NCBI RefSeq assembly: GCF_000966285.1
Contig: NZ_KQ031391.1
Coordinates: forward strand, 1,270,919-1,334,918
DNA: 64,000 bases
Source of the DNA: Pseudofrankia sp. DC12
GTDB lineage: Bacteria > Actinomycetota > Actinomycetes > Frankiales > Frankiaceae
Direction of reading: 5' to 3'
Positions 1 to 64,000 of this stretch are shown one piece after another (the first letter of the stretch is position 1; the number at the start of each line of letters is the position of its first letter). A model generated the notes under the pieces. The model did no database searches, had not been told where the DNA came from, and worked only from the letters and a program-made list of their open reading frames with translations. The position numbers and the translations under genes were made by a program.

Positions 1-1253
1 GCCAGCCGGCGACGACCCGGGCCGGGATACCGATCCGGTCGGCGAGCTCCTCGGCTTGGCGGCCGCCGTGCGCGGTCGCGAACACCCGCCGCCCGGCGGC
101 ATGCAGGAGGCCAGTCAGGACACGCATCGCCTCGGTCTTGCCGGTGCCCGCCGGCCCGATTGCCGGGCGGACCAGGTCGCCCCCGGACAGCAGCCGGCGG
201 ACCAGCTCCACCTGCTCCCTGGACAGCACCACCCGGCCGCCAGGATCGGCGCCCGCCGCGCCCGCGCCGCTCGGCTCGGGTCCAGGACCGGCGCGGCGCG
301 GTTGGCGAGCAGCGGCAAGACGCGCGCCCAGGTAGGCGGGGTCGACCAGCAGGCGAGGCGGCGCGCCAGCGGTGACTTGGCCGTCGCGGATCAGCGCGGC
401 GAGGGAATCCTCGGCGGCCAGCAGATCCTCGGTGGTGAAGACGAGTTCGGGCTGGTGGCGACGCCGCTGCCCGGGTGCTGTGGTCTGCACGAGGACGACC
501 CGGGGGTCCGCGAGGAAACGGTCGGTCAGTGCTTCGATCGTGTCCGCGTCGGCCCGCGCCCCGACCCATCCGGCGACTGCGCGCACCACGTCCCGGCGCA
601 GGAACGTCGAGGTCTTCTCCGTCAGCCCCACCGCCCCGGCCAGCAGATCAAACAGGTCGGCGACCTCCGGCTCGCCGAGCGGCGCCGGCCGGGCGGGCGT
701 GGGTGCCGCGAGCTGACGGACCTGATCGACGGTGAACCCGGCGGCCCTCAGCGTTTCCAGCTGGGCGGCGTGGACCGCGTCGTCGGCTAGGACTTTCTTG
801 GCCTTACGCGAGCCGCGCTGCGCCGCGGCCTTCGTCGCCCCCGACGGTTCCAGCCCCTGGGCGACCAGCTGCGCGAACTCGGCCTCGACCTCGCCGCGCC
901 GGGTCGAGAACGCCTCCAACAGTTCGGTCGGGAACCCGGCCAGCTCCGCCACCCCGTTACGCACCGGCTCCCAGGCCAGACCCCGCCGCGCCGAAAGCTC
1001 CCGGCGCAACACCGCCGCCCCGACAAAACCGGCGGTCCGGACGTTCGCGAGCAGCACCTCCCCATCGATCGCCCGCCAGTCCCAGCCCGCCACCCCCGCC
1101 CCACCGTCGACCAGCTCGCCGTCGGCCGGGACAGCGACGGCGTTGACGATGATGTTGTGAACATGCAGGTGCGCCTCGGTGTTACGAGACACGTCATGCA
1201 GATACGACGCGACCGCCAGCCCCAGCGAATGCCGGCTACGACCGGCGACCAGG
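1..1253 (-). pseudogene. MobF-type relaxase/helicase, 3' portion of an interrupted gene
   Basis: This is the distal part of a TrwC/TraA-like conjugative relaxase read on the minus strand; it runs off the left edge. Translation from 1253 downward gives the relaxase metal-binding segment HLHVHN (preceded by ASYLHDVSR), then a region typical of these proteins (AELAGFP), then FTTEDLLAAEDSL and a RecD-like helicase with Walker A PAGTGKTEAM near 100-130. The reading frame is open throughout. The N-terminal part lies at 4652-5436; the two are separated by a transposon flanked by CCAGG. Deleting the transposon and one CCAGG joins YLERHAAFGL to VAGRSRHSLGLAVASY in frame. The protein would nick oriT and unwind DNA during conjugative transfer; it is presumably inactive now. 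Relaxase identity is well supported, the exact subfamily is not. Confidence 0.88.
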
Positions 1254-1448
1254 TGTCACGCGTCGTTCTAGGTGGGCACGGCGAGGCGGGTCGGCGCCAT
1301 CGTGCGTGGGCATGTGCCAACTGTGATCTTGTGGTGGGTTTCTTGTTGGTGCGCGACGACAGGGTGAGCACGTCGGAAATGGCGACGGCCCTCCCCTGAT
1401 CACCTTGGCCGGTTCGGGGAGGGCCGTGCGAGGCGCGCGGAGGCGCTG

Positions 1449-2054
1449 GTGTTCACCGTAGACGTGGATCTGGTCGAGGTCGAACGGCGGTTGGCGGTGG
1501 GTGGCTTGACCTGTCCGGGGTGCGGGAGTGGTCTGGCTGGCTGGGGGTGGGCGCGGGTGCGCCGGGTGCGGGGGATCGACGGGGAGATCCGGCCGCGGCG
1601 GGGGCGGTGTTCGGGCTGTCTGGTGACGCATGTGCTGCTGCCGGTGTCGTGCCTGGCGCGGCGGGCGGACGCGGTGGCGGTGATCGGTGAGGCGGTCGGG
1701 CTCGCGGCCGGGGGGATGGGGGTGCGCCGGGTCGCGGCGGCGGTTGGCCGGGCGCCCTCGACAGTGCGGGGCTGGCTTGGCCGGCTGACCGGGCGGGCGC
1801 CGCGGCTGCGGGCGGCGCTGGCGGTGCGGCTGCGGGCGGTGGCCGTCGACCCCCGGGTCCTGGAGATCGGCGGTGGGCTGTTCGCGGGTCTGGTGGCGCT
1901 GGTCGTCGCGGTACGCGACGCGGCGGCGGGCCGCTGGGCGGTGCCCACGTTGTCGGCCTGGGAGTTGGTGTCGTTCGTGACGGCCGGCGGTCTGCTTCTG
2001 CCTGCGTTCGCCCCCGAGTCGATCAACACGGGTCCGCGTCTGCCCACCTGGTGA
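1449..2054 (+). CDS. Zinc-ribbon HTH protein of the transposon (DUF6431-like)
   Basis: This 201-aa protein starts with GTG. Near the N-terminus it has two CxxC pairs (CPGC at about 22-25 and CSGC at about 52-55), consistent with a zinc ribbon. A helix-turn-helix-like stretch follows (VRRVAAAVGRAPSTVRGWL, about 96-114), then a hydrophobic C-terminal half. From memory this matches the DUF6431 family that accompanies integrase-like transposases in actinobacteria; no database check was possible. As the first gene in the element it probably binds transposon ends or target DNA, or acts as a regulator. It is separated from the transposase gene by about 50 bp and is co-directional. Its role in transposition is inference. 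Confidence 0.7.
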   Translation: MFTVDVDLVEVERRLAVGGLTCPGCGSGLAGWGWARVRRVRGIDGEIRPRRGRCSGCLVTHVLLPVSCLARRADAVAVIGEAVGLAAGGMGVRRVAAAVGRAPSTVRGWLGRLTGRAPRLRAALAVRLRAVAVDPRVLEIGGGLFAGLVALVVAVRDAAAGRWAVPTLSAWELVSFVTAGGLLLPAFAPESINTGPRLPTW

Positions 2055-2106
2055 TCGTTCCGCAAGGCTGTTGATGTTGCTGTCAACCGTCTTGTGGAGG
2101 TGGTGG

Positions 2107-3471
2107 ATGTCGGTGTCGGACGCCGAGATGGCGCGGCGGGCGGAGCGGGCGCGTGCGGTGGGCCTGTTCCGCTACGGGCTGGTGCGGGAGGCGGCGGACC
2201 CGGGGCTCTCGGCGCGGGCGCGGGGCCGGCTGGTGCGCCAGTTGGCGGCTGGGGAGCATGCCGGGCCGGACGGGACGCCGGTGCGGGTGTCGCGCAAGAC
2301 GCTTGACCGGTGGATCCGGGCGTGGCGGGTCGGGGGGTTCGACGCGCTGGTGCCCGCGCCCAGGCGGGTGGAGGCGCGCACCCCGGCCGAGGTGTTGGCG
2401 TTGGCCGCCGCGCTCAAGCGGGAGAACCCGGCGCGCACCGCGGCGCAGGTCGGGCGGCTACTGCGCGCGAGTTCGGGGTGGGCGCCGTCGGACCGCACGC
2501 TGCAGCGGCATTTCGAAGCCCTGGAGCTCAATACCCGGCCCGACGGGACGGCGCCGGCGGCGTTCGGCCGGTTCGAGGCCGATCGTCCCAACGACCTGTG
2601 GATCGGGGATGCGTTGCACGGGCCGCCGGTCGCCGGCCGCAAGACCTACCTTTTCGCTTTCATTGACGACCGTTCCAGGGCGCTGGTGGGCTACCGGTTC
2701 GGCTATGCCGAGGACTCCGTCCGTCTCGCGGTAGCGTTGCGGTGGGCGCTGGCCTCGCGCGGTGTTCCCGCCGCTGTCTACGTGGATAACGGCTCGGCGT
2801 TCGTGGACGCGGCGCTGCGCCGGGCCTGCGCAGTCCTCGGGATCAGACTCATACATTCCACCCCGGGCCGGCCCGAGGGCCGGGGGAAAATCGAACGTTT
2901 CTTCGAGACTGTTCGGGGCGAGTTCCTCGTCGAGATCGCCCCGGTCGGCACCCATGTGTTCGGTGACCTGTCGGCGTTGAACAACGCGTTCACCGCCTGG
3001 GTGGAGACGGTCTATCACCGCCGGGTGCATTCCGAAACACAGATGGCGCCGCTGGCCCGCTTCGAGGCCGGCGGCCCGTTCACCCATCCCAGCGACGCCG
3101 CCCTGGCCGAGGCGTTCAAGTGGGAGGAACACCGCAAGGTCCGCAAGACCGCGACGATCTCCCTGCACGGCAACACCTACCAGGTCGAACCGCACCTCGT
3201 CGGGCGCACCGTCGCCGCCGTCTACGACCCGTTCGACCTGTCACACGTCGAGATCCGCTGGCAGGGCCGCCCCGCCGGGGTCGCGATCCCCGCCGTGATC
3301 GGCCGCCACGCGCACCCGAAAGCCCGCCCCGAGACCCCGCCCACCCCACCACCGGCGGCGACCGGCATCGACTACGTCGACCTGCTCACCGCCGCCCACG
3401 ACACCGAGCTCGCCGCCGCGACCATCAGCTACGCGGCGGCCACCGCCCCCACCGGCCAGGACACCCCGTGA
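2107..3471 (+). CDS. DDE integrase-type transposase (TniA/IS481-like)
   Basis: About 454 aa from the ATG at 2107, which has a GGAGGTGG ribosome-binding site; an upstream ATG at 2071 is in frame but less likely. The N-terminal third is HTH-rich (VSRKTLDRWIRAWRVGGFDAL). The rve catalytic core shows the three acidic residues in order: first Asp in DLWIGDALHG, second Asp in VYVDNGSAFV, and Glu in GRGKIERFFETV. The C-terminal part after HGNTYQVEPHLVGR resembles the Mu transposase C-terminal beta domain. The stop overlaps the next start (GTGA), indicating translational coupling with the small gene and the ATPase. It catalyses strand cleavage and transfer. All catalytic residues are present, so the element looks autonomous. 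Confidence 0.9.
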   Translation: MSVSDAEMARRAERARAVGLFRYGLVREAADPGLSARARGRLVRQLAAGEHAGPDGTPVRVSRKTLDRWIRAWRVGGFDALVPAPRRVEARTPAEVLALAAALKRENPARTAAQVGRLLRASSGWAPSDRTLQRHFEALELNTRPDGTAPAAFGRFEADRPNDLWIGDALHGPPVAGRKTYLFAFIDDRSRALVGYRFGYAEDSVRLAVALRWALASRGVPAAVYVDNGSAFVDAALRRACAVLGIRLIHSTPGRPEGRGKIERFFETVRGEFLVEIAPVGTHVFGDLSALNNAFTAWVETVYHRRVHSETQMAPLARFEAGGPFTHPSDAALAEAFKWEEHRKVRKTATISLHGNTYQVEPHLVGRTVAAVYDPFDLSHVEIRWQGRPAGVAIPAVIGRHAHPKARPETPPTPPPAATGIDYVDLLTAAHDTELAAATISYAAATAPTGQDTP

Positions 3472-3689
3472 CCGGCGCCCACCTCGACGACGCCCTCGCC
3501 CTCGCGCACCGCGCCGCCGACCTCGCCCACGCCGCCGCCACCCTCGCCGACCCCTACCACACCGACGACCAGCTCCTCATCGCCGAAACCGTCCTGACCA
3601 CCGCCCTCGCCGTCGAACGCCTCGCCACCACCCTCATCGACCAGTGCATCGAGGACCCAAACCCCGACCAGGAAGGACCCAGCCGGTGA
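3468..3689 (+). CDS. Small alanine-rich helical protein between transposase and ATPase
   Basis: A 73-aa gene with a GTG start overlapping the transposase stop and a stop overlapping the ATPase GTG start, so it is translationally coupled on both sides. It is almost entirely alpha-helical by composition (Ala/Leu-rich, many Thr and Asp), with no recognisable motif. Its fixed position between the two core genes suggests an accessory transposition factor or an adaptor between transposase and ATPase. That role is inferred from context only. Confidence 0.65.
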   Translation: MTGAHLDDALALAHRAADLAHAAATLADPYHTDDQLLIAETVLTTALAVERLATTLIDQCIEDPNPDQEGPSR

Positions 3690-4501
3690 GCATCGACCGG
3701 ATGCAGGCCCACTACGGCTTCACCCGCATGCCCTTCGGCCGCGACCTACCCATCTCCGCGCTGCACCGCCACCGCGCCCACAACGAGGCCGTCGCCCGTA
3801 TCGGCTGGCTCATCCACACCCACGGCCTCGGCGTACTCACCGGCGAGGTCGGCGCCGGCAAGACCGCCGCCACCCGCGCCGCCACCGCCACCCTCGACCC
3901 GTCGCGGAACACCGTCGTCTACCTGCCCAACCCCGCCGTCGGCGTCCGCGGCATCCACAACGCCATCGTCACCGCCCTCGGCGTCACCCCCCGCTTCCAC
4001 CACGCCACCCTCGTCCCCCAGACCGCCGACGCCCTCGCCGCCGAAACCACCGAACGCGGCCGCCACGTCATCCTGATCATCGACGAGGCCCACCTCCTCG
4101 ACACCACCCAACTCGAGGCCGTCCGCATGATCACCAACGCCGACATGGACTCCGCAAGCCCCCTGACCTGCCTCCTGATCGGCCAGCCCACCCTGCGGCG
4201 CCGCCTCAAACTCGGCGACATGGCCGCCCTCGACCAGCGCATCACCCTGCGCTACACCATGCCCGGCCTCGACCCCGACGAGACCCGCGCCTACATCACC
4301 CACCACGTCCGCTTCGCCGGCCGCTCCGACACCCTGTTCTCCGACGACGCCATCGACCTCATCCACACCACCGCCCGCGGCCTGCCCCGCGCCGTCAACA
4401 ACCTCGCCATCCAAGCCCTCATCGCCACCTACGCCCAGAACAAGACCATCGTCGACCACGCCGCCGCCCGCACCGCCATCACCGAGGTCACCACCGAATG
4501 A
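3686..4501 (+). CDS. AAA ATPase, ExeA/TniB/TnsC-like transposition protein
   Basis: 271 aa from a GTG that overlaps the previous stop. The N-terminal segment HYGFTRMPFGRDLP is typical of ExeA-family ATPases. Walker A is GEVGAGKTAATR (about residues 50-61), Walker B is VILIIDEAH (about 128-136), and a sensor region follows (LLIGQPTLRRRL). In Tn7/Mu/Tn5053-type elements such ATPases choose targets and activate the transposase. The reading frame is intact. A strong hairpin ends the operon about 50 bp downstream. Confidence 0.9.
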   Translation: MSIDRMQAHYGFTRMPFGRDLPISALHRHRAHNEAVARIGWLIHTHGLGVLTGEVGAGKTAATRAATATLDPSRNTVVYLPNPAVGVRGIHNAIVTALGVTPRFHHATLVPQTADALAAETTERGRHVILIIDEAHLLDTTQLEAVRMITNADMDSASPLTCLLIGQPTLRRRLKLGDMAALDQRITLRYTMPGLDPDETRAYITHHVRFAGRSDTLFSDDAIDLIHTTARGLPRAVNNLAIQALIATYAQNKTIVDHAAARTAITEVTTE

Positions 4502-4549
4502 TCACAAAGGCGGCGACAAGCTGAGCACCACGACGACAACCCGAGCACC

Positions 4550-4582
4550 AAGGCCCCGCCGGCACCCCGCCGACGGGGCCTT
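4550..4582 (+). terminator. Rho-independent-type hairpin after the transposon operon
   Basis: AAGGCCCCG and CGGGGCCTT form a perfect 9-bp GC-rich stem with a loop of about 15 nt. It lies 49 bp after the ATPase stop and inside the right transposon end. There is no long U tract, as is common in high-GC actinobacteria. Confidence 0.6.
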
Positions 4583-4651
4583 CCTCATCCAAGATCATGC
4601 CCACCGTCAACGACGCCATCATGGACATCCAGCGCGGCGCCTAACACCAGG

Positions 4652-5436
4652 CCGAACGCGGCGTGCCGCTCCAGATAGCCGATCGTCGCCTCCACCGCCG
4701 CGTCCAACGCGGCCCCGACATCCGCGCGCAGCGCCTCATCGCCGAACGCCCACAGCAGGCTCACCGACTTCGGCGCCGCACACACCACGTCATAGCCCAA
4801 CACCGTCGCCGGCGGCACCCGGCCGGCGTTCCACCGCTCCAGGTCGGCCCGCCGCACCCGCCACCGGCCATCCGACCCCCGCACACCGGCCAACTGCTCG
4901 CCCGGCCTCCCGGCCGACGCCGCCGCCTCAGCGCCAGTCGAGCCGCCCGACACCGCGGCATCGCCGCCGGACTCGTCGAGATCACCAGTCCGGGCGGCTG
5001 ACACGGCGGCGCCTGCCTCGGCCGTGCGCTTGACCAGCCGCCGCAGATAGTCCGCGCTCACTTGGACCACCGGCGCCGCCTCGGCCAACGTCAACCACTC
5101 CGCCTCCGCGGCGCCGGCTTCCTGCCTTCTACCGGCGGCCCGGGACATCCGGCTCGCCGGACCCGGTCCGCTCAGCAACGGCAGACCGGTGACCGCGTGC
5201 CGGCCGCGCAACAGCCGCTCCAACCCGGCACCCGAGACCTCCCCGCGCAGCCCGACCAACCCAGCCAGCCGACCCCGGGCCCGGCCACGCGCGTGCCCCC
5301 GGCCGTAGTAGCCAGCCAGCGCATCCTCCGGCTGGCCACCCTGCACATAGGCCACCACCGCCCCCGCCGCGCGATCGACATCCTGCGCCCGGCGCGCCCG
5401 GACCCGCAGCACCTTCGCCGTCGCGATCACCGACAA
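4652..5436 (-). pseudogene. MobF-type relaxase, 5' (N-terminal) portion of the interrupted gene
   Basis: The gene starts at the ATG at 5436 (MSVIATAKVLRVRARR). It encodes the relaxase N-terminus, including YYGRGHARGRARG and VLGYDVVCAAPKSVSLLWAF, a segment characteristic of TrwC/TraA relaxases, then YLERHAAFGL at the break. An alanine-rich insertion of about 90 residues lies between these segments. The frame continues into transposon DNA and ends out of context at 4585. The rest of the gene is at 1-1253, and the junction is in frame once the transposon is removed. A catalytic tyrosine would lie in this half; YLRRL and YYGRG are candidates, but I cannot assign it with certainty. Confidence 0.85.
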
Positions 5437-5590
5437 ACACCGAAAGCCACGCCCCGCGGACCGCGACAGCGCCGAACGCCGTCAGGAGGAAAATACCCAA
5501 GGGGACACGACATCGACTGCTCCAAGCCCCGCAGGACGACGGCCCCGAACCAGCCGGGACACGCCCCAACAGCACCCGACACTGACGACC

Positions 5591-5808
5591 GAAGTCACCG
5601 CGAAGGCCATCGCCAACGTCACCGCCACCATCACCGCGACAAGGTCAGTCATCGCGGAAGCCCTCGTGAAGGCCCTCGTAGCGGCCCTCCCTACCAAGAC
5701 CCCGGCCCCATGCCACGACAGGCATCACCGACATCACCACGGAAGTCACCGCCAACATCACCGCCACCGTCACCGGGACAAGACCAGTCACCGCGGAGGC
5801 CCTCCTGA
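5591..5808. repeat. Degenerate direct repeats upstream of the relaxase (oriT candidate region)
   Basis: Two related segments of about 70-80 bp occur at 5591-5670 and 5740-5808. Both contain GAAGTCACCGC, a run of CACCGCCA repeats, GACAAG, CAGTCA/CACCGCGG and a CCTC-GTGAA/CTGAA end. Within each, short CACCG/CATCACCG units repeat. They lie in the 600-bp space (5437-6045) upstream of the relaxase start, the usual place for an oriT or auxiliary binding sites. A minus-strand frame over the first copy (5482-5697) is hydrophobic but is probably a by-product of the repeat. Nothing else is recognised in this gap. Confidence 0.5.
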
Positions 5809-6045
5809 ACGACCGGCCCAACGCAACCGTGGGCCCGATGGCATCGCCTGCCTCACCGCGCGTGCCATCACCGAGGACATCCCCCGAGTCGGTCCTCGCG
5901 GAGGCCCCGCCCGGTTTGGCGTTCGGTCAATACCGAACACCGAACGGCCTCACCGGAGCCGCGAGCCGGACGCCGACGGGAGAAGGGCGGCTCCGCGGAT
6001 CGCCGGGTGATCAGTGAAGGCTGACGAACGCTCGGGGAGACGAGG

Positions 6046-6453
6046 TCAGGGCAGAAGGCTCAGTGTCCGGTTTGCCTTGACGATGGTGAAGTGACGTCGG
6101 TCGACCGTCGCGACCTCGTCAATACCGAGGCGTTCCGCGCACGCAATGACAGAGGCGTCGACGGTGCCGAGCGGAAGATTCTGGTATCGGTCGACGAGGT
6201 CCGCGATGCGAAGCCAGTCGGTCGGATGAACGGGCTCGATGTCGAAGACACCAGACGCGAGATCCCCGAGGAATCGCAGCTCCGCGCGGGTCCCGAGCCG
6301 GGAACCGAGCAGATAGACGACCTCCGTCAGGACCAGGGTCGGGACGATCAACGGGCCGGGGTGCGTCTCCAACAAGTCCGCGCAGGCTTCGTGATGCTGG
6401 TCATCGGCGTCGACGTAGGCGTAGAGCGGCCCGGCGTCGACGACGAGAGCTAC
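6046..6453 (-). CDS. PIN-domain toxin, VapC-like
   Basis: A PIN-domain ribonuclease of about 135 aa. The N-terminal acidic strand VVDAGPLYAYVDADD, a central region (PTLVLTEVVYLLGSR) and the C-terminal acidic cluster (LPLGTVDASVIACAERL, then VATVDRRHF) supply the expected Mg-binding Asp/Glu residues. It follows the antitoxin gene directly with a slight overlap. One oddity: the conserved N-terminus is encoded from 6453, but no ATG, GTG or TTG lies in frame between an upstream stop at 6481-6483 and that point (the codon at 6453 is GTA). The first standard start is much further in, at 6375, and would lose the first catalytic Asp. The toxin may therefore use a rare start or be a start-codon mutant. 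Confidence 0.8.
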   Translation of the reverse strand, partial: VALVVDAGPLYAYVDADDQHHEACADLLETHPGPLIVPTLVLTEVVYLLGSRLGTRAELRFLGDLASGVFDIEPVHPTDWLRIADLVDRYQNLPLGTVDASVIACAERLGIDEVATVDRRHFTIVKANRTLSLLP

Positions 6454-6734
6454 GGCGTCACCTCGTTGGCGAGGATCTCCTCAATCCGCTCGGAGATGTC
6501 ATGCTGTCCGCTGCGCCCCGCCCCGCGGGCGCCCAAGACCCTACGGCCTCCGCGCGCCTCGGCGCCGTGTTCGAGCAGCTCGGCCAGGTTCGCGGGGACG
6601 ATCGCTGCCAGCCGCCGGCCGTGGTCGGTCAGGTAAACAACCTGTCCGGACTCGGCGGCCTCACGGGCCACGAGGGTCAGCTGCTCACCCTCCGGCAAAG
6701 GCATCTCAGTCACGACAACATCGTAACGCCGCAT
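6450..6734 (-). CDS. Phd/YefM-family antitoxin (VapB-like)
   Basis: About 94 aa from the ATG at 6734 (MRRYDVVVTEMPL); a longer frame to 6803 and a shorter Met are alternatives. The core LTLVAREAAESGQVVYLTDHGRRLAAIVPAN is the Phd/YefM DNA-binding fold (strand-helix-strand 'VYLTDHGRRLAAIVP'). The C-terminal tail (about 45 residues) is charged and would wrap around the toxin. It precedes and overlaps the PIN toxin gene, so the pair forms a type II toxin-antitoxin operon. It is expected to repress its own promoter. Confidence 0.82.
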   Translation of the reverse strand: MRRYDVVVTEMPLPEGEQLTLVAREAAESGQVVYLTDHGRRLAAIVPANLAELLEHGAEARGGRRVLGARGAGRSGQHDISERIEEILANEVTP

Positions 6735-6843
6735 GCCCACGAGCACCGAACGGCGACCACTCGCCGACTGCGTCACGGCAGGCATCGCGCCGGACCGGGT
6801 CATCGCCGAGGCCAGCCACGCGGGCGTTCACCGGGCGGTGCGA

Positions 6844-7962
6844 TCAGGACGTCGGTGGCGATGGTGGCTCGCCGGCCGTGCCCTGGCGTGTCCGCCGGGG
6901 GATCGTGGCGAGTTGGGTCAGGGCGTCGTCGCGGGCATGTTCGGCGGCCCGACGGGCGGCGTCGGCGTGGGCGGCGCGGTTGATCGCGTCGAGGGCCTCG
7001 GCGCGGGCGGCGGCCAGGTGGGTGACGGCTTGGTCGGCGCGGGCTTGCTGGGCAGCGGCGGTCTCGCGGGCGGCGGCCAGAAGCTGTTCGGTGGTGGCGG
7101 CGCGTAGCTGGGCGAGTTCGGCAGTCTGGCGGGCGGCCGACTCGTCTTCGCGGGCTGCGGCGAGCTGCCGGTCGGCGTCCATCCGCGCCCGGTGCGCTGC
7201 GTCGCGGCCAGCTTCGGTGGCCGCGAGGCGTTCGGTCGCGCGGTTGAGGTCGGTCTGCAGGTGCTTGGCTTCGGTTTCGGCGATCTCGGCGCGGTGGACG
7301 GCGGCCTCAGCCGCACGTTGGGCCTGCTCGCGGCCAGCTTCGGCAGCGGCGCGCGCGGCGTCGCCAACCTGAGCATTGCGGACGGCCTCAGCGGCCCGGT
7401 CATCGGCGGACTGCGCCAGCTGTGTCTGCTGCGCCGCCTGCGCGGCTGCTGTGGCGGCCTCTTGACGTGCCTGGGCGGCGTCGGCGCGGGCACGCTCCAA
7501 ATCGGCCTGCATCTCGGTCGCGGCGTCTTCGGCGGTCAGCCGGGCCTGCTGTTCCGCGGCGAGGCTCACTTCCGCGTCTGCGACTGTCTTCAACGCCTCG
7601 GCGCGTACGGCCGCGAGCTCGGCGGTGACGGCTTCCGGGTCGGTCGCGGTTCCCAGCAGCTCGCGCGCTACGCCGGCGGCGGCCTCGAACTCGGCGAGCA
7701 ACTCGGCGAGCCGGTCGACGGTGGTCCGCAGGGACGCGCCCGCGAGGCTCGCTGGCCGTTCGCCGGCCTCCGCTGAGTCCGACGGCGCGCCGACGGACCT
7801 GCGGGCCCGGCGCGCGCGGAACGCCGTCTGCGCGGTGTGGTCCGGCCGGACGCAGTACCGGGGCGCTGGCCCGCCGGTCGTCGGCGGTGGCGCGGCCGGC
7901 TCGCCGCAGCCGGGGTAGGCACAGACGGTCCGTCGGTCCGCCACATCCGTTCGTTCATTCAT
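6844..7962 (-). CDS. Long coiled-coil protein with N-terminal Cys/His motif
   Basis: 372 aa. The N-terminus has CAYPGCGEP...RYCVRPDH (about residues 14-42), three Cys and a His suggestive of a small zinc-binding module. Residues from about 75 to 355 are an almost uninterrupted Ala/Glu/Arg/Gln-rich heptad pattern predicting a long coiled coil. The tail is short and Pro-rich. I do not recognise a family; the architecture recalls plasmid- and phage-borne KfrA-like DNA-binding coiled coils, but no winged HTH is evident. It sits between the toxin-antitoxin pair and the integrase, so it is probably a cargo or maintenance gene of the element. A perfect inverted repeat overlaps its start and may autoregulate it. 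Confidence 0.75.
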   Translation of the reverse strand: MNERTDVADRRTVCAYPGCGEPAAPPPTTGGPAPRYCVRPDHTAQTAFRARRARRSVGAPSDSAEAGERPASLAGASLRTTVDRLAELLAEFEAAAGVARELLGTATDPEAVTAELAAVRAEALKTVADAEVSLAAEQQARLTAEDAATEMQADLERARADAAQARQEAATAAAQAAQQTQLAQSADDRAAEAVRNAQVGDAARAAAEAGREQAQRAAEAAVHRAEIAETEAKHLQTDLNRATERLAATEAGRDAAHRARMDADRQLAAAREDESAARQTAELAQLRAATTEQLLAAARETAAAQQARADQAVTHLAAARAEALDAINRAAHADAARRAAEHARDDALTQLATIPRRTRQGTAGEPPSPPTS

Positions 7963-7975
7963 ATCATCATGATAT
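7961..7975. promoter_or_regulatory. Perfect palindrome overlapping the coiled-coil gene start
   Basis: ATATCAT-C-ATGATAT is a perfect 7+1+7 inverted repeat. It is strikingly AT-rich against the GC-rich background and includes the minus-strand start codon at 7962. It looks like an operator for autorepression, as in KfrA-type systems. The binding protein is unknown. Confidence 0.5.
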
Positions 7976-8443
7976 GTACGAATGGTCGAGGCCGGGCCCG
8001 TTATCCACAGCCCTCACGCCGCCGACGCCCCCGTTGCTCGCCCGGAACCGTCGCAGCGCTCGCGTGGGACCGTGCAGCAACGCCCGCCCATCGCGGTGGG
8101 ATCTCCTGCGAACCTGAAAGATCGAATGCGCCCCAGATATTGATCTTTATAGTGGAGCCGAGGCGGGCAACCGCGGATACCCGCTGACCTGTCTTCCAGC
8201 ATCGCACCGCCGGTACGCGGCGGCAGAAAGTGAACGCGACCTCGGGACACCGCGAAACCCACTGGGCCACCGAAACGCGTCCGGCACATATGGAATTCCT
8301 GGCGTCGCCACGAATTCCCAGGCAAAGGTCGTGCCGTCCAGTGTCGTCAGATCCCTAGTGATGCGAAGATTTCAGGCGACGTCAAGCCAGGCGCGTAGTC
8401 CTCGGCGGATGACGTCGCTGGCGTTCAAAAGACGGGCGGATCA
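7976..8443. other. Intergenic region, no gene recognised
   Basis: About 470 bp lies between the coiled-coil gene start and the integrase stop. Short frames on the minus strand (8001-8325) have no recognisable motif. I see no convincing RNA gene or repeat. Confidence 0.5.
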
Positions 8444-9589
8444 TCAGTCGAAGTCGAGGATCGAGAGGGTTTCGGCGGCGCCGGGGTTGGAGACCTTGCG
8501 GCCGATGTAGGTGCTGAGCGTCATGGATGGATTGGCGTGGCCGAGGACGTCGGCGATCTGGCGGGGAGAGTGGCCCTGGTCGTCGAGGATGGTGGCGACG
8601 GACTTGCGGCCGAACAGGTGCGAGGTCCAACCAGGGAAGCCCGCGGCGTCGAGGGCATCGCGAATGTCGGCGTTGGTGTTGCGCGGGTCGCGCAGGCCGC
8701 CGGCCGGGGCGAGGAAGACGACGTCGTCGGGCTTCTGGCCGTGGTAGCGGGCGCGGAGCATCTTGACCGCCCAGGGCGGTAGCGCGATGCGGCGGTGGCC
8801 GGCCTTGGACTTGGGACGCGGCTTGATGTAGATCCCCTTGCCCGTGACCCGGACGACGGTTGCGCGGATCTCGACGGTGCCTGCCTGCAGGTCGACGGCG
8901 TCCCAGACAATGGCGCAGACCTCGCCGAGGCGGGCGCCGGTGGCGATGACCATGTCGACGAGGTCGGGGATGTCGCGGCGGCAAGCCTTCGCGTCGTAGG
9001 TCAGCAGCGCGCGCAGCTGCCTGAGCTGCGCGACGGTCATCGCGCGTACCGTGTCGCGGCCGGACGTGCGGGCGATCTGCCCGGTGTCACGGACGACGTT
9101 GCGGTCCATGGCATCGAGGCGGGCCGCGTGCGCGCACATCCCGGACAGCACCGAACGCGCCGTCTTCGCGGACCCGTACCCGCTGCGCTTCGCGAGCGTC
9201 GCGAGGAACCGGTCGACGAGGCTGACAGTCAGCTGGCGCAGCCGGATCTCGCCGAGCGCGGGAACGATGTGCTTCTTCAGGGCGATCTCGTAGGCGGCGA
9301 GCGTGTTCGGGGAGAGGTCCCGCTGGCCCAGCGCCTCGAAGTACGCCTTGCCGAGCTCGCTGACCGTGCTCTCGCCGGTCAGCTCGCCGTCGCCGACCGC
9401 GGACCGGTTCCGGTCGCGCAGCGCCTTGCGCAGCGCATGCGTCGCCGCGGTCTTCGACCTGCCCGCACGCTCAACCTCACGCAGCACCCCGTCGTGGTCC
9501 CGGTAACGGCATCGCGCACGGTAACCAGAGGCGATCCTGCTGAAATAGAAGTTCCCGCTCGTTCCGAGCTCCATGACGGGACGTGCCAC
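8444..9589 (-). CDS. Tyrosine site-specific recombinase (phage/ICE integrase)
   Basis: 381 aa. The N-terminal arm-binding/AP2-like region (YRARCRYRDHDGVLREVE) is followed by a SAM-like core-binding domain (about 70-160). The catalytic domain has Arg in ATGARLGEV (about 220), Lys in the following beta hairpin (KPRPKSKAGHRR), a box with SHLFGRKSVATIL, GHANPSMT and the nucleophile in STYIGRK near the C-terminus. It integrates or excises the element at the adjacent tRNA 3' end. It reads away from the att site at 9781-9822, and a small inverted repeat lies in its upstream region. It appears intact. Confidence 0.93.
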   Translation of the reverse strand: MARPVMELGTSGNFYFSRIASGYRARCRYRDHDGVLREVERAGRSKTAATHALRKALRDRNRSAVGDGELTGESTVSELGKAYFEALGQRDLSPNTLAAYEIALKKHIVPALGEIRLRQLTVSLVDRFLATLAKRSGYGSAKTARSVLSGMCAHAARLDAMDRNVVRDTGQIARTSGRDTVRAMTVAQLRQLRALLTYDAKACRRDIPDLVDMVIATGARLGEVCAIVWDAVDLQAGTVEIRATVVRVTGKGIYIKPRPKSKAGHRRIALPPWAVKMLRARYHGQKPDDVVFLAPAGGLRDPRNTNADIRDALDAAGFPGWTSHLFGRKSVATILDDQGHSPRQIADVLGHANPSMTLSTYIGRKVSNPGAAETLSILDFD

Positions 9590-9746
9590 GGTGTATCACC
9601 ACCATCTCCAAGGGCGGCGCGGCCTAGTCAGAGCATACCTGCGATTTCCCGCGTTTACCCCGCGCTATGGACGAAGGCCGTCGACCGACGTCGACTATTC
9701 AACGTCTCGAAAGTGCCTGTGCTGCAGGCAGATCCGACAGTTCGCG

Positions 9747-9765
9747 AACGTTGCTGAACAACGTT
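9747..9765. promoter_or_regulatory. Inverted repeat upstream of the integrase
   Basis: AACGTTG-ctgaa-CAACGTT is a perfect 7-bp inverted repeat between the integrase start and the att site. It could be an operator or an arm-type recombination site. Confidence 0.4.
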
Positions 9766-9780
9766 GAAAAGGGCACTTTG

Positions 9781-9822
9781 CTTTTCCGCGGGTTCGGGGT
9801 TCGAGTCCCTGGCGGCGCACCC
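9781..9822 (+). other. tRNA 3'-end remnant, attachment site (attR-like)
   Basis: The segment contains a T-arm (CGGGG TTCGAGT CCCTG) followed by GCGGCGCAC, which reads as a 3' acceptor strand. No matching 5' acceptor, D-arm or anticodon arm is found upstream, so it is only the 3' part of a tRNA gene. It lies about 190 bp from the integrase start and just before a terminator. This is the expected attR of an element whose integrase and body lie to the left, with the complete tRNA at the other end outside the window. Confidence 0.7.
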
Positions 9823-9850
9823 GTACGCAGGCCTGTGACCTGCGGGAACT

Positions 9851-9874
9851 GACCGGCCTAGAGCCGGTCTTTTT
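9851..9874 (+). terminator. Rho-independent terminator downstream of the tRNA remnant
   Basis: GACCGGC-ctaga-GCCGGTC forms a perfect 7-bp stem followed directly by TTTTT. It is presumably the original terminator of the tRNA gene used as integration site. Confidence 0.8.
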
Positions 9875-9919
9875 CGTTGGTGATCGTTGTGGGCGTCAGG
9901 TGGGCGTGGCCCCCCATCG

Positions 9920-12004
9920 CAATGCCAGTGAAACTCTCTTGATCGCGTGGGTCAGGCTGCCATGGCTGGCTGAGTGTGGTCACGTTCGGTGACATCGGGA
10001 AGCGTGAGTGTTGGGGCCGCCGTGGTGAGGGTGTCGGTGATCGGTCCGCAGATCCGGGTCTCGTAGACGACCTTGCGGGTGGTGAGGCCGGGTCCGGCGT
10101 GGGGGAACTCCGAGACGCTCTTCGCCCGGCGTTCGCGGGTGCGGTTGCGGTCGGGGGTGTTGCGCCGCCGGCTGAGTGCGCTGTGGATGGCGGCGAGCCG
10201 GTGCGCGACGACCTCGTCGGGCAGGCCGGGGGTCGCCGCGCCGAGGTGGCGGGTGAGCGCGAGCACCGTGGCCTTGGTGGACAGTTCCCGGGCCAGGACC
10301 GGCTGCCCGGCGCGGGCGCCGCGCTGGGCGGGGGTGGCCTGCGCGGCGGCGCTGCGCTGCACCGCGCGCAGGAGAGCCGCCCCGAGCAGGAGAGCGGGGA
10401 TCTCCTGGTCGACCTCGAACGGGTCGGTGGCGCGCAGCATCGGCCCGGCTCCGGGTCCGGAGTCGTTCAGGGTGGCCTTGGTCTCGCGGATCGGGGTCTC
10501 GGTCGCGCCCCATCGGGCCCGGTAGCCGGCGGTGAGAGCGAGCGCGGGCAGCGCGGCGGGGTCGGTGATGTTCGTGGCCACGGCGAACGTCTCACCGGTG
10601 TGGACGCCGTCGGCGAACACGTCCCACTCGACGTCGCGCCAGCCGTGCAGCACGTCGTCGGTGCCGAGGTCGACGAGCGCCGAGCCGTCGGGCAGCCACG
10701 TGTCGACGTCGACGGTGATCCCGGCGCGCAGCCGCACCGCGAGGTTCATCCCGGCGCCGGTCAGCCGCCTCAGCCGCTCGGCGCCGGGGAAGTTACGGTC
10801 CCCGACGTGCAGGAGCCCAGGGTGACAGATCGCCGGGGTGGCGGTCGCGACCTGCTCGAGCAGCGTCTGCTCACCGGCGTCCTTCGCGCCCGAGGACGGG
10901 CCGTGGGCGTAGCCGAGCGGGGTCTTCGTCCCAGCGTCGACGTCGATCAGAAGGCGGACGTGCGGGAACGGCGCCGGGTCGGTGCCCGCCCCGAAGCGCT
11001 CCCGGTTCGCCGCCGTGTCGGGCAGCCGCAGGAGGGTCCCGTCGAAGCCGGCGACCCGGAACGCTCCCGCGGCCAGCGCCTGTGGGTCGTGCGGGTCGAG
11101 GAGCTCCGCGCGCAGCACCACCAGGACCGCCTCGCACACCGCGGCGACCACCACCCCCGGCACGCCGCGCCGCGCCCGGGAGAACGCCGGCCCGCCGGGC
11201 GTGGCGGAGCAGCGGGTGAACGGGACGTCCGCGACCGGCGCGAACAACGCCGCCAGCACGTCGTCCCACCCGGTGCCCGCCATCCACGACCCCAGGACCA
11301 GCGCCCGCACGACGACCCCCCGGGTCAACGCCAACGCCGTCTCCTGCCCGCGCACGGCGTCATCAGGTGCGGCGTCGTCGCTGCCGGGCGGTGTCGTCGC
11401 CTGGAACTGGGTGAACGCCTCGGCGATCAGCCGGTCGAGCGCGCCGGGGCCGAGCCGCCGGTCGAGCTCGGCCTCCGCCGCTCCCAGCGACACGTGGTCC
11501 GCCGCCCGGCCCGACAGGGCCAGATCCCCGTTGTCGTAGGCCCTGAGCGTCCCGGCCAGCACCGGCCGGTAGACGATCACCTGGTCGCCGTGGCGGGCCG
11601 GGAGCGCGCCCTCAGCCAGCGTGAGCAGGCCGCGGCGGTCGCGGGCCGGCGCCCGGCCGCCGCCGCGGCGCCCGGCCGTGCGAACCGGCCCCGCGGCCAG
11701 GTCCTCGGCACGCACCGCCAGCAGCCCGGCACCGACCCGGCCGAAGGCCACCCCGGGCAGCGCGACCGACGGGACGACAGGATAGAAACAGGACACGGCG
11801 GACTCCGGGTCAGGGAACTGGCTTCGACACCCTTCACCTCACCCGGAGATCCGCTCAAACCCCGCAATCCGGGCACTCCCAGCACCCAAATCCTCCGCTC
11901 CGGCGACCTCCCACCCCACCCCCGACCGTCACCCAACGTCACCGCTAGCTCAGGCGCGGCCGGGTACCTCACACCTCGCGATCAAGCGCCTTACAACGGC
12001 ATTG
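9920..12004 (-). mobile_element. IS4-family insertion sequence, copy 1 (2,085 bp, 10-bp TSD)
   Basis: The ends are related inverted repeats: CAATGCCAGTGAAACTC..CTTGATCGCG on the left and, reading inward from the right, CAATGCCGTTGTAAGGC..CTTGATCGCG. Identical 10-bp flanks CCCCCCATCG lie at 9910-9919 and 12005-12014. It encodes one 614-aa transposase on the minus strand. A second copy of exactly the same length lies in opposite orientation at 29203-31287; I noticed only about two base differences by eye. Confidence 0.95.
9952..11796 (-). CDS. IS4-family DDE transposase (copy 1)
   Basis: 614 aa, identical by eye to the copy-2 protein. An IS4-type N-terminal domain (about 60-180) precedes the DDE core. 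The catalytic acids are in RVAGFDGTLLRLPD (first Asp), HVGDRNFPG (second Asp) and the Y-R-E-like segment GYRARWGATETPIRETKATL (Glu). It performs cut-and-paste transposition of the surrounding element, in line with the long 10-bp target duplication. The frame is intact, so the element is probably active. A 719-aa open frame on the opposite strand is a GC-skew shadow. Confidence 0.93.
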   Translation of the reverse strand: MSCFYPVVPSVALPGVAFGRVGAGLLAVRAEDLAAGPVRTAGRRGGGRAPARDRRGLLTLAEGALPARHGDQVIVYRPVLAGTLRAYDNGDLALSGRAADHVSLGAAEAELDRRLGPGALDRLIAEAFTQFQATTPPGSDDAAPDDAVRGQETALALTRGVVVRALVLGSWMAGTGWDDVLAALFAPVADVPFTRCSATPGGPAFSRARRGVPGVVVAAVCEAVLVVLRAELLDPHDPQALAAGAFRVAGFDGTLLRLPDTAANRERFGAGTDPAPFPHVRLLIDVDAGTKTPLGYAHGPSSGAKDAGEQTLLEQVATATPAICHPGLLHVGDRNFPGAERLRRLTGAGMNLAVRLRAGITVDVDTWLPDGSALVDLGTDDVLHGWRDVEWDVFADGVHTGETFAVATNITDPAALPALALTAGYRARWGATETPIRETKATLNDSGPGAGPMLRATDPFEVDQEIPALLLGAALLRAVQRSAAAQATPAQRGARAGQPVLARELSTKATVLALTRHLGAATPGLPDEVVAHRLAAIHSALSRRRNTPDRNRTRERRAKSVSEFPHAGPGLTTRKVVYETRICGPITDTLTTAAPTLTLPDVTERDHTQPAMAA

Positions 12005-12221
12005 CCCCCCATCGGGGCGCTGGCGGATCGTTTCGGTCATGGCCGACCAGGCGCCAACGGCCAGCACCCCGCCCCGTGACACCCCGGCCAAGACGTGTCC
12101 CGGACACGCCGCGATCCGCCACAGATGCGACGTAGGCCGTCCCGCCCAGCCCGACCGGACCGGCGGCCGACCCGCATCGCCGGCCGACCGCGTGTGGGCG
12201 ACACTCGGCCTCCAGCGTGGC

Positions 12222-12300
12222 GGGCCGGTCGCGGACGACGGTGGCCTGGCCGCTCTTGGGGGTGGCCGAGGGCGACCCAGTTGGTGGCGATCTGCGCGTT
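12222..12300 (-). repeat. Inverted partial duplicate of the HNH lipoprotein gene tail
   Basis: Read on the minus strand this segment repeats the 3' end of the gene at 12552-13175 and its downstream DNA: CAGATCGCCACCAACTGGGT..CTCGGCCAC (as at 13111-13143), then AAGAGCGGCCAGGCCACCGT..GTCCGCG (as at about 13190-13220). About 45 bp between the two blocks is missing. It is fused to a truncated Nudix-like gene, marking a recombination scar. The stretch 12015-12221 holds nothing I recognise. Confidence 0.7.
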
Positions 12301-12541
12301 CGACGACACCCCCTGGGAGGTCCCAGCCGAGCCAGTACGTCGGTCGCACGATCAGGACCCGGTCGTCGTCCACGAGGATCACTGCGGCGGCCATCCACGT
12401 ACGCGGCAGCCCACGCTGCCACGCCAACGTGCCCGTACCGGTAGTGATGTCCACGGCCGTCACCGTAGCCGGCTTCGGCCCATTCACCCGAGGGTCGAGT
12501 GACCTGCCGGAATAGATCCCCACTGTCCTGATCGACGGCAT
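12300..12541 (-). pseudogene. Truncated Nudix hydrolase-like gene
   Basis: Starting at the ATG at 12541 (MPSIRTVGIYSGRSLDPR) the frame encodes TWMAAAVILVDDDRVLIVRP..WDLPGGVVE, which is the beta-strand start of a Nudix fold up to the beginning of the Nudix box (G-x5-E). It then runs into unrelated DNA: the HNH-gene tail duplicate begins at the junction near 12300, so the catalytic REXXEE helix is absent. It is a remnant. Confidence 0.65.
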
Positions 12542-12551
12542 AATCGGCGCC

Positions 12552-13175
12552 ATGATTCGCCCGCGACGCTTCGCCCTCGCCGTCCTGTTCACACTCACCG
12601 TCGCGGGCTGCACCCTGCCCGGATCGAGCGCCGCCGGGACAGACACCACGCCTACCCCCGCCAGACCGGCCAGCGCCGGACCGGCCCAGCCCGGACCGCT
12701 GGTCGTCTCGACGTCGACCTCGACGGTCTACCCGGCGCACTGTCAGGCGACGGACAACAACGAAGAGCCCGACCCGACCTGCACACCCGGCGCGCTGAAC
12801 CCGGCGGTCACCCAGGCCACGATCGGATCGACGATCTGCAAGTCCGGCTGGACCGCGACGATCCGCCCGCCGACGTCCTACACCAACAAGATCAAAGCTG
12901 AGGCGATCGCCGCGTACGGCGACTACGCCGGCACCGCGATGGGCAACTACGAACTCGACCACCTCATCTCCCTGGAGATCGGCGGCTCCCCGACCGCGGT
13001 CGCGAACCTCTGGCCCGAAAAAGGCGAACACAACGACAAGGACCCCGTCGAGAACGCCGCCAAACGCGCCGTTTGCTCCGGCCAGATGAGCCTCGCCGAC
13101 GTCCAACAGCAGATCGCCACCAACTGGGTCGCCCTCGGCCACAAACTCGGCGTCACCGGCATCCCCGCCACCTGA
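12552..13175 (+). CDS. Secreted lipoprotein with HNH-like nuclease motif
   Basis: 207 aa. The N-terminus is a lipoprotein signal: basic start MIRPRR, hydrophobic core, lipobox TVAGC (Cys about 20). A Thr/Pro-rich linker of about 35 residues precedes the folded domain. The domain carries YELDHLISLEIGG..NLWPE, a DH-x-I-x-LEIGG..NLWP signature found in secreted HNH-like nuclease domains of actinobacteria. Paired cysteines (PAHC, PTC, STIC, AVC) suggest disulfides. It would be anchored outside the membrane and may degrade DNA, for example incoming DNA; this role is inference. The 3' end is duplicated in inverted form just upstream. Confidence 0.78.
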   Translation: MIRPRRFALAVLFTLTVAGCTLPGSSAAGTDTTPTPARPASAGPAQPGPLVVSTSTSTVYPAHCQATDNNEEPDPTCTPGALNPAVTQATIGSTICKSGWTATIRPPTSYTNKIKAEAIAAYGDYAGTAMGNYELDHLISLEIGGSPTAVANLWPEKGEHNDKDPVENAAKRAVCSGQMSLADVQQQIATNWVALGHKLGVTGIPAT

Positions 13176-13254
13176 CCACACCACCCACAAGAGCGGCCAG
13201 GCCACCGTCGTCCGCGCCCGGACGTGACGCCCAAAATGGACTGATCTCCACGAG

Positions 13255-13345
13255 CGCCGCGCCGGAGGCGCGCGCTCGTGGGACTCGAACCGGTGGAGCT
13301 GAGTGACCACAATACGAACCGGTACCCGATCCTGCGCGGGCCGGT
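13255..13345. repeat. Dispersed repeat with tRNA-like 3' remnant, copy A
   Basis: GTGGGACTCGAACCGGTGGA (complement of a T-arm GGTTCGAGTCCCAC) is followed by a tail, CTGAGTGACCACAATACGAA..CCGGTACCCGATCCTG. The same arrangement recurs near 35361-35470 and, without the T-arm, at 47042-47165. The rest of the 480-bp gap 13176-13658 holds no recognised gene. Confidence 0.6.
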
Positions 13346-13658
13346 CATCAACGTCATCGACACCGTTGCCAGGCCAGCCAGCTGCACAGATGTCATGGCG
13401 TGATGGCGTCGGTACCAGACAGATAGCTCCATGGTCGGGCTCGGCTAGATGCGGACCGCCACCACCGCCCGTCCGCTTCGGCGGTCCGGGCCTCGTCGTC
13501 GCGAGCCCGCGAGGCTTTGTGTGGGTCAAGGCAAGCTCGCCTCCGCCCGGGAACTTGGGTCCGCTGGGTCCTCGTACAGCGATTCACCGCGGTCTCGTCA
13601 AGATCCGTTCACCGTCTGTGTTGACCTTCGAGTCGGGTCGAAGGTTTACGGTGCTGCC

Positions 13659-14437
13659 ATGGCTTCCTTTCGCATCTCGCAGTTGGCGGATCGTGTTGGA
13701 GTGCCGGCGACGACGCTGCGGTTCTATGAAACGGCTGGGCTGCTGGCCGCGGAGCGCACCCCTACGGGTTGCCGGATGTATGGCGAGGAGGCGGTGGAGC
13801 GGTTGGCGTTCATCTTCTCCGGGAAGCTGCTGGGGCTGTCGCTGGAGGAGATCGGCGACCTGTCGAGCGTGTGGGAGCAGGGGGTGTGCGCGGCGGTCCG
13901 GGAACGTATGCTGCCGCCGATCGCCGCCCGGATCGCTGACGCCGATCAGCGGGCCGCCGAGCTGTCGGCGTTCTCGGCACGGTTGGCCGCGTTCCACGCC
14001 GAACTCGGTCAGGCGGCCCCTGCGGGTGGCTGCGGTCCGGACTGCGGCTGCCTGACCACCGCCAGCTCCGTACCTGCCGGTCCCGTGTCGCTCACGCTGT
14101 CCCCGGTCCGACCTGACGTCACGGCCGCCGAAGTGTGGCCCGACGTGCCGGCGGCCTGCACCCTGGGCGTCGACGAGCAGACCGACCGAGCCGCCCAATG
14201 GCGGGCGCTGCTGGAGGAGGCGGTCGGCCGGGAGGAGATCGCTGACGGGCTGCGTCTGACGTTCCACCTGGCGCGGACCTCGCCGCGCGGATCGCCGCGC
14301 TCGCCGTGGCTGAGCAGGACTGCTGTGCGTTCTTCGCCTTCAGCCTTGATTTCATGCCTACGGCGCTTGTCCTCACCGTGCGCGCCCCGCAGACCGCCAC
14401 CGGCCTGCTCACCGACCTGTTCGGCGCAACCGCATGA
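13659..14437 (+). pseudogene. MerR-family regulator, frameshifted
   Basis: The ATG at 13659 opens a MerR DNA-binding domain: FRISQLADRVGVPATTLRFY, then ETAGLLAAERTPTGCRMY, and a dimerisation helix to about residue 110. A cysteine cluster follows (GGCGPDCGC), suggesting a metal sensor. The frame breaks near 14270: the conserved tail (LAARIAALAVAEQDCCAFFA...DLFGATA) continues in another frame and ends at 14437. The total of 779 nt is one base short of a multiple of three, consistent with loss of a single G in CTGGCGCGGACC (expected CTGGCGGCGGACC). It overlaps the next gene by ATGA. A sequencing error would also explain this. Confidence 0.8.
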
Positions 14438-14733
14438 CCGCGTCGATCGGCCGTCCGCGTCCGTGGTCCACGATCGGCGCCTTGGTCGCCGCGATTGCTG
14501 CGTGTGCGCTGTGCTGCGCTGGGCCACTGCTCGCGATGCTTGGTGGCGTCGCCGCGGTGGCGACCGTCGCCGCTGTGTGGGTGCCCCCGCTGGGGGTCGT
14601 GGCCGGCGTCGCGTTTGTTGGAGCCGTCGTGGTCCGCCGTCGCCGCCGCGCGGCCTGCCGGACCGTCGCTGGACCGGTCGTCCTGGGCGCCCGCCCCGGC
14701 CGCCGGGATGCGGCGAGGACCGTCGGGTCGTAA
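14434..14733 (+). CDS. Small membrane protein with CxLCC motif, MerT-like
   Basis: 99 aa, start overlapping the MerR stop (ATGA). Two hydrophobic segments (about 14-44 and 48-67) flank a short turn. The first contains ACALCCAGPLLAML, a cysteine pair in a transmembrane helix reminiscent of mercury transport proteins of the MerT/MerC type. The C-terminal 30 residues are Arg-rich. Coupling to a metal-responsive MerR gene supports a role in metal ion transport, but no other mer gene is visible and the identity is tentative. Confidence 0.65.
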   Translation: MTASIGRPRPWSTIGALVAAIAACALCCAGPLLAMLGGVAAVATVAAVWVPPLGVVAGVAFVGAVVVRRRRRAACRTVAGPVVLGARPGRRDAARTVGS

Positions 14734-14976
14734 ACGGCGCCGCGCGGGTGGCGGGCGGCGCGGTGCCGGTGAGCTGCGAGGATGACAGGACAGACCGGGC
14801 AGACGAGCGTGTGGAGGACCCGGACGGTGTCCCAGGGACCAGACGGCCTGGGTCGCGGGAATGGAACGCCGTCAGGTCGCGGTGTACCTTGTCGCGCTGG
14901 CCTCGGCGCGGCCGTCGGTCTCGCGGCACCGGGGTCGGTTCTGAACTGAGACATACAGACAAGCTGAACGAAAAGC

Positions 14977-15903
14977 TCAGAGCGCCACCTTGGCCAACTG
15001 GCGATCAAGCCTTGATGACACCGTCGCACGGAGCTGTGCCCGTTCGACCTGCGACAAGGGGCCGAACTCGCCGCGGAAGCCCCGCGCGAGCTGCGGAAGG
15101 TTGGCCTGGATCCAGGCTACCTCGGTCTCATCGCGTTTCGCCCAGTGCTTCGCTATCACAGAACGCGCCTCCGTGAATGCATCCAGTCGCACGGCGCTCT
15201 GTTGACCCAGATAATTCAGCTCTAGCTCCAGCGCTACGGTCGTGCCATCTGCTCGGCGCGCCGCGTCTAGCCTGAGCCGACTTACGACCGCGTCGACCGC
15301 ACGGGCGTCACCTACACATATCAAGGCCCTAAGCGCGGATTCTCTGGTTTCGACATCGCGCCGCCGCAATGGAGGGACCAGGCGGTCGGTGCACGAATCA
15401 TCACCTCTCATCGCAAGCGTGAAGAGCGCCGAAGTCCTGATGAAGGCGAATGGGTCATCAGCATACGCCGCCACCGCGTCTACGTCAACCTTGCCAGAGC
15501 CGTGTGCGAGCACACCAAGACATATCCCACGTTCAAGTTTACCCAGGCTGTCCAGCAATGCCAGGACGACACGCTCACCTTCACCGCCGGCCTTCACAAG
15601 GAGGTAAGCCGCTTCGGCGCAGACACCTAGATCTGGAGCCCGCACAAGTCGCTCCAGCAGATCGATTGGATAGTCCGACGCCGGGCATTTCGTGATTGCT
15701 TTGAGAAGCGAAGTGCGCCGCCGATCTGATCCCTCCTCCTCTAGCCGTCCGAGCAGCGCTCGACATGCCCAGTCAGATCCCAGGGAAGCCCGCTTCCCCA
15801 GCTCGCTTATCAGCACGTCGAACTGCTCCGCTGACATCTTCGCCGAGCGAAGCCGCTCAAAATCATCCTCAACCCACGATTCTATTCCTGGAAAGATACT
15901 CAC
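14977..15903 (-). CDS. HEAT-repeat-like protein, probable immunity protein of the RHS toxin
   Basis: 308 aa. Pairs of amphipathic helices repeat (SLLKAITKCPASDYPIDLL; ICLGVLAHGSGKVDVDAVAA; TSALFTLAMRGDD; RESALRALICVGDARAV), the pattern of HEAT/armadillo-type solenoids. Codon use is noticeably less GC-rich than in neighbouring genes, as often seen in toxin-tail/immunity modules. It starts 60 bp after the stop of the RHS gene on the same strand. That is the canonical place for the immunity gene of a polymorphic toxin. Specific binding to the toxin tail is inference. Confidence 0.72.
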   Translation of the reverse strand: MSIFPGIESWVEDDFERLRSAKMSAEQFDVLISELGKRASLGSDWACRALLGRLEEEGSDRRRTSLLKAITKCPASDYPIDLLERLVRAPDLGVCAEAAYLLVKAGGEGERVVLALLDSLGKLERGICLGVLAHGSGKVDVDAVAAYADDPFAFIRTSALFTLAMRGDDSCTDRLVPPLRRRDVETRESALRALICVGDARAVDAVVSRLRLDAARRADGTTVALELELNYLGQQSAVRLDAFTEARSVIAKHWAKRDETEVAWIQANLPQLARGFRGEFGPLSQVERAQLRATVSSRLDRQLAKVAL

Positions 15904-15962
15904 CAGTTCAACCGCCCCAATCCACGCTGTGCAGCCATGAACGCACCAGGCGAGAGAGAACC

Positions 15963-18900
15963 CTACGCGACGTTATTCCAATGCCCCCTTGGAACGTTGT
16001 ATCTCCAAACGGTTCTACGCCACCCGGGATTTTGAGCGACGAGCCACCGATCCGCCTTACTCTGCCAATCGCTATAGCGCGCACCATTGGCTTTCACCTC
16101 GATAAGTAGCGTCCAGTGTTCCCTTGGGTTCGTTACCACATAGTCTACGATGCGAATGGCCGGCGCTGGGGACCTCGGGAAGTGCACCTCCAGTCTTTTT
16201 TGCGGCGTTACTCTGACGCTATTGCCCCACCTCGCACGGATATCCCTGAGGGCCATAGCCTCAGCTATTTTTCCAATTTGATTTGAACTATACCGATGGT
16301 AGGAGCTCCGAGGACTGTGCAGGTTGGGGTGCGGACACCACACGCACAGGCGGCCGTCGAGGTCATTGCCATTGACGGGGTCTTGGTTGACGTAGTCGTA
16401 GGGGTTGGCGGAGCCGCCGGGGACGGGGTCGGTTTGGTCGAAGCGGCCGGTGTCGGGGTTGTAGAGGCGGACACCCATCAACGTGATGCCGGAGAGGGTG
16501 TCGTGGGTGCGTTGTTTGGCGCCGAGCCAGCCGTAGCGAGGGTAGGCGCTGGCTTGGAAGTAGGGGAGGCCGAACTCGGAGGATTCGGTGTAGCTGGTGA
16601 TGGAGGTGGCGGTGGTCAGGTCATCGGCGGTGGAGACGGTGTCGCCGTGGAGGTTGGTGAGTTGGAGGGTGACGGTGCCGGCATTGGTTTGGATGGCGGC
16701 GAGGCCGCCGTCGATGCCGGTGATGTTGCGGGTCCAGCTGGTGGTGCCGGTGGCGATCCAGGCGGGGCTGTCGCCGGATGAGGTCGTGTAGTGGTTGGTG
16801 GAGGTGGTGGAGCTTCCGCTGTCGGTCCAGGAGCGGAACCGCAAGGCGGGGTCGAGGGTGTAGGTGCGGGTGGTGGTGCCTACGGTTTCGGTGTTGATGA
16901 GGTCGTTGGTGTAGTAGCCGAGGGTAGCCGCACTGCCGGACGGGGTGTAGGGGTCGGTGAGGGTGCGGCCGAACAGGTCGTAGGTGTAGCCGGTGGTGGT
17001 GAGTCGGTCGGCTTGGTCGTAGCTTGCGGGGTAGCCGGTGGGGCTGGTGGTGGTGGAGCAGTTGCCGGTGTCGGGTTGGCCGCCGGCGTCGGGGTAGCTG
17101 GTCAGGGCGGTGCGGTTGGATTCGGCGTCGTAGCTGTAGAGGCGGGTGCTGCAGGTGCGGGGTCCGCCGTAGGAGACGGCGTCGATAACGGAGGTGAGTC
17201 GACCGTCGTTGTCGTAGCCGATTGTCTTGGTGGACGGTGGGGTGGCGTCGCGGCGAACCTGGCCGTGGACCGAGCGGGCCTGGGTGAACGACAGCCAGAT
17301 CGAACCAGATTTGGCGTAGGTGAGGCTGGTCGGCTGCTCGACGTTGTCGTAACGGGTCGTCGCGACCAGGCCGTTCGGGTAGGTCTGCGAGGTCAGTTTC
17401 CCGTCGCCGTCGTAGGTCGCGGTGAACGTCGAGGGCGCGCTGCCGGCGCCGACGCCGAGCGAGGTGAGCAGGCCGCGGTGTTCGCCAGTGCCGTCGTAGA
17501 CGTAGCTGTAGGCGCCCTTCCCGTCGGCCCGTGAGGAGATCCGGCCGTCGAGGTCGTAACTGGTGGTGGAGCTGTTTGCATCGGCGTCGGTCTGTGAGGC
17601 GACCTGGCCCCAGGAGTCGTAGCCGGTGGTCAGGGTGACGCTGTTCGCGGTCGTGGTGGTGGGTAGGCCGGTCGCGGAGTCGTAGCCGTAGGTCGCGGTC
17701 GGGATCGCAGTTCCGCCATTGGCGGCTGGGCTGACCACCACTGCCTCCGAGGTCTTGCGCCCTGCGGAGTCGTAGGTATCAGTCGTGGTGCGGGTCGTCG
17801 TGGTGCTGGAGACGGTGACCGCGTCGGCGCTGGTGAGGACCTCGCCGAGGTTGTTGTAGGTGTAGGTCGTGACCGGGAGCGGGTTACCGGTGGATGGCTG
17901 GGCGGCCGGTCCGGCGGTGCAGGCCAGGCCGGAGTTGGAGGCGTTGACGCAACCACCAGAGCCGGTGGCGGTGTAGTAGGTGGTCAGCGTCGTATAGGCG
18001 TCGGTGCCGGTGCTGTTCGCGGCCGGCTGGCGGTCTTCGACGGTGTTGCCCGCGAGGTCGTAGTAGGTGGTGTGGACGATGTCGGGGGTGGAGCCGCCGC
18101 CCATCCAGGTGGTGACGGTGGTGGGTTTGCGCAGGACCCAGCCGGAGGTGTTCGGATCGGCCCCCGTTTTGGCGGCGTAGCCGTTGACCGTCTTACGCAC
18201 GTCGAGGTCCGTGCCGTTCGGAATCCGGACCGAACTCGTGACCGTGGTCGCCAGCCTGTAAGGGCCGCCTGTGCCTGGGGCGCCCTGGTCGTAGTCGGTA
18301 TGGGTGTGTTCCCGGCCGGAATACTGCGCGCCGGAGTCATCGACGATCGGATGCGTAGGCCCGTAGGTGTCGGTGACCAGCACGCCGTCGGCGGCATAGA
18401 CGGTCTGCTCGTCGAGGAGCTGGGAACGGGCCGCCGACGTCGTCTCGGCCACCACGGTCGGGTCGGTGTCCGCGGTGGGGCTGAGTGCCTGGTTGCGGTT
18501 TTCCGCGGACAGGGTGCGGACCGGGTTGCCCTTGGCGTCGTGCTCGGTGGTGGTGATCTGCCAGGCACCGTTGCCGTAAGAGGCGGTGTTGACTCCGCGG
18601 CCGGCGGTGTCGAGATAGGTCAGGTCGGCGTACGGCCAGTCCGCAGCCGCCGGCGGGCTGGACGGCACATGGTCGGCGGAGAACACCCCGGCCGCGTAGA
18701 CGGGCAGGTCGGTCTGCGCCCAGCCGGCGACCTGACCGGCGGACATGTCGATCGGCGCCCCTGTGCCGGTGACGGGAATGTCGTAGGCAACCGTCTGCGT
18801 CGCCGTGCCTCCGACGGGGGCTGGCCGGGACGCGGAACTGATCCGGCTCGAGCCGTCGTAGGTCAGGCTCCAGGTGGCCCGACCCGGTGGTGTGATCGTC

Positions 18901-21900
18901 GAAAGCCGGCCGGCCGTGTCGTAGCTGTAGGTGGTCGCCAGGCTGGTGCGGGGGTCGCTGGCGGAGCGCAGCCGGCCGTCGGTGTCGTAGGCGAATGCCG
19001 CGACCGTGACGGGCGTGGCGCCGTTGAGCGCCATTGCGACCGCGGTCAACCGGCCGGTGTAGTCACCCCACGTCGCCGGATTCGTGCCATTGCCGGTCGC
19101 GGTGACCGACGTCGCATAGGTCATGGTGAGGGCGCGGCAGCCGGCGACCAGCGTCGTGCACGACACCCCGGCTGGCACCGGCGCCAGGATGCGAGTCGTG
19201 CGCCCGGCGCTGTCGGTGGTGAACGACGAAGTGGTGTTGGTGCCTGGTTCGACGACCGAGCCGGCACGCCAGACGGTCACCCCGCCCACGGTCTGCGCGG
19301 TATAGACGGTCTTCGTGCCGTCCATATCGGTCAGCGTGAACTGAGTCGCGGAGTCCTTGGCCAGCTTCGTCCCGTCGGCACCGGTGTCACCGACACCGGT
19401 GTAGGTGTATGGGTAGCTGGACGAGCTGGTCAGGGAGTAGATGGACTGGACGCCGGTCTCGTCAGTGAGTGTGACGAACCCGCCCGAGTCGGCGTTCTCG
19501 GTCAACGTCTCATCGGCGGTACCGGCATCCGGGCCAGGCATCGACGCGGTCCAGCCAGGGCCGAAGATGCTGGTGGAGGCGCCCGCGGGCAGCACCTCAA
19601 ACATCGCCCAGGAGTTCTTCGCGGCCGACGGCGCCGTCGTGGCGATCGTCATCGTCTGCCCCGGGCCGGTCGCGGCCGCGGTCCGGTAGAGGGCCGCGCC
19701 CGTCGCGTCGGAGACGTGGTAGCTGCCGGCGAGCGTCACCCCGGCCGCAGGGGTCGGGACAGCTTGGGCCTGCCAGTCGGAGACTGCGGCGAACACCATC
19801 GAACCCGCTGCCGAGGACGTTAGCGACTGGCTGAGAACACCGGCCGACGCGTCCCCAGGCGGGCCGACGTTTGTGGCGCCGATCGGGCTGTCGAGGTTGG
19901 CGCCCGTGACCACGAGGACCTGGAGGAACTTCGCGCAGGTGTTCGTCGCCGCCGTCAGCGACACCGTCCGAGCCGTCGCCGACGAGGTCCGCGCCCACCA
20001 GGCGACCGACTCGTCCTTCAGACTCGTTGCGCCGGTCACGCCGATCTTCGTCCAGACCAGACCGCCCGAGTCGAAGATCGCCGGACCGTTCGACGTCCCA
20101 GAGAAGTTCGACGTGGTGTCCCCGAGCGCGAGCAGCAGCGCGCCCGCCGGCGCTGTGAACGACGCCGTCACCGCGTTACCCGCCACGGTGCAGAGCGAGC
20201 CGTCCCACCCGACCGCCGCCGGGGACGACGAGTCAACAGCCAGCCCCGCGCCGGGCGCGTTCGTCGCCAGCGCGGCGTAGGTCCGCCCGACCGAGACGCT
20301 GCCGGTGTAGGACGGAAGCGACGCGTCCGTCGCCGACACTGAGTAGTCGCCCGTCAGCAACGCGGCTGTGCCCGGGCCGACCGGGGAGGTCGCAGTGGCG
20401 TCGGCGAAGGCGTGCCGTGCGTACTGGACTGTGCGTGCTGGTGCGCAGGTGACGGTGCTCGAGGAGTCGCGGAAGCAGGCCTGCAACTGCAGCGGACCGT
20501 CGGGCGCGCCGATGGCGCTCATGGTGGTGCCTAGGTCCCAGGTGAGCTTGTCGAACACGCCCGAGCCGTTACGGGCCATCGGCCAGGACGGATGCGTCGA
20601 GGTCCCGGCGACGGTGACATCCCCGGTCGGGACGTTCACCCACGGGGCGGAGGACGCCTGGCCGAGGTGGTACTGGAACGTCACCGACACCTGGCTGGCC
20701 GGCGCCTGGCCTTCTACCGAGGTGTACCGCTGGGTGCGAGCTCCGTCTGCGGGTTGTTGCAGGGCGCCGGTCCCGACGCCGAAGATGTAGGTCGCGACCG
20801 GGGAGAGGTTGCCGGCCTTATCTTTCGTGCGCAGGTAGAAGGTGTGCAGCCCGGCGGTCGCCGTCAGGGTGGCCGTGGCTGTCGATGTGGTTTCGGTCGC
20901 CGGCGAGGGCTGGTCGACGCCGTAAAGGAAGGACTGCGTGTCCCCGCCTGGTGAGGTCCAGGTAAACGTCCCCGAGGTCGTCGCCGTCCAGCCGCCGGCC
21001 GTCGGCCACGCCGTCGAGCTCACTCCCGTCGGGGCGGCGGGGGCGGCGGTGTCGACGGTGAACGGAATCCAGTCCGACCAGGCCGCCGAGTAATCCAACC
21101 CGTCGAAGGCGCGTGCCCGCCATTCGTAGGACGTCCCGTTCGTCAGCGTGCTCGCTGGGACGGTCCACGAGCCTGTCGCGTTCGACGGGATGTTGGAGAC
21201 TGATCCGCTGGTGATCTGGGTGGTGCCCGTGGAGTTCCAGACCTCGAAGTCCAGCCGCAGCGGCGTCCCGTCGGGGTCGGTCGCGGCGCCGCGCAGTGTC
21301 GGGGTGGTCGTGTTTGTCAGGACTGTGGCGGGGCTGCCACCGCACTGGGCCGAGCAGGGGATGGTGGAGCGGTTCGCGACCGTGCCCGGGAAACCGTTGT
21401 AGGTGACGGAAATCGTCGGCGGGGTTGTGGTGTTGCCGGAGTTGAAGTACTTGAACTGGTCGGCGTTGGCCTCGTCGCCCGCGCGCAGCGTCAGCGACTC
21501 CGACGACAGGCCGTTGGCCGCCCAGGCCTGCGCCAGCGAGGTGATGTCGATGCTGACCGCGCCGGTGCCGCAGCTATTGGCCGTTCCCACGTTGGCCGTC
21601 GACGTCGCCCAGGTGGTGCCGTCGGAGGCGGGCTGGGTGTTCCACGTCGTCCCCGCCGACAGCGCCGCCGAGCCCTGCACCAGCGTCGGCTCGGCGGTGC
21701 AGACCTGCGACCCGACCTGCGTGAGCTTCAACGTCGCGGCCGAGACGTGATGGCTGGCGATCGTCGTGGAGTCGAATTTCAGGAACGACCGAGTGACCGT
21801 CCCAGTCAGATAGTTCCCGACCTGCAGGTACTGATAGGTGTCGTAGTTCGTCGTCGCGCTGCCGCTGCTGACCTCGGTGTCGAGGGTGTCCGCGAGCACC

Positions 21901-22898
21901 GCCGCCGGGTCGATCGTCACCGGATACTGCCGGGACGGGTCATCCAACCACGACGCATCAGGCTTCAACGTCAACGTCGGCGCCTCCGGCTTCGCCGTGT
22001 CCAGGGCGCCGTCAACGGTCCGGGTCCGGTCCGGCAGGCCGTTCTTCGCGTCGACGTGGGCGTCCCACATCACCGGCGTCGGGGAACGCATCACCGTCTT
22101 CCCCCCGGCGGACAGCCGCACCTCACCGCCCGCCGTCCGCGACGCCGTCATCCCCGACAGCCGCAACGGCAACCGGCCCGCGGCCTTCGCCGCCGCCGCC
22201 GTATGCGCGACGATCCGCATGTCAAAACCGGTCGGCAGCACCACGACCACAAGATCGGTGCCCGGCGCGACGCCCGGGTAGGTAGCGGTGTTGCCGGCAA
22301 GCTTGGGTGCGGGAAGCGCGTCGGGCCAGGTGAACGCCACGGTCCGCCCGGAATCGACGAGCGAGGCGACGTCGCCGCCAGAGCTACCGCCCGCCGACAG
22401 CGTCACCGTGCCCTTGACCGCCTTCGGGACGACCTTGCCGCCGACGACGGCGAGCGTCGTATCGACCGGTGCCCAGTCATCGCCCCGGCGGACCCGCACC
22501 ACCCCGGACGCCGACTCGACCGTCGTCGAGCCGTCCGGGTTCACGAACGTCGAGGTGGTCTCCGTGCGGGCATCCGTCACCTCGATCCGGCGTTTCTCCG
22601 CCCGCGCCGCGAGCTGCGCCGAGACGAAGTCCGGCCGCTCCGCCGGCCCCGACGCAGCCGCGCTCGGCGCGGCACCCCCGGCAGCATGGGCGCCGACGCG
22701 CAGCGCGGGCACGAACGCCGCTGCCGCCGACACCAACGCCATCGCCAGCAGCACCACCAGAACGCGCACGGACATCCGCCGCGCCAGCACGGTCGCGAAC
22801 ACACCGACTCCGATCCCGAAACCAGCAACAAAGGGCACAGGACAAGCCAGCGCGGAAACCAGAGAACGACACCGTCCCCGCGGCCGCGATGGGACCAC
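15963..22898 (-). CDS. RHS/YD-repeat polymorphic toxin with PD-(D/E)XK-like nuclease tail
   Basis: 2,311 aa from the longest start; the ATG at 22775 (MSVRVLVVLLAMALV) gives a cleaner signal peptide. Order: signal/TM segment; an N-terminal region with NPDGSTTVESASG; a DNRLRE-like domain (about 330-500); an Ig/Fn3-like region (about 505-705); a region of about 400 residues without clear motifs; YD repeats (about 1250-2050; YDTDGRLRSA, YDTAGRLSTI, YDLDGRISSR); the RHS core end (YGWLGAKQRTHDTLSG...MGVRLYNPDTGRFDQTDP). The variable tail of about 125 residues starts after NGNDLDG and has EAMALRD..RIVDYVVTN..WTLLIEVKANG, i.e. Glu, Asp and ExK of a PD-(D/E)XK-like nuclease. It is secreted and likely kills competitors; the downstream gene is the immunity candidate. 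Confidence 0.9.
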   Translation of the reverse strand: MVPSRPRGRCRSLVSALACPVPFVAGFGIGVGVFATVLARRMSVRVLVVLLAMALVSAAAAFVPALRVGAHAAGGAAPSAAASGPAERPDFVSAQLAARAEKRRIEVTDARTETTSTFVNPDGSTTVESASGVVRVRRGDDWAPVDTTLAVVGGKVVPKAVKGTVTLSAGGSSGGDVASLVDSGRTVAFTWPDALPAPKLAGNTATYPGVAPGTDLVVVVLPTGFDMRIVAHTAAAAKAAGRLPLRLSGMTASRTAGGEVRLSAGGKTVMRSPTPVMWDAHVDAKNGLPDRTRTVDGALDTAKPEAPTLTLKPDASWLDDPSRQYPVTIDPAAVLADTLDTEVSSGSATTNYDTYQYLQVGNYLTGTVTRSFLKFDSTTIASHHVSAATLKLTQVGSQVCTAEPTLVQGSAALSAGTTWNTQPASDGTTWATSTANVGTANSCGTGAVSIDITSLAQAWAANGLSSESLTLRAGDEANADQFKYFNSGNTTTPPTISVTYNGFPGTVANRSTIPCSAQCGGSPATVLTNTTTPTLRGAATDPDGTPLRLDFEVWNSTGTTQITSGSVSNIPSNATGSWTVPASTLTNGTSYEWRARAFDGLDYSAAWSDWIPFTVDTAAPAAPTGVSSTAWPTAGGWTATTSGTFTWTSPGGDTQSFLYGVDQPSPATETTSTATATLTATAGLHTFYLRTKDKAGNLSPVATYIFGVGTGALQQPADGARTQRYTSVEGQAPASQVSVTFQYHLGQASSAPWVNVPTGDVTVAGTSTHPSWPMARNGSGVFDKLTWDLGTTMSAIGAPDGPLQLQACFRDSSSTVTCAPARTVQYARHAFADATATSPVGPGTAALLTGDYSVSATDASLPSYTGSVSVGRTYAALATNAPGAGLAVDSSSPAAVGWDGSLCTVAGNAVTASFTAPAGALLLALGDTTSNFSGTSNGPAIFDSGGLVWTKIGVTGATSLKDESVAWWARTSSATARTVSLTAATNTCAKFLQVLVVTGANLDSPIGATNVGPPGDASAGVLSQSLTSSAAGSMVFAAVSDWQAQAVPTPAAGVTLAGSYHVSDATGAALYRTAAATGPGQTMTIATTAPSAAKNSWAMFEVLPAGASTSIFGPGWTASMPGPDAGTADETLTENADSGGFVTLTDETGVQSIYSLTSSSSYPYTYTGVGDTGADGTKLAKDSATQFTLTDMDGTKTVYTAQTVGGVTVWRAGSVVEPGTNTTSSFTTDSAGRTTRILAPVPAGVSCTTLVAGCRALTMTYATSVTATGNGTNPATWGDYTGRLTAVAMALNGATPVTVAAFAYDTDGRLRSASDPRTSLATTYSYDTAGRLSTITPPGRATWSLTYDGSSRISSASRPAPVGGTATQTVAYDIPVTGTGAPIDMSAGQVAGWAQTDLPVYAAGVFSADHVPSSPPAAADWPYADLTYLDTAGRGVNTASYGNGAWQITTTEHDAKGNPVRTLSAENRNQALSPTADTDPTVVAETTSAARSQLLDEQTVYAADGVLVTDTYGPTHPIVDDSGAQYSGREHTHTDYDQGAPGTGGPYRLATTVTSSVRIPNGTDLDVRKTVNGYAAKTGADPNTSGWVLRKPTTVTTWMGGGSTPDIVHTTYYDLAGNTVEDRQPAANSTGTDAYTTLTTYYTATGSGGCVNASNSGLACTAGPAAQPSTGNPLPVTTYTYNNLGEVLTSADAVTVSSTTTTRTTTDTYDSAGRKTSEAVVVSPAANGGTAIPTATYGYDSATGLPTTTTANSVTLTTGYDSWGQVASQTDADANSSTTSYDLDGRISSRADGKGAYSYVYDGTGEHRGLLTSLGVGAGSAPSTFTATYDGDGKLTSQTYPNGLVATTRYDNVEQPTSLTYAKSGSIWLSFTQARSVHGQVRRDATPPSTKTIGYDNDGRLTSVIDAVSYGGPRTCSTRLYSYDAESNRTALTSYPDAGGQPDTGNCSTTTSPTGYPASYDQADRLTTTGYTYDLFGRTLTDPYTPSGSAATLGYYTNDLINTETVGTTTRTYTLDPALRFRSWTDSGSSTTSTNHYTTSSGDSPAWIATGTTSWTRNITGIDGGLAAIQTNAGTVTLQLTNLHGDTVSTADDLTTATSITSYTESSEFGLPYFQASAYPRYGWLGAKQRTHDTLSGITLMGVRLYNPDTGRFDQTDPVPGGSANPYDYVNQDPVNGNDLDGRLCVWCPHPNLHSPRSSYHRYSSNQIGKIAEAMALRDIRARWGNSVRVTPQKRLEVHFPRSPAPAIRIVDYVVTNPREHWTLLIEVKANGARYSDWQSKADRWLVAQNPGWRRTVWRYNVPRGHWNNVA

Positions 22899-23402
22899 CG
22901 AAAATGAGGCCTACACAGCAGTCAGCGCAAGAGCAGAACCCACCAATTGATCAACAGTGCCGTAGCGGAAAGTAACACCGACAGCCTCAGCACCTTAAGG
23001 TTCCACGACCCGCCACAAAGAAGTCGCACGTCGCGCGGTCCGAACAGTGCAGGTCGGCCACCGATCGCCACCGACCTCGTTACGGAAAGCTTAGAAAGTG
23101 ATGTGCGTCACACAAATTTCGTTAACATTTTCGTAATGACTGGCGGGAGAACCATCTACCTGCGAGTAGACGGTTGAGGAGGTGGAGCGCCAAACAGGTA
23201 GCGCACACAACGTCAGCCGTGGTATTTATCTCGCCCGTACATCCGCACCCGAACTAACCGCATGCCATACCCGTCGACGACGACGACACGGAGCTAGGAG
23301 CAGCACGTACCCCGCCATCCAGCCACCTGAATGAGGCCGAGACGGAAAATGCGCGCCCACCCCTACCGCCAGCCGTCGTCTCCAAAGACCGGCCGATGAG
23401 CC
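22899..23402. other. Intergenic region upstream of the RHS gene
   Basis: About 500 bp, partly AT-rich (23080-23160), with no gene recognised. It probably contains the RHS promoter on the minus strand. Confidence 0.5.
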
Positions 23403-23700
23403 GTTCGATCCGCTACCGCCGCCCTTCCGCGCCAACGCCGTCGCACGCGTCCTGCGCGCCCGCCCCAGCCACAGATCCAGCTGGGCCACCATCCAAACCG
23501 TCGCCACCGAGCTGGGAATCAGCCCCGAGACACTGCGCGGCTGGGTCCGCCAAGCCGAGATCGACACCGGCCACCGCGAAGGCATGACCACGGGAGACCG
23601 CCAGGAGCTCCTGCGCCTGCGCATCGAGCACGCCGCCATGCGCCGCGCCCTGGCCAACACGCCACCAACTAACGCCCGGCGCCGAGCCGAGCCGCCTTCG
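23403..23700 (+). pseudogene. IS3-family orfA remnant
   Basis: The plus frame reads RANAVARVLRARPSHRSSWA, then TIQTVATELGISPETLRGWV and a tail ending RLRIEHAAMRR. This is the HTH and leucine-zipper start of IS3-family OrfA proteins (LGISPETLRxWVRQAExDxG). It lacks an evident start and the orfB part, and passes into the region where the next gene starts. No terminal repeats were found. Confidence 0.75.
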
Positions 23701-23818
23701 ACGCAGTCACCTGAGCAGCCGCCAGCTCTCGTCGCTACCGCGAACCTTGACCAGTTGCGCACAGACCGCTCCGAACCAGCCCTCCGGCTCGAAGGCGCTC
23801 TCCCCGAGGGAACCGACG

Positions 23819-25327
23819 GTGGCCACGGCGCCCACAACTGAGCTCCCCAGCACCCGCCCAGGCCCCGACCCAACGGGCAACGACAACCCCGCGAATCACA
23901 AGGCGCCCACCGCCCGCGGCACGAAGCGGGGGCGGCATCGCCGGCCGCCGTCACGTGCACTCAGCCTGGCCAGGACCCTCGGCCCGCCCACCGCCGCTCT
24001 GCCTCTGGTCGTCCTGATGCTGATCCTCTGCCAGTCACACCCGCCCACACACGACACCACGGCCACCAGCCAGACCACCGCCACACGCTCGACCGGCTAT
24101 CCCATGCCGGCGCTCAACCCGGGCGCCTTGCGGGGATCCGGCGGCCAAGGACCGGCGGGCACCGCCGGTGGCCAGGTGCCGATCGGCGCGCTCGCCACCG
24201 CCGCGGCCGCGAGCCCGCGGCCCTCCAGCCCGACGGGCAATCTGGTCACCCTGACCGCGGGGCAACGACAGATCCCGGCCCCGGTCCTGGCCGCCTACCG
24301 GAAAGCCGCCACTACCCTGGCCGGCGAGCAACCCGCCTGCCATCTGCGCTGGCAACTCCTCGCCGGCATCGGAAAAGTCGAATCCGGCAACGCCCAGGGC
24401 CGCCAGATCAGCCCCGACGGCACCGTCACCCCCAGCATCCTCGGGCCCCGCCTCACCGGCACCAGCGGCTTCGCCCGCATCCTCGACACCGACCACGGCA
24501 CCCTCGACGCCGACACCACCTACGACCGCGCCGTCGGCCCGATGCAGTTCCTGCCCTCCACCTGGGCCGGCGCCGGCCGCGACGGCAACGCCGACGGCCA
24601 CAAAGACCCCAACAACATCTATGACGCCGGCCTCACCGCCGCCGGCTACCTGTGCACCCACCACCGCGACCTGACCGACCCCGCGCAGCTCTCGACCGCG
24701 ATCCGGGCCTATAACCCGTCGGACGCCTACGTCCGCGCAGTCCTTGCCTGGACCACCGGGTACACCGCCACCACCCCCGCGCCCATAGCCGTCCCCACGC
24801 CCACTCGCACCAGCCCGGACGACGCATCGACCAGCGATCCGTACCCGATCTTCGCGCTCACCCCTGTCCACACCCTCGCCACGCCACTCCTTTCCCCGAC
24901 CGCAACCAACTGCGCATCCATCACCCTCACGACGAGCAGCCTCAAGGCGGTCATCACCACCACCACCCTCGATCTCACCGGGCGCTATACCAACCCCGGC
25001 CTCAGTCCCGCCCACGACGCAACGATCACCATTCACACCATCGCCCGCGACGTCACCGGCCACGCCCTTGCCGACACCGACCTACCCCTGCCGCTCAAGC
25101 CCGGCGACGTCCCCGCCCTACTCACCCGACTTCCCCTCGACCAACTCACTGACCCCGGCCACACCACGACCCTCACGCTCACCCTCACCACCACCCCGCC
25201 CGGATGCCCGGGCCGAGCTCTGACGACCATCACGATCACCAACGTCATCCGGCCCGCCAGCACCTCAGCCCCGGCTGCCACCATCGCGAGCTCCCGACCC
25301 ACACCCAGCCCCACCACGACCCAATGA
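23819..25327 (+). CDS. Membrane-anchored lytic transglycosylase
   Basis: About 502 aa from the GTG at 23819; an ATG at 23747 is in frame but overlaps the IS3 remnant. A basic cytoplasmic segment is followed by one TM helix (PTAALPLVVLMLILC, about residue 60). An SLT-type lysozyme-like domain covers about 150-320: catalytic Glu in LLAGIGKVESGNAQG, then DRAVGPMQFLPSTWAGAG and YNPSDAYVRAVLAW. The C-terminal 150 residues form a Thr/Pro-rich Ig-like domain (TNCASITLTTSSLKAVI...). It would cleave peptidoglycan glycan strands, possibly to let a conjugation channel pass. It is followed by another single-TM secreted-type gene. Confidence 0.85.
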   Translation: MATAPTTELPSTRPGPDPTGNDNPANHKAPTARGTKRGRHRRPPSRALSLARTLGPPTAALPLVVLMLILCQSHPPTHDTTATSQTTATRSTGYPMPALNPGALRGSGGQGPAGTAGGQVPIGALATAAAASPRPSSPTGNLVTLTAGQRQIPAPVLAAYRKAATTLAGEQPACHLRWQLLAGIGKVESGNAQGRQISPDGTVTPSILGPRLTGTSGFARILDTDHGTLDADTTYDRAVGPMQFLPSTWAGAGRDGNADGHKDPNNIYDAGLTAAGYLCTHHRDLTDPAQLSTAIRAYNPSDAYVRAVLAWTTGYTATTPAPIAVPTPTRTSPDDASTSDPYPIFALTPVHTLATPLLSPTATNCASITLTTSSLKAVITTTTLDLTGRYTNPGLSPAHDATITIHTIARDVTGHALADTDLPLPLKPGDVPALLTRLPLDQLTDPGHTTTLTLTLTTTPPGCPGRALTTITITNVIRPASTSAPAATIASSRPTPSPTTTQ

Positions 25328-25403
25328 CCCCAAGATCCTCTCGACGTCGCCACCAAACAACGCCAGGCGACAGCAACCCGACCCGGAAAGGAGGCTTCTC
25401 CCG

Positions 25404-26180
25404 GTGAGCCGGCACCGACGAGCCAATCCCCCGCCGCCCCCAGCCAACGCGACCACGCGCCACCGGCACTTGGCGACCACCAAACAGCTGCCCGCCGTCT
25501 CACCGACCAGACCCCAGCAACGGCTCACGGCCGCGACCACCGCGCCGAACCTCCCCGGCCCCCGCCCAGGCGCACACCGCAGAACCCGGCCGACCAACAG
25601 CCGGACTCTCGGACCGGTCCACCTTCTCGGGATTCCCCTGATCGGCCTGCTCCTGCTCCTCGGCCACGACGAAAACACACCCGCCGGCCAGGCAACGACC
25701 ACTCTCGCCATACCTAGCGGCAGCCAGCCCACCACGGCCGCCAGCTCCCCCGCCGCATCCTCATTCCCACAGATCACCAGCTCCACGGCCGCCCCCGCGG
25801 TTCTCGACCCGACGACCCCCAGCGCGACCGTCAACTATCCGGCCAGCACTCCGCCGACACCCTCTCCCACCACCGCGCCCGTTCCGACGCCAAGCAAACC
25901 CCGAGATCTCACCGCACCTCCCAACTCCACACCGCTCGCCCTCCGACTCTTCATCGGAGCTCGCAACTCCGCCGCGACCCGGCCAATCCGCGCCGCGGAC
26001 TCAGGTCACTGCGCACCCAGGTCCACTACGTCCGATTCGGTGCAATTTTCGATAGTGTGGCCGTTCGACGTCACGCCCGGCGCACGTCGTGTGGCCCGCA
26101 GCCGGCGGCAGGTCCATCGGTCAGTCGCACCTACATGGACGCGCGGCAAGGAAACGTCTCGACCTCGGCCGGTCTCCTGA
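25404..26180 (+). CDS. Single-TM Pro/Thr-rich protein, unknown function
   Basis: 258 aa from a GTG with a strong AAAGGAGG site about 10 nt upstream. An Arg/Pro-rich N-terminus (about 70 residues) precedes one TM helix (VHLLGIPLIGLLLLLGH), then a low-complexity Pro/Thr/Ser region typical of a cell-wall-spanning linker. The last 80 residues lack this pattern and overlap the region before the methyltransferase, so the true C-terminus may have been replaced. It lies 75 bp after the transglycosylase in the same direction, and its N-terminal layout is similar. Function unknown. Confidence 0.6.
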   Translation: MSRHRRANPPPPPANATTRHRHLATTKQLPAVSPTRPQQRLTAATTAPNLPGPRPGAHRRTRPTNSRTLGPVHLLGIPLIGLLLLLGHDENTPAGQATTTLAIPSGSQPTTAASSPAASSFPQITSSTAAPAVLDPTTPSATVNYPASTPPTPSPTTAPVPTPSKPRDLTAPPNSTPLALRLFIGARNSAATRPIRAADSGHCAPRSTTSDSVQFSIVWPFDVTPGARRVARSRRQVHRSVAPTWTRGKETSRPRPVS

Positions 26181-26218
26181 TCCGCGGACCTCGCGTCCGC
26201 ACCTCCGAAAGGCGACGC

Positions 26219-26926
26219 ATGCTCGACGAACAGATCCGGATCGGCAAGAAGGCAGCGCGGCGGACCGTCGAATGGGGCCACCGCAACGTCGTCCGGCCGG
26301 TCCGGTGGGGCAACCTGCGCCGCACCGGCCCGTTCTCCGACTGGTACGGCAACGAGCGAGGCTGGCCCGCTGACCGGCGGTACATCGACGGCTTCATCGA
26401 ACGCCACCGCGCCGACCTCGTCGGCCACGTCATGGAGATCAAAACCTCGCACTACGTGGACCAGTTCGGCCGGCCGGACGAGGTGACCATCGTCGACATC
26501 GACCGGGAGAACTCGAAGGCGACCCTGTTCGCGGACCTCGACGAGCCAGGAAGCCTCCCGGCGGGAGCCTTCAACGCCGCGATCGTCACCAACACCATCC
26601 AGTATCTAGAGCCGCAGCCCGCACTGGCAAACCTGTGGCAGTCGCTCACCCCGGGCGGCGTCCTGCTCCTGACCGCACCCGCGCTGGCCCGCACGGACGC
26701 GGAGATCCCGGAGATCGACTATGTCCGGTACACCCCAGCAGGACTGCGCCGCGAGTTCACCAAGGCCGGCATCCCTGCGATCGTCGAGGGATTCGGCAAC
26801 GTCTTGGCCTGCTTGTGCACGATCTACGGACTCACCATCCAGGACGTCAGCCGCAAGGAACTCGACCTGATCGACCCACGATTTCCCATCACCGTCTGCG
26901 CCCGGGCGGTGAAACCCGAACGCTGA
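26219..26926 (+). CDS. Class I SAM-dependent methyltransferase-like protein
   Basis: 235 aa from the ATG at 26219 with GAAAGG upstream; longer in-frame starts exist. The Methyltransf_11-like core shows a first strand GHVMEIKTSHY, an acidic loop VTIVDIDRENSK, then AFNAAIVTNTIQYLEPQPAL and LTPGGVLLLTAPAL (motif post-I to III). The C-terminal part reads YTPAGLRREFTKAGIPAIVE, as in small-molecule or sugar O-methyltransferases. The usual motif I (ExGxGxG) is degenerate (MEIKTSHY), so SAM binding may differ. This variant is seen in methyltransferases near glycosyltransferase genes, but no partner gene lies adjacent. Confidence 0.75.
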   Translation: MLDEQIRIGKKAARRTVEWGHRNVVRPVRWGNLRRTGPFSDWYGNERGWPADRRYIDGFIERHRADLVGHVMEIKTSHYVDQFGRPDEVTIVDIDRENSKATLFADLDEPGSLPAGAFNAAIVTNTIQYLEPQPALANLWQSLTPGGVLLLTAPALARTDAEIPEIDYVRYTPAGLRREFTKAGIPAIVEGFGNVLACLCTIYGLTIQDVSRKELDLIDPRFPITVCARAVKPER

Positions 26927-27394
26927 AGGTCAGGAAGCCGCGCCCGCCTCCGGAACAGAAGGTGGTCCTGAGGCCGCGACCGCGCCGCAGCACAGGACCG
27001 CGAGGGCGCTGCGTTCGGTGCGGTTGACGCCCCAAGACGGGCTGGGGGTGCGACTACGGCGCCGCTGTCCGCCACCGCTGGTGCCGGCGAAGCGACCGAA
27101 ACCGCCGAACGACCCAGCTCGGCGGCAGCCGGCACCCGCGAGACTCAGCCCTCCAAGCCACCAGCATTCGTGACGCACAGCCACTAGAACGCCAGGCAGC
27201 GGGAATCAGACGTTCCATACGAACCAGCCGCGAGACGCCTACCTGGACGTTTAGGGCTGACATCAAAGCCCAAGATAATCATCAAACCTATTTGCCGAGG
27301 TCAGACATACGCTACGCAGCGTAGTGGAGGTGAGGGGACTCGACCCCTGGCCTCCTCCGTGCGAGGACGCCCACGGACGTCAGCTTGTAGTCTC
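26927..27394. other. Intergenic region with a tRNA-like T-arm fragment
   Basis: About 470 bp with no gene recognised. Near 27330-27350 the string GAGGGGACTCGACCCCTGG resembles the complement of a tRNA T-arm, as in the other att-like remnants of this window, but it is not a full tRNA. Confidence 0.4.
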
Positions 27395-27630
27395 GATGGG
27401 CGCCTGAACCCGGAATGGGTGGAACTCCTGATGGGCCTGCCACCGGGGTGGACCGAGATCGAGTAGAGCCCTGGGAACGCGACACGCCCCGGCTGGCCAC
27501 CGGCGTCCAGCACCAGACCGAGCGGCTACGCGCCCTCGGGAACGGCGTCGTCGTGCAGGTTGCCGGACACATCGGCCGCATCCTGCGCGACCTCGCCGTA
27601 CCAGCGGCCCACCACGAGGTCGCGGCATGA
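27395..27630 (+). pseudogene. Remnant of a phage-type DNA methyltransferase C-terminus
   Basis: The plus frame gives LNPEWVELLMGLPPGWTEIE then a stop. Another frame continues TERLRALGNGVVVQVAGHIG. These are the two C-terminal signatures of phage cytosine DNA methyltransferases (NPxWVExLMGxPxGWT and RLxALGNGVV). The N-terminal catalytic part is missing and there is a frame change, so it is a decayed fragment. Confidence 0.6.
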
Positions 27631-28025
27631 AGACGCTCGACCTGGGCGCCGAGGACCAGGCCGACCCGGCGCGCTCCGAGCCGGCCATGCGGACTCGACC
27701 CGGCAGGGCGCGCCAGACCAGCGCGCGGGCTGCCGCCTGGTGGGTCGCCTGCCGCTGGATCGACACATGGCGCGCAACCCGACGCGCGAGGGGCGGATCT
27801 GACTCGCAGACAGTGACCGACCGTGAAGTTGTCTCGATGGAGGGACTTCCGAGTCTAACCGGAGATGCGGCGGTGGCTTCACGGTGGTCCAGGTTGCAGG
27901 CTTGCCCTAGAACAATTGTTCGACTAGCATCGTTGCTGGTCCGCGCTCGTCCGGCATCGAGTGGTTACGCATTGCTTGCGACGACCGGGTACGGTTGCGG
28001 GGTCGCGGCGAGGGAGGACCGGCAT

Positions 28026-28634
28026 ATGGACACTCGTGATCGCAGTGTCGCGGAGAGCCTCCAGCGGGATGATCTGGACGTCGATCCGGACGAAGCCAAG
28101 TTCGCCGAACTGCTCCTGCTGGTCGCCGAGGAACTCGCCGACGACCCATACGGCGGTGCCGCCAAAGCGAACGGCGTGCTGTACTTCGCCGAGTTCGGGC
28201 ACGTCCGCGAGACCGGCGTTCCGATCAGCGGCGTCCGCTACCGCAAGACCGACCGCGGCCCCGTCCCCCGGGGCGCGCGAGCGGTCCGAGACCAGCTGGT
28301 CGCGGCTGGGGATGCGGCGCTCGCCCGGGAACGCGTCCTGGGGCACGAGCAACAGCGCCTGATTCCGGTCCGCCCGGTTCACCGCGAGCTGTTCAGCGCG
28401 ACCGAGCTCAAGGCGGTCCAGGAAGCGGTGGACCTGCTTCGCGGTCACACCGGCGACGACACCGCGGAACGGTCCCGCCGAGAGCCCGGCTGGCGGCTGG
28501 TCGACGAGGGCGAAGACATCCCGTTCGTGTCCGCTCTGCTGCCCCAGGTCCAGCCTCGGCCGTCCGCGCGGATGGCCGAGCGGATGCGTCAGATCCACGA
28601 GGAATACGCCCGAGCGGGCCGCCTGGCCGAGTGA
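28026..28634 (+). CDS. Panacea-domain (SocA/DUF4065-like) antitoxin
   Basis: 202 aa from the ATG at 28026 with GGGAGGA upstream. Residues about 20-115 match the Panacea/SocA-like pattern: FAELLLLVAEELADDPYGGA..KANGVLYFAEFGHVRETG, then PISGVRYRKTDRGPVPRG. The C-terminal part (GWRLVDEGEDIPFVSALL) is the usual extension. It overlaps the next short gene by GTGA, so the two are coupled. In Panacea systems this protein neutralises diverse partner toxins. An in-frame extension upstream to 27627 has no domain. Confidence 0.82.
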   Translation: MDTRDRSVAESLQRDDLDVDPDEAKFAELLLLVAEELADDPYGGAAKANGVLYFAEFGHVRETGVPISGVRYRKTDRGPVPRGARAVRDQLVAAGDAALARERVLGHEQQRLIPVRPVHRELFSATELKAVQEAVDLLRGHTGDDTAERSRREPGWRLVDEGEDIPFVSALLPQVQPRPSARMAERMRQIHEEYARAGRLAE

Positions 28635-28975
28635 GCGCGTACCAGGTCACCTATGGGGAACGCTTCCTCAGCACCGCGAAGGCCACCTTCCCCGAGTTCC
28701 GCGGCATGGAGTACGGCGGCCCGACATTCGACGACTTCATGAGGCTGCCCGTTGGAGCGGCGCGACTGGCGTTCGGGCAGGACTGGGAAGGCCAGCCGTC
28801 GGTGACCGGCTCCTCGGCGCGGATGGTGTTCCTACCACCGAGCGGGATCTTCGGACCGATCGTCTTCTACGCCGTGCTGGTCGCTCGCCCTACCGGGCCG
28901 GTTGTCGAGATCACCGATTTCGTCGCGGACCAAGACTTCTACGAGAACCTCGACGACCCTGACGACGAAGACTGA
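28631..28975 (+). CDS. Probable toxin partner of the Panacea antitoxin
   Basis: 114 aa from a GTG overlapping the antitoxin stop. The pattern YQVTYGERFLSTAKATFPEF, then RMVFLPPSGIFGPIVFYAVL and GPVVEITDFVADQDFY suggests a small alpha/beta fold of the kind seen in RelE/ParE-like toxins (N-terminal strand-helix, C-terminal strands), but similarity is weak. The acidic tail (DDPDDED) is unusual for a RelE toxin. Function as toxin rests on its position. Confidence 0.65.
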   Translation: MSAYQVTYGERFLSTAKATFPEFRGMEYGGPTFDDFMRLPVGAARLAFGQDWEGQPSVTGSSARMVFLPPSGIFGPIVFYAVLVARPTGPVVEITDFVADQDFYENLDDPDDED

Positions 28976-29202
28976 CTCCGCCACATGGCTGAGGCAGAGC
29001 CTGATCCCTCCGGCGAGCTGGCGGGCTTGTCCTACCGCCGGGTTCTCGACCGGGCAAGATCCGCCGACGTTCCCTGACCCAGCCTCGGCTGCGCGGATCT
29101 TGCGCGGTCGGGGTTCCGGTGGTAGCCCCGGGCGCCAGATCCGCGGAGGAATCACGCGGACACGTTCTCGTTCTTCTCATCCCCCTGGATCTGGCCGGGG
29201 GG

Positions 29203-31287
29203 CAATGCCGTTGTAAGGCGCTTGATCGCGAGGTGTGAGGTACCCGGCCGCGCCTGAGCTAACGGTGACGTTGGGTGACGGTCGGGGGTGGGGTGGGAGG
29301 TCGCCGGAGCGGAGGATTTGGGTGCTGGGAGTGCCCGGATTGCGGGGTTTGAGCGGATCTCCGGGTGAGGTGAAGGGTGTCGAAGCCAGTTCCCTGACCC
29401 GGAGTCCGCCGTGTCCTGTTTCTATCCTGTCGTCCCGTCGGTCGCGCTGCCCGGGGTGGCCTTCGGCCGGGTCGGTGCCGGGCTGCTGGCGGTGCGTGCC
29501 GAGGACCTGGCCGCGGGGCCGGTTCGCACGGCCGGGCGCCGCGGCGGCGGCCGGGCGCCGGCCCGCGACCGCCGCGGCCTGCTCACGCTGGCTGAGGGCG
29601 CGCTCCCGGCCCGCCACGGCGACCAGGTGATCGTCTACCGGCCGGTGCTGGCCGGGACGCTCAGGGCCTACGACAACGGGGATCTGGCCCTGTCGGGCCG
29701 GGCGGCGGACCACGTGTCGCTGGGAGCGGCGGAGGCCGAGCTCGACCGGCGGCTCGGCCCCGGCGCGCTCGACCGGCTGATCGCCGAGGCGTTCACCCAG
29801 TTCCAGGCGACGACACCGCCCGGCAGCGACGACGCCGCACCTGATGACGCCGTGCGCGGGCAGGAGACGGCGTTGGCGTTGACCCGGGGGGTCGTCGTGC
29901 GGGCGCTGGTCCTGGGGTCGTGGATGGCGGGCACCGGGTGGGACGACGTGCTGGCGGCGTTGTTCGCGCCGGTCGCGGACGTCCCGTTCACCCGCTGCTC
30001 CGCCACGCCCGGCGGGCCGGCGTTCTCCCGGGCGCGGCGCGGCGTGCCGGGGGTGGTGGTCGCCGCGGTGTGCGAGGCGGTCCTGGTGGTGCTGCGCGCG
30101 GAGCTCCTCGACCCGCACGACCCACAGGCGCTGGCCGCGGGAGCGTTCCGGGTCGCCGGCTTCGACGGGACCCTCCTGCGGCTGCCCGACACGGCGGCGA
30201 ACCGGGAGCGCTTCGGGGCGGGCACCGACCCGGCGCCGTTCCCGCACGTCCGCCTTCTGATCGACGTCGACGCTGGGACGAAGACCCCGCTCGGCTACGC
30301 CCACGGCCCGTCCTCGGGCGCGAAGGACGCCGGTGAGCAGACGCTGCTCGAGCAGGTCGCGACCGCCACCCCGGCGATCTGTCACCCTGGGCTCCTGCAC
30401 GTCGGGGACCGTAACTTCCCCGGCGCCGAGCGGCTGAGGCGGCTGACCGGCGCCGGGATGAACCTCGCGGTGCGGCTGCGCGCCGGGATCACCGTCGACG
30501 TCGACACGTGGCTGCCCGACGGCTCGGCGCTCGTCGACCTCGGCACCGACGACGTGCTGCACGGCTGGCGCGACGTCGAGTGGGACGTGTTCGCCGACGG
30601 CGTCCACACCGGTGAGACGTTCGCCGTGGCCACGAACATCACCGACCCCGCCGCGCTGCCCGCGCTCGCTCTCACCGCCGGCTACCGGGCCCGATGGGGC
30701 GCGACCGAGACCCCGATCCGCGAGACCAAGGCCACCCTGAACGACTCCGGACCCGGAGCCGGGCCGATGCTGCGCGCCACCGACCCGTTCGAGGTCGACC
30801 AGGAGATCCCCGCTCTCCTGCTCGGGGCGGCTCTCCTGCGCGCGGTGCAGCGCAGCGCCGCCGCGCAGGCCACCCCCGCCCAGCGCGGCGCCCGCGCCGG
30901 GCAGCCGGTCCTGGCCCGGGAACTGTCCACCAAGGCCACGGTGCTCGCGCTCACCCGCCACCTCGGCGCGGCGACCCCCGGCCTGCCCGACGAGGTCGTC
31001 GCACACCGGCTCGCCGCCATCCACAGCGCACTCAGCCGGCGGCGCAACACCCCCGACCGCAACCGCACCCGCGAACGCCGGGCGAAGAGCGTCTCGGAGT
31101 TCCCCCACGCCGGACCCGGCCTCACCACCCGCAAGGTCGTCTACGAGACCCGGATCTGCGGACCGATCACCGACACCCTCACCACGGCGGCCCCAACACT
31201 CACGCTTCCCGATGTCACCGAACGTGACCACACTCAGCCAGCCATGGCAGCCTGACCCACGCGATCAAGAGAGTTTCACTGGCATTG
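29203..31287 (+). mobile_element. IS4-family insertion sequence, copy 2 (2,085 bp, 10-bp TSD)
   Basis: Same length and ends as the element at 9920-12004, in the opposite orientation. Flanked by 10-bp direct repeats GGCCGGGGGG at 29193-29202 and 31288-31297. Only about two base differences were noticed (for example GCTAGC in copy 1 against GTTAGC here). The separate, intact TSDs show that each copy inserted independently and has not since recombined with the other. Confidence 0.95.
29411..31255 (+). CDS. IS4-family DDE transposase (copy 2)
   Basis: 614 aa, same sequence as the copy at 9952-11796, with the DDE residues in FDGTLLRLPD, HVGDRNFPG and GATETPIRETKATL. The intact frame and near-identity to copy 1 indicate recent activity. 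Confidence 0.93.
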   Translation: MSCFYPVVPSVALPGVAFGRVGAGLLAVRAEDLAAGPVRTAGRRGGGRAPARDRRGLLTLAEGALPARHGDQVIVYRPVLAGTLRAYDNGDLALSGRAADHVSLGAAEAELDRRLGPGALDRLIAEAFTQFQATTPPGSDDAAPDDAVRGQETALALTRGVVVRALVLGSWMAGTGWDDVLAALFAPVADVPFTRCSATPGGPAFSRARRGVPGVVVAAVCEAVLVVLRAELLDPHDPQALAAGAFRVAGFDGTLLRLPDTAANRERFGAGTDPAPFPHVRLLIDVDAGTKTPLGYAHGPSSGAKDAGEQTLLEQVATATPAICHPGLLHVGDRNFPGAERLRRLTGAGMNLAVRLRAGITVDVDTWLPDGSALVDLGTDDVLHGWRDVEWDVFADGVHTGETFAVATNITDPAALPALALTAGYRARWGATETPIRETKATLNDSGPGAGPMLRATDPFEVDQEIPALLLGAALLRAVQRSAAAQATPAQRGARAGQPVLARELSTKATVLALTRHLGAATPGLPDEVVAHRLAAIHSALSRRRNTPDRNRTRERRAKSVSEFPHAGPGLTTRKVVYETRICGPITDTLTTAAPTLTLPDVTERDHTQPAMAA

Positions 31288-31338
31288 GGCCGGGGGGTTC
31301 GGGGGGCAGCGCCCCCTGAGGTCTTCCCATACGACAAC

Positions 31339-31372
31339 CGCCCCGTGCCGATCATCCGGCCCGGGGCGTTTC
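31339..31372 (+). terminator. Hairpin with T-rich tail right of IS4 copy 2
   Basis: CGCCCC...GGGGCG, with an inner GCCG/CGGC pairing, is followed by TTTCTGCTT. It is a candidate terminator. Confidence 0.4.
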
Positions 31373-31398
31373 TGCTTGTCCGGCCGAAGGCCGGTCTT

Positions 31399-31476
31399 GA
31401 ACAAGCAAGGAAAGTTGGCACAAGCCGGTGTAGCCTCGAACAAGCAAGGAAAGTTGGCACAAGCCGGTGTCGCCTC
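31399..31476. repeat. Two tandem copies of a 39-bp unit
   Basis: GAACAAGCAAGGAAAGTTGG followed by CACAAGCCGGTGT(A/C)GCCTC occurs twice in a row with a period of 39 bp and a single A/C difference. A shorter GGTGTCGCCTC echo follows about 20 bp later. It lies in a 340-bp gap (31288-31631) without a recognised gene. Confidence 0.8.
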
Positions 31477-31631
31477 GACCTCGCCTCGACAGGTGTCGCC
31501 TCACGGCCTGTACGAACCGCGCGCGAGACGGCCGCGCAGGAACCTTCCCTCCATCCTCGACCGTCGACGGGGGACGATGCTGAAGCTGACCCGGAGGTGG
31601 CCCGGCAAGTGCTACTTGGGATACTCGGGAC

Positions 31632-31951
31632 GTGCTCACAGACCAGTATCAGCTAGCCCTTCTTGCGAGGACCCGGAATCGAATTTCGGCGCTACAGGCT
31701 ATACCCGACGTACGATCCTCGGAGCACTGGAAATGGATACGGCGATCAATAGTTAGGGTCGGAGCCAATGAGGTTGACAAGGTTGCGACAATTCATGCTG
31801 TACATGAGGTAGCCGGATGGGCCCTTCCACTCATCTACCTCTGGGCGATACTTGTCAATTTCTCGGATTCACACTGGCACTTCAAGGAAGGCGCAATTCT
31901 TGTTGCTCTGAGCTTCTTAATTACCATCGCGGCATTTATGGTGGGCACATT
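31632..31951 (+). pseudogene. Multi-TM membrane protein, 5' part, interrupted by an IS5-like element
   Basis: Codes for the first 106 residues of a membrane protein: a cytoplasmic-type N-terminus, then TM segments ALPLIYLWAILVNF and ILVALSFLITIAAFMVGTL. The frame enters the IS5-like element after GTL. With the element and one ATT removed, the sequence reads AAFMVGTL then SGRAFVFTYTS in frame with the segment at 33008-33839, giving 383 aa in total. Its lower GC content and different codon use contrast with most neighbours. Function unknown. Confidence 0.78.
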
Positions 31952-33004
31952 GAGCCTTTCCCTGCAACCGACCGTCACCCTGGGTGAGTATCAATAGTGT
32001 GATCGTGTGTTGGTCGTCAGGTGGTCCTCTGGTACTCGGTGTGGAGGATGACGAGGGACGCTTTCGCGACCAGCCCGATCTTCCAGGGGTCGATCGTGAC
32101 GTTGCGGAGCAGGCGGAAGGTGACCTTGAGCAGCGCGTTCGCGCGCTCCCCGACCGCCCGCAGGGCGTAGTGGATGCGGTTGTGCAGTTTCTGTTCGGCG
32201 GTCAGCTCCCCGCCCTTCGGCTTCTTGAACGGGACCGCGAACTGCCCCTCCTGGGTTCCGAGAAGCGTTTCGTAGCCGCCGTCCGCCGAGCACCTGCCCG
32301 CCGTCGGCGAACCACTCCTCGAAGACCTCCGGGGCGCCGGAGGCGCGCAGGGCGGTGGTGTCGTGCTCCCGGCCGGGACGGACGTCGGACACCCACAGCG
32401 GCCAGCCGTCCTCGGGACCCGAGACGACTTGCACGTTCGCGCCGTGGTTCTTGATTTTTCCTGACCACCACAGGTCCACGCCCTTCGTCGGGCCGGGGAC
32501 GGTCACCCGGTCGGTCTCGATCAACGTCCCGTCGACGATCACGTGGTCGTAGCCGGCGAACTTCGCGGCGATCAGTGCGTTGCGCAGGTCAGGGCAGCTC
32601 TGCCAGCCCAGGACTGCGCGAGGCCCTCGTGCAGGTAGCGGTAGCCCACCGACTTGCCGATTGTTGTTGTCCCGAACACAGCCGGATGACCGGGGTTCCG
32701 TCACAGAACCAGCGCAGGACGAACACGGCCTGCTCCCATGGAGACAGGGCGCGGGTCCCGCCTCCAGTACCAAATCCGCCTACGTTCCGCAATCAGGAGC
32801 GTGGCAAGGCGGACGACCGTGTGATCGCTCAGGGGCAGGACGCTCGTGTATGTGACACTCATGAGGACGCGGGGCTCCGGCGGAAGTGATCTGTGAGAGG
32901 ACTACTTCCTACCGGTTGCCCCGCGTTTCGTCGTCGGCGACCCAGCCGTCGATCACGACCCGTGATGATTACCTAGCATGACGGGTCGTTGCAGGGAAAG
33001 GCTC
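31952..33004 (-). mobile_element. IS5-family-like element, copy 1 (1,053 bp, 3-bp TSD ATT)
   Basis: Ends are inverted repeats GAGCCTTTCCCTGCAACC..GACC and, reading inward from the right, GAGCCTTTCCCTGCAACGAC..CCG. The 3-bp flanks ATT (31949-31951 and 33005-33007) are the target duplication. The internal transposase gene has several single-base indels. The related intact copy is at 36083-37123 in the opposite orientation and is 12 bp shorter. Confidence 0.9.
32017..32862 (-). pseudogene. IS5-like transposase, decayed copy
   Basis: Homologous along its length to the 277-aa transposase at 36225-37058. One-base insertions break the frame, for example GGATTTGGTACTGGAGGCGG against GGATCGGTACGCGGAGCGG, TGTGTTCGGG against TGTGTCGGG, ACAACAATCGG against ACAACATCGG, and GCTCGGCGGACGG against GCTCGGCGACGG. 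The element was therefore probably mobilised in trans, or the indels are sequencing errors. Confidence 0.8.
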
Positions 33005-33007
33005 ATT

Positions 33008-33839
33008 GTCAGGCCGGGCTTTTGTGTTCACATATACATCGACGGCGGGCACCTTGATTGCACTAATTGCGGCCAAGGGGAACGCGGTTGAGATCAACAC
33101 CCATCACTATCATCATTTACATCTCCCAGCGGAGTCATACGGCAAGATCCTCCCACTTATTCCAAGTATTGCGCTCGCCTCACAAGTCCTAGACAGAGTC
33201 ACACCCGCCGTCCTGGAGTGGTATAGAGCTGACATCTACCGTGAAGCTCAAGCAATCATTGTTGATTGCTTGGCGGGAGTTCTCGCGGGAATTAAGAACA
33301 AGAAGGCATGGCCAAAGATGCATGACCGCAATTCACTCGTTACATTATGCGAGACAGCGGCTGTAACGCTAGAGCGTGGCATCGTGCCAAGAGCCATCCC
33401 TGGCGACCGCGAAACCGCCGAGTGGTGGCGGCACGAATCACGCGAGATGGCTCGGGGCGTCAGAGGAATGAAGCGGTCCATCCTTGCCCCAAAGGCCGAC
33501 ACCCGGGAATTCTTGGAGAGGCGATTGACAACGATGTTGCTAGCTGCTGCCGCTGGCAACTGGGACTGCTTCGTCGGAGATCAGACTCCCCATCTGAGGG
33601 AATCGGTAGCAGTCCGCTCTTTGAGGGCCTTTAGGACGGTGGTCGCCGGCTCGTCTCCTCTCTTGGTAACTTACGCGCTCGCGCGAACACATAAGGTCGA
33701 GGGGAGCTTCTTGACCTCACTCTTTCTATTTACCGGAACGCTGGCAGCAATTTCAATTCTAGTGCAGATTGATCCGCGATTGGCCACAAGACTCTCCGAC
33801 ACGAGTACGGTCCTGGGCGGCCTCGGCAGGGGGAAGTAG
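33008..33839 (+). pseudogene. Multi-TM membrane protein, 3' part of the interrupted gene
   Basis: Continues the frame of 31632-31951 after removal of the IS5-like element and one ATT. It begins (LS)GRAFVFTYTSTAGTLIALIA, then a soluble middle of about 170 residues with no family recognised (DIYREAQAIIVDCLAGVLAG; WWRHESREMARGVRGMKRSI), and two C-terminal TM segments (SPLLVTYALARTHKV; SLFLFTGTLAAISILVQ). The paired TM hairpins around a soluble domain could suit a signalling or effector protein of a defence module, but this is speculative. Confidence 0.75.
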
Positions 33840-33852
33840 ACGGAGTTCGCGG

Positions 33853-34074
33853 TTAGCTGGCTCCCGAACCAGCTATGTCTGGCACGAGATCGGTCAGCGG
33901 TACGCCGAGATGCGTAGCCATCGATTTGAGGACTGAGAGTCTGTCGATCTCCCGCGTTCCTCCCTCTACCTGCGATACCCAGCTTTCGGAGCGGCCGATT
34001 AGCCGGCCGAAGGCGGCCTGCGACATGTTGAGTTCTCTCCGAAGAAACGCGATCCGGTCGCCGGAGAAGGCCAT
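33853..34074 (-). CDS. Truncated XRE-family HTH protein
   Basis: 73 aa from the ATG at 34074 (MAFSGDRIAFLRRELNMSQA). It contains a complete XRE HTH (AAFGRLIGRSESWVSQVEGG..DRLSVLKSMATHLGVPL). Actinobacterial relatives usually continue for some 300 residues with TPR-like repeats; here the frame stops after TDLVPDIAGSGAS. Its start abuts the broken integrase gene on the opposite strand. It may still bind DNA. Confidence 0.7.
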   Translation of the reverse strand: MAFSGDRIAFLRRELNMSQAAFGRLIGRSESWVSQVEGGTREIDRLSVLKSMATHLGVPLTDLVPDIAGSGAS

Positions 34075-35165
34075 GCGCGCCGCCATCGCAGCGGCCGAGG
34101 CGGGCCGGCACGTCAACGTGTCGCGGCGCACCGTCGCGGCATTCCTGGACGAGTGGTGCGCGGCGATGGCCGCCTCGGTGAAGCCCAAGACGCTCGCCAA
34201 ATACCGGCTGTGCAAGGACGCCTACGTCGTGCCGTTGATCGGCGAGACGGCGTTGCAGGACCTGATGCCGGTCCGGCTCAACCTGCTCTACGGCCACCTG
34301 TTGGAAAAGGGCCGCGTGCACCAGCGCGGAAAGCAGGCGCGGGCCTGTCGCGGGCGACGGTGGCGACGGTGCACCGGTGCTACGCCGGGCGCTGGGCGAT
34401 GCGGTGCGCTGGGGCTACCTCGCGCGCAACGTCGCCGAGGACGCCCAACCCCCGTCGGTCGGGCGACGGCCGGCCCTAGTCTGGACACCTGAGCAGTGGC
34501 GGACGTTCGTCGGGCACATCAGGGGCGATCGGCTGTACGCGCTGTACCTGCTCGCGGTCACGACCGGGATGCGCCGGGGCGAGCTCGTCGGCCTGCGCCG
34601 CCAGGACGTCGACCTGACGGCCGGCACGGTCGTGCCGAGCGTCCCGCGCATCGTCGTCGACGGGAAGACCGCTACCTCGGACACGAAGACCGAGACGGGC
34701 CTGCGCCCGCGGGCGCTCGACCCGATGACGCTCAAGGCGCTGCGGCACCACGTCGACCGGTGGGAGAAGAACCGCGCCGACGTCGGGCACGCCAACGAGC
34801 TGCTGTTCTGCCACCCGGACGGGTGCGACATCCACCCGGACTCGATCACCGACTGGTTCCAGGGCCACGCCCGCGCCGCCGGACTGCCGGTGATCCGGCT
34901 GCACGACGTCCGGCACAGCTACGCGACCGCCGCCCTCAAGTCGGGCGCGCACCCGAAGGTGGTCAGCGAGCGCCTCGGCCACGCGGACGTGGCCTTCACG
35001 TCGCGGATCTACAGCCACGTCATCCCGGGCATGGACGAGGCCGCGGCGGGCCTCGTGGCCGGGGTGATCCTCGGCCCGCAGGACAAGGGCCAGGAGAGCG
35101 ACGTGCACGAATCTGTGCACGAAATGAAAACGTCGCCACTGGAAGGTGGCGACGATGAGGACTAA
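34075..35165 (+). pseudogene. Tyrosine integrase with two frameshifts
   Basis: The N-terminal part reads SRRTVAAFLDEWCAAMAASV, then PKTLAKYRLCKDAYVVPLIG (core-binding domain). Around 34340-34390 it changes frame twice (GAGLSRATVATVHR, then VLRRALGDAVRWGYLARNVA). From 34377 a clean 262-aa frame encodes the catalytic domain: Arg in TTGMRRGELVGL, Lys in the next hairpin, HDVRHSYATAAL, GHADVAFTSRIYSHV (Tyr nucleophile). No start close to the true N-terminus is evident. It ends just before a T-arm-like att remnant at 35184. The catalytic half is open and could be expressed alone, but the full enzyme is not. Confidence 0.82.
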
Positions 35166-35183
35166 AGCCCAGCTATTCAGGGG

Positions 35184-35205
35184 TGGAGCTGAGGGGACTC
35201 GAACC
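35184..35205 (-). other. tRNA T-arm-like att remnant next to the broken integrase
   Basis: GGAGCTGAGGGGACTCGAAC is the complement of a T-arm plus acceptor (GTTCGAGTCCCCTCAGCTCC). It lies about 20 bp after the integrase gene, the usual place for an attachment site. A related string, GCTGAGGGGACTCGAACC, occurs at about 46930. Confidence 0.6.
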
Positions 35206-35243
35206 CCACCAGAATGAGCAACGCGGAACGCGAACGAAGGGGG

Positions 35244-35270
35244 GTGTCGGGGGGCGAAGCCCCCTGACAC
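35244..35270. terminator. Strong GC hairpin
   Basis: GTGTCGGGGGGC and GCCCCCTGACAC pair almost perfectly around a GAA loop. It is one of three hairpins within 100 bp. Confidence 0.5.
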
Positions 35271-35320
35271 GGGGGTTCCAGGGGGTCGCGCCCCTGGGCA
35301 GACATCGCGGCAAACGCGAA

Positions 35321-35342
35321 AGCGCCCCCCGAAGGGGGCGCT
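35321..35342. terminator. Strong GC hairpin
   Basis: AGCGCCCCC-cga-AGGGGGCGCT is a perfect or near-perfect stem of 9 bp. It may act as a bidirectional terminator. Confidence 0.5.
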
Positions 35343-35360
35343 GAGCACGGTAATCCAACC

Positions 35361-35470
35361 CGTGGACCTCGTGGGACTCGAACCGGTGGACCTCGTGGGA
35401 CTCGAACCGGTGGACCTGACTGACCACAATGCGAACCGCTACCCGATTCTGCCAGGACCGTTGATCAGCA
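35361..35470. repeat. Dispersed repeat with duplicated T-arm-like unit, copy B
   Basis: The 24-bp unit GGACCTCGTGGGACTCGAAC+CGGT occurs twice in tandem (about 35367-35414). It is followed by the tail CTGACTGACCACAATGCGAA..CCGCTACCCGATTCTG, which is shared with 13255-13345 and 47042-47165. Confidence 0.7.
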
Positions 35471-35555
35471 TCGGCGGTGCCGTCTGGGGGACCGCGACCT
35501 GCGGACACACGTCGCCAGCCAGCTGATCTGAGTTCAGGGCAAGCAAGGGCCGGGG

Positions 35556-36030
35556 ATGACCCGCGCAACTGTGCAGCGGGCGCTGCGCCAGGCGTTGGGG
35601 GACGCGCTGCGGTAGGGCTACCTGACCCCCAACGTCGCCGAGAACGCGCTGCCCCCTTCGGTCGGCCGGGGCGGGCGGCGACGGTGTCGACGCCGGAGCA
35701 GTTGCGGGCGTTCGGCGCGCGCGCATCCGCGGCGATCGGCTCTGCGCGCTCTATCTGCTCGCGGTCACGACCGGGACGGGGCGCGCGAGCTATTCGGCCT
35801 GGGCGCGGTGAGGACGTTGACCTGACCCTCTGCACGGTGGTGCCGAGCGTCCCGCATTGGGGTCAACGGGCAGACGGCGACCTCGGACACGAAGGCGGAG
35901 ACTGGACTGCGTCCGCGGGCGCTCGACCCGGTGACGCTCGCCGCGCTTCGCGCCTACATTGAACGGTGGAGAAAGAACCGATCCGATGTCGGGCACGCCA
36001 ACGAGCTGCAATGTCGTGCCCGCGCTGCCG
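35556..36030 (+). pseudogene. Second, heavily decayed integrase remnant
   Basis: The DNA resembles 34360-35000 of the other broken integrase: MTRATVQRALRQALGDALR, an in-frame TAG, then GYLTPNVAENALPPSV, and further on TGLRPRALDPVTLAALRAYI and NRSDVGHANEL. Several frame changes and a truncated 3' end are present. It indicates successive insertion of related elements at the same locus. Confidence 0.75.
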
Positions 36031-36082
36031 GTGGCTACCGAACGGCCTTCCGCCGTCAACGACACCCCTGATACGCCCCAGT

Positions 36083-37123
36083 GAGCCTTTCCCTGCAACG
36101 ACCCGTCATGCTAGGTAATCATCACGGGTCGTGATCGACGGCTGGGTCGCCGACGACGAAACGCGGGGCAACCGGTAGGAAGTAGTCCTCTCACAGATCA
36201 CTTCCGCCGGAGCCCCGCGTCCTCATGAGTGTCACATACACGAGCGTCCTGCCCCTGAGCGATCACACGGTCGTCCGCCTTGCCACGCTCCTGATTGCGG
36301 AACGTAGGCGGATCGGTACGCGGAGCGGGACCCGCGCCCTGTCTCCATGGGAGCAGGCCGTGTTCGTCCTGCGCTGGTTCTGTGACGGAACCCCGGTCAT
36401 CCGGCTGTGTCGGGACAACAACATCGGCAAGTCGGTGGGCTACCGCTACCTGCACGAGGGCCTCGCAGTCCTGGCCTGGCAGGCCCCTGACCTGCGCAAC
36501 GCACTGATCGCCGCGAAGTTCGCCGGCTACGACCACGTGATCGTCGACGGGACGGTGATCGAGACCGACCGGGTGACCGTCCCCGGCCCGACGAAGGGCG
36601 TGGACCTGTGGTGGTCAGGAAAAATCAAGAACCACGGCGCGAACGTGCAAGTCGTCTCGGGTCCCGAGGACGGCTGGCCGCTGTGGGTGTCCGACGTCCG
36701 TCCCGGCCGGGAGCACGACACCACCGCCCTGCGCGCCTCCGGCGCCCCGGAGGTCTTCGAGGAGTGGTTCGCCGACGGCGGGCAGGTGCTCGGCGACGGC
36801 GGCTACGAAGCGTTCGGAACCCAGGAGGGGCAGTTCGCGGTCCCGTTCAAGAAGCCGAAGGGCGGGGAGCTGACCGCCGAACAGAAACTGCACAACCGCA
36901 TCCACTACGCCCTGCGGGCGGTCGGGGAGCGCGCGAACGCGCTGCTCAAGGTCACCTTCCGCCTGCTCCGCAACGTCACGATCGACCCCTGGAAGATCGG
37001 GCTGGTCGCGAAAGCGTCCCTCGTCATCCTCCACACCGAGTACCAGAGGACCACCTGACGACCAACACACGATCACACTATTGATACTCACCCAGGGTGA
37101 CGGTCGGTTGCAGGGAAAGGCTC
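36083..37123 (+). mobile_element. IS5-family-like element, copy 2 (1,041 bp, 3-bp TSD AGT)
   Basis: Ends are the same inverted repeats as in copy 1 (GAGCCTTTCCCTGCAACGAC... and GAGCCTTTCCCTGCAACCGA...). Flanks are AGT at 36080-36082 and 37124-37126. The transposase frame is intact, so this may be the active copy. Confidence 0.92.
36225..37058 (+). CDS. IS5-like (DDE_Tnp_4/HARBI-type) transposase
   Basis: 277 aa. An N-terminal HTH (IRLCRDNNIGKSVGYRYL) precedes a DDE core: VIVDGTVIETDRV (first Asp), VLGDGGYEAFGTQEG (second Asp) and HYALRAVGERANALLKVTF (Glu). GKIKNHGANVQVVSGPEDGW lies between the acids, as in the HARBI1-like family. It mobilises the surrounding element and possibly the decayed copy in trans. 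Confidence 0.92.
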   Translation: MSVTYTSVLPLSDHTVVRLATLLIAERRRIGTRSGTRALSPWEQAVFVLRWFCDGTPVIRLCRDNNIGKSVGYRYLHEGLAVLAWQAPDLRNALIAAKFAGYDHVIVDGTVIETDRVTVPGPTKGVDLWWSGKIKNHGANVQVVSGPEDGWPLWVSDVRPGREHDTTALRASGAPEVFEEWFADGGQVLGDGGYEAFGTQEGQFAVPFKKPKGGELTAEQKLHNRIHYALRAVGERANALLKVTFRLLRNVTIDPWKIGLVAKASLVILHTEYQRTT

Positions 37124-37375
37124 AGTGTGTTCGGTAAGCCGATCGCCGATCGGCTGGGGGCGAGTCGGCCACTTCCCACAGCCGCAGGTCGTATCCCCCG
37201 CAGCCAGTGGCGAGTGCGCGCCCGTCAACCCTGAAAAGGCAACGGACGACATGGCGCGGCCGTGGCTGGCGATGGGTCGCCAGTCGCTCGGGCTCTGGTC
37301 ACGTGGGCGCCGTTCCACAGCCACGCCTCCCGTCGGTGCGATATCTCGCTGCCGAAGATCCGATAGGATCACCTC

Positions 37376-38335
37376 GTGGAAGGATGGCAGGACTTCGAGC
37401 GACTCGCGGAGCAGATCTACAGCGAGTTGGCGCCCGATGCTGTCGTCAAGTGGAATGACCGCATTTACGGACACGAGTCGGAGACGAAGCGGCAGATCGA
37501 CGTGTCAGTACGCTGGGCGGACAACGACGATAGCTATCTGCTGATAGTTCAGGCTAAGGATTGGTCGACTCCGGCGGACGTGACAGCAGTTGGCGAGTTC
37601 GCGTCCGTCGTTCGCGACGTACGCGCAAGTCGAGGCATTATGGTCTGCCGCTCGGGATTTACGGAAACGGCGAAGACCTACGCGCGAAACGTCGGGATCT
37701 CGCTTCACAACCTTCACGATGCTCGATCGCGCAAGTGGCGCCACGAGTTGACCGTGCCAATTCTGTGGGTCGACCTCCTTCCGCGAGCAAGAATCGCCAT
37801 GAGGGTGTGGTTTGGCGAAGGGGACCAGATATGGACTCCCGGGGGGTTCATACCACTATCCAGGGTCGGCGAGAACACGCCGATCGATATCCTGGAGACC
37901 TTCGAGGATCATTGGAACGGCGGACGGGCATCTCGCGAGCTCGACGTTCCACATGCGATTCGGTCGACAGAACCGCTGGAGGCCCTAGTACTTGACAAGC
38001 ACGGAGAGCAGGTCCGCCGTCCGGTATTTGACTTCTGCGTGCTGTACAAAGTCACCCGACGCGCCTGGCTGGGTCAGTTCGAACCTCACTCTTGCCGCGG
38101 CCTCATCAATTACCACGACAGTAACAGTTTCCTGGCTTCGCACCTGCCGATTGGCGAGATTCCGACCCAAAGAGATGGATCGTGGGCAGAGATCGAAGAT
38201 CCGGACAAAGTGGCACCGACGCTTCGAGGTACGTTTGTGACCACGGAGGCCTACACTCTTGAGAGGGGGTCGAGTCAGTTTGAATATTTTGATTTCGGAC
38301 TGTTGAAGGCCTGTGGTTCACCTCATGAGGCCTAA
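37376..38335 (+). CDS. Mrr-like restriction endonuclease domain protein
   Basis: 319 aa from the GTG at 37376. Residues 4-115 form a PD-(D/E)XK-type Mrr_cat domain: FERLAEQIYSELAPDAVVKW, then TKRQIDVSVR (Asp) and SYLLIVQAKDWS (QxK), VGEFASVVRDVRASRGIMVC and FTETAKTYARNVGISL. The C-terminal 200 residues are of unknown fold and may sense the target. No methyltransferase is adjacent, so a modification-dependent (type IV-like) or stand-alone defence role is plausible. Base composition is less GC-rich than around it, suggesting transfer. Confidence 0.82.
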   Translation: MEGWQDFERLAEQIYSELAPDAVVKWNDRIYGHESETKRQIDVSVRWADNDDSYLLIVQAKDWSTPADVTAVGEFASVVRDVRASRGIMVCRSGFTETAKTYARNVGISLHNLHDARSRKWRHELTVPILWVDLLPRARIAMRVWFGEGDQIWTPGGFIPLSRVGENTPIDILETFEDHWNGGRASRELDVPHAIRSTEPLEALVLDKHGEQVRRPVFDFCVLYKVTRRAWLGQFEPHSCRGLINYHDSNSFLASHLPIGEIPTQRDGSWAEIEDPDKVAPTLRGTFVTTEAYTLERGSSQFEYFDFGLLKACGSPHEA

Positions 38336-38613
38336 CGGTTGGCGACATGCCGCCGTGCCCAACTGTGCCCTTCTGGCTTCTGGTCTTAGCCACGTGAACG
38401 TTGCCACTTGATCAAGCATCGGCCGACCGAATTAGTATAGGACGCTGTCCGGCACATTTCGTGCCCTCAGGACGGCAACGCACGCTCCGATCGAGGAATC
38501 GCGAGAACGAAGCCTCCGCAGACATACCTCGCTCTGCATGATCACGTGTCCCTCACCTCCTCCGGCCCACGGCGGCTGGTGCCATCGCACGGCCGCCGAT
38601 CAGGCGCGACGCG

Positions 38614-39134
38614 ATGCCTTTTAAGATCGTCCCCCGAGACAGCGCCTCCGACGAGGGGAGCGGCGAGACAGTGGCTCGTCCAAGGTACGTCAAGTGGTTC
38701 CAGTTGGGCGCGGGCACGCTGCGGGCCGTCCTGCGTGAGCGGAGGCTGGAAGACAGGCTCCCCAGCGGGGAGGACTGGTACGTCTGCCCTCTCTGCCTGG
38801 ACTCGATGTTCACGGTCGAGGAGCTCGATACCGGGGAACTCACTGTCGAGCATGTCCCTCCCCGGTCGCTCGGCGGGCACGCGATGGTCCTCACGTGCCG
38901 GCGCTGCAACAACTACGCGGGGAGCAGGTGGGACGCCCAGGCCTACAGGAGGCGCCAGTTTCACGAGTACCTCACCGGGCAGAGCGGTCGAGCCGAGACC
39001 GTCACCCTCGACATCGGCGGCGTCATCACCAGAGCCGAGCTTCATCTCACCGGCACGTCGGGATTTCTTATCGCCGAGACGCCGAAGATAAACAATCCGG
39101 CTAACCTCGCGGCGAGCGCGGCCCACCTGGACGC
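38614..39134 (+). pseudogene. HNH endonuclease, 5' part, interrupted by an ISAs1 element
   Basis: Starts at the ATG at 38614 (MPFKIVPRDSASDEG). An HNH motif with zinc-binding cysteine pairs is visible: WYVCPLCLDS, LTVEHVPPRSLGG, LTCRRCNNYAGSRWDAQ. The frame enters the insertion element after AAHLDA. With the element and one CCTGGACGC removed, it reads HLDA then MARTGADPAFTATF without a break, giving a 330-aa protein completed by 40676-41147. Confidence 0.85.
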
Positions 39135-39390
39135 CAGGGCTGCGGCAAGGTAGCAAACAGGATGTGATCAACTACGGGGCGTAGTGACGTCCGTGGTTCC
39201 CTTGCGGTCTCGCGAGTCCGCTGACCGTGGTTTCGGCAATTCCCGGTCAGCCGCTGGCCAGGTGGACTGGGGAAATCTCACGCTTGGTCGCGGCCGGATG
39301 CCTGGCGTGATCTGAACGAGGCACGACCGGCGAGTTTTGGAAACATCCGGCAATGCGATGGGAGTGCCTGGTACCTGTGTTGTGAGAAAA

Positions 39391-39452
39391 GTGGCCTCCT
39401 GTTCGGACAATGAAAGCGCCAACAACCATTGTCCGCACGAACAGAAGGCCAC
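39391..39452. promoter_or_regulatory. Long imperfect inverted repeat upstream of the ISAs1 transposase
   Basis: GTGGCCTCCTGTTCG..GACAATG and CATTGTCCG..CGAACAGAAGGCCAC pair over about 20 bp. It lies directly before the GTG at 39456, so it could limit translation initiation or be a transposase-binding or transcription-termination element. Confidence 0.6.
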
Positions 39453-39455
39453 CGC

Positions 39456-40646
39456 GTGTCATCATGCCAGTCTGGCCCCGGCATGTCCATCGTCCCGCTC
39501 GACGTCGAACGCTGTGACATCACAAGTCTCCTGGAAATGCTGGAGGAGATTCCCGATCCGCGGCGCAGCCGGGGCAAGATCTACAGTCTTTCTTTCCTGC
39601 TGGCCGTGATACTTGTCGCGACGCTGACGGGTGCGAAGTGCCCACGTGAGCTCCACCGCCGGGCCGCGGACCTCCCACAACCTCTTCTCGCCCGCCTGGG
39701 AGCTCCGCTAGATCACTTCCGCGGAAGCTGGCGGACGCCTTCGGAAAAGACGATCCGTCTTCTCCTGAAGAAGATCGACGTAGACGCCCTGGACGCGGCC
39801 TTTGGCGGCTGGCTGTACGCGCAGGCCGCCCGTGGGCAGGTCGCCCTCGCGATCGACGGCAAGGTTCTACGCGGCGCCTGGTCCGGCGAGGACACCCAGG
39901 TCAGGCTGCTCTCCGCGATGCTCCAGGGCCAGGGCGTGGTCATCGCGCAGGTCCGGGTCCCCGATGACACCAACGAGATCACCGTCGTCGAAGAACTGGT
40001 TGGGAAACTCCCGAAAATTCCCGGCACGCCAGCAGTGACTCTCGACGCCGTCCACGCCCAGCACGCCACCGCGGAACTTCTCGTCAAAGCCGGGTTGGAC
40101 TACATTCTGACCATCAAGGGAAACCAGCCAACCTTGCAGCGAAAGATCTTCGAGCTGGTCCTCCCATTGCTCCAGGAAGCACCGAACCACGAGATCGAGG
40201 AACGCGGGCACGGCAGGATCAAGAACTGGATGACCTGGACCACGAAAGCCGACGAGATCGACTTCCCGCACGCCGCCACGGCCGGCGTCATCCGCCGTGA
40301 CGAGTTCGATCTCACCGGAACCCGTATCAGCCGTGAACACGCCCTCATACTCACCAGCGTATCCCCGAAGAACGCGACCGCCGAATATCTCCACACCCAC
40401 ATCCGAGGGCACTGGGGCATCGAGAACGAAATCCACTACACCCGCGACACGGCCTGGCGCGAGGACGCCAACCCCACCTACACAGGGAACACCAACCATT
40501 CCCTCGCGAGTTTCCGCAATCTCGCCATCGGGGTGATCCGTCTCAACGGCACCAGGAAGATAAAGGAAACTCTCGAACACGTAGCCGCTGACCGCTATAG
40601 AGCCCTTCCACTCCTCGCCACCGTGTGCAACAGATCAACACGATGA
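39456..40646 (+). CDS. ISAs1-family transposase
   Basis: 396 aa from the GTG at 39456; an in-frame start at 39429 lies within the hairpin. The N-terminal DDE_Tnp_1-associated domain is evident: LLEMLEEIPDPRRSRGKIYS and SLSFLLAVILVATLTGAK. The catalytic domain follows: ALAIDGKVLRGAW (Asp), VTLDAVHAQHATAELLV (Asp), YILTIKGNQPTLQRKI, and RGHWGIENEIHYTRDTAWRE (Glu). All expected residues are present, so the copy is probably functional. Confidence 0.94.
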   Translation: MSSCQSGPGMSIVPLDVERCDITSLLEMLEEIPDPRRSRGKIYSLSFLLAVILVATLTGAKCPRELHRRAADLPQPLLARLGAPLDHFRGSWRTPSEKTIRLLLKKIDVDALDAAFGGWLYAQAARGQVALAIDGKVLRGAWSGEDTQVRLLSAMLQGQGVVIAQVRVPDDTNEITVVEELVGKLPKIPGTPAVTLDAVHAQHATAELLVKAGLDYILTIKGNQPTLQRKIFELVLPLLQEAPNHEIEERGHGRIKNWMTWTTKADEIDFPHAATAGVIRRDEFDLTGTRISREHALILTSVSPKNATAEYLHTHIRGHWGIENEIHYTRDTAWREDANPTYTGNTNHSLASFRNLAIGVIRLNGTRKIKETLEHVAADRYRALPLLATVCNRSTR

Positions 40647-40675
40647 GCTACCTCGCCGAGGCCCTGCCTGGACGC

Positions 40676-41147
40676 CATGGCTCGTACCGGCGCCGATCCA
40701 GCGTTCACGGCGACCTTCACGACGTACTCGGCCGAGCGTGCCCGCTTGTCGTGGATCAGGGCAGCGTATCTGTCCGCATTTGCTCTCTTCGGCTGGCGAT
40801 ATATTCTCTCGCCGACGCTTCAGCCGATCCGGGATGCGCTGGCCGAACGCGGAGGCAACAGGCTGCCCCCGCTGTCTTTTAGTTCCTCGGGCTGGAACGA
40901 CGATCGTCGTGAGCTGTGGATCGTCAGGGAACCGACCGACTGCCAGAGCCTGCTTTCCGTCTGGGGCAGGGAGGGCATCTTCTTGCCGCTGCCCTTCGAT
41001 AACAGGGGCCTGGGCAACCTGTCGCGGCGTCTCGGCGGCGAGGCCGCCGCGCAGGTCAATTTCACGTTCAAGGGGGGAACGCGATCTTGGCCTATCGGCC
41101 CAGAGCACGGTCTCGATCCGCCTCCGGTCTTCAAGGCCGCAGCTTAG
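40676..41147 (+). pseudogene. HNH endonuclease, 3' part of the interrupted gene
   Basis: Reads MARTGADPAFTATFTTYSAE, then RARLSWIRAAYLSAFALFGW and ends VFKAAA. It continues exactly the frame of 38614-39134 once the ISAs1 element is removed. This part has no cysteine pairs; it looks like an alpha/beta C-terminal domain common in HNH proteins of this type that could recognise the target or a partner. Confidence 0.82.
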
Positions 41148-41319
41148 TGCTCCAGCCGCTGTCTAGTGGTCAATTGGGTTGGTAGCCTGGACGGCGGTAG
41201 TTGCTGGTTTGGCGTTGGCTCGCCTGATGCCGGTCATGGTGTCAGGTTGCGCTGCCTGTGGCCGGTCCGCGTCTGCGGCGACATACCATTGCGCCGCACC
41301 CGCCAAGCGCGGCTGAGGG

Positions 41320-42255
41320 CTATCCGACAGGAGTCGTCGGGTCGGCCGGCGTGCCCGTCGGTAGTGGAATCTCATCAAGGCGCAACAGCCGCGTGTTCGT
41401 ATCTGTCACGATGCTAAATAGCACGTCGCGGTTGTCGTCGAGGTTGCTGGGAGTCGCGCCAACCGCCATGAGCAGCGCGTGCAAGCGGGGGTAAGGAGTA
41501 GCCAAGGCTCGTTTTCGCAGGAGCGGCGTTCGTAGGGCATCGAGCGCGGTCGAGGCGAGATTGATGCCCGAGCGGCGGTTCTGGCCGGCTCGCTCGCGGA
41601 TCCACGGCGTATCGGTCAGGTTGGCGAACTCCTCGGCGGCGATCGTGTAGAGCAACAGGAGGTCGCCGCGGGTGACGCCGATGTGCGTGCCGGGCGGTGG
41701 CGTCTCGCTGTTGAACGGCTCGGTGCTGAACATCAACCGGCCGATCACCGGCCCCATCCGCAGCCGCCGCACCATGGGGAACTGTTCGACGGTTGCGTCG
41801 ATGAACCGCTTCGACTCCGGCAGCCACAACACGCAGTGGCCGTTGAACACTCGGCCGGCCTCGTCCCACGACGGCTCTGGCGTGCCGTACATGACCCCGT
41901 CTCCGCGTATGCGGTCACGGATCACGAGGTCCACGAGTTGGAGGCTGCTGTGGGCTCCGAACTGTCCGAAGGCGTGCCGCAGGATGTGTCCGGCGTCGAT
42001 GCAGGCGTTGGCTGGGCTTCCGGCGATGATGTTGAGCAACAGTGTGGGAAGGAGTAATTCGAGCAGGCTGTCGGCAGGAGCCTCGGCCATGATGCCGGCG
42101 AGTAGATCGGTATTCTCGGGGATTCTGCCTGGTCCTTCTGGGCGTGAGATCCCAGGTTTACTGGTGGGCTCTCCCGCTGGAGGCACGGGCCGGGCGAAGC
42201 CGGCTCCGCTTCGTCGCTGCTTCCCGCTTCGCCCGCCACGTCGTGAAGTAGCCAC
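41320..42255 (-). CDS. Unrecognised protein with possible Cys-His-Asp (transglutaminase-like) triad
   Basis: 311 aa. The N-terminal 45 residues are low-complexity and basic. A helical segment (LLELLLPTLLLNIIAG) is followed by NACIDAGHILRHAFGQFGAH, then FNGHCVLWL and KRFIDATVEQF. Order and spacing of Cys, His and Asp recall the papain/transglutaminase-like fold. The C-terminal 100 residues have no motif. I do not recognise the family. It is co-directional with 42498-43394 but separated by 240 bp. A protease, acyltransferase or non-catalytic relative are all possible. Confidence 0.6.
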   Translation of the reverse strand: MATSRRGGRSGKQRRSGAGFARPVPPAGEPTSKPGISRPEGPGRIPENTDLLAGIMAEAPADSLLELLLPTLLLNIIAGSPANACIDAGHILRHAFGQFGAHSSLQLVDLVIRDRIRGDGVMYGTPEPSWDEAGRVFNGHCVLWLPESKRFIDATVEQFPMVRRLRMGPVIGRLMFSTEPFNSETPPPGTHIGVTRGDLLLLYTIAAEEFANLTDTPWIRERAGQNRRSGINLASTALDALRTPLLRKRALATPYPRLHALLMAVGATPSNLDDNRDVLFSIVTDTNTRLLRLDEIPLPTGTPADPTTPVG

Positions 42256-42497
42256 ATGATGACGTTAGGACACCGATCGCGTCCCCGAGGGCGTTCTGGG
42301 TCGATCGATGCCCCACTCCTGTAAGTAGGACCCGGCTCTGGATCGGGTGGCCCGCCTTCTCGACACCAAGAACAACCAGCCCGGGCGCGGAGGTAAGCCG
42401 GCAACCGTGCGCGGGCCGAACGGCGCCGTTGGGAGACAGCGGCCGACAGGATCGGTCGTCCGGGCCGCTCCCAGCTTGCCGAGCATCCCTCAGACCG

Positions 42498-43394
42498 TCA
42501 GTACAGCGTGGCCGCAGTGTTGGCGGGAGCGACCTTGCCACCTTGCAGCGGGTGTGTGTCGAGGAGGATCTCGCGGTACCAGGAGGGCGGCGGGTAGCTG
42601 TCGTTCCTCGCAGCGAGGAAGTCGTCGACATGCGTGCGACGGCCATCGATCCGGGGCAAGCGGCGGAAAGCCTCGTCCGCAGCGAGTTCGGCTGCTAGCG
42701 TGGGAAGCTGGTCGCGGAGTGCCTGGTAGATCCGCTCGCACTCGACGCCGATCTTGTCCCGCGCTTGGCGAAGAACCGAATTGGCGACGTAGTCCGAGTC
42801 GGGGCCTGTTAGAAGGTCCGCCATCTCCGGGTGCTGGTCCATGACGACCGCCCGGGAGGCCCGATCGGAGCCGGACCTGCGCCGGAAGGCGGGGATCGCG
42901 ACGAGTTCAGTGACGAACCGCTCGACGCGGAGATCCCGTTCCGCCGGGTCGATTGTCCTGTAGCTGGCCGGGGCGTTGGCGGGGCGGAGCTCCTCAACCT
43001 CTGTCAGCAGACGCGCGTGCCAGGGCGCGGTCAGTTCCCAGCGGTTCAGCACACCCGCATGCGCGAAGGCCAGCTCGACGTCGATGATCTCCCCGTCGCG
43101 GGGTTTGGCGGTCCGCAAGAGGCGGCGTCGCGCCTTCTGCCCCTCTGGGTCCTCGTTGGCCGGGAGATCGTCGGCGAACGCCTGGTAGTCGAAGGTCGCC
43201 GTCGCGGTGTAGAGGAGGCGGGCGCCGACCTGGTTGGCGACGCGGACGAAGTCGGCCGCAGGCAGGTTCTCGGGGCCGAGCTCGGCCTCCGGCCCATCGA
43301 CGCCCGGGGTCACACGGACCGGCAGTGTCACAAGGCCGAGTTCTGCAGTCAAAGCGGCGATCTCCTTGGTGAGCCCGCTCAAGTCGGTGTCCAT
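42498..43394 (-). CDS. Unrecognised protein divergent from the type ISP enzyme
   Basis: 298 aa from the ATG at 43394 (MDTDLSGLTKEIAAL). Predicted alpha/beta N-terminus (VRVANQVGARLLYTATATFD) and a largely helical C-terminal half (YVANSVLRQARDKIGVECER; YQALRDQLPTLAAELAADEA). No catalytic motif recognised. It shares a 160-bp intergenic region with the divergent type ISP gene, so the two may be co-regulated, and it may be a specificity or control protein of that system (inference). Confidence 0.6.
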   Translation of the reverse strand: MDTDLSGLTKEIAALTAELGLVTLPVRVTPGVDGPEAELGPENLPAADFVRVANQVGARLLYTATATFDYQAFADDLPANEDPEGQKARRRLLRTAKPRDGEIIDVELAFAHAGVLNRWELTAPWHARLLTEVEELRPANAPASYRTIDPAERDLRVERFVTELVAIPAFRRRSGSDRASRAVVMDQHPEMADLLTGPDSDYVANSVLRQARDKIGVECERIYQALRDQLPTLAAELAADEAFRRLPRIDGRRTHVDDFLAARNDSYPPPSWYREILLDTHPLQGGKVAPANTAATLY

Positions 43395-43555
43395 CGCTGC
43401 CCCTCGCTGCGCCGGAATGTGACCGAGAAGTTACGCCGGCGGTCCGACATCGCCGGCCCGCCCGGGCAGACTCTGGTGCGCAGCGCGATTGGGTCTGTGC
43501 CGAGCGTGGCTATTTCGGTATGTTTCGTCTCCGGCTCGGCGCAAGGGGGCTAGCA

Positions 43556-46500
43556 GTGGCATCGGGGGCGGCGGGGTGGCTTCAGGACGCGGTGAGCTCG
43601 TTCGGGGACGGCTGTCGGGCGAAGCTGGCTGGACCGGGTGATCGGGAGGCCGCGATCAGGGCGCCGTTGGACTCGCTGCTGACGACGGCCGGGCAGCGCC
43701 TCGGCGTGCCGGCGGTCTTCCACGACGAGGTCCGCGATGTCGAGCGACGGGTTCGCCCCGACTACGGGGTCAGCGTCGATGGCGCGGTCTTCGGCTACGT
43801 CGAGGTCAAGGCACCCGGAAAGCCGGTCGACCCGGAAGCCTTCACCGGCCACGACCGCACGCAGTGGGAACGTCAGCGCGACCTGCCGAACCTGGTCTAC
43901 ACGAACGGCACGCATTGGCGGCTGTTCCGCGACGGTGAGGCCTATCTCGGCCCGGTCGTGCTCGGCGGTGGCGACCTGGCTCACGCCGGTCGCGAACTGC
44001 GCGCGGTCCCCGAGTTCGAGGCGCTGCTGACAGATTTCCTGCGCTGGAAGCCGGCGCCGATCACCTCGGTACGGGTCCTGGTGCGCTCGGTCGCACCGCT
44101 CACCCGGCTGCTGCGCGGCGAGGTCCTCGACCAGCTGGCAGCCGAGCAGCGCGCGGTCGACGCTGGGGCCGACTCCGAGGCCCAGCCGTTCACGGGCCTG
44201 GCCCGCGACTGGCGGGCGTTGCTGTTCCCGCAGGCCGACGACGCCACCTTCGCCGACGGCTACGCCCAGACCGTCGCCTTCGCACTACTGCTGGCCCGCA
44301 CCGAAGGCATCGAGCTGGCGAACACGTCACTACACCAGATCGGGGTCGCGCTCGGCGCGGGCCACTCACTGATGGGCAAAGCCCTTCAGCTGCTCACCGA
44401 CGACGTGGCCACCGACTTCAAGGTCACCCTCGACCTGATGGTCCGCGTCGTCGGTGCCGTTAACTGGCCCCGGGTGCGCCGCACCGGCCGCGACACCTAC
44501 CTGCACCTCTATGAGGACTTCCTCGAGCTCTACGACCCAGGGCTGCGCAAGAAGTCCGGGTCCTACTACACCCCGCGGCCCGTCGTAGAGGAGATGGTCC
44601 GCCTCGTCGAAGAAGCCCTCGTCACCCGGCTCGGAAAGCCGGCCGGGTTCCGCGACCCCGGGGTACTCACCATCGACCCGGCGATGGGCACCGGCACCTA
44701 CCTGCACGCGATCCTCGACCGGGTCGCAGACCAGGCCGAACGCCAAGATGGCCCCGGCACGATCCCAGGCGTCCTGTCGCAGGTCGCCGAACGCCTGGTC
44801 GGCTTCGAGGTCCAGATGGGCCCCTACGCCGTCGCCGAACTGCGCACCACCGACCTGCTCAACGCTCACGGCGCCAAGCCGCCCAAGGACGGGATGGGGC
44901 TGTTCGTCACCGACACCCTCGACGACCCATACAGCGCCCGCGCCCAGATCAGCTCAGCCCTGCGCCTCATCAGCCAGTCGAGGCGCAAGGCCAACGACAT
45001 CAAGGCCAAGGCCGACGTGCAGGTCGTCCTCGGCAACCCGCCCTACAAGGAACTCGCCGCGGGCGGTGGCAGCTGGGTCGAGCACGGCGGCGAGGGCCAC
45101 CCAGCCATCCTGAACGACTTCCTGCGGGATGTACCAGGCAAGTTCTCCGCCAAGGTGAAGAACCTCTACGTCTACTTCTGGCGCTGGGCGACCTGGAAGG
45201 TCTGGGAATCCACCCCACTGACGGCCCGTCGGCCCAACGGCGACTCCGGTGTCGTCTGCTTCATCTCCACCTCGGGATATCTGACCGGCCCGGCGTTCAC
45301 AGCGATGCGCGAGTACCTACGCCGCAACGCCACCGACGGCTGGATCATCGACCTCACCCCCGAGGGCCAGACCCCCGACATCCCCACCCGACCATTCCCG
45401 GGCGTCCGCCAGCCGCTCGCTATCGGCCTGTTCCTACGCACCCCGGGCGCCAGCCACGAGATGCCCGCGACCATCCGCTACCGCGCCCTGCACGGCCGCC
45501 GCGAGGAAAAATTCGGCGCCCTAGCGCAGCTGCGCCTCGACGGCGACGGATGGCGCGAAGTCCGCAGCGGCTGGACCGACCCGCTGACCCCCGCCGCCGA
45601 CGGCGGCTGGGACACCTACCCCGCTGTGGCCGACCTGCTGCCCTGGTACTCCCCCGGAGTCTTCCCGCTCCGCACCTGGATCTACGCCCCGTCGCCGGAC
45701 ACCCTGCGTGAACGCTGGACCACGTTGCTCGCTGAACGCGATCCAGCAGTACAGGCAAGGCTGTTCAAGGAAGGCCATGATGGCGCGCTCACCAAACCGA
45801 AGAGTCCGCTGCCCGGCTCGGACACACACCAGACCACGCTGACGCTGCTCCGCGACGATCGAGTCACCGAGCCACAGCCCATACGAGTCGGCTACCGGGC
45901 CTTCGACCGGCAGTGGATTCTGCCCGACAGCCGGCTCATGGACAGACCCCGCCTCGACCTGTGGGCCGCACGTGTACCCGGCCAGATCTTTGTTGTCGAG
46001 CAGCACATGCAGCGCGTGAAGGACGGACCCGGCCTGGTCTTTTCCGCACTCCTCCCTGACTACCACCACTTCAAGGGAAGCGAAGGCGGGCGTGTGCTCC
46101 CGTTTCTGCACCCCGACGGCACGGCAAACCTCGCACCTGGCCTCACAGCGGCGCTCACGGCCGCCTACGGCCAGTCGGTCCGCGCCGACGAGGTGCTCGC
46201 ATACCTCGCCGGTGCCATCGCCCACCCGGGCTACACCAGCACGTTCGTCGATCAGCTGACCACCCCGGGTATCCGAGTCCCGGTCACCGCCGACCCGGCC
46301 CTGTGGACCAGGGCCGTTGGCCTCGGCCGCCAGGTGCTCAAGCTGCACACCTACGGCGCCGCCGCCCCGCCAGGACAACCGGCCAGCTCGATCCGCTACC
46401 CCCACGGCGACGCACGCCAGCCACGGTCGATCAAAGCGATCACGACGATGCCCGAGAACCTCCGTCACGACGACACCTTTGACGTACTGGTCATCGGCGA

Positions 46501-46864
46501 CGGCGAGATCGGCCCCGTCAGCGCCGCCGCAGCCGCCTACGCGGTCGGTGGCAAGAACGTTCTGAAGTCCTGGTTCAACTACCGCAAGAAGGACCCAGGC
46601 GGGAAGCGCACCTCCCAGCTCGACCACCTCCACCCAACGACCTGGAACCCGGACTGGACCACGGAACTCATCGAACTGCTCACCATCCTGACCCAGCTCA
46701 CTGAACTCGAACCCACCCAGGCCACGCTGCTCGACGAGATCCGCACCGGCCCATTGCTCTCCCTCAAAGCCCTGGCCGCCGCAGGAACCCAATGGCCCAC
46801 AGACGCCAAAGCGGACCGCAGGCCCAGCCACAGCCGGGCCGCGCCCAGCATCCTCGGCGAATAG
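43556..46864 (+). CDS. Type ISP/IIG restriction-modification enzyme (N6-adenine methyltransferase with nuclease domain)
   Basis: 1,102 aa from the GTG at 43556, which has an AGGGGG site; an ATG at 43520 is in frame but lacks one. The N-terminal PD-(D/E)XK-like domain shows RVRPDYGVSVDG (Asp) and FGYVEVKAPG (ExK). The methyltransferase has motif I TIDPAMGTGTYLHAI (about 380) and motif IV VLGNPPYKEL (about 500), the N6-adenine signature. The C-terminal 500 residues form the type ISP specificity region (VLAYLAGAIAHPGYT; FPLRTWIYAPS). No clear helicase motifs were spotted, which would make it closer to type IIG. It cuts unmodified DNA and methylates its own sites. Confidence 0.88.
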   Translation: MASGAAGWLQDAVSSFGDGCRAKLAGPGDREAAIRAPLDSLLTTAGQRLGVPAVFHDEVRDVERRVRPDYGVSVDGAVFGYVEVKAPGKPVDPEAFTGHDRTQWERQRDLPNLVYTNGTHWRLFRDGEAYLGPVVLGGGDLAHAGRELRAVPEFEALLTDFLRWKPAPITSVRVLVRSVAPLTRLLRGEVLDQLAAEQRAVDAGADSEAQPFTGLARDWRALLFPQADDATFADGYAQTVAFALLLARTEGIELANTSLHQIGVALGAGHSLMGKALQLLTDDVATDFKVTLDLMVRVVGAVNWPRVRRTGRDTYLHLYEDFLELYDPGLRKKSGSYYTPRPVVEEMVRLVEEALVTRLGKPAGFRDPGVLTIDPAMGTGTYLHAILDRVADQAERQDGPGTIPGVLSQVAERLVGFEVQMGPYAVAELRTTDLLNAHGAKPPKDGMGLFVTDTLDDPYSARAQISSALRLISQSRRKANDIKAKADVQVVLGNPPYKELAAGGGSWVEHGGEGHPAILNDFLRDVPGKFSAKVKNLYVYFWRWATWKVWESTPLTARRPNGDSGVVCFISTSGYLTGPAFTAMREYLRRNATDGWIIDLTPEGQTPDIPTRPFPGVRQPLAIGLFLRTPGASHEMPATIRYRALHGRREEKFGALAQLRLDGDGWREVRSGWTDPLTPAADGGWDTYPAVADLLPWYSPGVFPLRTWIYAPSPDTLRERWTTLLAERDPAVQARLFKEGHDGALTKPKSPLPGSDTHQTTLTLLRDDRVTEPQPIRVGYRAFDRQWILPDSRLMDRPRLDLWAARVPGQIFVVEQHMQRVKDGPGLVFSALLPDYHHFKGSEGGRVLPFLHPDGTANLAPGLTAALTAAYGQSVRADEVLAYLAGAIAHPGYTSTFVDQLTTPGIRVPVTADPALWTRAVGLGRQVLKLHTYGAAAPPGQPASSIRYPHGDARQPRSIKAITTMPENLRHDDTFDVLVIGDGEIGPVSAAAAAYAVGGKNVLKSWFNYRKKDPGGKRTSQLDHLHPTTWNPDWTTELIELLTILTQLTELEPTQATLLDEIRTGPLLSLKALAAAGTQWPTDAKADRRPSHSRAAPSILGE

Positions 46865-46928
46865 GCACCCCACGACCTAACCAGCACCGCCCGCCAAGAC
46901 ACGCTCAGTAGCCGACGAGCAGAGGAAA

Positions 46929-46948
46929 GCTGAGGGGACTCGAACCAC
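46929..46948 (-). other. tRNA T-arm-like att remnant
   Basis: GCTGAGGGGACTCGAACC is the complement of GGTTCGAGTCCCCTCAGC. The same string lies at about 35187 next to a broken integrase. No full tRNA is present. Confidence 0.5.
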
Positions 46949-47041
46949 CTCAGCAGGTCCCCGACCTGCGCCAACAACTCTAGACACGGGTAGCCAAGCC
47001 GTCACAGAATGACATAGGTTAAGGTCACGGTTCGACTACTC

Positions 47042-47165
47042 TCAGGGGTGGACCTGATTGGCCACAATACGATCCGCTACCCGATCCTGCCGGGACCGGT
47101 GATCAGCGTCGTCGGTGCCGTCCACGGGACCGCGACCTGCACAGACACAGTGCCAGCCCACTGAT
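47042..47165. repeat. Dispersed repeat, copy C
   Basis: GGTGGACCTGATTGGCCACA..ATACGATCCGCTACCCGATC..CTGCCGGGACCGGTGATCAGC.. GTCGGTGCCG matches the tail of copies A and B. The gap 46865-47346 otherwise holds no recognised gene. Confidence 0.6.
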
Positions 47166-47346
47166 CGCTGATCCACGCGCGTCGGTCGGGTGTGATCGCG
47201 GTCTGCTCTCGCATAGTTGTTGATGTCGAATTGTGGTGCCTGCCCCATGGTCGTGGCGGTGTGTCGCTGTCGCCCGGTGGCGTCCGGTCCACGTCCGGGG
47301 GTGGGTTTTCCTTCTTGTCGGTGGGGTGGGAGGTCGGTGGCCCGGG

Positions 47347-47547
47347 TTATCCGGGGGCGGGCAGTGCGCGCAGCGTCGTCATCGCCTCGACGGTCAGTGG
47401 GTCCGGGGGGTGATGTGCGGCCAGGCGCAGCACGGTTTGTCGGGCGTGGTGGGCGAGCCGGCCCGCGACCGAGAACAGGCCGAGCCTGTGGGCCTTTCCC
47501 CGCACAGCCGCACCGACGTCACCAGCCGGCGCTACCCGGGTGCCCAT
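47347..47547 (-). pseudogene. IS1380-family transposase 3' remnant
   Basis: The minus frame reads RLGLFSVAGRLAHHARQTVL, then RLAAHHP and ends LRALPAPG. GRLxxxARxxxLRLxxxxP is the C-terminal signature of IS1380 transposases. Only about 65 residues are left. The pseudokinase frame runs directly into this fragment, so the insertion or deletion probably trimmed the end of that gene. Confidence 0.65.
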
Positions 47548-49538
47548 CCGCGGCGCGCCAAGGTGCTTGCGGTCGCCGGATGGTCTGTGCTCGTCGTGGG
47601 CGGTAATCTAGCGCCGCTTCCAGTTCGGAGATCAGCTCGGCGGCGGTGGTGATCGGCTCGGTTCCCGCCTCCTCGCCGCCGAGCGCAGCTATGGTGGCGG
47701 CGTCGAGGTCCCGGGGCACCTCGTGGTTGAGCTGACGCGGGCTCTGCAGTCGTCCGAACGTCCCGTAGGGCGCCGGTGGCAGCCCGGCGTCTCCTGGCAA
47801 CGGCCAGCGGCCGGTAAGGGTCGCGTAGAGCAGGCCACCGAGCGCGCGGACGTCCGCAGCCTGAACCTCAGGCCCGGAGACGGAGGCCGGCCCGGTGCCA
47901 TCGAGGCTAGCGAGTACGGCGCCGATCTCGAGGTCGATCACCTTGACGATGCCGTCGATAGAGACGATGACGTCGCTGGGGCGCAGGCCGCCGTGCCGCA
48001 GGCCGCGCTCGTGCGCCGCGGCGATGACCCGCGCGGCGCCGAGGACGACGGCGGCCGCCTGCTCCGGACGCAGCGGGCCCTCCTGGGTGAGCTGGCGCAG
48101 CGTGCGGCCGTCGGCCCACTCGGTGATGACGTAGGAGACCTCGCCGTTCTCGGTGTCCGTGACGCTCGCATCGTAGGTGGACGCGGCACCCGGGTGCACG
48201 AGCCGGCCGGAGGCGACCGCCGCCGCCAGCAGCGAGTGGCCGGCCTTGCGACGGGCGGGATCGTCGTGGACGTGCTCGACGACCAGGACCGCGACGGGCC
48301 GGGTCAGAACGGTGTCGTCACCGCGCCACAGCGTGACCGGGCCGTGAGACGACAGAACCCCGATGAGGCGGTAGCGGCGATCGAGGACCGACTCCGCGCG
48401 CAGCGGGCCACCGTGGTCGTCTTGTTCGACGGCGTCGGCGAGGTGGTCGAACTCGTAGGTGTCGTTGGTTTCGCCCCAGTCGGGGCGGGCGTACTGGTAG
48501 GCGTTGCTACCGGGCTCATATTCGTTCCCGTACCCGCTGCCAGGCGACCCGGCGATTTGTGCGCCGGTCATCGAGCCGTCGGCGAGCGGGCGGGCCCCGG
48601 TCGTCTGGGCGCCTACCCGGCGGCCGACGAGCGCCGCTTCCAGGTCATCACGCATCGCCCCGGCAGTGGAGTACCGGTCATCCGGCTCATTCTCCAACGC
48701 CTTGAGCGTGATCGCATCGGCGGCGGCGGAGACCCTCGGATTGAGCCGCGACGGCGGGCCGGGGATCTTCCGGACGTGCTGGTAGGCGACCGCGACCGGG
48801 CTGTCGCCGCGGAAGGGCGGCTCTCCGGTGATCAGCTCGTGGAACAACGCACCGACAGAATAGACGTCGCTGCGGGCGTCGGATCTGCCCCCGCAGGCTT
48901 GCTCGGGGGAAATGTACGGGGCGATGCTCGGAACGCCTCGGGCGCCGGCCATCGTCACCGATATGGTGCTGCCAAAGCCTATAATCTTGACCCCGCCGTC
49001 CGGGGCGAGCATGACCTTCGCGGGCCTGATGCCCCGGTGAAAGATGCCCCTGCTATGGCTGTGGTCTAGTGCGGCGCAGATGTCAGACGTAATCTCCATC
49101 GCGCGCCGCTCATCGAACGGCCCTTCCCGCTGGAGCGCCTCGCGTAAAGTCCGGCCCTCGATGAACTCCATGACCATGTAGGGCAGGGTGCTTCCGTTGA
49201 TCACACCCTCGCCCATGTCGAATACGTGCACGATCGCCGGGTGGTGCAGGTGGGCAGCGGACCGGGCTTCCCGCTCGAAGCGCTTCAGGAAGTTAGGGTC
49301 ACGGGCGTGGTCCGAGCGCAGCACCTTGATGGCTGTGTCCCGGCCCATCCGGACATCGCGGCCGTGGTAGACCTCGACCATGCCGCCATAGCCGATTCCA
49401 GCTCCCAACGCGTACCGGCCGTTGACGACATCAGACTCCGTACCGTAGCGGTCGAAAACGTCTTCCTGTGAGAGGAGGGAGTCTCGGCGAACGCCCTGCG
49501 ACCCCACCACACCGGGAGTCTGTGTCTGCGGAGCACCC
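47519..49538 (-). pseudogene. EAD1-tandem-pseudokinase protein, kinase-like part, interrupted by IS21
   Basis: From 49538 the frame reads QGAPQTQTPGVVGSQGVRRD and continues for 672 residues. Domain 1 is a Ser/Thr kinase fold (YALGAGIGYGGMVEVYHG; TAIKVLR keeps the Lys), but the catalytic loop is HRGIRPAKVML instead of HRDxKPxN, and DFG is GFG. Domain 2 (YRLIGVLSSHGPVTLWRG) lacks the Lys, HRD (RHGGLRPSDV) and DFG (VIDLEI). Both are therefore predicted pseudokinases. The C-terminal end runs into an IS1380 remnant. With the IS21 element and one CACCC removed, it fuses in frame to the EAD1 segment at 52030-52424, 804 aa in total. Confidence 0.82.
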
Positions 49539-49616
49539 TGTCGCCGGTCCGTGAAAACTGACCCCCTGGGGACCTCCGAATGTTGACCCCCCTGCTTGCG
49601 TAGGGAGGTGCTGAAG

Positions 49617-50858
49617 GTGGAGGACTGGGCGGAGATCCGTAGGTTGCATCGGGCCGAGCAGGTCCCGATCAAGGAGATCGCCCGGCGGCTTGGGGTTGCG
49701 CGGAACACGGTCCGTAGGGCGTTGGCGTCGGACGGTCCCCCGAGATACGAGCGGGCGGCGCGGGGGTCGGTGGTCGATCCGTTCGAGCCTCAGATTCGGG
49801 CGTTGCTGGTGGAGTGGCCGCGGATGCCGGCGCCGGTGGTCGCTGCGCGGATCGGCTGGACTTACTCGTTGTCGCCGTTGAAGCGGCGTCTGGCGGTGAT
49901 CCGGCCGGAGTATGTCGGGATCGACCCGGTGGACCGGGTCGTCTACGAGCCGGGGCAGGTCGCGCAGTGTGACCTGTGGTTCCCGCCGGTGCCGGTGCCG
50001 GTCGCCCCCGGCCGGGAGCGGGTGGCGCCGGTGCTGGTGATGGCGCTGGGGTTCTCCCGGTTCCTGGCGGCGACGATGATCCCGTCGCGGCAGGCCGGGG
50101 ACATCCTCGCGGGGATGTGGCTGCTGATCTCCGGGATCGGGCGGGTCACGAAGACGCTGGTCTGGGACCGGGAGGCCGCGATCGGCGGGGGTGGCCGTCC
50201 GACCGCGCCGGCGGCGGCGTTCGCGGGCACGCTGGCGACGCGGATCCGGCTCGCGCCGCCGCGGGACCCGGAGTTCAAGGGCGTCGTCGAGCGGGCGAAC
50301 GGCTATCTGGAGACGTCGTTCCTCCCCGGGCGGGGGTTCGCGTCGCCGGCCGACTTCAACGGCCAGCTGACGGACTGGCTGGCCTCGGCGAACACCCGCA
50401 CCGTCCGGTCGCTCGGCGCCCGCCCGGTCGACCTGCTCGAAACCGACCAGGCCGCGATGCTGCCGCTGCCGCCGGTCGCCCCGGCGGTCGGCCTGGCCAG
50501 CCGGGTCCGGCTCGGCCGGGACTACTACGTCCGCGTCGACGCGTCCGACTACTCCGTCGACCCGCGGAGGATCGGCCGGTTCGTCGACGTCATCGCGTCG
50601 CTCGACACCGTCACCGTGACCTGCGACGGCCAGGAGGCGGCCCGCCACCCGCGCAGCTGGGCGCCGCACGCAGTCGTCACCGACCCCGCCCACGCGGCGG
50701 CCGCGAAGGCGATGCGCCAGGCCCTGGCCGCCGACCGCCAGGCCCGCCAGAGCCGCCGGCACGCCGACGGGCACCCGGTCGCGCTGCGCGCCCTGCCCGA
50801 CTACGACGCCCTGTTCGGCGTCGACTTCAACCCCACCGGAACGGAGAACCAGCCATGA
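49617..50858 (+). CDS. istA: IS21 transposase IstA
   Basis: About 413 aa from the GTG at 49617, preceded by GGGAGG; in-frame starts at 49596 and 49608 are possible. HTH: PIKEIARRLGVARNTVRRAL. The DDE core shows QVAQCDLWFPPVPV (Asp), KTLVWDREAAIGG (Asp) and FKGVVERANGYLETSFLPG (Glu). The C-terminus YSVDPRRIGRFVDV is typical of IstA. The stop overlaps istB by ATGA. Confidence 0.93.
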   Translation: MEDWAEIRRLHRAEQVPIKEIARRLGVARNTVRRALASDGPPRYERAARGSVVDPFEPQIRALLVEWPRMPAPVVAARIGWTYSLSPLKRRLAVIRPEYVGIDPVDRVVYEPGQVAQCDLWFPPVPVPVAPGRERVAPVLVMALGFSRFLAATMIPSRQAGDILAGMWLLISGIGRVTKTLVWDREAAIGGGGRPTAPAAAFAGTLATRIRLAPPRDPEFKGVVERANGYLETSFLPGRGFASPADFNGQLTDWLASANTRTVRSLGARPVDLLETDQAAMLPLPPVAPAVGLASRVRLGRDYYVRVDASDYSVDPRRIGRFVDVIASLDTVTVTCDGQEAARHPRSWAPHAVVTDPAHAAAAKAMRQALAADRQARQSRRHADGHPVALRALPDYDALFGVDFNPTGTENQP

Positions 50859-51652
50859 CCAGCACCGCCCCGCCCCGCGACGGCCTCCCCGCGATGATCG
50901 CCTACCTGTCCCGGGTCCTGAAGACCCCGACGATCGGCGCGTTCTGGGAACAGCTCGCCGACCAAGCCCGCGCCGAGAACTGGTCGCATGAGGACTACCT
51001 CGCCGCGCTGCTCCAGCGCCAGGTCGCCGACCGCGAGTCCAAGGGCACCGTCATGCGGATCCGCACCGCCCACTTCCCGACCGTCAAAACGCTGGAGGAC
51101 TTCAACCTCGACCACCTGCCGTCCCTGCGCCGCGACCTCCTCGCGCACCTCGCGACCTCGACCTACGTCGCGAAGGCCGAGAACGTCGTCCTACTCGGCC
51201 CGCCCGGGATCGGCAAGACCCACCTCGCGATCGGCCTCGGCGTCAAGGCCACCCAGGCTGGCTACTCCGTCCTGTTCGACACCGCCTCGAACTGGATCAC
51301 CCGGCTGTCCGACGCCCACCACGCCGGCCGCCTCGACGCCGAACTCACGAAGATCCGCCGCTACAAGCTCATCATCATCGACGAGGTCGGCTACATCCCC
51401 TTCGGCCAGGACGCCGCGAACCTGTTCTTCCAACTCATCGCCTCCCGCTACGAACAGGGCTCCGTCCTGGTCACCTCGAACCTCCCCTTCGGCCGCTGGG
51501 GCGAGACGTTCTCCGACGACATCGTCGCCGCCGCGATGATCGACCGGCTCGTCCACCACGCCGAGGTCCTCACCCTCACCGGCGACTCCTACCGCACCCG
51601 CCAACGCCGCGAACTCCTCACCAAGGGCCGCCCCGACCAGGACCGCCCGTGA
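50855..51652 (+). CDS. istB: IS21 helper ATPase IstB
   Basis: 265 aa. N-terminal helical region (LADQARAENWSHEDYLAALL) then AAA core: Walker A LLGPPGIGKTHLA, Walker B YKLIIIDEVGYIPFG, and SNLPFGRWGETFSDD, AAAMIDRLVHHAEVLTLTGD. It is the target-selecting helper of IstA, coupled by a 4-bp overlap. Confidence 0.95.
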   Translation: MTSTAPPRDGLPAMIAYLSRVLKTPTIGAFWEQLADQARAENWSHEDYLAALLQRQVADRESKGTVMRIRTAHFPTVKTLEDFNLDHLPSLRRDLLAHLATSTYVAKAENVVLLGPPGIGKTHLAIGLGVKATQAGYSVLFDTASNWITRLSDAHHAGRLDAELTKIRRYKLIIIDEVGYIPFGQDAANLFFQLIASRYEQGSVLVTSNLPFGRWGETFSDDIVAAAMIDRLVHHAEVLTLTGDSYRTRQRRELLTKGRPDQDRP

Positions 51653-51957
51653 CCACCACCGGGCAGGCCCCGCCCGACGGCCCGTTCACCACCGAAGCCC
51701 AAGCCCGCCACAGCCCGCTCGCCCGAGCCGTCCACACCGACTTCGACCCCCTCCAGGCCCCGGCGCTGCGCCACGACCACCTCCTGGCCGTCCTCACGGC
51801 CACCGGCGTCACCCTCGGCGCGTTCGACGCCCGGATCGTCGCCTGGCTCGCCCGCACCTGGGAAGCCACCACCATCGCCGTCCTCGCCGGCCTGATCACC
51901 CGCGCGAACCACGCCGGCAAGACCACCACGACCTGCCCGCACCACCGCACTACCTGA
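51649..51957 (+). CDS. Third small gene of the IS21 element
   Basis: 102 aa from a GTG overlapping the istB stop. No motif recognised; a helical central part (LRHDHLLAVLTATGVTLGAF; RIVAWLARTWEATTIAVLAG). Its coupling to istB suggests it is a regular component of this IS21 subgroup. Confidence 0.65.
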   Translation: MTTTGQAPPDGPFTTEAQARHSPLARAVHTDFDPLQAPALRHDHLLAVLTATGVTLGAFDARIVAWLARTWEATTIAVLAGLITRANHAGKTTTTCPHHRTT

Positions 51958-52029
51958 TCTTGAATTCGACCCGGGGTCAAATTTCACGGACCCCCAGGGG
52001 GTCAAATTTCAGAAACCGTTGACACACCC

Positions 52030-52424
52030 TGGTCGGCGGCCCGGGATGACCACATGTCGGCCCTGGGACGTGGAGCCTCGGCTCGCGTCGCGAACCTGTC
52101 GGCACGGCCGAGGACCTGGTTCGCAGGGAATCGCCTGTGGGCCTCCGTGATAACTCGGCGGCAGCCGTCCGCCAGCACTCCGGCCGCCAGCAGCATGCTG
52201 ACCTCAGTCCAGAACGTCCGGGCGGTCGGCCCCCAGGCCGGCTGATCCGCCCGCGTCAAACCAGCGGCCTCCAGCAACTGGCGCGCCACCCGCTCCCCGT
52301 AGAACAGGCCCGCCAGCTCCGCGATCTCGCCGGAGGTTAGGCCCTCAGCCACGGCACGATCCGGCAGCGTGAGATCCGCCGCGACGACCGGAAAACTGGC
52401 CGGCGACGCCGCGTCTGCGCCCAC
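52030..52424 (-). pseudogene. EAD1 domain, N-terminal part of the interrupted pseudokinase gene
   Basis: From the GTG at 52424 (MGADAASPASFPVV). Residues about 28-105 match the effector-associated domain 1 pattern: LTSGEIAELAGLFYGERVAR, QLLEAAGLTRADQPAWG, FWTEVSMLLAAGVLADGCRR and AHRRFPANQVLG. EADs are adaptor modules that join components of multi-protein conflict systems by like-with-like contacts. A linker follows and the frame crosses the IS21 site: RAADQG continues into APQTQTPGVV at 49538 after deleting the element. Confidence 0.83.
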
Positions 52425-52820
52425 CCCCGTACTGCATCCCAGGATGGCAGAGCTGGCGCAGCGCGCACAATCAGACGTTCAGACGAACGTAGTCGGGCTT
52501 GGTCACGTGCAATCCGGCAAGTCGGCGGTGTTGCATTGAGCCCACAGGTCATCGCTGCCGACAGCCGCATCGTGCCACCGCTGTCGGACGCGAGGACGCG
52601 CGCGTTGCGAGGCGGTCCGACCCAGCCGCGAGACGAGTGGCCGGGGACGCGGTGCCGTGCGGCGGGTCGCAGTGATCAACCGCTTGGCGTCGCACGACGA
52701 TCCGCGCGCCGACCAAACCCGGCCTCAAGGACGCTCCGACACCCTCGCCATCATCCCGACACACGCTCAGGTCGCCCAAACGGGATAGATAGATTGCCGT
52801 CAGGCTTCCCACCGTCACGT
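52425..52820. other. Intergenic region, no gene recognised
   Basis: About 400 bp between the EAD1-pseudokinase start and the SLOG gene stop. It should hold the promoter of the pseudokinase gene. The open frames on the plus strand have no family features. Confidence 0.5.
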
Positions 52821-53300
52821 CTATGGCCGTTGCGCTCCTGCTGGCCACACGATGTCGACGGTCTTTCCAGTGTTGTAGGCGTATGCAACGACGTCCGCGG
52901 TGCCACCGAAGCCGCGGCTGGGCTGGCCGTCCCATACAGCAATGAGCAGGTCGGCCTTGTCTACGAGCCTTTCGCTGGCGTCTTGATGCGCGGTCGACTC
53001 GGATGCTTCGTGTGGAAGAGCTACGATGCTGGTGGCTTCGCCGAGTAGCTCGTCGTACAGCGCGTGATGTGTCTCCGGAAGGCCCTCGCGGTAGCGTGTC
53101 GCCGGGACAACGACTGTCAGCTGCCCGCCGTGGTTTAGAACTTCCTGCGCGAAGATGCTGTCGGGGCCGTCGGCGATGCAGCTGATTCCGACGAGGTCGG
53201 GGCCTTCGTATCGGCTGAGGATTTTGAGGATCTCGCTGCGGGCGTAGTCCTCGATGTCGGCGGGCAGTCCTCGGTGACCTGTGATCCCGATCGTGGGCAT
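52821..53300 (-). CDS. SLOG-superfamily (nucleotide-related ligand-binding) protein
   Basis: 159 aa. The Rossmann-like pattern IGITGHRGLP, LVGISCIADGPDSIFAQEVL, LTVVVPATRYREGLPETHHA and LLIAVWDGQPSRGFGGTADV fits SLOG/TIGR00725-like domains. SLOG domains bind or process nucleotides or NAD-derived signals, often in conflict systems. It starts 10 bp after the XRE gene on the same strand, so the two form an operon. The ligand is unknown; a role as ligand sensor for the divergent operon is inference. Confidence 0.82.
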   Translation of the reverse strand: MPTIGITGHRGLPADIEDYARSEILKILSRYEGPDLVGISCIADGPDSIFAQEVLNHGGQLTVVVPATRYREGLPETHHALYDELLGEATSIVALPHEASESTAHQDASERLVDKADLLIAVWDGQPSRGFGGTADVVAYAYNTGKTVDIVWPAGAQRP

Positions 53301-53310
53301 GTGTGGTCCT

Positions 53311-54672
53311 TCAGATATCGGCGGGGTCGGTGCCGTGCAGTGCCGCGTCGAACCGGCGGATCTCTTCTGACGTTGTCTGGCCGGGGATGGCGTGCCGGGT
53401 GTGCCAGGCCGCGCGTATGACTCGCTGGGAGCTTGTCGGTGCGGCGGTGACCAGCGCGTGGGTCGCGAGTGCAGCGCACTGGTCGTAGTCGCCGGCCTGC
53501 GCGTGCGCGTCTGCTTCGCGCAGGAGGGTCAGCCCGTGCTGTGCGTTGCGGTTCGGGTTTGTGCCGGCCGTGAGGTCGCGGGCGGCATCGAGGGCGACCT
53601 GAGGGCGGCGCAGGTCGACGGCCGCGGTGAGCCGGTAGCCGGCGAGTTTGGCCTTGTCGAAACGCATGATCCACGGCCAGGGCGGCGCCTCGCCGTGGGG
53701 AATTCGCCCGACAGCGGTCTCCGCTGCGTCCAGACTGCGCCACGTCTCGTGCTCGTCGCCGGCAGCGGCATAGACGGAGGCAGACACGGCGTCCATCCAG
53801 GCATCGGCCACCGGGTGCCGGCGGACGGGGAGTGCCTGTTGTGACCTCCCTACAAGGAGGACCGCTCGGTGCAGGTCGCCTGTCTGGGCGGCAAATGCAG
53901 CGGCGCTCCCTAGCATGTAGGCGGGCAGTGTCGGGTGGCCTGACGCACGGGCGAACCGAACCGCCGTGCGGTAGTGGCGTTGCGCTGAGCCGATCTCCCA
54001 CGTATCCCACGCGAGCCAGGCCAGGAATCCGAAGCCCTCGCTCGCTGCCTCGTGCGCCGATGCGACGGTCTCCTCGTCTCCGGCGGCGACGGCCACGTCT
54101 CGTAGCAGCCGTAGGTGACCTGCCACGATGTCGGCGAGTTCCGTCGGGGGCAGGGTGCCGTCGCGCAGCCGCTGCGCGGACAAGGCGGCGCGCAGCACAG
54201 CGACCTGGGCAGCTGGTTCTCGCTGCAGGGTGACCAGGTATGACTCCAGATGCGCCAGCGCACTGAGTCCAGCGGCGCCAGCGAGAAAGTCTCGACGGTG
54301 GATCATCGATAGTTCATCCCACTCGGAAAGAGCTGTAACACCTCCCGCCCCGGACAGGTGGGTCCCAGGGCTCGCCTCGACGCCCGCAGTGCGGTCAGGA
54401 GCGCCCGTCGTCTGTGTGACGTCAGACGTCCCGTCGCCATCAGTAGGTGCGGCATCAGCTCGCCGATCGATGGGAGCCGCGACGCGGACGCCGAGTGCCT
54501 GCTCGTAGTCGCGGATGAGCGCGGGTGTTGCCTCACGACTTCCGGTCTCGACCCGGCTGAGATGGCCTTTGTCGCGGTCGATCATGCGGGCGAGTTGTCC
54601 GAGGCTGATTCCGCAACCCAGGCGTGCGGTTCGCAGGTCGTTGCCTCTGATCACGTCATGGTCTCCCGCCAT
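53311..54672 (-). CDS. XRE-family regulator with TPR-like C-terminal domain
   Basis: 453 aa from the ATG at 54672 (MAGDHDVIRGNDLRTARLG). HTH: ISLGQLARMIDRDKGHLSRV followed by ETGSREATPALIRDYEQALG. A low-complexity linker (about 80-140) and a helical segment MIHRRDFLAGAAGLSAL lead into alpha-solenoid repeats (about 165-450) typical of actinobacterial XRE-TPR regulators. It reads divergently from the queC operon, with a 27-bp inverted repeat between them, so it probably controls both sides. Confidence 0.88.
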   Translation of the reverse strand: MAGDHDVIRGNDLRTARLGCGISLGQLARMIDRDKGHLSRVETGSREATPALIRDYEQALGVRVAAPIDRRADAAPTDGDGTSDVTQTTGAPDRTAGVEASPGTHLSGAGGVTALSEWDELSMIHRRDFLAGAAGLSALAHLESYLVTLQREPAAQVAVLRAALSAQRLRDGTLPPTELADIVAGHLRLLRDVAVAAGDEETVASAHEAASEGFGFLAWLAWDTWEIGSAQRHYRTAVRFARASGHPTLPAYMLGSAAAFAAQTGDLHRAVLLVGRSQQALPVRRHPVADAWMDAVSASVYAAAGDEHETWRSLDAAETAVGRIPHGEAPPWPWIMRFDKAKLAGYRLTAAVDLRRPQVALDAARDLTAGTNPNRNAQHGLTLLREADAHAQAGDYDQCAALATHALVTAAPTSSQRVIRAAWHTRHAIPGQTTSEEIRRFDAALHGTDPADI

Positions 54673-54763
54673 ACGGACCGCACTGAAGCGGCTCCAACGT
54701 ACCGCCGGTCGCACTGCCTAGACGGGACATACGCGACCTGGTCGTCGCCTCATCTGCGCTGAC

Positions 54764-54790
54764 CGTTGCCGCAACACTGTGGCGGCAACG
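54764..54790. promoter_or_regulatory. Perfect inverted repeat between the XRE gene and queC
   Basis: CGTTGCCGC-aacactgtg-GCGGCAACG is a 9-bp perfect inverted repeat with a 9-nt spacer in the divergent promoter region (54673-54908). It lies about 90 bp upstream of the XRE start and 120 bp upstream of queC. It is a candidate operator for the XRE protein. Confidence 0.55.
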
Positions 54791-54908
54791 GGCAACAGCG
54801 ACAAGTCCATCACTGACCGCAATCCTCGTCGTTGGGCGTGAGTGGACGCGGAGGTCTCGCAGCGCGCTCGATTTTGCTCCGCCTCATGCCTGTTGGTGGC
54901 ACTCGTAG

Positions 54909-55622
54909 ATGAGAGGCACGGAGATGATCAATTCTTCTGTTCCATCGGGGTCGAGCGCGGTGGTGGTCGCTTCAGGCGGCCTGGACAGTACGACGCTCGC
55001 CTATCACCTGGCAGACGGCGGTTATGGGCTGCGGCTGGTCTCGGTCGACTACGGCCAACGGCATCGTCGCGAGTTGGACTTCGCAGTGGCGCTGGCTGGA
55101 CGGCTTGATGTGCCGCATGACGTGATCGACCTGCGCGCGGTGGGGCGGCTGCTGGCCGGTAGCGCGCTGACGGACGCTGCGGTCAGCGTCCCGGACGGCC
55201 ACTACACCGACGCCACGATGCGGATCACTGTCGTGCCGAACCGCAACGCGCTGCTGCTCGACATCGCGGTCGCGCTGGCGGTTGCGCATGGCGCGGGCGC
55301 GGTGGCCTTCGGCGCGCACAGCGGTGACCACGCTATCTACCCGGACTGTCGGGAGGAGTTCGTCCAGGCCTTCGAGTATTCGGCGCGGGTCGCGAACGAG
55401 GGGTTCGTGGCTGACGGGTTCCAGGTGCTCGCGCCGTTCCTGACCTGGACGAAGGCAGAGATCGTCCGGCGTGGTGCGCAGTTGGGTGTTCCGTTTGGTG
55501 ACACCTGGTCGTGCTATCGGGGCGAGGTCGCGCACTGCGGCACCTGCGGGACCTGTACCGAGCGGCGGGAAGCGTTCGTGCTCGCGGGGGTCACCGACCC
55601 GACTGACTACGTCGAGCGGTGA
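54909..55622 (+). CDS. queC: 7-cyano-7-deazaguanine (preQ0) synthase QueC
   Basis: 237 aa; the ATG at 54924 (MINSSVPSG) is an alternative start with GGCACGGAG in front. PP-loop motif VVVASGGLDSTTLAYHLA (about 18-35), then VSVDYGQRHRREL and VPNRNALLLDIAVALA. FGAHSGDHAIYPDCREEF is a QueC hallmark. The zinc site is SCYRGEVAHCGTCGTCTERR (four Cys). It converts 7-carboxy-7-deazaguanine to preQ0 with ATP and ammonia. It is the first gene of the 12-gene operon. Confidence 0.96.
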   Translation: MRGTEMINSSVPSGSSAVVVASGGLDSTTLAYHLADGGYGLRLVSVDYGQRHRRELDFAVALAGRLDVPHDVIDLRAVGRLLAGSALTDAAVSVPDGHYTDATMRITVVPNRNALLLDIAVALAVAHGAGAVAFGAHSGDHAIYPDCREEFVQAFEYSARVANEGFVADGFQVLAPFLTWTKAEIVRRGAQLGVPFGDTWSCYRGEVAHCGTCGTCTERREAFVLAGVTDPTDYVER

Positions 55623-55625
55623 GCG

Positions 55626-56006
55626 ATGTTCTCTATCGGGAAGCGGTTCACCTTCGACGCGGCGCATGTGCTGCACGGCCTGCCCGCCGGTCACAAATGC
55701 GGCCGGCTGCACGGTCACACCTACACCGTCGAACTGCACCTACAGGCCGACGGCCTGGTCGACCCGGGGTTCGTGACTGACTTCGCCGATCTGGCGCCGT
55801 TAGGCCGGTACCTCGATGAGCAGTTCGACCATCGGCTTCTTAACGACGTACTCGCTGTCGAGCCGACGTCGGAGGCATTGGCGGCGCATCTGTTCGGCTG
55901 GTGCACGCAGCATCTCGCGCCGACCCTTGCCTGCGGGCAGATTGTCGCGGTCCGGGTGTCGGAGACGCCGTCGAGCTGGGCCGAGTACCGGCAGACCTCG
56001 ACGTGA
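55626..56006 (+). CDS. queD: 6-carboxytetrahydropterin synthase QueD
   Basis: 126 aa. Zinc ligands in FDAAHVLHG and LHGHTYTVELHL, catalytic Cys in GHKCGRLHGH, and the catalytic His/Asp pair in FDHRLLND; then EPTSEALAAHLF. All active-site residues are present. It acts before QueE in preQ0 synthesis, producing 6-carboxytetrahydropterin from dihydroneopterin triphosphate. It begins 3 bp after queC and overlaps queE by GTGA. Confidence 0.96.
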   Translation: MFSIGKRFTFDAAHVLHGLPAGHKCGRLHGHTYTVELHLQADGLVDPGFVTDFADLAPLGRYLDEQFDHRLLNDVLAVEPTSEALAAHLFGWCTQHLAPTLACGQIVAVRVSETPSSWAEYRQTST

Positions 56007-56698
56007 GCGCCACGGTGCTGCGGGTGGCCGAGACGTTCGGTCCGACGTTTCAGGGCGAGGGGCCTGCGAGCGGGCAGCGCGCTCTGTTCGTCCGGCTGTC
56101 CGGTTGCCCGCTTGCCTGCCAGTGGTGCGACACGCCGTATACCTGGGATCGGTCTCGGTTTGACCTGGCCGCGCAGAGCCGGCAGGTCGAGGTCGCCGAG
56201 CTGCTCGGCTGGGTGCGGGGCCACGCTTGCGAGTTGGTGGTGTTGACGGGCGGCGAGCCTTTGGCCCAGCAGAGCGCGTTGATCGAGCTGGCCCGGTCGC
56301 TGACGGGCGATGGCCGTCGGGTCGAGGTCGAGACCAGCGGAATCATCGCCCCAGGCGGCGATCTGCTCGCCGCGGTGGCGCGGTTCGTGGTGTCCCCGAA
56401 GCTCGCCAACAGCGGTCTTCCGGAGCGCCGACGCATCCGACCCGACGCGCTGCGCGCGTTCGCGGCGAGCGGGCGGGCGGTGTTCAAGTTCGTTGCCTGC
56501 GATCCGAGGGACCTCGACGAGGTGGGGCAGCTTGTCGAGGACTACAGCTTGGCGCCCGTCTGGGTCATGCCGGAGGGCACCTCCGAGGAGCAGATCGGCG
56601 GCGGGCTGCGTGCGCTCGCCGGGCCTGTGCTTGCCAGGGGCTGGCATTTGTCCAGCAGGCTGCACATTGTCCTGTGGGGAGACGAACGTGGCCGTTGA
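56003..56698 (+). CDS. queE: 7-carboxy-7-deazaguanine synthase QueE (radical SAM)
   Basis: 231 aa from the GTG at 56003 overlapping the queD stop. N-terminus ETFGPTFQGEGPASGQRALF, then FVRLSGCPLACQWCDTPYTW with the CxxxCxxC cluster of radical SAM proteins. VVLTGGEPLAQQS and VEVETSGIIAPGG are typical QueE segments. The C-terminus WVMPEGTSEEQI matches QueE. It makes the 7-deazapurine ring. Its last 11 bases overlap the start of the RT-like gene. Confidence 0.95.
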   Translation: MSATVLRVAETFGPTFQGEGPASGQRALFVRLSGCPLACQWCDTPYTWDRSRFDLAAQSRQVEVAELLGWVRGHACELVVLTGGEPLAQQSALIELARSLTGDGRRVEVETSGIIAPGGDLLAAVARFVVSPKLANSGLPERRRIRPDALRAFAASGRAVFKFVACDPRDLDEVGQLVEDYSLAPVWVMPEGTSEEQIGGGLRALAGPVLARGWHLSSRLHIVLWGDERGR

Positions 56699-57641
56699 AA
56701 AGTCTGGTGAAGGACCTGAGCGGGGACGTCTTTCCCGTCGCCCCGGGCCGCGCGTGTGGGAGAGCGAACCCGTTATTGGGGGCGGCGGGAGCGTTCCTGC
56801 CGCTCAGGCAGTACCGACAATAGCAGAAAGTGCGCGGCTGCCGGCGACACATTCCCTGATGCCGCTGTTCGCCGACGAGAAGTATCTTCACCGGGCGGCG
56901 CGGGCGTGTATGCGTCGCCGTTCGGCGCCCGGGGCTGACAGGGTCACCTGGGCTCAGTACCGCCAGGGCCTACCCGAGCGGCTGCACGCGTTGAGTCGCC
57001 GGCTGTTCGACGGGACGTGGCAACCGGGCCCGCTGCGCCTCACCTCGGTCACGGCCTACACCGGCAAGACCTTCACGGTCGCGATACCGACCGCCGAGGA
57101 CCGCGTCGTACACCGCGCGCTGCGCGGCGCTGTCGAGCCCGTGTTGGAAGCGACCGTCCTCGCTCCCTGGGTGTCGGGCTACCGGCCTGGGCGCAATCGG
57201 ATCACCGCGCTGCGGACCGCGAGCAACCATCTCGCCAAGGGCCTGGGGTTCGTCGCGGACCTCGACGTGGCCCGAGCGTCCGAGGGCGCCACGGTGGACC
57301 AGGTGGTCGACTGGGTAGCAGCCCATGTCCACGACGGCACTTTCCTCGACCGGCTCCGGACGATCCTTGGCGGCCTTTCCGATCCGATGATCCCGGGCAG
57401 CGGCCTCGCCCCGCTCCTGATCAACCTGCGGCTTTCCCGGGTCGACGCCCGCCTCGCGCATCTGCCGGTGGTCCGGTTCGCGGACAACTACTGCGTCTTC
57501 ACCGCCACGCAGGACGCCGCCGTCCGTGCGTTCGGGGCCGTGACCGAGGCGCTCGCCGCGGAAGGCCTACGCCCGCACCTGACCAAGAGCAGGGTCCGGA
57601 CGGCCGCGAATGTCGAGGACCTGTTCCTCATCGCCGGGTGA
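56688..57641 (+). CDS. Reverse-transcriptase-like protein with altered catalytic motif
   Basis: 317 aa from the GTG at 56688 (GGGGAGA upstream), overlapping queE. It follows the plan of group II intron/DGR-type RTs: VAIPTAEDRVVHRAL (RT2, about 131-145), SGYRPGRNRITAL (about 163-175), motif A VADLDVARASEGATVDQVV (about 189-207), motif B-like GSGLAPLLINLRLSRVDARL (about 237-256), motif C VRFADNYCVF (about 262-271) and GLRPHLTKSRV (about 293-303). The usual xADD of motif C is FADN, so one catalytic Asp is Asn; motif B lacks the common QG. No intron maturase, HNH domain or intron RNA is apparent. It may be non-catalytic or have changed activity. The FGE-like gene follows 16 bp on. Confidence 0.8.
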   Translation: MAVEKSGEGPERGRLSRRPGPRVWESEPVIGGGGSVPAAQAVPTIAESARLPATHSLMPLFADEKYLHRAARACMRRRSAPGADRVTWAQYRQGLPERLHALSRRLFDGTWQPGPLRLTSVTAYTGKTFTVAIPTAEDRVVHRALRGAVEPVLEATVLAPWVSGYRPGRNRITALRTASNHLAKGLGFVADLDVARASEGATVDQVVDWVAAHVHDGTFLDRLRTILGGLSDPMIPGSGLAPLLINLRLSRVDARLAHLPVVRFADNYCVFTATQDAAVRAFGAVTEALAAEGLRPHLTKSRVRTAANVEDLFLIAG

Positions 57642-57657
57642 CCGAAAGGAGAGCCCT

Positions 57658-58206
57658 GTGTCCCTCACCTGGAGATTCGTGGAAGCGGGCACCTGCCTGT
57701 TCGGCGACCGGCTGCGTCCGATTGCCGTGCCCGCGCTGTGGTGGACCGCGACCCCTGTCACCTACACCGATCTGGGGAGCGGTCCCGGAACGGACATCCC
57801 GGTCACCATGGTCGACTGGGACGGCGCCTCCAACCTGGCACGCCAGCTTGGGGGCCGGCTTCCGCGGTCGGTCGAGTGGGAGTGGATGGCCGCCGGCCCA
57901 GGCCGACGCCGCTATCCGTGGGGCGACCATGAGTGGGCTCCGGGGAAGGCCGTCCTGGTGCCGGCCGGACACGAGCAGCCCCAGACGGCCGGGAGTTGCC
58001 CGCTGGGCGCGACGCCCGAGGGGTTGCTGGATGTGGCGGGCAACGTCTGGGAGTGGACCGCCACCACGGTGCTCGGCGGCGGCGCGGTCATCCGCGGTGG
58101 CTCGTATGCCTCGCCACCTCTCTACGCGCAGTGCACCTTCCTCAACGCCGCCCCGGCCGAGCTGCGTTCACCCGGCATCGGGTTCCGCCTGGTCCGAGAA
58201 CCATGA
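57658..58206 (+). CDS. FGE/SUMF1-like (C-type-lectin fold) protein
   Basis: 182 aa from the GTG at 57658, with GAAAGGAG in front. It is a short formylglycine-generating-enzyme-type domain: VDWDGASNLARQLGGRLPRS, VEWEWMAAGPGRRRYPWGDH, LLDVAGNVWEWTATTVLGGG, VIRGGSYAS and GIGFRLVRE. FGE-sulfatase domains of this kind are a frequent scaffold of DGR variable proteins, in which the region between NVWEWT and GFRLV is diversified. The Cys pair of true FGE enzymes is not evident. It follows the RT-like gene directly; a template repeat was not found. A role as a structural or ligand-binding part of the operon is possible. Confidence 0.8.
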   Translation: MSLTWRFVEAGTCLFGDRLRPIAVPALWWTATPVTYTDLGSGPGTDIPVTMVDWDGASNLARQLGGRLPRSVEWEWMAAGPGRRRYPWGDHEWAPGKAVLVPAGHEQPQTAGSCPLGATPEGLLDVAGNVWEWTATTVLGGGAVIRGGSYASPPLYAQCTFLNAAPAELRSPGIGFRLVREP

Positions 58207-58670
58207 CGACCCCCGGCCAGACCGCACCCGCAGTGATCATCGGCTGCTCACGGCGCAAGACGTCGACCACCGTCCCGATTCCGGCTCTCGACCTCTACCA
58301 GGGCGGCCGGATCCCCGAGCTGCGATCGGTCCTCGCCGACCAGCCCGACCTGCGGCGCCGCGTCTGGATCCTCTCCGCCGAACACGGCCTGATCCACGGT
58401 GGCACCCCGCTGCTGCCCTACGACCGGCGCCTCGATGCCGCGCGTGCGCTCGAGCTACGTCCCCAGGTCGCTCACGCGGCCGGCCGTGAACTGGCTGCTG
58501 GCGGTCCTCCCAGGGAGGTCCTGATCGTCGCCGAACCGCTCTATCTTCTGGCCCTTGCCGACCTGCCCGGCCTGCTCGCGCCCGGTCTCCTGCACTGGGT
58601 CGAGGACCCGGTCGGCGGCTGGCCGCGAGCCGAACAGATCCTCACGACCTGGAGCCAGCCATGCCGCTGA
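58203..58670 (+). CDS. DUF6884/YaaA-like protein
   Basis: 155 aa, ATG overlapping the previous stop. AVIIGCSRRKTSTTV, LDLYQGGRIPELRSVL and RVWILSAEHGLIHGGTPLLP..YDRRL form the GCSxxK...LYxG...ILSAxHGL...YD pattern of DUF6884-like proteins. From memory, similar domains occur with 7-deazaguanine or TGT-like enzymes, but I cannot verify this here. The conserved Cys-Ser-Arg-Arg-Lys and Ser-Ala-Glu-His suggest an enzymatic pocket. Function unknown; it may act on the deazaguanine base or its glycoside. Confidence 0.7.
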   Translation: MTTPGQTAPAVIIGCSRRKTSTTVPIPALDLYQGGRIPELRSVLADQPDLRRRVWILSAEHGLIHGGTPLLPYDRRLDAARALELRPQVAHAAGRELAAGGPPREVLIVAEPLYLLALADLPGLLAPGLLHWVEDPVGGWPRAEQILTTWSQPCR

Positions 58671-59704
58671 CCAGCACCCTCTCCGTCCGGGACACCCTTG
58701 CCCGGCGGGACAACGAGTACACCGACGCGCTGCGCCGATTCGAACAGCGCCACGAACTCGACTGGCACGCGCCGACACCCGCCGAGACCAGCGGCGGCGC
58801 GGTCTCGGTCGTCATCCCGGCGCGCAACGTCGCCTACTGCCTGGGCCAGGTCCTCGACGCGCTGCGCGCGCAGGACACCCGGGGGCCGTTCGAGGTCATC
58901 GTCGTTGATGACGCCTCCACCGACGCGACGTTCCGCGTCGCCGTTGGCCATCCGCTCGGGCCCACGGTCGTGCGGCTGCCGTCGCGGCAGGGCAGCGCCG
59001 CCGCCCGCAACGCCGGCACCGCGCTCGCGCAGGCGGACACCGTCCTCTTCCTGGACGCCGACATGGTGCTTCCGCCGCATGCCCTCGCGGACGTCGCTGC
59101 CCGTGCGACCGCGGACCTCGTGCTGGTCGGGTTTCGCCACAACGTGCCCTTCACCGCCGACGGCGATGGGCACGCGGTGGTCCCGGTACAGGCCGCAAGC
59201 CTGGCCGCGGACCTGCGGGTGCGGTGGACCCCGCCCGTCGAGACGGTCCTGCCCTACTCCGGCATCACGCTGACCGCTCCGCTCGATGGCCGGCCGCTGG
59301 ATGCCACCGACGACCTGCGCGCTTTGGGCGAGGGCCGGTGGTACTACGACTGGGATCTACCTCGCATGGTCGTCACCGCCGTCATGGCCGCGCCACGCGC
59401 CGCGCTCCTGGACGTCGGTGGTTTGCACGCCGCGTTCGGCAGGACGGGCTGGGGCTGCGAGGACACCTACCTGGGCGCGGTACTGATCGCCGCAGGGCTG
59501 CGGGTCGCCCCGTTGCGCCAGCTCGTCGGTTACCACCTCGACCCGCCAGACGCCCCCGCAGCGTGGGCGGCGAAGCTCGCCACCTGGCCTGACACCCTCG
59601 CGCTCTACCGCCGTCTACTCGCTCAACCGCCACCGGGCGGCCAATCCGCGGAGTTCCTGCGCGCCACCCGCGAGCTGCTGGCGGATTGCGAGGTGCTGTC
59701 GTGA
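58661..59704 (+). CDS. GT2-family glycosyltransferase
   Basis: 347 aa. GT-A fold: AVSVVIPARNVAYCLGQVLD, FEVIVVDDASTDATF, QGSAAARNAGTALA and the DXD-type metal site VLFLDADMVLPPHAL (about 127). The acceptor region contains WGCEDTYLGAVLIAAGLRV, the (E/D)D-xx-L segment of galactosyl/glucosyltransferases. No membrane segment is obvious. It overlaps the DUF6884-like gene by 10 bp and the radical SAM gene by 4 bp. The donor sugar is unknown; the acceptor could be a deazapurine or other nucleoside. Confidence 0.85.
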   Translation: MPLTSTLSVRDTLARRDNEYTDALRRFEQRHELDWHAPTPAETSGGAVSVVIPARNVAYCLGQVLDALRAQDTRGPFEVIVVDDASTDATFRVAVGHPLGPTVVRLPSRQGSAAARNAGTALAQADTVLFLDADMVLPPHALADVAARATADLVLVGFRHNVPFTADGDGHAVVPVQAASLAADLRVRWTPPVETVLPYSGITLTAPLDGRPLDATDDLRALGEGRWYYDWDLPRMVVTAVMAAPRAALLDVGGLHAAFGRTGWGCEDTYLGAVLIAAGLRVAPLRQLVGYHLDPPDAPAAWAAKLATWPDTLALYRRLLAQPPPGGQSAEFLRATRELLADCEVLS

Positions 59705-60645
59705 ACCGCACGGTCGCCGCCGCCGAGATCGGCGGGCAGACCATCGTCTACGACCCGCTCACCGGTCAGACCCGACTCGCCGACCGGCCGCTCCCGGCAG
59801 GCCGCCGGACTTACGACGACCGCGAGCTCGCCGGCTGGCCGCAGATCGACCCAGCCTCGCTGAACTCGGGCTGGCCGGTCTCGCTGTGCTGGTCGCCGCT
59901 GGTGCGTTGCAACCTGGCCTGTCCCCACTGCCTGGACGACAAACAGCTCCCCGAGCTGCCAGCGGCGGACCGTGCCCGCACCGGCCAGGCCATCGCCAGC
60001 TCCGGCGTCCTTGGCGTGGACATCTCCGGTGGCGAACCGCTGCTCCTCACCGACCTGCCCGACCTCGCCGATCTCCTCGTCGCCGGCGGCCTGGCGGTCA
60101 GTGTCACCACGAACGGCTGGCAGCTGGCGCGCCGCGCCGCAGCCCTGGCCAGGCACGTCGACGCGGTCCGCGTCAGCCTCGACGGGCCGGACCCCGACCG
60201 CCACGACGCCATGCGCGGTCGGCGAAGCTTCGACCGGGCCCTCGGCGGCATCGTCGCCGCCCGCGCTGCCGGCCTCCCGGTCCAGATCCAGACGGTGATC
60301 CGCGCCAGCCTCACCCGCCGCGACCTGCAGTGCCTTGTCGATCTGGCCGCCCGTCTCGGCGCGCAGGGGGTCACGTTCCTGCAGATGCTGCCGCTCGGCG
60401 AGGGCGCCGCGCTGACGGCCGAGCTCGTCGGTGACGCCGTCGCCCGCGCTCTTGTGGACAGCCTCGCCGTCCCCGCCGGTCTGGCCGTCCGGTTGCGGAC
60501 CCGCGCCGCCGCCGGCAACTTCACGGTCGTTCGCGCCGACGGCCAGGTCTGGCGCAACCAGCCCGACGCCGCCGGCATCGGCCCGACCGACCGCCTGCAC
60601 GGTCCGACCGGCTTGGCGTTGACGGCACCGGACGGCTCCGCGTGA
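59701..60645 (+). CDS. Radical SAM protein
   Basis: 314 aa from the GTG at 59701 overlapping the GT2 stop. Cluster motif LVRCNLACPHCLDD (CxxxCxxC, about 68-75), GVDISGGEPLLL, VTTNGWQLARRAAAL, DAVRVSLDGPDPDRHDAMRG and VQIQTVIRASLT. This is the layout of PqqE/MoaA-like SPASM-related enzymes, but the C-terminal Cys-rich SPASM domain is missing. Only the four-iron cluster site is visible. The substrate is unknown; in this operon it may modify the sugar or base. Confidence 0.87.
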   Translation: MNRTVAAAEIGGQTIVYDPLTGQTRLADRPLPAGRRTYDDRELAGWPQIDPASLNSGWPVSLCWSPLVRCNLACPHCLDDKQLPELPAADRARTGQAIASSGVLGVDISGGEPLLLTDLPDLADLLVAGGLAVSVTTNGWQLARRAAALARHVDAVRVSLDGPDPDRHDAMRGRRSFDRALGGIVAARAAGLPVQIQTVIRASLTRRDLQCLVDLAARLGAQGVTFLQMLPLGEGAALTAELVGDAVARALVDSLAVPAGLAVRLRTRAAAGNFTVVRADGQVWRNQPDAAGIGPTDRLHGPTGLALTAPDGSA

Positions 60646-61178
60646 CCGCCCGCGTGTTCGAGCACAGCCGCCTGTGGCGGTTGACGGCTCCCGCTCTCGA
60701 TCGGGCCGTCCAGCTGCTCGCCACCGCGGCCACCGAGAACTTCGGCGCTTTCACCCAGGTCGTCGGGATCGCCGACGGCGGCACCGTCCCCGCCACCCAG
60801 ATCGCGACCCAGCTCGGCGTCAGACCCACGATGGTGCGTGCCCGCCACAACCCGACCGACGCCCACTACAGCCCCGCCACCGGCCAGGTCTGGTGCGACC
60901 CAGGCGACCTCGCGCCAGCAGGCCGGGTCCTCGTCGTTGACGACATCTGCGGCTCCGGAGCCACCCTGCGGACCGTTGTCGCCGCGCTCGCCGAGCGCGC
61001 ACCGACCGGTACCCAGCTGGTCACCGCCACGCTCTGCCTGAACGCCGGATCCACGGCCCCACCCGACCTGTGGGTCTGGGCCGACCTCCGGGACTGGGTC
61101 GTCTTCCCCTGGGAGACCCAACCGCCCGCCGACACGATGACAGACCTGCCACTCCCCACGCAGGCGTACCGGCGATGA
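60642..61178 (+). CDS. Phosphoribosyltransferase
   Basis: 178 aa from a GTG overlapping the previous stop. Type I PRTase: VVGIADGGTVPATQIATQLG (PP-loop region), VRARHNPT, then the PRPP-binding motif RVLVVDDICGSGATLRTVVA and a C-terminal VWADLRDWVVFPWE resembling xanthine/hypoxanthine-guanine enzymes (XGPRT). It could attach ribose-5-phosphate to a purine-like base such as preQ0, which would link the queCDE product to the nucleotide and glycosyl steps downstream (inference). Confidence 0.87.
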   Translation: MTARVFEHSRLWRLTAPALDRAVQLLATAATENFGAFTQVVGIADGGTVPATQIATQLGVRPTMVRARHNPTDAHYSPATGQVWCDPGDLAPAGRVLVVDDICGSGATLRTVVAALAERAPTGTQLVTATLCLNAGSTAPPDLWVWADLRDWVVFPWETQPPADTMTDLPLPTQAYRR

Positions 61179-62296
61179 CCCCTGGCGGCCCACGCCCGAC
61201 CAGCGGCACTGTCCTGTTCGTCCTCGCGTCCTACCGGCGCGACGCACCCGCCGGGATCGAACGCGCCATCGCCGGCCTGACGACCGGGTTGAACGCCACC
61301 GGCCACCGGTCCCTCATCGCCACCGCAGCGCCGCACCCTCCCGACGACCCCGACGTGGTGCCGCTGCAGCTACCGGTGTCGTTCCCCTGCGACGACGACG
61401 CGCTACGCGCCTGCATCGAGAACAACCGCCCCGCGCTTGCCGCTCAGCTCGGCGCACTCGCGGCACGGACCCGCGCCGACGTCATCGTCTACGCGGACGC
61501 GCTCTGGGGCCTCGGCCGGATCGCCGCCGACCTCCCCGTCCGGGCCGTCCTGGCCGTCCACGTCGTCGGCGACCCCCAGGACCTCCGCCCCGCCCTCGAC
61601 TCCGCCGACACCGTGATCTCCCCGTCGGCCACCGTCCTGCACGAGGCGAACGCCCAGGGCTATCGGACGGACAGCTGGCGCGTCGTCCCCAACCCGCTGC
61701 TCATCGATCCCGACGACGTCCCCCGACCCGATGCCGCTGAGCGCGAACAGCTCCGCCGACGCGGGCCCGTCCGAGTCGCGGCCCGACTCGGACGCGAGAA
61801 GGGCGTCCTCGAACTCCTCGCCGCCCGACCCTCAGGCCCACGAACCCGCCCCGTCGAGGTCACGCTCGCCAGGGCCGGCTTCGAGGAACACCCCGGCGGC
61901 CAGACGACGCTGCTCGCCGCCTGCCAGACCGCCGCCACCGCAGCCGGCGCGACGTTGCATCCACCGCTGCGCTGGGCGCAGGTGCCCGCCTGGCTGGCCC
62001 GCGCCGCAGTGACCATCGTGCCGTCGCTGCGCGAGACCTTCGGCCTCGTCGCCGCCGAGTCCCTGTCCGCCGGCACACCCGTCATCGCCTACTCCGTCGG
62101 GAACCTGCCCGACCTCATCGGCGACGCCGGCATCCTCGTCCCACCCGACCGCGGCCCCGCCGGGCTTTGGGAGGCCGTGAAGACGCTACTCACTGATCCG
62201 CTACGCTACAGCGCAACGTGTGGTGCTGCGTACTACCGGTCACGGGACTATCGGCCCACCACTGTCGCTGACGCATTCCTGAAAGCGGTGTGGTGA
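61175..62296 (+). CDS. GT4-family (GT-B) glycosyltransferase
   Basis: 373 aa from the ATG at 61175 overlapping the PRTase stop. N-terminal domain: VLFVLASYRRDAPAGIERAI, GLTTGLNATGHRSL; C-terminal donor domain: VRVAARLGREKGVLELLAAR, VTIVPSLRETFGLVAAESLS and GTPVIAYSVGNLPDLIGDAG. The EX7E-like part (ETFGLVAAE) is intact. It is an ordinary cytosolic GT4. It probably transfers a sugar in the same pathway as the GT2 enzyme. Confidence 0.88.
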   Translation: MTPGGPRPTSGTVLFVLASYRRDAPAGIERAIAGLTTGLNATGHRSLIATAAPHPPDDPDVVPLQLPVSFPCDDDALRACIENNRPALAAQLGALAARTRADVIVYADALWGLGRIAADLPVRAVLAVHVVGDPQDLRPALDSADTVISPSATVLHEANAQGYRTDSWRVVPNPLLIDPDDVPRPDAAEREQLRRRGPVRVAARLGREKGVLELLAARPSGPRTRPVEVTLARAGFEEHPGGQTTLLAACQTAATAAGATLHPPLRWAQVPAWLARAAVTIVPSLRETFGLVAAESLSAGTPVIAYSVGNLPDLIGDAGILVPPDRGPAGLWEAVKTLLTDPLRYSATCGAAYYRSRDYRPTTVADAFLKAVW

Positions 62297-62299
62297 ACG

Positions 62300-63193
62300 A
62301 TGTCCCTGGTACCTCTCCTGCTCGTTGACGGGCACAACCTGCTTTACCGCGCCTGCTTCGCCACGCCCGCGCAGATCTACTCCCGGGATCCGGCTCGGCG
62401 TGACATCACGACCCAGTTCATGTTCTTCGCGCTGCTACGCAAGGCGATCACCGCCGAGCTCGCCGGCTGGCCTGAGGTCCTTGTCGTCTTCGACGGTGAG
62501 CACGGCGCCGCCGGCCGCCAGGCCGCAGATCCTGCCTACAAAGCCAACCGGCCTACTAACGAGGAGGCCCGCCGGCCGCTCGAAGCGCTGGCCGACATTA
62601 AGACCGGCCTCGACCTGCTCGCCGTCGCCTGGCTCGAATGCGAGGACGCCGAGGCGGACGACGCCATCGCCACCCTCGCCCACGCGGCCCGACCCGCCCG
62701 CGAGGTGCTGATCCTCTCGACCGACCAGGACTACTTCCAGCTCCTCACCGGGCCGGACGGGCTCGGCCAGGCGGTCCGCGTCCTCAACACCGCCCGCCAC
62801 CCCGGCAACCGCCTCCTCGGACCAGCCGACGTCCGCGCACGCTATGGCGTCGAACCCGCCCAGTTCCCCGACCTGCGCGCGCTCGCCGGTGACCCCGCCG
62901 ACAACATCCCAGGCATCCGCGGCATCGGGCCGAAGACCGCCGCCGCGCTCCTCGCCGACGGCCTCAGTCTCGACGACCTCCCAGCCTCCGGCCGCCTGAC
63001 CGGCACCCGAGGCGCCGCGATCCACACCGCATGGCCGCAGATCCTCGCCTGGCGCGACATGATCCGCCTGCGCCGTGACCTCCCAGTACCGCACGAGCCC
63101 GCTGGCACTCCGACCGCCGCGTTCCCGATCCCAGGCGAGATCATCACCAAACTCGGGCTCTGGTGGGCCGACGGCGCCCCCACGGCGCCATGA
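62300..63193 (+). CDS. 5'-3' exonuclease/flap endonuclease-like protein (Pol I N-domain family)
   Basis: 297 aa. LLLVDGHNLLYRACFA (metal Asp), EVLVVFDGEHGAAGRQ..ADPAYKANRP, ECEDAEADDAIATLA, ILSTDQDYFQLL and DLRALAGDPADNIPGIRGIG..PKTAAALL (H3TH). All acidic metal ligands of the Pol I 5' nuclease family are visible, so activity on flap or RNA/DNA 5' ends is expected. It starts 3 bp after the GT4 gene. Its presence in a deazapurine operon suggests nucleic acid processing, for example processing of modified DNA or of a nucleic-acid-linked product. Confidence 0.92.
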   Translation: MSLVPLLLVDGHNLLYRACFATPAQIYSRDPARRDITTQFMFFALLRKAITAELAGWPEVLVVFDGEHGAAGRQAADPAYKANRPTNEEARRPLEALADIKTGLDLLAVAWLECEDAEADDAIATLAHAARPAREVLILSTDQDYFQLLTGPDGLGQAVRVLNTARHPGNRLLGPADVRARYGVEPAQFPDLRALAGDPADNIPGIRGIGPKTAAALLADGLSLDDLPASGRLTGTRGAAIHTAWPQILAWRDMIRLRRDLPVPHEPAGTPTAAFPIPGEIITKLGLWWADGAPTAP

Positions 63194-63822
63194 CCGGGCC
63201 CGGAGCTTCTCGACGCTCCGCGCTGCTCGCGGTGATGGCCCACCCCGACGACGCGGAGCTGTGGGCCGGCGGCACCCTCGCGCTTCACGCCCAGTCCGCC
63301 CACGTCACCATCGCGATCCCGCCGTCAGACCCCGCCCGCCTCGCTGAGGCCGCTGCTGGCGCCGACATCCTCGGCGCGCACCTCCAGCTCCTCGACGATC
63401 CCGTGACGCCCCAGGCGCTGAGCGCTGTGCTGACGGAGCTACGTCCGGACGTGGTCATCACCCATCCGTTCGCCGATGTCCACCCGGACCACCGGGGCCT
63501 CGCGGCGTCCGTCCTCGCGGCCCTCCCCGACGCGGTCATCGCCACCGGCTTCCCGCGGCGGCTCTATACCTGCGACACGTACAACTCGCTGACCCTGGAC
63601 GGCCCACTCGCCGCCACTGCGATCATCGATATCACCCAGACCTACTCGACGAAGATGCGCGCCCTCGCCGCACACAGCACCACACAGCCCATCACCGATC
63701 ACTTCGGTCCCATGGCCGAAAACCTTGCCCGCCTCTGGGGAGCCCGCTGTGGCACCCACTACGCCGAACCCTTCACGGCCGTCCCGATCCTGGGACGCCT
63801 TCCCAGCGCATCTCATCTCTGA
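63190..63822 (+). CDS. PIG-L/LmbE-family deacetylase
   Basis: 210 aa from the ATG at 63190 overlapping the exonuclease stop. Zinc-binding motif LLAVMAHPDDAELWAGGTLA (HPDD) and VVITHPFADVHPDHRGLAAS (HPDHR) are both present. Such enzymes remove N-acetyl groups from GlcNAc-containing small molecules, as in mycothiol or glycopeptide pathways. Two glycosyltransferases precede it, so a GlcNAc-bearing intermediate is plausible. It ends the visible operon; 63823-64000 holds no recognised gene. Confidence 0.9.
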   Translation: MTGPGASRRSALLAVMAHPDDAELWAGGTLALHAQSAHVTIAIPPSDPARLAEAAAGADILGAHLQLLDDPVTPQALSAVLTELRPDVVITHPFADVHPDHRGLAASVLAALPDAVIATGFPRRLYTCDTYNSLTLDGPLAATAIIDITQTYSTKMRALAAHSTTQPITDHFGPMAENLARLWGARCGTHYAEPFTAVPILGRLPSASHL

Positions 63823-64000
63823 AATGCCAGCAGGACCCTCTCAACGTCCTGTATTCCGGGTCCGTGGAGCAAGGAGGAAACACAGTTCCGTCATCCCTGG
63901 TCGACAGCGGATCGAGCCAAGCGGATCTTCGTCGCCATGATGTGAAGCGGGATTCCCGCCCAGTGTGCTTCGGACCGCGCGGCGGTCATCGTTTGACGTC

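Follow-up and report, generated by a model that had tools for sequence, protein, structure and literature searches.

The window analysed here, a stretch of 64,000 nucleotides from Pseudofrankia sp. DC12, carries on its plus strand a compact gene set of 8.9 kb. Its first three genes are queC (54909 to 55622), encoding a 7-cyano-7-deazaguanine synthase (TIGR00364, E 1.5e-55, above the cut-off), queD (55626 to 56006; TIGR03367, E 1.4e-25, with 89.5 bits barely above the cut-off of 89.25), and the radical SAM gene queE (56003 to 56698), which was assigned from its operon position and from a match to TIGR03365 (E 8.4e-29) that lies under the equivalog cut-off. The 3' end of queE is overlapped by the GTG start of an open frame (56688 to 57641) encoding a reverse transcriptase (RT)-like protein of 317 amino acids, named RT* here, which according to profile matches, alignments, and fold consists of fingers and palm only; the 5' part of this frame contains a conserved hairpin RNA element (56711 to 56826). 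The genes that follow encode an FGE-sulfatase-like protein with a C-type-lectin fold (57658 to 58206; PF03781, E 1.1e-22), a DpdC-related DUF6884 protein (58203 to 58670; PF21818, E 1.6e-8; PADLOC DpdC, E 3e-4), a GT2 glycosyltransferase (58661 to 59704; PF00535, E 1.3e-24), a radical SAM protein (59686 to 60645; PF04055, E 1.4e-18), a phosphoribosyltransferase (60642 to 61178; PF00156, E 8e-16), a GT4 glycosyltransferase of uncertain start (61172 to 62296; PF13692, E 2.3e-20; PF20706, GT4-conflict, E 2.3e-7), a 5'-3' exonuclease or flap-nuclease-type protein (62300 to 63193; PF02739, E 1.2e-27; PF01367, E 3.5e-18), and a PIG-L de-N-acetylase whose start is likewise uncertain (63163 to 63822; PF02585, E 1e-11).

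The joint presence of queC, queD, and queE marks the set as a 7-deazapurine cluster, and a search of Rfam over positions 54700 to 64000, at E values up to 1, returned no intron family and no group II intron RNA. The earlier note on this DNA had placed the RT-like gene in a metabolic deazapurine operon rather than in an intron, and this placement holds, the operon being a deazaguanine operon. No PF01702 transglycosylase was found in the organism's own genome (E 0.001, at which a very remote DpdA could escape), while all 14 control genomes have this domain; preQ0 is therefore presumably not feeding ordinary tRNA queuosine. The structural model of the DUF6884 protein resembles AF0587 (Z 9.6) and YaaA (Z 9.4), the top two in the VIA comparison, and Foldseek returned no match for it at E 0.001. 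Assignment of this protein to the uracil-DNA-glycosylase type was rejected, as the rows for SMUG1 and UdgX (Z about 5) were no better than those for unrelated proteins.

Conservation and distribution of the operon

After removal of repeats, RT* was counted at 26 distinct loci, and the presence of the operon genes was assessed by tblastn (E 1e-4) in stretches of 16 to 31 kb around it. RT* and the genes for the FGE-like protein, DUF6884, GT4, the exonuclease, and PIG-L are present at all 26 loci. The queC gene was found at 25 of them (not in L042), queE and queD at 25 each (neither in L029; queD lying beside queE is masked by the overlap rule of the table in 12 rows), and the phosphoribosyltransferase gene at 25 (not in L039). 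Three gene orders can be distinguished, which we call clades I, II, and III. In clade I, comprising 19 loci including the window, the order is queCDE, hairpin, RT*, FGE, DUF6884, GT2, radical SAM, phosphoribosyltransferase, GT4, exonuclease, and PIG-L, with folE placed after queE, ahead of the hairpin, in L079. The five clade III loci have queCDE, hairpin, FGE, DUF6884, phosphoribosyltransferase, GT4, PIG-L, WbqC, RT*, a second GT4, and exonuclease. In the two clade II loci the que genes precede DUF6884, the phosphoribosyltransferase (not at both), PIG-L, WbqC, folE, the hairpin, FGE, GT4, RT*, the second GT4, and the exonuclease. GT2 and the radical SAM protein occur at 19 of the 26 loci, in clade I only; the WbqC-like protein and the second GT4 were found at the 7 loci of clades II and III and not at the other 19. 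Because each of these pairs is absent from the loci that have the other, the product of the operon may differ between clades. Less regular members are folE (11 of 26), a DegT aminotransferase (10), and a MocA oxidoreductase (9).

The gene set travels among some soil bacteria and is present in named strains of Streptomyces, Amycolatopsis, Nocardiopsis, Prauserella, and Embleya. A scan of genome contigs gave five RT* loci with 56 to 62% identity, all reading FADN. A class-level search at E 1e-35 matched 5 of 393 genomes, three with RT* and two with ordinary RTs carrying DD; a search in one family gave matches in 10 of 394 genomes, and a search in another gave 15 of 297, of which 13 were RT* and 2 ordinary RTs with DD. 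At the level of the phylum, 2 of 168 genomes matched, namely, the organism's own and one with an ordinary FADD RT. Among 146 genomes, including the own genome and seven congeners, the best RT* match other than itself reached 34% identity (E 2.7e-22). Since the close relatives searched lack RT*, we infer that the operon was horizontally acquired and is mobile. Three of the five loci from the contig scan, two of Amycolatopsis and one of Prauserella, differ at 0 to 2 positions over a common stretch of 16,786 bases and were counted once. Further RT* sequences came from an Embleya plasmid record and from a viral-contig collection, where the stretch in question is identical over 19,901 bases to part of a genome in our set (G553); phage records held five distant RT matches of 24 to 29% identity.

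The RT-like protein and its catalytic box

Modelling with AlphaFold2 from five sequences had middling confidence (mean pLDDT of 79.3 in the top model and 51 to 65 in the other four). The predicted fold is that of an RT of group II type, which bears out the original recognition of the protein: the best PDB matches of the model in Foldseek are group II RTs (7k9y, E 5.2e-14, TM 0.77), and so are the best PDB sequence matches of the RT* profile (5hhj, E 2.5e-37). The window protein scores 35.7 bits with RVT_1 (cut-off 29.6) and reaches E 1.2e-31 with TIGR04416, but there its 110 bits stand against a cut-off of 300. A PADLOC model that bears no other name than 'RT (reverse transcriptase)' matches it with E 9.5e-36, and annotators should beware of so strong a match to a generic RT model. 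The RT* profile gives 276 to 465 bits for RT* frames and 142 for the next best protein, and in a quick tree of 49 rows, for which the program warns of long branches, the RT* sequences are split from all other rows by a branch with SH-aLRT 100. They make up a clade of their own, and their fold is of the group II RT type.

For the RT motifs we use the names A to D, which we take to apply to RT*. Sequence and family alignment confirm that the box of the window protein (57477 to 57488) reads FADN in place of FADD, as first noticed from the sequence. The alignment with orthologues that had been proposed as a check shows the Asn to be fixed: it occurs at 26 of 26 distinct loci of the same operon type, none of which has the xADD box that marks active RTs. 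The sequence is [AVT]DNY in all 24 complete rows, and DNY also stands in both broken copies, of which one has an in-frame TAG and the other a frameshift, whereas DD is present in all 23 other RTs aligned for comparison from genomes of the same class. A decayed allele is rejected as an explanation, since the Asn is fixed throughout the family.

The other motifs are a mixture of losses and retentions. The QG of motif B had been described as replaced, which is right for the Gln, substituted by Pro in 23 rows, Ala in one, and Ser in one, and not for the Gly, which is retained in all 25 rows covering the motif. Replacement across the whole family likewise affects the FFD sequence of motif A, which has lost its FF, and the fingers motif PKPGGxxR. 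The Asp of motif A (codon 57258 to 57260, by alignment) is retained in 26 of 26 rows, and all 24 complete rows keep the leading Asp in motif C as well as the motif D Lys; 44 of 265 columns are invariant among the 26 rows, gaps ignored. With these residues in place, the label 'degenerate' given to the protein in the earlier note is not supported as stated. The window protein ends 17 residues past the motif D Lys, as do 8 aligned rows; the chain stops before the thumb, and no maturase or thumb domain follows the RT domain. At the other end, codons 9 to 46 of the frame are read from the hairpin and lie outside the RT fold.

The hairpin RNA element and its reading frame

Each of the 26 loci holds one hairpin RNA of 110 to 125 nucleotides. 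In the window it scores 107.1 bits (E 5.6e-19) with the covariance model R1, of which the window is a training row. Helix P1 pairs its 5' strand (56715 to 56723) with a 3' strand at 56800 to 56808 and shows two-sided changes in 6 of 10 pairs; a helix of 2 bp (56727 to 56728 with 56792 to 56793) includes a pair found as CG in 18 rows and as GC in 6; a long helix (56732 to 56744 with 56779 to 56790) has two-sided changes in 7 of 12 pairs; and a terminal stem-loop (56747 to 56768), with 3 of 5 pairs so changed, ends in a conserved loop with invariant columns around GCGTGT. Over 24 hairpin sequences, 87.5% of the cells are paired, against 76.7% in shuffles and at most 52.2% when the structure is slid along the alignment. 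Two-sided changes occur in 16 of 27 pairs against 11.9 in shuffles, with 3 of 500 shuffles as high, and the covariation score is 0.374 against 0.177, a value reached by none of 500 shuffles; these shuffles ignore relatedness, and the slid controls were therefore weighed as well. Further pair types are not in excess over shuffles (33 against 33.4 with 24 sequences and 33 against 34.8 with 26). When all 26 sequences are aligned to the model, 87.2% of cells are paired and 104 are two-sided against 35.9, in an alignment that is itself fitted to the structure. Single-sequence folding is mixed (z of -2.76 for the window, -3.92 for L087, +0.52 for L029, and -0.32 for L090), and the case for the hairpin thus rests on covariation. 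A consensus U-G pair (21 UG and 5 UA) suggests that the element acts as an RNA rather than as a DNA hairpin. Rfam returned no match over the hairpin in the window at E values up to 1 and none at gathering scores in L029, L070, L088, and L039.

The covariance model was trained on clades I and III only, and its sole match in each of the two clade II loci lies directly upstream of FGE (E 6e-13 and 1e-11). Every other RT* locus gave one strong match, these being training rows or copies of them, and the remaining matches have E 4 or worse. No match was found at four ordinary RT loci (L043, L044, L092, and L093), and the own genome has a single copy. Among 297 genomes of one family, the hairpin, RT*, and an FGE orthologue occur in the same 13, which supplied training sequences, so that this is a test of specificity and co-occurrence and not of discovery; the FGE orthologue reaches E 1.5e-45 or better in these 13, and four other genomes reach only 6e-28 to 8e-26.

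At all 26 loci the hairpin stays in frame with the next gene, which is RT* in clade I and FGE in clades II and III: its length is always 2 modulo 3 and its distance to the body of the next gene 1 modulo 3. It is free of in-frame stops throughout, against 20 and 28 stops in the other two frames, and an in-frame ATG or GTG lies 12 to 48 nucleotides upstream in every case. Since the frame is kept, free of stops, and preceded by a possible start at every locus, the element is probably translated, and its persistent frame weakens the case for a plain noncoding RNA between genes. Owing to the hairpin, the N-terminal extension does not evolve as ordinary coding sequence does. Across six frames of clade I, mismatches at the three codon positions amount to 0.31, 0.34, and 0.35 in the first 20 columns of the extension and 0.37, 0.35, and 0.44 in all 64, against 0.32, 0.27, and 0.50 in the RT* body, and identical residues share an identical codon in 81% of cases (first 20 columns) or 72% (all 64) against 53% in the body.

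Possible roles of RT* and the hairpin

Our leading explanation, which we hold tentatively, is that RT* is a domesticated and shortened relative of group II RTs that serves as the dedicated partner of the hairpin made from the same operon, the two forming a ribonucleoprotein platform or substrate in a 7-deazaguanine and sugar pathway. It draws support from the constant company of the gene set, RT*, and one hairpin at all 26 loci and in the same 13 of 297 genomes. The preserved metal-site residues of RT* fit it too, as does the absence of a PF01702 match in the own genome. The RTs nearest to RT* in both sequence and fold, those of group II, typically bind their own intron RNA (PMC12337344), which also suggests a role of RT* as an RNA partner. 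A nucleic-acid-binding or template-independent role had been proposed in the earlier note; because of the hairpin, the former is our best guess. In such a pathway, QueD, QueE, and QueC would make preQ0, and the DUF6884 protein would probably hydrolyse its nitrile, DpdC being spoken of as an amidohydrolase (PMC6884629) and the kinship with DpdC being weak (E 3e-4). The phosphoribosyltransferase would then join ribose phosphate, GT4 and GT2 would transfer sugars, PIG-L would trim the product by deacetylation, and a particle of RT* and hairpin would act together with the 5'-3' exonuclease as the nucleic-acid module. A deazaguanine-sugar product is plausible because huimycin, a preQ0-derived natural product carrying N-acetylglucosamine (PMC7439116), shows that such compounds exist. 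In clades II and III, RT* stands at a distance of two to six genes from the hairpin, which speaks against a partnership.

Since the hairpin lies in a frame that is probably translated, it may work within the mRNA, for example, in translational control. A hairpin that is wholly a cis-acting control element, as a site for a metabolite or for RT*, with RT* at most a translational repressor or activator outside the chemistry, is possible although not probable. At all 26 loci it closely follows the gene before it and continues in frame into its successor, which would suit this role, as would its place after the preQ0 genes and ahead of the rest in the 24 loci of clades I and III and between folE and FGE in the two of clade II. 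However, a switch would be oddly placed within translated sequence, the next gene differs from clade to clade, and the clade II genes for DUF6884, PIG-L, and the WbqC-like protein lie upstream of the hairpin; control in cis also leaves the retained metal-site residues of RT* and the ever-present exonuclease unexplained. We think it more likely that the hairpin serves the deazaguanine chemistry, as its platform or substrate, than that it is only a switch.

RT* could also be an active nucleotidyltransferase that lengthens the hairpin or copies it, possibly using a deazaguanine nucleotide from the operon's own pathway, while the exonuclease trims the product. We regard this as unlikely, although the two retained Asp residues would bind metal and the Asn replaces an Asp that is no direct ligand. 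In the structure of the G2L4 RT the first Asp of the box coordinates metal and the second points outward, an orientation shared by the RTs of group II and of HIV (PMC12337344), and birnavirus polymerases have ADN in motif C (PMC3121795); on these grounds RT* may still be active. The conserved Asp residues of motif A and of the first position in the motif C box agree with activity, as does the Lys of motif D and the presence of the phosphoribosyltransferase and the exonuclease at 25 and 26 of the 26 loci, respectively. Set against it are the family-wide loss of the motif A aromatics, of the PKPGGxxR fingers motif, and of the motif B Gln and the lack of a thumb. Joining such activity to the pathway, one may picture an operon that builds a glycosylated 7-deazaguanine on the hairpin, or by copying it, with the DN site of RT* adding or positioning an unusual nucleotide and the exonuclease releasing the piece. 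We consider this scheme distinctly doubtful; if true, it would amount to a biosynthetic pathway with an RNA scaffold and a retooled reverse transcriptase as an enzyme.

Selection on the element might instead concern the peptide, as a leader at the N terminus of RT* or FGE, with the RNA pairing incidental, which seems very improbable. The stop-free frame kept at all loci fits a leader, and so does the silent share of single-base codon differences, which is 0.39 against 0.30 and 0.32 in the other frames, with frame labels that are approximate because the test used one fixed offset per row and met 2 stops in its frame zero. On the other side, the pairing far exceeds that of shuffles and slid controls, the mean BLOSUM score (2.10) beats only one of the other frames (1.91 and 2.13), and of 1298 two-sided compensatory comparisons, made pairwise and not independent events, 1031 alter the amino acids on both sides and 14 on neither. 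The middle of the peptide reads differently in L083, where the RNA model still scores 94.7 bits. A leader peptide as the main constraint was rejected on account of the compensatory changes, the BLOSUM scores, and L083, and selection on the element looks to be mainly on the RNA, because most compensatory changes alter both amino acids and the BLOSUM score surpasses only one other frame.

The view of RT* as a functionless remnant of a group II intron or CRISPR RT, to which the lost motifs and the 2 broken frames among 26 copies might point, is refuted for the family by an Asn and retained Asp and Lys residues that are invariant across three operon clades, by the invariant columns, and by the constant operon partner. 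A diversity-generating retroelement, as might be suspected from the adjoining RT and FGE-like genes in clade I and from the FGE target proteins typical of such elements (PMC7159879), is hardly credible, since the FGE C terminus is largely conserved and not hypervariable in the 24 loci aligned and the only direct repeat of at least 20 nucleotides between 56600 and 58300, where template and variable repeats were sought, is a 23-nucleotide pair at 78%.

The tentatively preferred hairpin-partner reading can be set beside systems already known. Reverse transcriptases have been domesticated for defence, repair, diversification, and CRISPR. If a conserved protein of RT fold works with an RNA of its own in a small-molecule operon, this would add a use of another kind, that of a ribonucleoprotein in nucleobase and sugar chemistry. 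The group II intron RTs, such as the GsI-IIC RT and the Eubacterium rectale and Roseburia RT domains, are nearest to RT* by sequence and fold; unlike them, RT* has no detected intron RNA, no maturase or thumb, and no DD, its fingers and motif A are altered, and it belongs to a metabolic operon. The G2L4 RT is likewise free-standing, of group II descent, and altered in its box (YIDD), but it retains DD, fingers, palm, and thumb and acts in DNA repair (PMC12337344), whereas the thumbless RT* goes with an RNA and a biosynthetic operon. CRISPR-associated RTs (RT-Cas1, Cas6-RT-Cas1) also show likeness: the PADLOC Cas1_IIIb model matches the RT part of RT* (E 1.1e-22), and PDB entry 7kft gives E 9.2e-13. 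A Pfam scan of 14 window proteins around RT* found neither Cas1 nor any other Cas protein, and the available text of PMC4244168 describes full conservation of DD among CRISPR RTs and shows no FADN group. Retrons and DRT systems share with RT* the pairing of an RT-fold gene and a conserved structured RNA in one operon; RT* differs in its DN box, in an RNA inside the reading frame, and in its biosynthetic partners, and the RT_UG and Drt models match it much less well than the generic RT model does (UG4, the best of them, E 5.5e-9 against 9.5e-36).

On the side of the biosynthetic genes, Dpd DNA-modification islands share the DUF6884/DpdC-type protein, often with preQ0 genes (PMC11888242). They differ in that no TGT-type gene was found in the own genome (PF01702, E 0.001). 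QTGAL and QTMAN, the sugar-transferring enzymes with which the operon glycosyltransferases may be likened, are assigned to GT2 and GT4. Both attach a sugar to a deazaguanine nucleoside of RNA (PMC12518689); their queuosine pathway differs by its transglycosylase, of which the own genome yielded none. In a literature search covering mostly titles and the beginnings of abstracts, with few subscription journals, we recognised no RT-like gene in a deazaguanine operon, and 'reverse transcriptase' is absent from the main text of PMC13329287 (a 2026 QueC-family study) and of PMC11888242 (the GATOR-GC preprint). The huimycin and toyocamycin clusters share homologues of queC, queD, queE, and folE with the operon, huimycin also a glycosyltransferase, while their descriptions, in the available text of PMC7439116, make no mention of an RT-like gene, a hairpin RNA, or an exonuclease. 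All parts of the operon come from known families except the hairpin; neither their combination nor the DN-box clade turned up in the literature covered, and the function proposed here for the system is putative.

Mobility and flanks of the operon

The operon-bearing stretch at loci L029, L030 and L033, 16,786 bases long, shows no differences between Amycolatopsis echigonensis and Prauserella flavalba, and the copy in A. tucumanensis differs from theirs at 2 bases, which, on sequence identity, argues for a recent transfer across genera. At locus L070, the operon was found in a viral-collection contig (IMGVR_UViG_2896115756_000003), but an 8.3-Mb contig of G553, a genome carrying the operon, contains an identical stretch of 19,901 bases.

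In the Pseudofrankia locus, the operon is flanked on either side by a similar gene pair, according to a comparison made by eye only; one gene of each pair encodes a small protein that starts with GITGH, the other an XRE/HTH regulator of approximately 470 to 520 aa. The left pair occupies window positions 52821 to 54714 and the right one positions 1905 to 3999 of L118, the stretch carrying the right flank (63986 to 66080 in window numbering), both on the minus strand. Since similar pairs are found at both flanks, it looks as if the operon was inserted into a regulator locus or the regulator locus was duplicated.

Broken copies and other reverse transcriptases

Two copies of the RT-like protein RT* are broken. 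At L090, an in-frame TAG stands immediately ahead of the TDNY box (position ~9638 in the orientation used in the operon comparison), while the copy at L091 (9146 to 10071) carries a frameshift, and there the FGE gene is split too. These breaks reflect either sequencing errors or decaying operons. Beyond RT*, the source genome of the window (RT places L001 to L007) contains six 448-aa frames with RVT_1 and equal scores, which probably represent a single group II-type RT in several copies, plus a 320-aa RT frame.

PreQ0 supply and the DUF6884 protein

Of the 26 loci, 11 have folE, the gene for GTP cyclohydrolase I, within or adjoining the operon (for example, in the 9508 region of L079 and at 17046 of L070), which supports a dedicated preQ0 supply. 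In L029, neither queD nor queE was found by tblastn (E value of 1e-4).

The predicted structure of the DUF6884 protein (58203 to 58670, plus strand) resembles AF0587 (Z score of 9.6, rmsd of 3.4, 122 aligned residues) and E. coli YaaA (Z score of 9.4, rmsd of 3.5, 144 aligned residues).
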